Below, piece after piece: positions 1-20,798 of a stretch of DNA of 20,798 nt (its first letter is position 1; each line of letters begins with the position of its first letter). The position numbers were made by a program, and so were the translations under genes. The DNA lies in the IMG/VR virus record IMGVR_UViG_3300035034_000273, positions 1 through 20,798 of that record. One strand, written 5' to 3'. A model generated the notes under the pieces. The model was not told where the DNA came from, made no database searches, and saw nothing but the letters and a program-made list of their open reading frames with translations. This DNA comes from a virus.

Positions 1-280
1 AGCGAGGGTCTTGGCCCCCCTCTTCTTTCCACCGGGCGGTTAACCTATCCCGGCGCTCCGATTCCGTAAGCCCAAGATCTGGCAGCCCGAAGGCGGCCTC
101 CCACTCGGTTAAGGAGTCCGTTACGCTAGGAAAAATAGATAACCAAATAGAATTGAAATAAGTAACCACAAAATCGAATGAGAGCCCTTCAAACAGTTTA
201 CGAAGGGTCTTGGTGGTGTTAGTAATGCTCCACGCTAAACCCCTGGGTAACAAATGCTTATATATGTTTAAAAAGCTCAT
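1..280 (-). CDS. Mu gp48-like baseplate/tail protein, 5' part only
   Basis: This is the N-terminal 93 codons of a gene that runs off the left edge of the window. The start ATG overlaps the stop of the J-like gene as ATGA, the same coupling used by its neighbours. The protein begins MSFLNIYKHLLPRGLAW and later carries LTEWEAAFGLPDLGLTESER followed by an RRDRL run. The LLPRGLAW motif, then a T-x-x-L-x-x-WE-x-x-x-GLP segment and an arginine-rich helix, fits the DUF2313 family (Mu gp48, YmfQ-like). That protein lies next to gp47 in Mu-type phages and takes part in the inner baseplate. Family assignment rests on these motifs and on gene order; the C-terminal half cannot be seen. Confidence 0.8.
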   Translation of the reverse strand, partial: MSFLNIYKHLLPRGLAWSITNTTKTLRKLFEGLSFDFVVTYFNSIWLSIFPSVTDSLTEWEAAFGLPDLGLTESERRDRLTARWKEEGGQDPR

Positions 281-2262
281 ACGTACGTCACCCCGCTTAG
301 CTTAGCTTTCTCACCCTGCCCGAGCGTGTAAGGGCCCAAAGCTAGGGGCACAACACTTGGGTTGAGTGACGAATCGTATCCGTATATCGCGTCTGTAGTT
401 CCGCCCCCCGCAAATGTCAAGGACTTATCTCGGGACTCCTGGAAATATGAGGCAATCGTGGTAGGCGTGGCGTCCTCTGAAGTCGCGTCGAACTGCTCGA
501 AAGCGTCCTCCACCCCATACGATAAGTCCGCAGGCACGCCCATCGCATATTGCCTAATCGTGCCAGCGGTGTCCAGCGTTACAAAGTTACGGCACCCCAG
601 CTCAAACTTAAGAGCCTTCATGCTATACCCCATATCGTACAAAGCGCCCGAGTACGTCGCGGTGTATGCCTGCCCTGCTACGGCCATACGCCACTGGTGT
701 ATAGTGTGGCTATCGCCTGCAATAAAAAATTTAGTGTCATCGGAGCTGATATCTATAGCTGTCGGGTTAGGCTCGAGGCTCGCTATTGCAAGGACCGCGG
801 TTACAAGCGTTATAGCTGCCGAGAAGTCGAACCCTGCGACGAGAGTCCACTGACGCACTACTGCGTTGTCTCCGAGCGCGTAGAGCTCCGTGCCCGCCGC
901 ATTAAAACATATCGCCCGAGCGCTTGGTACCTCTGCGCTTATATCTAAAGTATTACCTGTATAAGTAGCCACCCCCAAAATAATGTCATACTCGTAGATT
1001 ACGCCGTCCTCGTCAAGGGCGAAGACCTTATCTCCGTCCGCATTAAATCTAGCATCTTGGAGGCCCGCAACTTCGCCACTGAAATCTAAGGCTTGCCCGT
1101 CCGCGATGGAGTTAGAAAGCGACAAGGTATTGTCTACCGTGACCGTAACGCCTCGAAAAATTCCGCCCCGGGCACTGACAATTTCATCCACGATGCCGGA
1201 AACGGCGGCAATGGTAATCCTGTCCGCTCTGGGCGGTAACGTGAGGCCGGGTATAAACGGCTCACGACGGACGAAATAGTCTGTTATGGAAGCTTCAATA
1301 TCATCATGCGTGGCTGAAAGATTATCGACATCCTGGATGCCTATTACCTCGACCGTAAAGCCCTTACGGCGTATCGGGTATGTATTGGCCAGAGCATTCG
1401 CCGGACGACGGCTGGCGAGCCCGGCGTCATCGATGTTAATATAATTATCAAGGGCATCAGTTAACTGCGCGTCGGTCGGTATCCCGTCAGGGCTCCCACT
1501 CGATGCAGTGGTCGCTTCGAGGTACACGTCTACTTGCCCCGGGCAGTCCCCCGCGTACGGGTATGCATTAATAATACCGGGGGTCTCTTCAGCCCATCGC
1601 TCATAATCGGCATACGCGCCACCCTGCGGCACTTTCTGGAACCAATCGATCACACGGTCCCTGTACGCGTCTTCTGTCTCAGCGTCGGCCGCTTGAGTTA
1701 CCGTGGCGACGATCTCGGCATTACTATCGATGTTGGCCAGAGGATTCGCAAAGGCTATTATGGTACCATCATCCAGGTTGCCGATGACCCCACTTCCGGA
1801 GCCCCCTTCCTGATCCGATACCGCCTGAATATCGACTTGAACCGTCGGAGCGTCTAATAGCTTATCCGTGACTGTTAAATATGTCACCCCGTTACTTGAT
1901 CCTACCAATTGAGACCCTACCGGCAGTGTACCGACCTGGATGTCTACGGTTACCTCAATGGTCAAAACGGCGTTAGTAGCTGCTACCGGATCACCCGTGC
2001 CGAGCAACCTTCCCCACTCGATCAAAGGTGTTATGTTCTGCCCGTTGATGTTGGTTTCATTGTAGCTCGCCGTCTGGACAAAAAGCTGAAGGAACATAAA
2101 GCTCCCGTACTTATACAGCAATGTTATGGTGGCCGCCAGGACCTTAGCTATGACGCGAAGAAATGACTTCGGCAATAGCGGTATTGTTGTAGCCAGGGAT
2201 GTTTCAAGTTGGGTAATAAGAAGGTCGTTAATTTCCTTCGTGGTCAATGGTGTTATGCTCAT
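277..2262 (-). CDS. Baseplate wedge protein J (Mu gp47-like) with a beta-propeller-like insertion
   Basis: A 661-residue baseplate J-family protein. Residues 1 to about 375 look like an ordinary J protein: a helical N-terminus, a beta-rich middle, an ETEDAYRDRV helix near residue 195, QGGAYADYERWA near 213, and a repeated gpJ-type fold to VTVTVDN near 373. A segment from about 380 to 635 follows that is not expected in this family. It contains five repeats of roughly 47-53 residues with the pattern A-x-x-F-x-x-x-G-x-x-x-x-A-L-x-x-x-G-x-I-x-Q-W/Y, at about 401-427, 447-474, 500-526, 548-574 and 600-630. The last 25 residues resemble the normal J C-terminal strand again. The start ATG overlaps the gp46-like stop by four bases. 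J proteins form the wedge that joins hub and fibres. The insertion is read from sequence; its propeller fold and role are inference. Confidence 0.9.
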   Translation of the reverse strand: MSITPLTTKEINDLLITQLETSLATTIPLLPKSFLRVIAKVLAATITLLYKYGSFMFLQLFVQTASYNETNINGQNITPLIEWGRLLGTGDPVAATNAVLTIEVTVDIQVGTLPVGSQLVGSSNGVTYLTVTDKLLDAPTVQVDIQAVSDQEGGSGSGVIGNLDDGTIIAFANPLANIDSNAEIVATVTQAADAETEDAYRDRVIDWFQKVPQGGAYADYERWAEETPGIINAYPYAGDCPGQVDVYLEATTASSGSPDGIPTDAQLTDALDNYINIDDAGLASRRPANALANTYPIRRKGFTVEVIGIQDVDNLSATHDDIEASITDYFVRREPFIPGLTLPPRADRITIAAVSGIVDEIVSARGGIFRGVTVTVDNTLSLSNSIADGQALDFSGEVAGLQDARFNADGDKVFALDEDGVIYEYDIILGVATYTGNTLDISAEVPSARAICFNAAGTELYALGDNAVVRQWTLVAGFDFSAAITLVTAVLAIASLEPNPTAIDISSDDTKFFIAGDSHTIHQWRMAVAGQAYTATYSGALYDMGYSMKALKFELGCRNFVTLDTAGTIRQYAMGVPADLSYGVEDAFEQFDATSEDATPTTIASYFQESRDKSLTFAGGGTTDAIYGYDSSLNPSVVPLALGPYTLGQGEKAKLSGVTYV

Positions 2263-2693
2263 GGTTGGTTTCCCCAGTTTGTTAGGTATTCAAATATCTG
2301 CTCTTCGGATTGAGCGGTTATGGTGCATACGATGTGCGCCCTGTTAGCGGCGGGTATATCGACGACGACGGAGACCGCTGTAGCGATCTTTTTGTTCACA
2401 AAGAACGCGAGGTCTCCCTCTGCTGCGATCTCCAGCTTCCGGATATTGGCCGAAGTTACGGGCAATGATCGGAGCGCGTGTTGCGTGGCTGATCGGTAGG
2501 TGAAGTCCGGGTCATCTTCGATTTCATTCCCCCACCATTGGGCTGAGTCGTCCTTGCGCCCTGCATCCTGGATGTTGCCTCCGAAGAGTGCCAGATACGC
2601 GGCGGAGGATAAGCCCCCGGAAAGCTCGATAGCGCCATCGACAAGACTCACCTCACCGTCTTCGATTGTCTGATAGATAATTACGTCACTCAT
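2259..2693 (-). CDS. Mu gp46-like baseplate protein
   Basis: A 144-residue protein between the spike gene and the J gene, with ATGA overlaps at both ends, which is the exact place of gp46 in Mu-like tails. Visible traits are an N-terminal strand pattern that starts MSDVIIYQTIEDGEVSL, an AYLALFGGNIQDAGR segment followed by a WWGNE motif near residue 53, and a C-terminal domain of alternating strands. The SLFGG and WWGN type motifs are characteristic of the GP46 family. The family is a small baseplate wedge component, functionally comparable to P2 gpW or T4 gp25. No unusual features are seen. Confidence 0.88.
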   Translation of the reverse strand: MSDVIIYQTIEDGEVSLVDGAIELSGGLSSAAYLALFGGNIQDAGRKDDSAQWWGNEIEDDPDFTYRSATQHALRSLPVTSANIRKLEIAAEGDLAFFVNKKIATAVSVVVDIPAANRAHIVCTITAQSEEQIFEYLTNWGNQP

Positions 2694-3256
2694 AAATTCC
2701 CTTCCGTGGTTCCGCCGCCTGATAATCCATGTATGTGATCTTTTAGTTCTTTGCCGTCAACTTCGATCAACGGCGTCTGTATAATCTTTGGTGATATTAT
2801 AGTGCCGTCTGGCTTAATTACAACCCCGTTTAAATTAATATCCCCATTTGCTAGGAGTGTTTGAGTTCCTGATCCATTCGTCAGCGTGCTGGAGCCATCT
2901 GGGTTCATTGTCGTTGAGACTTTTCCGTTCCAAGAGATGATCGTCCCGTCATTCTTCAAGTGCGCTGTAGCAACCACAAATCCTTCAACGTTCCTGGCGT
3001 ACAGGCGTTTCTCCCCCGGCAGCGCGAGCTGCTGGTCCAGCGGATCGACATACCCGAGCAGTGCTATGTTGCCTGTCCCCGTAGTGTCCATTAAGACGGA
3101 GTAATCACCGGGTAGCGGCATACTGTCATCCCCAGACGGCGCGAATTGCTGTCCAGTGACTATATACCCACCGCCTATGTCACACTTTACTTCAGTGACT
3201 TTAGCCTTCCGGCGAAGAGTCCTTAAAAATGATAATACACCTCCTATTCGGCCCAT
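2690..3256 (-). CDS. Baseplate spike protein (Mu gp45 / P2 gpV-like)
   Basis: A 188-residue protein that forms the central membrane-piercing spike of the contractile tail. Residues 20-110 resemble the OB-like N-terminal domain, with a DPLDQQLALPGEKRLYAR stretch near 72-89. The C-terminal part, about 115-165, consists of short alternating strands rich in N, G, T and S, as in the trimeric beta-helix. Near the end is KDHIHGLSGGG. The H-x-H pair matches the iron-binding tip motif known from P2 gpV and Mu gp45. The gene overlaps the P-like hub gene by 13 bases and the gp46 gene by four. Confidence 0.9.
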   Translation of the reverse strand: MGRIGGVLSFLRTLRRKAKVTEVKCDIGGGYIVTGQQFAPSGDDSMPLPGDYSVLMDTTGTGNIALLGYVDPLDQQLALPGEKRLYARNVEGFVVATAHLKNDGTIISWNGKVSTTMNPDGSSTLTNGSGTQTLLANGDINLNGVVIKPDGTIISPKIIQTPLIEVDGKELKDHIHGLSGGGTTEGNL

Positions 3257-4500
3257 GGTAACCTCGCTGGCATACCCCCCGCATACGAGCCGGGCAGTGA
3301 TAATGTTAGCGTCGTCGTTTTCCTATCTCCGGAGAGCGAGAAAGTAACGGCCGCAATGATGAATTTATACGCTTTGTATATCATGGCTTTCGGGTACTTC
3401 AGACTTAGCATCGTGTTAGGTTTCCATAGGTCACCCTTACTATCCCGCCAGCCTATTATCACAATGTCATAAGAGCATGCGTTCGCAAACATACGAGACA
3501 TCTTGGCGTCTACAGCTACCTGCGACTTGGCTGTATCATCCTCGTTAACTGTGAACGACAAGGGCCTGAATGCTTTCTTTAAAAAGCTGTTTCTACGAGG
3601 TATTACCTCCCCCGCAAATAGTCCTAGCAAAGTAGGTGTGACGCCCGTTATGGCACTGAAATACTCGCGGGGTTTAAATGTAGGCGTGACGCTCTCGAGA
3701 GGTGCGCTGCCCTCCACAAGGGTAGATACTGGCTCACCATCTTCGATAGGTCTGTATAACCGGAGGGCCCCCTCCGGGGTGTTACTTATTATGAGGTTTC
3801 GCTGCTGCGCGAGTTGCACGAAGAACTCGAGAATCTTTCTGTCGGCGCTCAAATCCTCCTGCTCAAAAAGGCCCCCCGTTGGGGCTTCTACTGATAGTCC
3901 TAGTCCGAAAGGCTCGATAACGGATCGCATTATTGTCTCGAGTTTAGCCCTGGAGTATTCTAAAGGGTATGCGCTGGACGAAGCTGTACAATCAGACAGG
4001 ACGCCAGGCTTCGAGTATGCCCCTATAGTTACCTGCTGGCGCTCTGCTGTAAGTGATGGTATCACTTCGATAAGGGTGCCCGCAAAACGTAGATTGCCAC
4101 CTATGAAAACCTCCACGCTATCAAACGAAAAAGGGCTGAATAGCTCGCGCTCTTTTTTCCTGGAGTTGTCAAACGGCAATACAGCCCGCATCGTTGATAG
4201 CCTGGTCAATGCGTCTGTTATGAGTATGGTGTCGAAGTGCGAAACCTCGACTTTATTTATTCTTAGCGTAACTTCATCTTTGCCCTTATTGCCCGAGACC
4301 TGAGCTGTCGGAACGTCGATATCTGGAACGTGAAGAACGATCCCGGCCTCGAGCACTTCCTGGCCCAGAGTGTTCGGCAGTGCGAAGAGCAGGGCCGTAG
4401 GGTTCGCTTTGCGTATGATGTCCCCGAAGGACGAGAACCCGTATGACGCGACGGCTATGTCCTCGAAGCTCTCAGAGCCCGATGTAATGTACTCAGACAT
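3244..4500 (-). CDS. Baseplate hub protein P (Mu gp44-like) with an N-terminal gpX/LysM-like domain
   Basis: A 418-residue hub protein. Residues 1-60 read as a tail-X/LysM-like module: a SESFEDIAVASYGFSSFGDI segment, then R-K-A-N-P near residue 31, and LEAGIVLHVPDI near 50-61. This matches the known pattern of a short helix, YG, aNP and a final vi-x-lP. The rest, from about residue 75, is a gpP-type hub domain that begins with EVTLRINKVEVSHFDT and has long beta-rich stretches. In Mu, P interacts with N and the spike. The gene starts within the end of the N-like gene (8-base overlap) and runs into the spike gene (13-base overlap), so translation is probably coupled. Fusion with an X-like module is inferred from motif only. 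Confidence 0.85.
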   Translation of the reverse strand: MSEYITSGSESFEDIAVASYGFSSFGDIIRKANPTALLFALPNTLGQEVLEAGIVLHVPDIDVPTAQVSGNKGKDEVTLRINKVEVSHFDTILITDALTRLSTMRAVLPFDNSRKKERELFSPFSFDSVEVFIGGNLRFAGTLIEVIPSLTAERQQVTIGAYSKPGVLSDCTASSSAYPLEYSRAKLETIMRSVIEPFGLGLSVEAPTGGLFEQEDLSADRKILEFFVQLAQQRNLIISNTPEGALRLYRPIEDGEPVSTLVEGSAPLESVTPTFKPREYFSAITGVTPTLLGLFAGEVIPRRNSFLKKAFRPLSFTVNEDDTAKSQVAVDAKMSRMFANACSYDIVIIGWRDSKGDLWKPNTMLSLKYPKAMIYKAYKFIIAAVTFSLSGDRKTTTLTLSLPGSYAGGMPARLPWAE

Positions 4501-5851
4501 AATATTTAATTGGTTTCCCTTCAGGCAGCTCGAGAATTTCGCTGCCTGTTAAATCGTTAGTCGCTATAAGGAAATCAAGGTTTTCATCGACCGTTCCGTA
4601 CAGCTCGTATTCAAGATCGATCACGGTTCTATCGCGATCCAGAAGGAGCGTCTGCTCCTGGCGCAAGCTGAAGGCCTGATCGATATACGCTGCGGCGCCT
4701 GCGGCGACCATGTTATAAACTATCTGGTACAGTTCTCCATTGTCAGGTACGTCAAGGTTGTCCTGAGCGGTCTCCCGCCATTCAGTAACCGTGTCGAATA
4801 GCTCAAGCAGGTCATCCGCCGCCTGTACCGCGTCGCTACGGGTTCTAAATTGAATTTCCCCACCCGTGTAAGTTATCGTGTCGGTCGTCTCTGCGTTGCT
4901 TATAGCGACCATAGCGGCACCCGCAACGGCGGACAATACGACCCTATCCGTCAGGATAAAAGAGCTTTGCGCTTTGCGCTTACTTCGACCGATGAATAGC
5001 CCCTGCTCTATGCCGATCCCATATGCTGCGGTGAAGCGATCCATCAGAGTATTAGATAGCGACTGAAAGGCTGAGAATTTAACTTTCAAAGCTGCGAAGG
5101 CATTGGCCGGAGCCAGCACCAGACGCATCGTCTGGGATGTAAGTTTACTAGCTGCGGACTCGATCTTCCCAACCGTGGAACGAATTGTGTTAGCAATGGC
5201 GTTAAAGCGTGACAGGACATTACCCACACGGGATTGGACTGTCGAGATCACTGCGGCTACCTCTGCGCCGACTGCGGCTACCGGTGCAAGGACCTCTTCG
5301 ATCTGATCCACTGTTTCGAGTACGAGCTCTTCAAAAGCCGTAAGCTCTTCAGGCGCTGCCTCGAGGTCCTTGAAATCGAGAGCCGTCTTGTCCGTGATCC
5401 ATTTAAGGAGGTCTTGCAGAGCGGCAAGCAGGTCCGCCGGGGACGGCTGCACCTTGATAAACGCCTCTTCGATGGTCTCATAAAACTCTACAGAAACGCG
5501 GGATTCATTCGCCCTGCGGACAAGGCTGTCCTTACGCTCGACAGAGCCGAGAGGCATGACTGTTATATCACCGTATAGCGGATGCTCCAACCGTGCAACA
5601 CCACGCTCGCGAAGACCCTCCATAAAAGCGTGTGCGTCGTCATCGCATGTTTTGCCTGAGAATATTGCGACCATCGGTACCCTGCGGTCACTGTTGCCTA
5701 GCCCCTGGACGTAAGTTCCGTTCGCATCGGCGCGCTCAAAAGCGGTACCTTTACGGACAAAAGATTCGGCCAGGTCCTCGAATAAAAAAGGTATTCTTAT
5801 CCCGGAGGGCGTTATATACGCTGCTTCTCTTAAATTCTTTTTCCATGCCAT
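4493..5851 (-). CDS. Tail/DNA circulation protein N (Mu gp43-like)
   Basis: A 452-residue protein of the DNA-circularisation N-terminal domain family, a baseplate hub component in Mu-type tails. Residues 1-105 contain the family signature: an MAWKKNLREAAY start, IPFLFEDLAESF, a RRVPMVAIFSGKTCDDDAHAF segment (here shown as part of residues 56-76) and ARLEHPLYGDITVMPLG near 86-102. The middle, about 140-260, is strongly helical and probably coiled-coil. The start ATG lies two bases after the tape-measure stop, with AGGAG about nine bases upstream. The gene is flanked by the tape measure and by P exactly as in Mu. The older name 'circulation' does not imply that DNA circularisation has been shown here. 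Confidence 0.88.
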   Translation of the reverse strand: MAWKKNLREAAYITPSGIRIPFLFEDLAESFVRKGTAFERADANGTYVQGLGNSDRRVPMVAIFSGKTCDDDAHAFMEGLRERGVARLEHPLYGDITVMPLGSVERKDSLVRRANESRVSVEFYETIEEAFIKVQPSPADLLAALQDLLKWITDKTALDFKDLEAAPEELTAFEELVLETVDQIEEVLAPVAAVGAEVAAVISTVQSRVGNVLSRFNAIANTIRSTVGKIESAASKLTSQTMRLVLAPANAFAALKVKFSAFQSLSNTLMDRFTAAYGIGIEQGLFIGRSKRKAQSSFILTDRVVLSAVAGAAMVAISNAETTDTITYTGGEIQFRTRSDAVQAADDLLELFDTVTEWRETAQDNLDVPDNGELYQIVYNMVAAGAAAYIDQAFSLRQEQTLLLDRDRTVIDLEYELYGTVDENLDFLIATNDLTGSEILELPEGKPIKYYV

Positions 5852-5853
5852 TG

Positions 5854-7839
5854 TTAGAAGGCTCCTGAGTTACCCATCATCATCTGCTTTAACATAACGC
5901 CGCTCATAGGCTTGTCAAGTTCCGCCCTTGCGGTTTCGTCTTTAATTGTTAGAACGCCCTTATCCCGCATCTCCTGGATCATAGTACTTGTGAAGGCTTG
6001 AGGGCCTTGTACCGGAGCCCCCCGAGTGCTTCTACGGGCTGTCTCGCGGTTCATAGCCTCTTCGTCTGTCAAGCCCCCCATTCCATTAGGCAGGTAAGTG
6101 CGAAGAGCATCGACGAAACCTTCGGTCGAGAAACCCTTAACGATGTTTTTTACCGCTTGGATCATCGCCCTAACTTTATCGGGTATCGCGTCGAGAAAAG
6201 CAAACACGTTTTTTCGCGCTGAAGCTAACCATGTATTGACCGCTTGGTCCATCTTATCTATAAGCCCCGGGATTCCGGTTAGTAGGAAGGCGATGGCTTT
6301 GTATAAATATTTAATCAGATTAATCTGGGCGCCGATAAACTCCGTAAAAGCTCTAACAAGCCATATCTTTTTAAACTCGTCCCAAAACGCACCCATAACC
6401 TCTGGCCATAACATTATCGCGACACCTAACGTTCCTATCGCGGCAACTACTGCGGCTATGGCGATTAGCCAGCCCCCAGTAGCCCCTAGAACCATTAGCC
6501 CTATTATTACGAGGGCCCCGCCTAGTACGGCGGTGAAAGCTGCTAAAGTCGCAGTCAATATGGTAACGGCTGCTATCACGAGGAAAACTACTTTCCGGTA
6601 CTTAAGAAGGAACGACATCGATTTCCCCATAACTTCTACGGCGCCCCGGTTTACTCCGACCCACTCTTTCATGCCTGCGATCATCGCTCTTAGGGGGCCC
6701 TTAATAAGCTCATAAAGCTGTATCTTCAAGTCCTCTATAATGGCTATAAAGTTCAGCCAGTCTACGGCAAAGACATCGCGCATAGCAGCGGCCATCTTTT
6801 TCGAGATGCCCTTCTGTGCTTTGATCCAGTCCCCGTATCCTTTTAAAGTCTTCTTTCCTTGGGTGAGCAGGTTAAACATAACCACGATTGCGCGCTTACC
6901 AAAAATCTTATCTAGGAATCTAGCTCTCTTAACTTTACCGAAGCCTCTCAGCGCTACATCCAGTTCGCCGACAATGTCTCTCATTTTCTTGAAGTCCTCG
7001 GCGTCGTCCGAAACTGTTACGCCTAGCCTTTTAAGGATTCTTCCAGAGTTGCTGTCTGCCAGTCTCAGAAATACATTTTTCATAGCTGTACCGGCCAAAG
7101 TGCCTTTAATACCGGCCTGGGCGAGTTTACCCACAATTGCGGAATATCTCTCTATGGACATACCAGCTGCGTGCGCTACAGGACCGCCTGTCTTGATAGC
7201 CTCGTGGAGACTCTCAATATCCGCTTGACTTGACGTAAGTGTGGCTACAAAGGTGTCATTAATACGGGTGAGGTTTTTCTGGCGTTTCCCGGCATCATCA
7301 GACAGGAGCCCAAAGGCACCCAGCGCTGAGGCGGCCATCTTCGCGGCTTCGCCTACTTCTGTCTCAGCGACGGTTGCCAGATCAAGGACCCCCGGAAGGG
7401 ATTTGATAGCCTGTTGCGCGGAGAATCCTGACATCGCAAGGGAATTAAACCCTCCGGCGGCCTGCCGGGCTGTAAATTCTGTTGTTATGCCCATTTCTCG
7501 GGCTCTTTTCGTCAGAGCTGCGTACTGCCTCGCCCCTTCTCCGACTTTCCTGTTGAATATGTCGAACTTTACGGCAGCCGAAACCATCGTACGCTCGAAG
7601 CCACCCCCCGTACTTGCGATACTGGAGAGTGCATAGACCCCGGCGACACCCAGCGCCACGAAGGCCACTGTGATCCTGCGAAGACCTCCCCGGAGCTTAC
7701 CATGGACTGATTGCAGCTTCCGGGAGTTCTTGGTCATCTTAGTAAAGAAACGGCCCACCCGTCCTTCCATACGTCGGATAGGTGCGGAGACTTTATCTAT
7801 ACCATGAAAAATTGTTTCAACCTGGAACTTTTTACCCAC
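5854..7839 (-). CDS. Tail tape measure protein
   Basis: A 661-residue TP901/Mu-type tape measure. The N-terminus has a basic, helical region of about 50 residues. A hydrophobic segment follows near 54-75. Then comes the conserved tape-measure core, with an EFTARQAAGGFNSLAMSGFS stretch near 140 and the SIERYSAIVGKLAQAGIKG segment near 228. A long hydrophobic block near 420-480 could hold two or three membrane segments. The start is GTG with AGGAG about ten bases upstream, and it overlaps the end of the chaperone extension frame by eight bases. By the usual rule of about 0.15 nm per residue, this length suggests a tail near 100 nm. Position between chaperone frames and N confirms the role. Confidence 0.93.
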   Translation of the reverse strand: MGKKFQVETIFHGIDKVSAPIRRMEGRVGRFFTKMTKNSRKLQSVHGKLRGGLRRITVAFVALGVAGVYALSSIASTGGGFERTMVSAAVKFDIFNRKVGEGARQYAALTKRAREMGITTEFTARQAAGGFNSLAMSGFSAQQAIKSLPGVLDLATVAETEVGEAAKMAASALGAFGLLSDDAGKRQKNLTRINDTFVATLTSSQADIESLHEAIKTGGPVAHAAGMSIERYSAIVGKLAQAGIKGTLAGTAMKNVFLRLADSNSGRILKRLGVTVSDDAEDFKKMRDIVGELDVALRGFGKVKRARFLDKIFGKRAIVVMFNLLTQGKKTLKGYGDWIKAQKGISKKMAAAMRDVFAVDWLNFIAIIEDLKIQLYELIKGPLRAMIAGMKEWVGVNRGAVEVMGKSMSFLLKYRKVVFLVIAAVTILTATLAAFTAVLGGALVIIGLMVLGATGGWLIAIAAVVAAIGTLGVAIMLWPEVMGAFWDEFKKIWLVRAFTEFIGAQINLIKYLYKAIAFLLTGIPGLIDKMDQAVNTWLASARKNVFAFLDAIPDKVRAMIQAVKNIVKGFSTEGFVDALRTYLPNGMGGLTDEEAMNRETARRSTRGAPVQGPQAFTSTMIQEMRDKGVLTIKDETARAELDKPMSGVMLKQMMMGNSGAF

Positions 7840-8487
7840 GCTTTTTAGTCTCCTGATGTAGCTCGAATCTTAAGTTATTGTAAAAGTATTTTATCTCTCT
7901 TGCGGTTAAAGTCCGGACGTCCGGAAGAGCTGTATACCGACGGCATACCATTATGAACATCTCATTGTAAACGATCCCGAATGTGTGTCCGGGATCGTCC
8001 TTTAATTTGAACAACTTCTGGTCGGTACCACTCCGAACGAGAGGTGTCCGAACTAAACCATTAAAAGTACAAAAATCGATTCACACATTTTAATATCAGA
8101 GCCTACCATTCCGGCAAAGTCCTGAGCGCTGCGTTTGGTAAGGTCAGATAAAACGGCGTACATCTTAGCCATGTCCTTGCCCGCTTTCTTTGAGTCCGCA
8201 GCCATCATGGACGCCCCTGACCGTTCGTGAAAGGTGATCTGTTCGCCTTTGCATCTGCTGTTTGGGCGATGGGGGGTGTACTGAAGTTCGTTGTCATCAT
8301 TAAACATAACGTGGCCTTCCATAATGCCTCTAACGATCTTTTTCTTAATCTTATCGAAATCCTTAATATCGTCCTCGTCATCACACTCGGCGTCGATGTC
8401 CATGGCTTCGCACCAGTCTTCAAACCATTTGTTCGCGGTTTCCAGGTCTACTTTCAGTCCCGACTTAACTTCTGTTGGTTCTTTCAT
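7832..8487 (-). CDS. Tail assembly chaperone, predicted -1 frameshift long product
   Basis: Downstream of the chaperone stop, a second frame is open from 8080 to 7832, lying -1 to the first. It overlaps the end of the first ORF by 28 bases and has no convincing start or ribosome site of its own; the best is TTG at 8014. Its product includes RTLTAREIKYFYNNLRFEL followed by HQETKKRG, the typical short basic, helical extension of phage tail-chaperone pairs. In the overlap the first frame reads TCG ATT TTT GTA. The Phe tRNA on TTT can re-pair with TTT one base back, giving a predicted fusion of about 218 residues. The expected X-XXY-YYZ heptamer is not present, so the shift site is inference. Confidence 0.6.
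8053..8487 (-). CDS. Tail assembly chaperone, short form
   Basis: A 144-residue acidic protein between the tube and the tape measure, the standard place of the tail-assembly chaperone (lambda G, P2 E, Mu gp41). The ATG at 8487 is preferred because AAGGAG lies about nine bases upstream; a TTG seven codons earlier would overlap this ribosome site. Features are an acidic stretch of D and E near residues 32-45, a region with H-R-P-N and a C-terminal helix ending MCESIFVLLMV. It resembles no enzyme. Its job is probably to coat the tape measure while the tube polymerises. A hairpin with a T-run directly upstream may lower its transcription relative to tube protein. Confidence 0.75.
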   Translation of the reverse strand: MKEPTEVKSGLKVDLETANKWFEDWCEAMDIDAECDDEDDIKDFDKIKKKIVRGIMEGHVMFNDDNELQYTPHRPNSRCKGEQITFHERSGASMMAADSKKAGKDMAKMYAVLSDLTKRSAQDFAGMVGSDIKMCESIFVLLMV

Positions 8488-8503
8488 ACTGTAATTCTCC
8501 TTA

Positions 8504-8565
8504 CTCAAAAAGTAGCGGCGTACACCCGAAAGGGCCTAGGGGTGTAAGGAGTGACCGTACGCCGC
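8504..8565 (-). terminator. Hairpin with T-run between tube and chaperone genes (terminator or attenuator)
   Basis: On the minus strand a perfect 9-bp stem, GCGGCGTAC at 8565-8557 with GTACGCCGC at 8523-8515, encloses a 33-base loop and is followed by TACTTTTTGAG. The loop contains ACACCC and GGGTGT arms that could form a competing hairpin. It is the only strong stem and T-run between the genes of the tail module. It sits after the highly expressed tube gene and just ahead of the chaperone ribosome site, which suggests partial termination or processing. Confidence 0.6.
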
Positions 8566-8583
8566 AACAAATACCTTAACTGA

Positions 8584-8967
8584 TTATGCTTGTTGTACCA
8601 ACTTCTGAGGCCCGCTGAGGGTTACCGGTACGGTAGCGCTCTGAGAGCTCGCTGCTAGGTCCGCTATTACGGAACCCGTGCCGGAATACGAAATCCCGGA
8701 GACGTAAGTGACAACCATGCTCGAGTTCTCTGTGTCGTCGCATACATTCTGCAAGAACTCCAGATCGCTACGACCATCGTCCACTTCCAAGTTTATACCG
8801 TCAACTTTCCACGGTTTGCGAGTCAATATTTTACGGGCTGTGCCGTCACCGTTGGACTCCATCTCGGCTGTGTAGCCTCCGATGTCCCGGTTTGAATCGG
8901 CGTCCGCAGCTACCGGGAAAACGCGCCCGGCAATACTGACTTCTAAGATACTTCCTCCTACTGCCAT
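8584..8967 (-). CDS. Tail tube protein (Mu gpM-like)
   Basis: A 127-residue protein directly after the sheath gene, the usual tube position. The start ATG has AAGGAG eight bases upstream. The protein opens with MAVGGSILEVSIAGRVFPVA and DADSNRDIGGYTAEMESNGD, then KILTRKPWKVDGINLEVDDG and ends in a beta-rich, threonine- and serine-containing stretch. This is the Mu/P2-type tube fold pattern, in which the subunits stack as rings inside the sheath. The motif and position agree. Confidence 0.9.
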   Translation of the reverse strand: MAVGGSILEVSIAGRVFPVAADADSNRDIGGYTAEMESNGDGTARKILTRKPWKVDGINLEVDDGRSDLEFLQNVCDDTENSSMVVTYVSGISYSGTGSVIADLAASSQSATVPVTLSGPQKLVQQA

Positions 8968-8977
8968 AATAAGCTCC

Positions 8978-10477
8978 TTAGCCTACGATTGCCTGAGTTC
9001 CGAAATAGAATCCGAAGTTCAAGTCAATGCTGATTACGTTAGCGTTACCGGACAGCTTCATAGTCGTCGCGGTGTTCAGCCGTTTAGGGTTCTGCGAATC
9101 AATCTCGGCGATGGTGTTATCCTTCGCGAATTGAGGGTCACTTATAAGCGCGTTCAATCCTAGTGAATCGATAAGCAGATATAAGTCTCCAACGGCCATA
9201 CGGGGCTTCTTAGCGTTCCGGTTGGTAGTTGGCTGGAAATCTGGGATCAACGGTTTTCCGTCCCATTCAGGACTGTTGAAAATCAGATCGATATTGTAGA
9301 TAATGGTCATCAGTTTCATAATGTCAACGACATACTGATATGCAGGCGTAGGATCACCGGTAGGGTGATAGAACGTTACGGTGTCAGCAATATTAGCTAC
9401 GCCGTCCTCAACTTTCACGGAAGACGCTCCGCGCTTGATAGCAAAATCGCGCTGAATACTGGTCCATTGCTCTGCGTCTGTTCCAGGCGTTAAACCTGTC
9501 AGCGGCATTGATCCATAATCATACGCTGGATCGCTGTCCGCACGTAACGCAATTCTGGCTACCGCACGAGATGCAACGACAAACGGAAGGTCTTTAGACC
9601 CCGGCAATGAAACCTGCCCGTTAACTCTGTCCAGCTTGCGGGCTTCGGCAACTTCGGTGGCTGTTGTAACGTCAGCTGTAGTCATGCCTGTAAGGGCTAC
9701 GAAAGGTCTGCGAACTTCAGGGCCCCATCGGCCATCGCCCATATCAAATAACTTTCCTAGCGTGGTTGTATCAGCCAAGTCCATGCAATTGATAATGAGT
9801 GTTTCCCATACTGAGCCCATCTGCACCAGCACGTCGTCTACATCAGGGTTGACAAGCCCGCCGACTGGTTGTACCATGGCGAACGTGTTTCCGGCAGCGG
9901 TTGACCCTACGACTTCAACGTAGATGTCATTCGCGCTTGTGCCCTTCCATTTAGATGTCAGTTCAACCACCGTGGCCCCATCAGATGCCAGAACGGGCAT
10001 TTCCAGGACCGCGTTGATCGCAGTAGTCATAGCTAAAGTTACGTCAGCTAAGGCGTCCCCGACAGATATAACAAAAGGCTCCGAAGAGATGTTATTAATA
10101 ACCACGGTGTATGAGGCTGCTACAGTAGGGGCACCACCGGGGGTGACACTTCCAGCTGCCGCAGCACCAGTCGCCGCGTCTTCAAGCGGGTACACTGTTA
10201 CAGGGATTGAGCCTACGCCGTCGCCGTTAAACGGGAACAGCTGCATCGCTGCTAGATGAATTGGAGAGCCGAAACCGTAAAGAGCCCCAGCCTCCGTGGC
10301 AGATGTGATCTGACGCTTGGTAGTGTCAATGACCGCAGCCGAGGCACCCTGCCCCAGAATAACAACTCTCTGTGGGAGAAATGCTACTTGTCCGGCGCGT
10401 AGGTCCTTAAAGATTGTTTTGATCGCCACCCCTCTCGCTCTGCGGGAGTTAGTGAACGCTGTTGATATACCACTCAT
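8978..10477 (-). CDS. Contractile tail sheath protein (Mu gpL-like)
   Basis: A 499-residue sheath subunit of the Mu L type. The N-terminus has an RARGVAIKTIFKDLRAGQ segment and LPQRVVILGQGA near residue 34. A glycine- and alanine-rich inserted domain lies at about 100-215. The conserved C-terminal part carries RVNGQVSLPGSKDLPFVVAS near 280, a YDYGSMPLTGLTPG stretch near 320 and a C-terminal region with PKRLNTATTMKLSG near 460. The start has AAGGAG eight bases upstream, one of the strongest ribosome sites in the window, as expected for an abundant structural protein. The tube gene follows immediately. Confidence 0.93.
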   Translation of the reverse strand: MSGISTAFTNSRRARGVAIKTIFKDLRAGQVAFLPQRVVILGQGASAAVIDTTKRQITSATEAGALYGFGSPIHLAAMQLFPFNGDGVGSIPVTVYPLEDAATGAAAAGSVTPGGAPTVAASYTVVINNISSEPFVISVGDALADVTLAMTTAINAVLEMPVLASDGATVVELTSKWKGTSANDIYVEVVGSTAAGNTFAMVQPVGGLVNPDVDDVLVQMGSVWETLIINCMDLADTTTLGKLFDMGDGRWGPEVRRPFVALTGMTTADVTTATEVAEARKLDRVNGQVSLPGSKDLPFVVASRAVARIALRADSDPAYDYGSMPLTGLTPGTDAEQWTSIQRDFAIKRGASSVKVEDGVANIADTVTFYHPTGDPTPAYQYVVDIMKLMTIIYNIDLIFNSPEWDGKPLIPDFQPTTNRNAKKPRMAVGDLYLLIDSLGLNALISDPQFAKDNTIAEIDSQNPKRLNTATTMKLSGNANVISIDLNFGFYFGTQAIVG

Positions 10478-10489
10478 AATTTAATCTCC

Positions 10490-11251
10490 TTATGGTGATG
10501 TTGAGTTTCCGATTACCATATCGGTAACCTCGCCTTCCGGTGCACCCAGAATGGCGGCGCCTTGGTCGTAATCATAATCACACTGAGCCGTAACCGACCC
10601 ATCATCGCCAAAAATAATAACACTCGCTTTCTCAAGTTGCTCGCCGATATACTCGAACGAAGTCTCATTAAATGATACCTCGAGTGGGAGCCTGGCGCAT
10701 GCAACATTCTGAACTGCTTCGTTACCCTGTTCTGGCTGAAAAACTGTAATATTAGGGATAAAACGCTGGCCGATTGTCTGTTGGGGAAAACTCCAACCGA
10801 GGACGGCATAATACCCAGACATGAGAATATTGCGGATAAGCCTAACCCCCTGCTGCATCTTAAAAGTAGCTGCTGCGTCTCCGGGATCGTGTCCCTCTGC
10901 GGTATCTTTGCTTCTGTCATATCCGTACACATCTATGTTAAAAACTCCGGTTCCTTGTTGCCTTGATAGTACGTTACTCTTACTTTTATCAAAATTCAAG
11001 CGATCAAACCAAATATTTACGATTGGAACTGTAGATACTGGGCTTCCTACCCCATCACGCTGGAATTGCTCCCATGGGCGGGCCCGCTCGATGAAGACTC
11101 TAAGCTCCCAGGGGGAGGTATCGGTCTTACCTTGCGTAGTGGCAAGTGCGACTTGACTGGCCGATTCGTCGGCGAGAATCTGGGCGATCTTGTCGCGTAT
11201 GATCTCAAAGTTGTCTTTTTTGTCAATTAGCTCTTGTATTAACGCTGTCAT
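10490..11251 (-). CDS. Neck or tail-completion protein, family not recognised
   Basis: A 253-residue protein between the FII-like joining protein and the sheath. Its ATG overlaps the FII-like stop as ATGA. The N-terminus is helical, then a beta-rich domain includes PWELRVFIERARPWEQFQ, VSTVPIVNIWFDRLNFDKS and TGVFNIDVYGYDRSK. The C-terminal part holds ARLPLEVSFNETSFEY followed by an acidic tail. In mosaic myophages this position usually holds a tail terminator or completion protein that caps the tube or joins it to the head. Family assignment is not clear from the sequence, so the role is inferred from place only. Confidence 0.6.
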   Translation of the reverse strand: MTALIQELIDKKDNFEIIRDKIAQILADESASQVALATTQGKTDTSPWELRVFIERARPWEQFQRDGVGSPVSTVPIVNIWFDRLNFDKSKSNVLSRQQGTGVFNIDVYGYDRSKDTAEGHDPGDAAATFKMQQGVRLIRNILMSGYYAVLGWSFPQQTIGQRFIPNITVFQPEQGNEAVQNVACARLPLEVSFNETSFEYIGEQLEKASVIIFGDDGSVTAQCDYDYDQGAAILGAPEGEVTDMVIGNSTSP

Positions 11252-11634
11252 TTTTGATAAACCTCAAGGTATACATTCACGATTCCAAGGGTCCGGTCCG
11301 GATCTCCCCGCATAACTTTCATCACGTGGTCAGCCCCGGTTATATCAGTAAACTCGACGACCCAGGGTTTCAATGCGCTGCTGGATATCTGTGACGGTAT
11401 CCCGAAGCCCTGCGCCGCCAATGAAGAGATACGGATAGCAGCGGTCGCCATACGTCCCGAAACGAGTTGCCCGGTGTCAGGATCGATCAACGACGAGATG
11501 TCGTTCACGGTTCCGTACAAAGGCTCTGCGTTCGTCAGGCCGTCTGGGTCAGTAACAGTTATGGGTGTGCGAAACGATTGTTCGCTCTCCATAACTGTCG
11601 CCAGGTCCCGCTCTGCTATTTCTCGTAAGCTCAT
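11248..11634 (-). CDS. Head-tail joining protein (FII-like)
   Basis: A 128-residue protein in the position of lambda FII, after capsid and small connector genes. The sequence has a helical N-terminus, then RTPITVTDPDGLTNAEPLYG, a DPDTGQLVSGRMATAAIRIS stretch and a C-terminus with MRGDPDRTLGIVNVYLEVY. This pattern of a short beta-barrel with a DPD-rich loop matches phage head-tail attachment proteins. Its ATG shares one base with the stop of the small ORF upstream, in a TAATG arrangement, and no good ribosome site is visible, so translation is probably coupled. Role is by family likeness and gene order. Confidence 0.75.
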   Translation of the reverse strand: MSLREIAERDLATVMESEQSFRTPITVTDPDGLTNAEPLYGTVNDISSLIDPDTGQLVSGRMATAAIRISSLAAQGFGIPSQISSSALKPWVVEFTDITGADHVMKVMRGDPDRTLGIVNVYLEVYQK

Positions 11635-11768
11635 TATTTTGCTTTACCAATTATTTTCTTTTTGAGAAGAACGTCGTAGGCTTCCTGGCTGGAAAGATAC
11701 TCTGGGAGCACTGTTTCGCCGGGTCCTAAAATACCCTTCTTACTGGTTATGCTGCGACCATCGGCCAC
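11634..11768 (-). CDS. Small 44-residue protein, out-of-frame overlap with the upstream gene
   Basis: A short ORF starting at GTG 11768 and ending at TAA 11634. It includes SKKGILGPGETVLPEYLSS, then QEAYDVLLKKKIIGKAK. The GPGETV-LPE...A-x-x-LL-x-K pattern looks like short head/connector proteins found next to capsid genes in many phages. The support is its TAATG junction with the FII-like gene, which otherwise lacks a ribosome site, and the full coverage of a 110-base stretch that would otherwise be empty. It lies -1 relative to the 62-residue gene it overlaps by 22 bases. It could be a separate protein or the frameshifted C-terminal half of one. No good ribosome site is visible for the GTG. 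Confidence 0.55.
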   Translation of the reverse strand: MADGRSITSKKGILGPGETVLPEYLSSQEAYDVLLKKKIIGKAK

Positions 11769-11935
11769 ACTATAGGTTTCTTCGCTTCTGCTACTGGAGC
11801 TTCTGCTACTGGAGCTTCTGCTACTGTCGCCAGCGCCACCATATCCTGAAGTTCGGCAGCGGAATACGCGTCAATACCTTGCAGTACAACTTCCGCCTCC
11901 TTCAGCGTCTCATAATTAGTGAGTTTGTTAGCCAT
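11747..11935 (-). CDS. Small protein with VAEAP repeats (after the capsid gene)
   Basis: A 62-residue protein following the major capsid gene. The first 38 residues are helical (ANKLTNYETLKEAEVVLQGI, then DAYSAAELQDMVALA). The C-terminal part has VAEAP repeated with a final VAEAKKPIVWPMVAA. In lambda the gene between E and FII is FI, which helps prohead docking of terminase; a similar position is seen here, but I see no motif to prove that role. The ribosome site is a G-rich run about seven bases before the ATG and is not strong. The last 20 codons overlap another frame. Confidence 0.6.
   Translation of the reverse strand: MANKLTNYETLKEAEVVLQGIDAYSAAELQDMVALATVAEAPVAEAPVAEAKKPIVWPMVAA
11784..11826. 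repeat. 15-bp tandem repeat (2.9 copies)
   Basis: The + strand unit GCTTCTGCTACTGGA occurs at 11784-11798, 11799-11813 and, short by two bases, at 11814-11826. On the coding strand it encodes PVAEA repeats in the small post-capsid gene. The copies are exact, so gain or loss of units would keep the reading frame. Confidence 0.9.
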
Positions 11936-11950
11936 GCCTTAGCCCCCATG

Positions 11951-13033
11951 TTACGGTTGTGTAATCAAGCAACCATATGAATCGATAGCAACCGGAATCA
12001 TCAGTGGACGTGTGTACATCTCACCAGTGACAGCCTTGTTGTTCTCCGCGACATACGCGTTCGGCCAGATAGCGATACCACCAGCGCCAGTAACTTCCAG
12101 GCGTGAAGGCATATAGCGCATAGCGCGTGCTTCCGGTGCGACAACAAACGGAACAGCCCCGAATGTAGCATCCATGCGAGCGCCTGAAGCACGAACAATG
12201 ACGTTATCTTTGTCCATGTAGGCTGTGCTGGTGCCAGTTCCGGTGGCTTTGTAACGTTCGTCGCAAGTCCAGATTTCGTAGACGTAAGGACCGATAGCAA
12301 TTGTGCCATTGAACTTACCACCCCCGATATCGGTAGGCTTCTGAATATTACCAAGCTCGTAACGACGATTGTCGAGAAGCGTGGCGACCTCAGTGTTCGC
12401 GATGAAGTTAGCAAACGCATCCACGCCCATAACGAGCTGGTCAGGACTTCTTTTGCCATCCGTACGGATAACATCCGCCAGGCTTGAGATATCAGCCAGA
12501 GGAGTTTCCCCAGTCTCGCCCCACGCGTTACCAGTAGTCGGAAAGTGCGTATCTTTCGGCTTGAAATCAAGCACGAATGCAACGTTTCCGTCTTTACCCA
12601 CCAGAGACAGTTTTCCGGTCTGGAGGACCTGAGAAGCCTGGAGGTTCAGGTGGCGATAGATCATGTTAAGAATCTTAGGAGACTTCTTAAGAACCAATGC
12701 GTTAACGTTGGCTGCATAATCCACGCTGTCGAACGGTGTGTCACCCGGCATACGTCTGTTTAGCTCACCCGCAGTGATGTTGTACCCCTCTCCAAGTGCG
12801 GGAGGGATAAACTCTTTGTTTGTGAATTGGTCAAAAGTGTTAATGTTAGCGCCGGAGCCCGCGTCCAAAAGGACCGCAGCGACGTCTTCATCATCCCGCT
12901 CGATATCAATTTCGATTGTCTCGGAATTGTAGATCGTATCAGGACGGGCGGTGAACAGGCTTGCAAAGAATCCGGGAACCGGACTCAATTGTGCAAACAT
13001 GGCCAGCATGTGTTTAGTAGCAGCACTACTCAT
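11951..13033 (-). CDS. Major capsid protein (lambda gpE-like)
   Basis: A 360-residue capsid protein of the lambda E type. The true start is chosen as ATG 13033, with GGAGG seven bases upstream. A longer open frame reaches upstream but runs through the decoration gene in another frame. Motifs seen are DTIYNSETIEIDIERDDEDV near 31-50 (the lambda-family segment with an extended acidic loop), EFIPPALGEGYNITAGELN, a DSVDYAANVNALVLKK helix, DQLVMGVDAFANFIANTEV and a C-terminal YTRPLMIPVAIDSYGCLI. The protein forms the icosahedral shell. It follows the decoration and protease/scaffold genes in lambda order. Confidence 0.93.
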   Translation of the reverse strand: MSSAATKHMLAMFAQLSPVPGFFASLFTARPDTIYNSETIEIDIERDDEDVAAVLLDAGSGANINTFDQFTNKEFIPPALGEGYNITAGELNRRMPGDTPFDSVDYAANVNALVLKKSPKILNMIYRHLNLQASQVLQTGKLSLVGKDGNVAFVLDFKPKDTHFPTTGNAWGETGETPLADISSLADVIRTDGKRSPDQLVMGVDAFANFIANTEVATLLDNRRYELGNIQKPTDIGGGKFNGTIAIGPYVYEIWTCDERYKATGTGTSTAYMDKDNVIVRASGARMDATFGAVPFVVAPEARAMRYMPSRLEVTGAGGIAIWPNAYVAENNKAVTGEMYTRPLMIPVAIDSYGCLITQP

Positions 13034-13046
13034 TGTGAGACCTCCC

Positions 13047-13448
13047 CTACTGGTTATCGAGAACGCTAATATCAGTAACGATCTCTGTGGCGATATTATA
13101 ATCTTGAAGCTGATCCAGGACAACTGCGTCCACGTTTGTTGCATCACCATCGGCAGCAATAATTAGCTTATCTTTACGAACGACACCATCAGCGAGAGCT
13201 CTCACTGCAAGGTCTCCTGAACCCGCTGCAACTACGTCGTAACCGACAATAGTTTTAGGTATCCCGTTTTCATTGGTCGATCCGCCTTTAACAAACGGGA
13301 CCAATTTTTTTGAAACAGAATCACGTGCAAGAATAGTACCGGCCGCAACTGTTCCAGCTCCGGCAAAATTCAATACATCGTCTTTGTAGAAGCGGCCGTC
13401 AATAATGACATGTCCTCTGTCTACGTTGGTTATGGTCAAAGTAGCCAT
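13047..13448 (-). CDS. Head decoration protein (lambda gpD-like)
   Basis: A 133-residue protein between protease and capsid. Its start overlaps the protease stop as TAATG with GGAGG upstream. The sequence has a DVLNFAGAGTVAAGTILAR stretch near residue 24, followed by NGIPKTIVGYDVVAAGSG and a final beta-rich part. The pattern 'GTVLARDS...G...ivgYDV.aaG.gd...vl.dGvv' is typical of phage head decoration proteins, which bind as trimers on the expanded capsid. Family recognition is by motif and position; the length is near that of lambda gpD (110 residues). Confidence 0.85.
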   Translation of the reverse strand: MATLTITNVDRGHVIIDGRFYKDDVLNFAGAGTVAAGTILARDSVSKKLVPFVKGGSTNENGIPKTIVGYDVVAAGSGDLAVRALADGVVRKDKLIIAADGDATNVDAVVLDQLQDYNIATEIVTDISVLDNQ

Positions 13449-13825
13449 TACTCAGCACCTCCGAGGTCAATTCCAAGAGCTTTAGCAGTCGCAACCGCGA
13501 CTTGATCTTCAGCATCCGGGCCTTCACCCATTTTAGCTTTTTCAGCGGCTGCAAGTGCTTCTGCGGCTGCGTCGTCGGAATCTTCACGATTTCCAACTGC
13601 TTTTTTGTTCATATTGGCCGCCATGTAACTCGCCTGGTGTGTAGCTGTGAGGCCATCACCAGTCTGAATTGCTGCGACTGCGATTGATACGTCACCACAT
13701 GCTTCACCGAGCTTCAGGTGGGCATTGACACGCTCCGTTTCCTGCGTCACACCTTGCGAGACGCCTAGGGCTACAGCCTGAGCGTATGTCGCTGGGTGTT
13801 CTGCTTTTAACATTTGAAGGTCCAT
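13448..13825 (-). CDS. Internal scaffold protein (Nu3-like) in frame within protease gene
   Basis: An in-frame ATG at 13825 inside the protease gene has a strong AGGAGG five bases upstream, the best ribosome site in this part. It would produce a 125-residue protein identical to the protease C-terminus, beginning MDLQMLKAEHPATYAQ. The region is helical and rich in A, E and K, with residues 80-115 strongly acidic, as in scaffolds. This is the arrangement of lambda C/Nu3, where the scaffold is a nested, co-terminal product. Known for that family; here it is read directly from the ribosome site and composition. Confidence 0.8.
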   Translation of the reverse strand: MDLQMLKAEHPATYAQAVALGVSQGVTQETERVNAHLKLGEACGDVSIAVAAIQTGDGLTATHQASYMAANMNKKAVGNREDSDDAAAEALAAAEKAKMGEGPDAEDQVAVATAKALGIDLGGAE

Positions 13826-14614
13826 ATGGCCCTCCTCTTTTGGGGTTCTCGACGCTTGTGCGCCGGTGTTGTTGGAAGTCGCATTAGCGATACCGTCGAT
13901 CATGCCTTGTTTCAGAGCATCCTCAGCGAGTAACGTACCACCACGACCGAATTGAGCGATTACAGTTTCAGCCGTGACACCGCGCCCAGAGGCGACTCGA
14001 CCTATAAAAATTTGTTCGATATTATCTACTTCAGCTTGCAGCAACGCCTTGCCTTCTTCCGTTTCCGGATCGGCGACCTTGTCAGGGGCATTAGTACTGG
14101 TGATCGTAACGGTTGTTTTAGAGGCCTTTGGCATTCTAATTTTAACTCCGATACTCCCCACCATTGAAAGCTCGTTCTGAGCTATTATCTTATCCGCTGA
14201 AGCTGCAATCCCGTAAGCGGCGCTTTGAGCGTCCGAACCTATAAAAGCAGTGACGTTTTTCTTAGAGCTCTTAATCATGTCCATTGTATCCAGCCATTCC
14301 GCAGAAGCCTGTCCGCCGGGGGACCCAATATGCAGATGTACGTCACTTATTGAACTATCATTTTCCGCAATAGCGAGCTGCTCTTTAATAGAGCCATATG
14401 TGGTATTGCCAGGCCCGAAAAAGGCGTATCTGAAATCAAACTGGTCCGTAAGTACTCCGCGAACATTAATAATAGCGGTCTTTCCCTGTACTCCGCCGGA
14501 TACTCCAGCTTTATACGCTTCAACGCGCTCTGCGGAAGCCTCACTGGTTATAAGGTCCAGATTACCTAACGCGTTGTATGTGTCATCATCGATTAACCAC
14601 AATCCTGTAATCAT
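13448..14614 (-). CDS. Capsid maturation protease, S49 family (lambda gpC-like)
   Basis: A 388-residue head protease. Residues 45-180 form an S49/ClpP-like core: AIINVRGVL near 47-55, HIGSPGG near 95-101, then SDAQSAAYGIAASADKI. The serine at 131 (in QSAAYG) is the likely nucleophile and Lys179 in NAPDKVADPETEEGKA the likely general base, about 48 residues later, as in one-domain S49 enzymes. The C-terminal 125 residues are the scaffold part. The gene overlaps the portal stop by four bases and has AAGGAG upstream. The enzyme cleaves scaffold and portal or capsid termini during prohead maturation. Assignment of the catalytic residues is by spacing, not by structure. Confidence 0.9.
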   Translation of the reverse strand: MITGLWLIDDDTYNALGNLDLITSEASAERVEAYKAGVSGGVQGKTAIINVRGVLTDQFDFRYAFFGPGNTTYGSIKEQLAIAENDSSISDVHLHIGSPGGQASAEWLDTMDMIKSSKKNVTAFIGSDAQSAAYGIAASADKIIAQNELSMVGSIGVKIRMPKASKTTVTITSTNAPDKVADPETEEGKALLQAEVDNIEQIFIGRVASGRGVTAETVIAQFGRGGTLLAEDALKQGMIDGIANATSNNTGAQASRTPKEEGHMDLQMLKAEHPATYAQAVALGVSQGVTQETERVNAHLKLGEACGDVSIAVAAIQTGDGLTATHQASYMAANMNKKAVGNREDSDDAAAEALAAAEKAKMGEGPDAEDQVAVATAKALGIDLGGAE

Positions 14615-16233
14615 GCTGGTATCTCCTTTTTAGCAGGCGCTGGGGCTACTATTGGTTTGGGGGGCTCGCGCAACATTCGTATAGGCGCCAGACCCTTCTC
14701 TTCAATTTTAAGTTTCTTAATGTTCTTCGAGTGCTTCATGCCGGTTAGCTCCCGTGTGGCTCTGTCATGTGTGATCCACCCGTTTTCTATCATCAGTTCA
14801 TACCCTCTGGCCTGTTTAAAAATGTCTGCACTAGGCTTGATAACGCCCGTCCAGTCACAATTGATCCATGCTGCAAACTCATAGAAGCGGCTCGGGTCTC
14901 TCCAGCTCTCTAAGAATCCTGGGGCTGGTATGTGTCTGACAAGAACACTTGAAATCAGCCAATCTTCATAGATCGGTGTGTCAAAATCATCGCCTATCTC
15001 TTTACGGCGGCTGTTTAAAAACATTTTAAATTCATTCAATGCTGCCTGACTGGCAGAGTAATTACTGGAAAACGCCAATCTCAATATCTCTGGCGGTGTC
15101 TCTAAAGACCAAGCCATAGCTGAGACAATCGCTTCCTCGAATACCGGGAAGTTTATGTCTGTGCCCTGACCGCCGAGCATTACAGGCTCTTCGCCCTGCT
15201 CAAGCCCCTGGAACGCCATCCCCGGAGCGGCATACGCCGACTGTGTGTATGTGTTGGCCCTCTTGCCCGCATTAGGCGTGCTGATCGTATCATTCCTTGT
15301 CGCCCCCTGTTTTACCGGGAACGTTCCGCCTTTATCGACTCCGCGCTGGATGAACATAGCGACCAGGGAGTTTACAACGGCTTTACGCTGCGCACTGTCA
15401 CGATATCTGTCCAACTCCCTGAGAGACTGCAAAAGAATACTCAGAAGCGGCTCCCCGCGAACTCCGTCCATCAGCATGTCTGTTCCGTAGAACAGCCATG
15501 CTATTTTCCGACCTGATTTATCGAACGCTTCCAGGCGTTTAGTGGTTCCGTCCTTCTGCATAATGTGGAACGCGACATGGCGACCGTCTTCGTCTAGCTC
15601 AACCCCGTGTTTTATCTCATTACCCTTCGGTACCGGTGTAATGGGGCTTCTGACGAGGTTACCCGCAATGAGCTGCACTTGAGGCAGCTTAGTCACTTTG
15701 GAAAACCTGTTAACGACCAATACGTCACCCTCTACAAGAGCGTTGAGAAGCGCGCTCTTCTGGATCGATCCGAAAGTCTTGAGTCCTTGGAAATCGCAGA
15801 TTTTTTTGCTTGATCCCCACAGTGAAAACAAGTTCTCAACGTTCTCGGCCCAATCCGCCAAGCCGTCGTCCCCGTACCCCAGCAAGCTCTCTTCAGGAGT
15901 GGCTTCGAGGTTCAGTCCGGTATTTATTATATTAGTCAGATACCGACGGAGGATACCCCGGCAATATATGTTATCTTTAAATAATTGTTTTGAGCGTGCG
16001 CGCAGCATCCAGTAGTCCGGCTCGTACTCGAGAGTCGCGCCGAATCCGCCTGTAAACTTATCTCCCGTGTAACTCTGCTGGGATACGAAGCTCTGCATAG
16101 ATATATCACTACTGGCCAGGAAGTTTGGCAGATTGTGAACGTCGATGGTGCCCGCCCCTGTGGGGGTCGGGAGTGCTGCGATGCGTGCGTCAACACCGTG
16201 TGCGCTCCAATCAATTGTGCTCGAATCTACCAT
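14611..16233 (-). CDS. Portal protein (lambda gpB family)
   Basis: A 540-residue portal protein. Seen in order: YEPDYWMLRARSKQLFKDN near 70-88, a CRGILRRYLTNIINTGLNLE helix near 91-110, a GDVLVVNRF strand near 168, YGTDMLMDGVRGEPLLSILL near 249-268, RYRDSAQRKAVVNSLVAMFI near 277-296, a SAMAWSLETPPEILRLAFSSNYSASQAA-type motif (about 370-397, shown here in part) and a C-terminal helical region. This is the lambda B/portal pattern; twelve copies form the channel at the capsid vertex. The gene overlaps the end of the small gene upstream by seven bases. Confidence 0.93.
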   Translation of the reverse strand: MVDSSTIDWSAHGVDARIAALPTPTGAGTIDVHNLPNFLASSDISMQSFVSQQSYTGDKFTGGFGATLEYEPDYWMLRARSKQLFKDNIYCRGILRRYLTNIINTGLNLEATPEESLLGYGDDGLADWAENVENLFSLWGSSKKICDFQGLKTFGSIQKSALLNALVEGDVLVVNRFSKVTKLPQVQLIAGNLVRSPITPVPKGNEIKHGVELDEDGRHVAFHIMQKDGTTKRLEAFDKSGRKIAWLFYGTDMLMDGVRGEPLLSILLQSLRELDRYRDSAQRKAVVNSLVAMFIQRGVDKGGTFPVKQGATRNDTISTPNAGKRANTYTQSAYAAPGMAFQGLEQGEEPVMLGGQGTDINFPVFEEAIVSAMAWSLETPPEILRLAFSSNYSASQAALNEFKMFLNSRRKEIGDDFDTPIYEDWLISSVLVRHIPAPGFLESWRDPSRFYEFAAWINCDWTGVIKPSADIFKQARGYELMIENGWITHDRATRELTGMKHSKNIKKLKIEEKGLAPIRMLREPPKPIVAPAPAKKEIPA

Positions 16234-16499
16234 GCTGGTACTACCTGTACGGCGCTGCCGCTTTGTAATTTTTCAAGCTGAAAGCATAACCGTTTATACC
16301 GGTTATCCAGCCTTTCAAGCTCCTGAATTAATCGTGGGAGGTCCTGCTTGGTCACCCGAGACCGGTTCTGCGTAGAGTCAAAATCATACGAGTGGATTCC
16401 ATCCGTATTCAATTGCCCAATAGCGTCTTCAAGAGACTCAATCAGTGCCTGGGTCTTTGTCACCCTGGCTTCTAGCCATTCAACGTTACTGCAAGCCAT
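16227..16499 (-). CDS. Small helical head protein (gpW position)
   Basis: A 90-residue protein between large terminase and portal, where lambda has W. The ATG 16499 is preferred over a TTG four codons earlier because GGAGG lies five bases before it. The sequence is mainly helical (ACSNVEWLEARVTKTQAL, then IESLEDAIGQL) with a short middle segment and a second helix (LPRLIQELERLDNRYKRLCF). This two-helix, coiled-coil-like shape is common for small head-tail joining proteins. No clear gpW motif is seen, so the role is inferred from position and length. Confidence 0.6.
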   Translation of the reverse strand: MACSNVEWLEARVTKTQALIESLEDAIGQLNTDGIHSYDFDSTQNRSRVTKQDLPRLIQELERLDNRYKRLCFQLEKLQSGSAVQVVPAW

Positions 16500-16528
16500 T
16501 CGGCCCTCCAAAAAATGTCATTTATTAC

Positions 16529-16556
16529 AAGATACACTCTTTCTAGGGCTTGTCAA
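16529..16556 (-). promoter_or_regulatory. Candidate sigma70 promoter ahead of the gpW-position and portal genes
   Basis: On the minus strand TTGACA at 16556-16551, a 16-base spacer and TATCTT at 16534-16529. It lies in the only intergenic gap between large terminase and portal, and places a start near 16522, about 23 bases before the ATG. The -35 box is perfect and the -10 matches four of six. The spacer contains AGAAAGAGTG, like AGAAAAGTGTG in the promoter before the small-RNA gene. Confidence 0.45.
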
Positions 16557-16558
16557 GT

Positions 16559-18538
16559 TTATTTTTTAATTTTTTCTGCAAGATAATCCCAGAAGGCGGG
16601 CCAGTCGATGTTTTCCATCTCAAACTGCTTGATGCAAGTTATGTACGCAACTATCTCAACGCCTGCATGGGTGTACACGGTTAAATCCCACAATTCATTG
16701 GCCGAACCGCTCGGCCGATACCATTCGTATGATACCTGGCCTCTGGCGTCCTCTTTCGACCTCCGGTACTCTGCTGTCAGTTCCTTAAGAGCCTTGTCCG
16801 AGGTGTCTACCGGGGCATTGAAGTGGTATTTCGGCTGGTCTCCGAGCGTATCAGCCCATACCCTGCGCAGCGTCGGCGCGATGCGGTCTTTATAGAGGTC
16901 AACCTTGATCTGGAAGCCATAGCCCCCAGCCTTCGTCTGGAACTCCTCAAACTCTCTGATCCGGGATCCTTTGCTAAGCTCAGCACGCCCCAGGATCGGA
17001 AATACCATAGATTCCAGGTACTGGGCGCAGAATGTACGGACCGCGTCCTTCGCGAAGTTAGAGTCGATGAATGTCGCGTATATGCCGTACTCGATATCGT
17101 TGTCAGACGTGTATTTCTTCTCCTCGATCAGCTTCGAGAGCTCAGACCAGCACGTATCCGTGGACTCTCTGGCATCTTTAGCCGGTATTTCGTGGTAATC
17201 GATGACGTACGTCCTAAGCCCCCTGGTGATGCCTGTAACCAGTACCGACAGGTATTCCTGCTGCACGTCAACCGTGCATGTCAGCATGAGAATCTCAGAA
17301 GTAGAATACTCAAGTGCGTAGGCGTTCGGAATCTCTCCCATCCGGTATACGGCTCGACGGTGTGACGAAACATGCGTGAACCGGACGCGGTCTCCGATCT
17401 CCTCGAACGGCCAGCCTTTGACGTTATTTACGAAACGCTGGTACTTGCCGATATCTATAACCTGCTTGGCCTCGTTATCGTAAGCCTCTAAAAACCTCCT
17501 GACGCAGTCTGTCCACGACATAAAACCGATGGGCGAATAGAAGGCTGGTAAATGGTAGCTGCGGATGTAAATGTCCTTCGGGATCGCGGTAGGTCTCCAT
17601 AAAGCCCCGTTATCCGCGTGGAACAGATACGCCTTGTCGTGCTCGAAGTATTCGGCGGAGCAGTTCTTGCATTTGTAGTGAACGCTTTCCTTGACCAGAA
17701 CGCCTTTCTCCGTCTCAAAAGAGATGCCGTAGTGCTTGCCCGCTTCGTCCTTTCCCCGCCACTCCAGGAACTGCTCGAGCCCACATGATTTACACGCTAC
17801 AAAATATTTCCTGCGGTCGCCTGCCAGATACGCCTTGTACGTCTTGGATGTCTGCTTGATAAGGGGCGTCGATCCGCGCAGAATCTTACGTTGTCCGGTA
17901 TACGCACTTGTACGGTCATCTGTGAGTGAGTCCGGGTCCCCGTCGCGGCCGACTTTAAGCGGCCAGCCGTCGAGTTCGTCTTTCAGCATCAGCAGGATAG
18001 AATGAGAGCGCATTTTATTGGCGTTCTGGGCGCCTATAGGGATCATAAAGCCCCCTCCCTCCCACTGTATTTGCTCTTTGGTCTTACCGGTCTTACGGTG
18101 GTTCCCTTCGTCCGAGCTCTTAATCAGGTGGCCGAAACCGGACAGGTCGAGCATGGGTATTATATTATTCTCGATACGCTGCTTCACGAGTTCCGCGTCC
18201 GCTGTCACCAGCATACACGGGTATATCTTCAGGTGGGCGATGTAGTACAGGAGAATCGATTCGATCAGGGAGACCGTATACGTCAACTGGACACCCTTCA
18301 GAAGTGTGACCTCCCGGATCGGGGACCGCATGGAAAAGCAGTTTAAAATCTCCCGCATATAGGGGTTGACATCGTACCGCATTGGCCCTGGCCGAGACGT
18401 AACGGCAGAGGACAGCGTCCGGTGCTCCTCGATGAAGTCTACCGGCTCGATGTGCTTGATCTCTTCGGTTATCTCTTCGACCTCGCGCACCAGCCAGTCC
18501 ATGCCGACGGTACCCACATTGAAATTAGCGTTTAACAA
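16559..18538 (-). CDS. Terminase large subunit (lambda GpA family)
   Basis: A 659-residue packaging ATPase and nuclease. The likely Walker A region is VTLLKGVQLTYTVSLIES (about 77-94), with no lysine at the usual GKT position but K81 before it. The Walker B is at about 180-190 (SILLMLKDELDGW). A zinc ribbon has CxxC at 249/252 and CxxC at 290/293. The nuclease domain starts at LTCTVDVQQEYL, with Asp424 a candidate metal ligand. Other motifs include SAYTGQRKILRGSTP near 211 and YEWYRPSGSANELWDLTVY near the end. The ORF opens at TTG 18538, just after an in-frame stop; a GTG and an ATG lie 8 and 14 codons in, none with a good ribosome site, so the exact start is uncertain. Confidence 0.9.
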   Translation of the reverse strand: MLNANFNVGTVGMDWLVREVEEITEEIKHIEPVDFIEEHRTLSSAVTSRPGPMRYDVNPYMREILNCFSMRSPIREVTLLKGVQLTYTVSLIESILLYYIAHLKIYPCMLVTADAELVKQRIENNIIPMLDLSGFGHLIKSSDEGNHRKTGKTKEQIQWEGGGFMIPIGAQNANKMRSHSILLMLKDELDGWPLKVGRDGDPDSLTDDRTSAYTGQRKILRGSTPLIKQTSKTYKAYLAGDRRKYFVACKSCGLEQFLEWRGKDEAGKHYGISFETEKGVLVKESVHYKCKNCSAEYFEHDKAYLFHADNGALWRPTAIPKDIYIRSYHLPAFYSPIGFMSWTDCVRRFLEAYDNEAKQVIDIGKYQRFVNNVKGWPFEEIGDRVRFTHVSSHRRAVYRMGEIPNAYALEYSTSEILMLTCTVDVQQEYLSVLVTGITRGLRTYVIDYHEIPAKDARESTDTCWSELSKLIEEKKYTSDNDIEYGIYATFIDSNFAKDAVRTFCAQYLESMVFPILGRAELSKGSRIREFEEFQTKAGGYGFQIKVDLYKDRIAPTLRRVWADTLGDQPKYHFNAPVDTSDKALKELTAEYRRSKEDARGQVSYEWYRPSGSANELWDLTVYTHAGVEIVAYITCIKQFEMENIDWPAFWDYLAEKIKK

Positions 18539-18551
18539 TCTTTAGACCCAT

Positions 18552-18566
18552 AGATAAAGTTTATCT
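18552..18566. repeat. 15-bp palindrome between small and large terminase genes
   Basis: AGATAAA-G-TTTATCT has perfect 7-base arms in the short gap between the two terminase genes. It could be an operator or a binding site, or part of the ribosome-site context of the large subunit. It has no T-run and is too short for a classical terminator. Confidence 0.4.
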
Positions 18567-18569
18567 TAC

Positions 18570-19343
18570 TCACTTGTCACCTCCTAGCTTGCGTACTTCT
18601 CGGGCTATTCGTGCCTTCATAGGCTTAAAGAATCCGGAGAGCCTCACCTGCACCGCGGTTTCGCACTCCTCGCGGGTCTTGCCCAGCTTGTGAAGCGTTC
18701 TCAGCTCCTGTTCGATGGTTTTGGCTCCGTCGGTGAGCAATTGCCTATGGCAGCCGTCTATAGGCGCGATTACGCCCTTCTTTACGATGTCTTTGTTTAT
18801 CAGTTCGCCGAGCGCCGTGGAGTTAGCGATCCGGTTTTTGAAAATGTCCTCCATCTTTTTGACGGCTTCGAGCCACTTGGTAAACTCTGCGTCGGTACCG
18901 AAAATGGTAACCAGGTCGTCGAGGCTCATGTGTGCCAGCTTACGGATGTCTGTCGGGAGGTGCGCGACCATAGTTTTATGGACGTACGATCGGACCAGCC
19001 CAAATTGAACTGTTTCGTCTGGTTCGCGTCGGACGTTGTCTATCAAGTCCTGGATCGAGTAATGGCGCCTCTCCGCTGCGCTCTGACGGCGCTTGCCGCC
19101 CGTTTGGATATGGACGTCGGGTCCAGGCTTAGAGGGCTTCTCCGTCTCTGGGGGCTTAGGTGGCTTCAGGCCCTGCTTCTTGGCGATCTTCTCCATGTAG
19201 GCGATGGCCGCAGGATGGTGTGGGTCGATGCTGCCACTCAATACAGCAGGCTCGAGAGGTCGCTTGCCCTGGGATACGGCAAGTGTGATAGACTTGGGCG
19301 ATACTCTAGCCAGCTTTGCGAATTTAGATTTAGATAGTAACAT
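18570..19343 (-). CDS. Probable terminase small subunit
   Basis: A 257-residue protein directly upstream of the large terminase. The start ATG 19343 has AAGGGGA about six bases upstream; the longer frame beginning at 19502 runs through the RNA gene and is rejected. The N-terminus MLLSKSKFAKLARVSPKSIT resembles a helix-turn-helix or winged-helix DNA-binding start, as in Nu1-type small terminases. A proline-rich, low-complexity linker (LKPPKPPETEKPSKPGPDVH) lies near 79-98. The rest is helical and basic. Family membership is inferred from position and the HTH-like start; no strong signature is seen. It should recognise the packaging site and recruit the large subunit. Confidence 0.6.
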   Translation of the reverse strand: MLLSKSKFAKLARVSPKSITLAVSQGKRPLEPAVLSGSIDPHHPAAIAYMEKIAKKQGLKPPKPPETEKPSKPGPDVHIQTGGKRRQSAAERRHYSIQDLIDNVRREPDETVQFGLVRSYVHKTMVAHLPTDIRKLAHMSLDDLVTIFGTDAEFTKWLEAVKKMEDIFKNRIANSTALGELINKDIVKKGVIAPIDGCHRQLLTDGAKTIEQELRTLHKLGKTREECETAVQVRLSGFFKPMKARIAREVRKLGGDK

Positions 19344-19358
19344 ATCAGGTCCCCTTAC

Positions 19359-19393
19359 AAAAAAGTGCAGACGGCAGGATTCGATTCCTGCAC
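19359..19393 (-). terminator. Intrinsic terminator at the end of the small RNA
   Basis: On the minus strand GTGCAG (19393-19388) can pair with CTGCAC (19370-19365), directly followed by TTTTTT (19364-19359). Within it a GCAGGA/TCCTGC hairpin is also possible. The same bases form the acceptor and T-arm in the tRNA-like fold, so the two structures exclude each other. The ribosome site of the small terminase gene follows the T-run. Confidence 0.55.
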
Positions 19394-19468
19394 GATTTCC
19401 CCGTAGCACGTAACGAGAATGGTACTCTCCGGCTGTCACACCTGTGTCTCTATTCCACCACGTCTGCT
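19359..19468 (-). ncRNA. Small RNA gene with tRNA-like ends
   Basis: A near-consensus promoter places the RNA start at about 19468, and an intrinsic-terminator-like hairpin with six T ends at 19359, giving about 110 bases. Positions 19467-19461 (GCAGACG) pair perfectly with 19373-19367 (CGTCTGC), as a 7-bp acceptor stem, followed by A. It continues TGGTGGAATAG like tRNA-Leu positions 8-18, has a GTG/CAC D-stem and a T-arm-like GCAGG...CCTGC hairpin with CGAA in the loop. The middle does not fit: the candidate anticodon stem GGTGT/GTACC would have a 12-base loop, and a stronger hairpin GAGAGT-ACC-ATTCTC competes. The T-arm is one base too long and no CCA is encoded. It is either a degenerate class II tRNA or a tRNA-like regulatory RNA. 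Confidence 0.6.
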
Positions 19469-19474
19469 GATGTA

Positions 19475-19502
19475 AGTATATCACACTTTTCTGATATGTC
19501 AA
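19475..19502 (-). promoter_or_regulatory. Strong sigma70 promoter for the small RNA
   Basis: On the minus strand TTGACA (19502-19497), 16 bases, TATACT (19480-19475), with TGA just before the -10 as an extended -10 element. The -35 is perfect and the -10 five of six. The predicted start at about 19468 is the first base before the acceptor stem, so the promoter seems dedicated to the RNA; read-through could also serve the terminase genes. Confidence 0.7.
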
Positions 19503-19506
19503 ATGG

Positions 19507-20223
19507 CTATCTTAATCCGGACGCTCTGGACGCTCTGTCCAGCTGGCGCTTAAGGTTCTGCATGTGGAACTCGGGCATTCGACGCATAGTGCGTATCCGG
19601 GCCGGTTTGAGCCAGGGGGTAGGGGGTATGCGGACAGACTTCTTTTCCATCTGGTGAACCATTTTAATTTTACGTGATCTTTTCTTCCGGCCCTTGACAT
19701 GATAGATGCCTGAGCTGCCGCTTTTAGTGTTCTTCAGGTAAACAAATTTATTGGTTCCATATGCGGCATTCTGGACAGCCTTTGCATTGCCGAGTGGGGT
19801 CCCGTCGGATATCTGATCGCGGGGCATTCGTATGTTCCGCAGCTTCTTCCGGGACATCGGCGCTTTAAACTTAGGCGAGCCTTCCGGTTCATTGGATGCG
19901 AACGCCGTCGGGATCGGCACTGTGGAGTTTCCGGCTGTAGGGTTTCGGACCCCTCCGTATTCCTGGGTCGCCATGTACTCTTCAGTCGATCCGGTCGATG
20001 ATATAGGGTTCACTAAATTGTTAGCTTTCTTGAAACCTATCGACCGACCCGTCCAGTTACTGCGCAGGATGAAGTGGCGGGGGAGATTGTGTCTAGCGTC
20101 CTGCATCGTGTTAACTGCAAGATCGTTAGTTGTGTCTCTCACCGCGTAGTCTACGCCTCGGGTACCGAGGATATTAAGCATCCGCTGGTATTGGACCATT
20201 TTTCTCAAATCTACTTTTATCAT
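19507..20223 (-). CDS. Basic structural protein, possibly minor tail Z-like
   Basis: A 238-residue, very basic protein, the first gene of the operon. The ATG 20223 (MIKVDLRKMVQY) is preferred; a GTG two codons earlier is the alternative, and neither has a clear ribosome site. The N-terminal part, VRDTTNDLAVNTMQDARHNL near 28-47, resembles the start of minor tail protein Z and gp10-like neck proteins, in which a helix of alanine/asparagine-rich type is followed by an R/K-rich domain. A loop with EYMATQEYGGVRNPTAGN near 83-100 fits gp10/Z-type completion proteins. The C-terminus has many R and K residues. A structural role is inferred; a place ahead of the terminase is unusual, since Z normally follows FII. 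Confidence 0.5.
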   Translation of the reverse strand: MIKVDLRKMVQYQRMLNILGTRGVDYAVRDTTNDLAVNTMQDARHNLPRHFILRSNWTGRSIGFKKANNLVNPISSTGSTEEYMATQEYGGVRNPTAGNSTVPIPTAFASNEPEGSPKFKAPMSRKKLRNIRMPRDQISDGTPLGNAKAVQNAAYGTNKFVYLKNTKSGSSGIYHVKGRKKRSRKIKMVHQMEKKSVRIPPTPWLKPARIRTMRRMPEFHMQNLKRQLDRASRASGLR

Positions 20224-20229
20224 AACCAC

Positions 20230-20258
20230 AATATAAGTGAAGTGCCCTGAAAAAGCAA
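20230..20258 (-). promoter_or_regulatory. Weak promoter candidate for the first operon gene
   Basis: On the minus strand TTGCTT (20258-20253), 17 bases, TATATT (20235-20230). The start would be at about 20223, which is the ATG itself, so a transcript from it would be leaderless; no ribosome site is seen upstream of this ATG. The -35 matches only three of six. The region has many AT-rich -10-like sequences, so this is tentative. Confidence 0.3.
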
Positions 20259-20262
20259 GGTC

Positions 20263-20352
20263 AGATAGATAGATAGACTTAGATAGATTCTTAGATAGAT
20301 TTGTAAGTGCTTGGTATTTAACTACTTAACTGTACTTTCTATCTATCTATCT
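20263..20352. repeat. GATA-type tetranucleotide inverted repeat
   Basis: AGATAGATAGATAGA at 20263-20277 is the exact reverse complement of TCTATCTATCTATCT at 20338-20352. Both are tandem four-base repeats. The copies lie 60 bases apart and flank the first arm of the longer inverted repeat. They could form a stem or serve as repeated binding sites. Confidence 0.85.
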
Positions 20353-20539
20353 AGGAATAGTACATATTAGTATACAATAACATATATATATACATACAGG
20401 TTATACATATACATGATAATAACGTGTAGTACAGGTATAATATACATACATATAGGGAGCATGGGGGGTTCTTAGATAGAAAACGCTATTTTGCTTCATA
20501 AGTCATTGTGGTTACAGGCACTTACAAATCTATCTAAGT
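20290..20539. repeat. Exact 21-bp inverted repeat with a 208-base AT-rich centre
   Basis: Positions 20290-20310 (CTTAGATAGATTTGTAAGTG plus C) and 20519-20539 are exact reverse complements over 21 bases, and the match continues imperfectly outwards. The CTTAGATAG core also occurs at 20278 and near 20470, so there are four copies. Between the arms the DNA is strongly AT-rich and full of TATA-like steps. No gene is seen within. Possible roles are late promoter control, a packaging site recognised by small terminase, or an origin. Confidence 0.9.
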
Positions 20540-20559
20540 TTCTATCTTGAAAACCAATG

Positions 20560-20573
20560 TTACAAAAATGTAA
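20560..20573. repeat. TTACA-AAAA-TGTAA palindrome
   Basis: Perfect 5-base arms around four A, of operator shape. The TGTAA/TTACA half also occurs at 20511 (GTTACA), 20609 (TGTAAC) and about 20648 (TGTAAC), so a repressor or activator could bind at several places here. Confidence 0.45.
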
Positions 20574-20597
20574 TTAGTTAGGCGTTGTTAGCAGAAA

Positions 20598-20622
20598 CCC
20601 TAACAGATTGTAACAGTTAGGG
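20598..20622. repeat. CCCTAAC/GTTAGGG hairpin
   Basis: CCCTAAC at 20598-20604 and GTTAGGG at 20616-20622 make a perfect 7-bp stem with an 11-base loop that carries TGTAAC. A third arm, GTTAGG at 20577-20582, could pair with the same CCTAAC, so two alternative hairpins are possible. No T-run follows on either strand, so it is not a clear terminator. Confidence 0.5.
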
Positions 20623-20632
20623 CTTATTAGCA

Positions 20633-20752
20633 TTAAACGCATCTACCTGTAACTTTCCGCTCTACGGGTCTGATCCCGTCTAGCTCCTCTAGCCTCTCCA
20701 GGGAGCGCGCTGTAGCCTCCTTGAGCTCAAAATCCCAAATGGTAAAAGAGGG
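20633..20752 (-). pseudogene. Short open frame at the right edge, possible gene remnant
   Basis: A 39-codon frame after an in-frame TAA, ending at 20633, encodes TIWDFELKEATARSLERLEE near its start and then LDGIRPVERKVTGRCV. The amphipathic helix and basic end look like a real protein terminus, but no ATG, GTG or TTG start exists in frame. An overlapping frame is open to the window edge and ends at a TGA near 20731. This may be the end of a decayed or frameshifted gene. Low support. Confidence 0.25.
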
Positions 20753-20768
20753 TTAAAAATAGGTAAAA
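20741..20768. repeat. Phased GGTAAAA repeats
   Basis: GGTAAAA at 20741, GGTTAAAA at 20751 and GGTAAAA at 20762 on the + strand recur every 10-11 bases, one DNA turn. Such phasing suggests a protein-binding array or iteron, which may continue beyond the window edge. Confidence 0.4.
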
Positions 20769-20798
20769 TGTGCGAGGGGCGGAGTGCGAAACGGATAG

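Follow-up and report, generated by a model that had tools for sequence, protein, structure and literature searches.

A tRNA-Leu-derived RNA gene upstream of phage terminase genes, a candidate tRNA mimic with an exchangeable core

The window analyzed here, a complete IMG/VR virus record of 20,798 bases, carries just before its terminase genes an RNA element that, judging from its sequence, is derived from tRNA-Leu and has kept the outer shell of a tRNA while losing the ability to decode. The explanation that we prefer, and to which we give somewhat better than an even chance as a whole statement, is a phage tRNA mimic, that is, an independent tRNA-Leu-derived RNA gene in which a non-decoding shell encloses an exchangeable core. 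It is supported by an end-to-end match to a tRNA-Leu covariance model and by a family of elements in other phage contigs that share the altered shell, with covarying stems and unrelated cores.

Genomic context and packaging end

The window encodes a GpA-type TerL, a lambda-type portal, a sheath, and a tape measure protein, and perhaps represents about half of the genome of a contractile-tailed phage. The minus strand is the direction of its genes (Table 1). An earlier note, made from the sequence alone, had placed the terminase genes directly after the RNA gene, and this is the order that we found, with the terS-position open reading frame followed by terL. The call of the former rests on its place before terL and on its similarity to genes so placed; its C-terminal part resembles phrog_13700, and its start is backed by the alignment with L003, the closest relative, whose TerL is 70% identical to that of the window phage.

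TABLE 1 Features of the tRNA-like element and its surroundings (positions in the window)
Feature	Position	Strand	Remarks
Neck/minor-tail gene	19507..20229	-	Stops just short of the promoter
-35 box TTGACA	19497..19502	-	Promoter match
Extended -10 box TGATATACT	19475..19483	-	TG 19483-19482, TATACT 19480-19475
tRNA-Leu-like RNA	19366..19467	-	Acceptor base 1 through discriminator A
5' acceptor strand GCAGACG	19461..19467	-	7/7 Watson-Crick with 19373-19367
D-arm	19444..19458	-	3-bp stem GUG/CAC; loop GAAUAGAGA of 9 nt, two bases short; signature of the family
52-nt core	19392..19443	-	Stands in for anticodon and variable arms
T-arm GCAGG-AAUCGAAU-CCUGC	19374..19391	-	Loop of 8 nt
3' acceptor strand CGUCUGC	19367..19373	-	94 nt downstream of the 5' strand
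T6 run	19359..19364	-	Putative transcript end
terS-position gene	18570..19343	-	ATG at 19343; Shine-Dalgarno AAGGGG 19356-19351
terL	16559..18538	-	GpA ATPase and nuclease domains
Probable packaging end (cos right flank)	20769..20798	-	CTCGCACA 22 nt from the contig end

The probable packaging end coincides with the end of the contig. The offset of CTCGCACA from that end is identical in 19 relatives and the motif has a single copy in the window; with a gapped PWM of the cos flank the true end ranked just third on its own strand, and it was the offset test that decided. In related contigs, the packaging end lies ~87 nt before terS, and dozens of them begin at a GTTTTGATTCnnCCGCGC...CTCGCACAAA motif. 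This motif is found family-wide, at the contig starts of L002, L012-L016, and L023-L103; where contigs are uncut, GGTACTGTGGAGG and a stretch of variable, partly palindromic sequence come before it. The window phage thus has its cos upstream of the neck gene, and the tRNA-like element, 1.4 kb from the packaging end at 20798, is outside it. Adjoining cos there is also a 570-nt noncoding region (20263-20547) with TAGATAGA repeats and a 33-nt inverted repeat (91%; 20281-20313/20515-20547), which is a possible terminase-binding or replication site.

Structure of the element

The earlier note had described a perfect 7-bp acceptor-like stem and a T-arm-like hairpin, and both are indeed there, with all 15 shell pairs Watson-Crick and pair probabilities of 0.87 to 1.0. 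Only one place in the window, the element itself, has a T-arm directly enclosed by a perfect 7-bp stem; shuffled windows give 0.53 such sites each, or 0.007 when TCGA is also demanded in the loop. The defects that had been read in the arms were seen as well: two nucleotides are missing from the D-loop, the T-loop is 8 nt long, and a normal anticodon arm is absent. The fold of the 52-nt core is uncertain. In our models it may fold into an enlarged arm (GUGUGAC/GUUACGU, bulge AGCCG, GAGAG/UUCUC) plus a small variable arm (ACGG-GGAAA-UCGU), and a full cloverleaf with the enlarged arm at the anticodon position lies 1.5 kcal/mol above the minimum free energy (MFE) structure. MFE z-scores were uninformative (-1.0 for the element).

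Descent from tRNA-Leu and loss of decoding

A tRNA-Leu covariance model (R1), for which ten tRNA-Leu genes from phages and bacteria were used, matched the element with 35.6 bits (E value of 2.9e-7), its positions 1 to 84 falling exactly on 19467-19366. The runner-up site in the window scored 8.2 bits, and genuine tRNA-Thr genes scored 33.5 under the same model. This end-to-end match supports descent from tRNA-Leu, which the earlier note had suggested from a tRNA-Leu-like opening. The global alignment to an Escherichia coli leuX-type tRNA scored above 2000/2000 structure-keeping nulls, and so did the one to argV, which probably owes its score to the T-arm; the leuX sequence used was later matched by L116. 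General-purpose searches gave a different picture, as the Rfam search of the element stayed below the curated RF00005 threshold with nothing even at an E value of up to 10, and ARAGORN made no tRNA call matching the element, just low-score, wrongly bounded intron-tRNA calls. The covariance-model search that had been proposed as a check was positive for our custom tRNA-Leu model and negative for the Rfam models.

The element shares with type II tRNA-Leu (RF00005) its full-length homology, the 7-bp acceptor stem, U8, G10, A14, R15, A21, the 3-bp D-stem, a possible variable arm, the T-arm, and discriminator A73. It differs in the D-loop, where a 2-nt deletion leaves G18 and G19 no longer adjacent; in the T-loop, where 8 nt replace the 7-nt UUCRANY; and in the 52-nt core, where there is neither a 5-bp anticodon stem nor a 7-nt anticodon loop. 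By these sequence features, the element is not a decoding tRNA.

A family of tRNA-shell RNAs

We searched IMG/VR for exact matches to a D-arm pattern taken from the window element, GTGGNGGAATAGAGACNC, in which the 11-24 pair was left free, and obtained 26 sites on 24 contigs (family D-arm signature GUGGYGGAAUAGAGACRC, taken from the window). Bases 11 and 24 are complementary at 25 of the 26 sites (21 C-G and 4 U-A), with about one-quarter expected by chance, and at most sites the six preceding bases plus G make up an acceptor 5' strand whose complement sits after a T-arm. To be extracted, an element needed 6 or more of the 7 acceptor pairs; 20 elements passed, the window element and 19 others, 18 of which have 7/7 acceptor pairs and 5/5 T-stem pairs when all 20 are counted. 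The 7-bp acceptor stems differ in sequence between carriers, the T-loops are mostly the 8-nt [A/U]AUCGAAU or near variants of it, and the cores range from 40 to 195 nt.

Among 16 distinct shells, 99.2% of the cells are paired and double changes are seen at 10 of the 15 pairs, giving a covariation score of 0.683 versus 0.192 +/- 0.025 in shuffled alignments (0/500) and at most 0.152 in slid ones. The D-arm block is invariant by construction, as the hits were chosen on it; since D-arm and acceptor pairing were preselected, the stronger evidence comes from the sequence diversity of the acceptors and from the unselected 11-24 pair. Likewise, the collection was restricted to exact matches to a single D-arm, so the size of the family is a lower bound and may be biased. 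With a model made from 12 other members, the two halves of the window element were the two best matches in the window (21.5 and 19.8 bits), in two pieces because the insert splits the match.

ARAGORN called none of the extracted elements, and an Rfam search over eight family loci found just the element of L130. The family pattern had no match in 398 Pseudomonadota genomes, and BLAST of the window element against phages, plasmids, and these 398 genomes returned chance or T-arm matches only. Longer exact patterns from the element had no match in IMG/VR, nor did two family elements in a BLAST search of the annotated phage collection. We found no description of the family in the open-access literature, which is not proof of absence.

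The neighbors of the family elements include genes for an Erf-like annealing protein, a UvsX-like recombinase, a helicase, and head proteins, and from such unrelated neighbors we can conclude that the family is not tied to the terminase. The window phage is unlike the other carriers in the type and position of its promoter, which is sigma-70-like, while several family loci have upstream TTTGAA motifs and may belong to Bacteroidota hosts. Downstream of its family element, L129 has a second tRNA-Leu-like RNA (2505-2602) with normal D- and T-loops and a remodelled anticodon region, and second model matches are present also in L132, L134, and L139. In L132, ARAGORN predicts a permuted tmRNA with the tag GNVLQMNRPQVRLAA at 1832-2203, likewise downstream of the family element.

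The family bears directly on whether the element is simply a broken or interrupted tRNA. The degenerate tRNA that the earlier note had offered as one option, i.e., a tRNA-Leu pseudogene in decay whose promoter is a fossil, would explain the indels in the D- and T-loops and the lost anticodon arm, and an intact tRNA-Leu(UAA) exists upstream of the neck gene in a related phage (L079). However, both loop changes recur with covarying stems in many phage contigs, which disfavors a merely degenerate tRNA, and the window copy itself retains 15/15 Watson-Crick shell pairs and a near-consensus promoter, making this a very unlikely origin. We assign the same low probability to a real tRNA with an intron or insert in the core, the removal of which would restore the anticodon arm: the spread of core lengths between the shells would suit it, but nearly all members have the 8-nt T-loop and no adjacent G18G19, and in the structures inspected cutting out the window insert yields no 7-nt anticodon loop. 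The tRNA mimic that the earlier note had also put forward is, in its non-decoding form, the reading that the model match and the covarying family support.

Core turnover

Some carriers are close enough to compare flanks and cores. In L127 and L135 the 250 nt upstream are 95% identical and the last 60 nt 100% identical, while the cores (60 and 142 nt) have 80% identity versus 83% for shuffled sequences. Similarly, L129/L132/L134 on one side and L131/L140 on the other share acceptor, flanks, and shell around unrelated cores, and the exact core sequence of the window element is unique to the window phage. As read from these alignments, the element combines a constant frame with an insert that can be exchanged, and the rapid turnover of the core suggests conflict with hosts. 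The longer cores of L140, L141, and L142 have AAAACGAGGCGT-n-ACGCCTA in common just upstream of the T-arm and may form a subclass with a conserved hairpin.

Promoter, transcript ends, and the terS locus

The TTGACA box, 16-nt spacing, and extended -10 box claimed in the earlier note are all present upstream of the element, with 11/12 consensus matches. It is the only site of the window with at least 11/12 matches, and shuffled windows give 0.23. From the usual promoter spacing, the predicted +1 falls at 19468/19467, on acceptor base 1 or one base earlier, which agrees with the start that had been proposed. At the other end, the six T's of the proposed "hairpin plus six T" lie 2 nt past the acceptor helix and 9 nt past the T-arm hairpin, but a simple intrinsic terminator was not found at this run. 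An alternative terminator pairing, GUGCAG:CUGCAC, was rejected, as it is ~10 kcal/mol less stable than the MFE structure and has a probability of 0. From these signals we infer that transcription from the element's own promoter would extend from acceptor base 1 to the T6 run, producing an RNA of ~102 to 109 nt; with such a start, an RNase P cut would be unneeded.

In related phages, it is the promoter and not the RNA that recurs before terS. L003 has a perfect TTGACA-N17-TATAAT there, followed by a 222-nt leader, and lacks the tRNA-like RNA, so the comparison with relatives that had been suggested as a check bore out the former and failed to find the latter; none of the 92 related loci scanned has such an RNA before terS. 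In 44 of 69 distinct related terS genes, a TANNNT -10 box ends 5 to 10 nt (mostly 6 to 7) before the ATG, a closeness from which we can predict leaderless terS mRNAs. These genes lie beside cos and are often without a Shine-Dalgarno motif. As promoters are common at terS among relatives, the window promoter is unsurprising, and the surprise is the RNA; the strength that had made the promoter look odd is confirmed, and its oddness is lessened by those 44 genes.

The same observations could point to a cis-acting 5' leader, with the promoter driving terS and the folded RNA and T-run acting as an attenuator or stability element, since related terS genes usually own a promoter, L003 keeps one with its leader, and just 3 nt separate the T6 end from the terS Shine-Dalgarno sequence. 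We regard this role as unlikely, as the RNA is missing in L003 and before terS at the other related terminase loci, family members adjoin unrelated genes in other phages, and no stable competing terminator hairpin forms. A regulator of terS more generally, one of the options of the earlier note, is a possibility that is weakened by L003, where the promoter is present and the RNA missing. Antisense targets of the element in the window amounted to three 9-mers, which is the chance level.

Comparison with known RNAs

tmRNA consists of tRNA-like ends around a non-tRNA body, and the window element has the same general layout, but it is too short and has no tag frame, and ARAGORN found no tmRNA at the element. 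The pRNA of phi29 is a small phage RNA near packaging genes, and the window element too adjoins such genes. A packaging RNA, which the earlier note had listed as an option, or a cos feature at the DNA level would fit this position next to terS, before which the relatives have their cos. Nevertheless, the terminase is of another type than that of phi29 (TerL is GpA-type), the element has no Rfam packaging-RNA match, it is not conserved with the terminase, and family members elsewhere are away from terminase genes. The cos flank sits at the contig end, 20798, and with the RNA absent from L003 and cos so distant, a packaging or cos role is unlikely, to the point that we hold it for scarcely credible.

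Other tRNA-like pieces were observed in phage genomes. In phAPEC8-like phages, an unannotated element lies between tRNA-Asn and tRNA-Thr (L106 255-332, L108 506-582). It is like the window element in its 7-bp acceptor, 8-nt T-loop (UAUCGAAU), and broken anticodon region and unlike it in its length of 78 nt, its place within a tRNA cluster, and its D-arm; it is kept at 90 to 100% identity across 85 phage records, nearly all of Escherichia phages, with a fold z-score of -3.3. A Streptococcus prophage (Javan131; L107 589-628) has an intergenic T-arm/acceptor piece like a tRNA 3' end, which recurs in related phages.

Possible function

Strongly expressed phage tRNAs counter tRNA-targeting defenses (PMC11555353, PMC10264068). 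The window element resembles them in being phage-borne and in having a strong promoter, in its case a predicted one, but those tRNAs decode and the element has no anticodon; for the phage tRNA-Tyr active against retron-Eco7, mutations in the anticodon or the stem-loops abolished activity (PMC11555353).

In the tRNA mimic, acceptor stem, D-arm, T-arm, and discriminator A were kept while decoding was lost. We can envisage that host proteins or nucleases that recognize tRNAs would bind the shell, and that the core, freed from decoding, would diversify or carry an effector part. The shell without an anticodon, the turnover of the core, and the precedent of defense-countering phage tRNAs together favor a mimic or decoy; a decoy or anti-defense role is the use to which we lean, tentatively and at well below an even chance. 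The evidence would allow a decoy, an inhibitor, or a guide scaffold, the window copy being a stand-alone unit before the terminase genes.

It is an even bet, in our estimate, that these elements represent an undescribed class of phage RNA, in which a constant tRNA-like shell and a hypervariable core make a modular mimic that diverse phages would use in the arms race with the host. tRNA finders overlook tRNA-shaped RNAs that are unable to decode, and the D-arm core with the 8-nt T-loop provides a concrete signature for finding them. Such tRNA-shell RNAs could account for some of the gaps without annotation in phage genomes and in tRNA islands, and the combination of a conserved shell with freely swapped cores is suggestive of a use of the tRNA shape by phages beyond translation.
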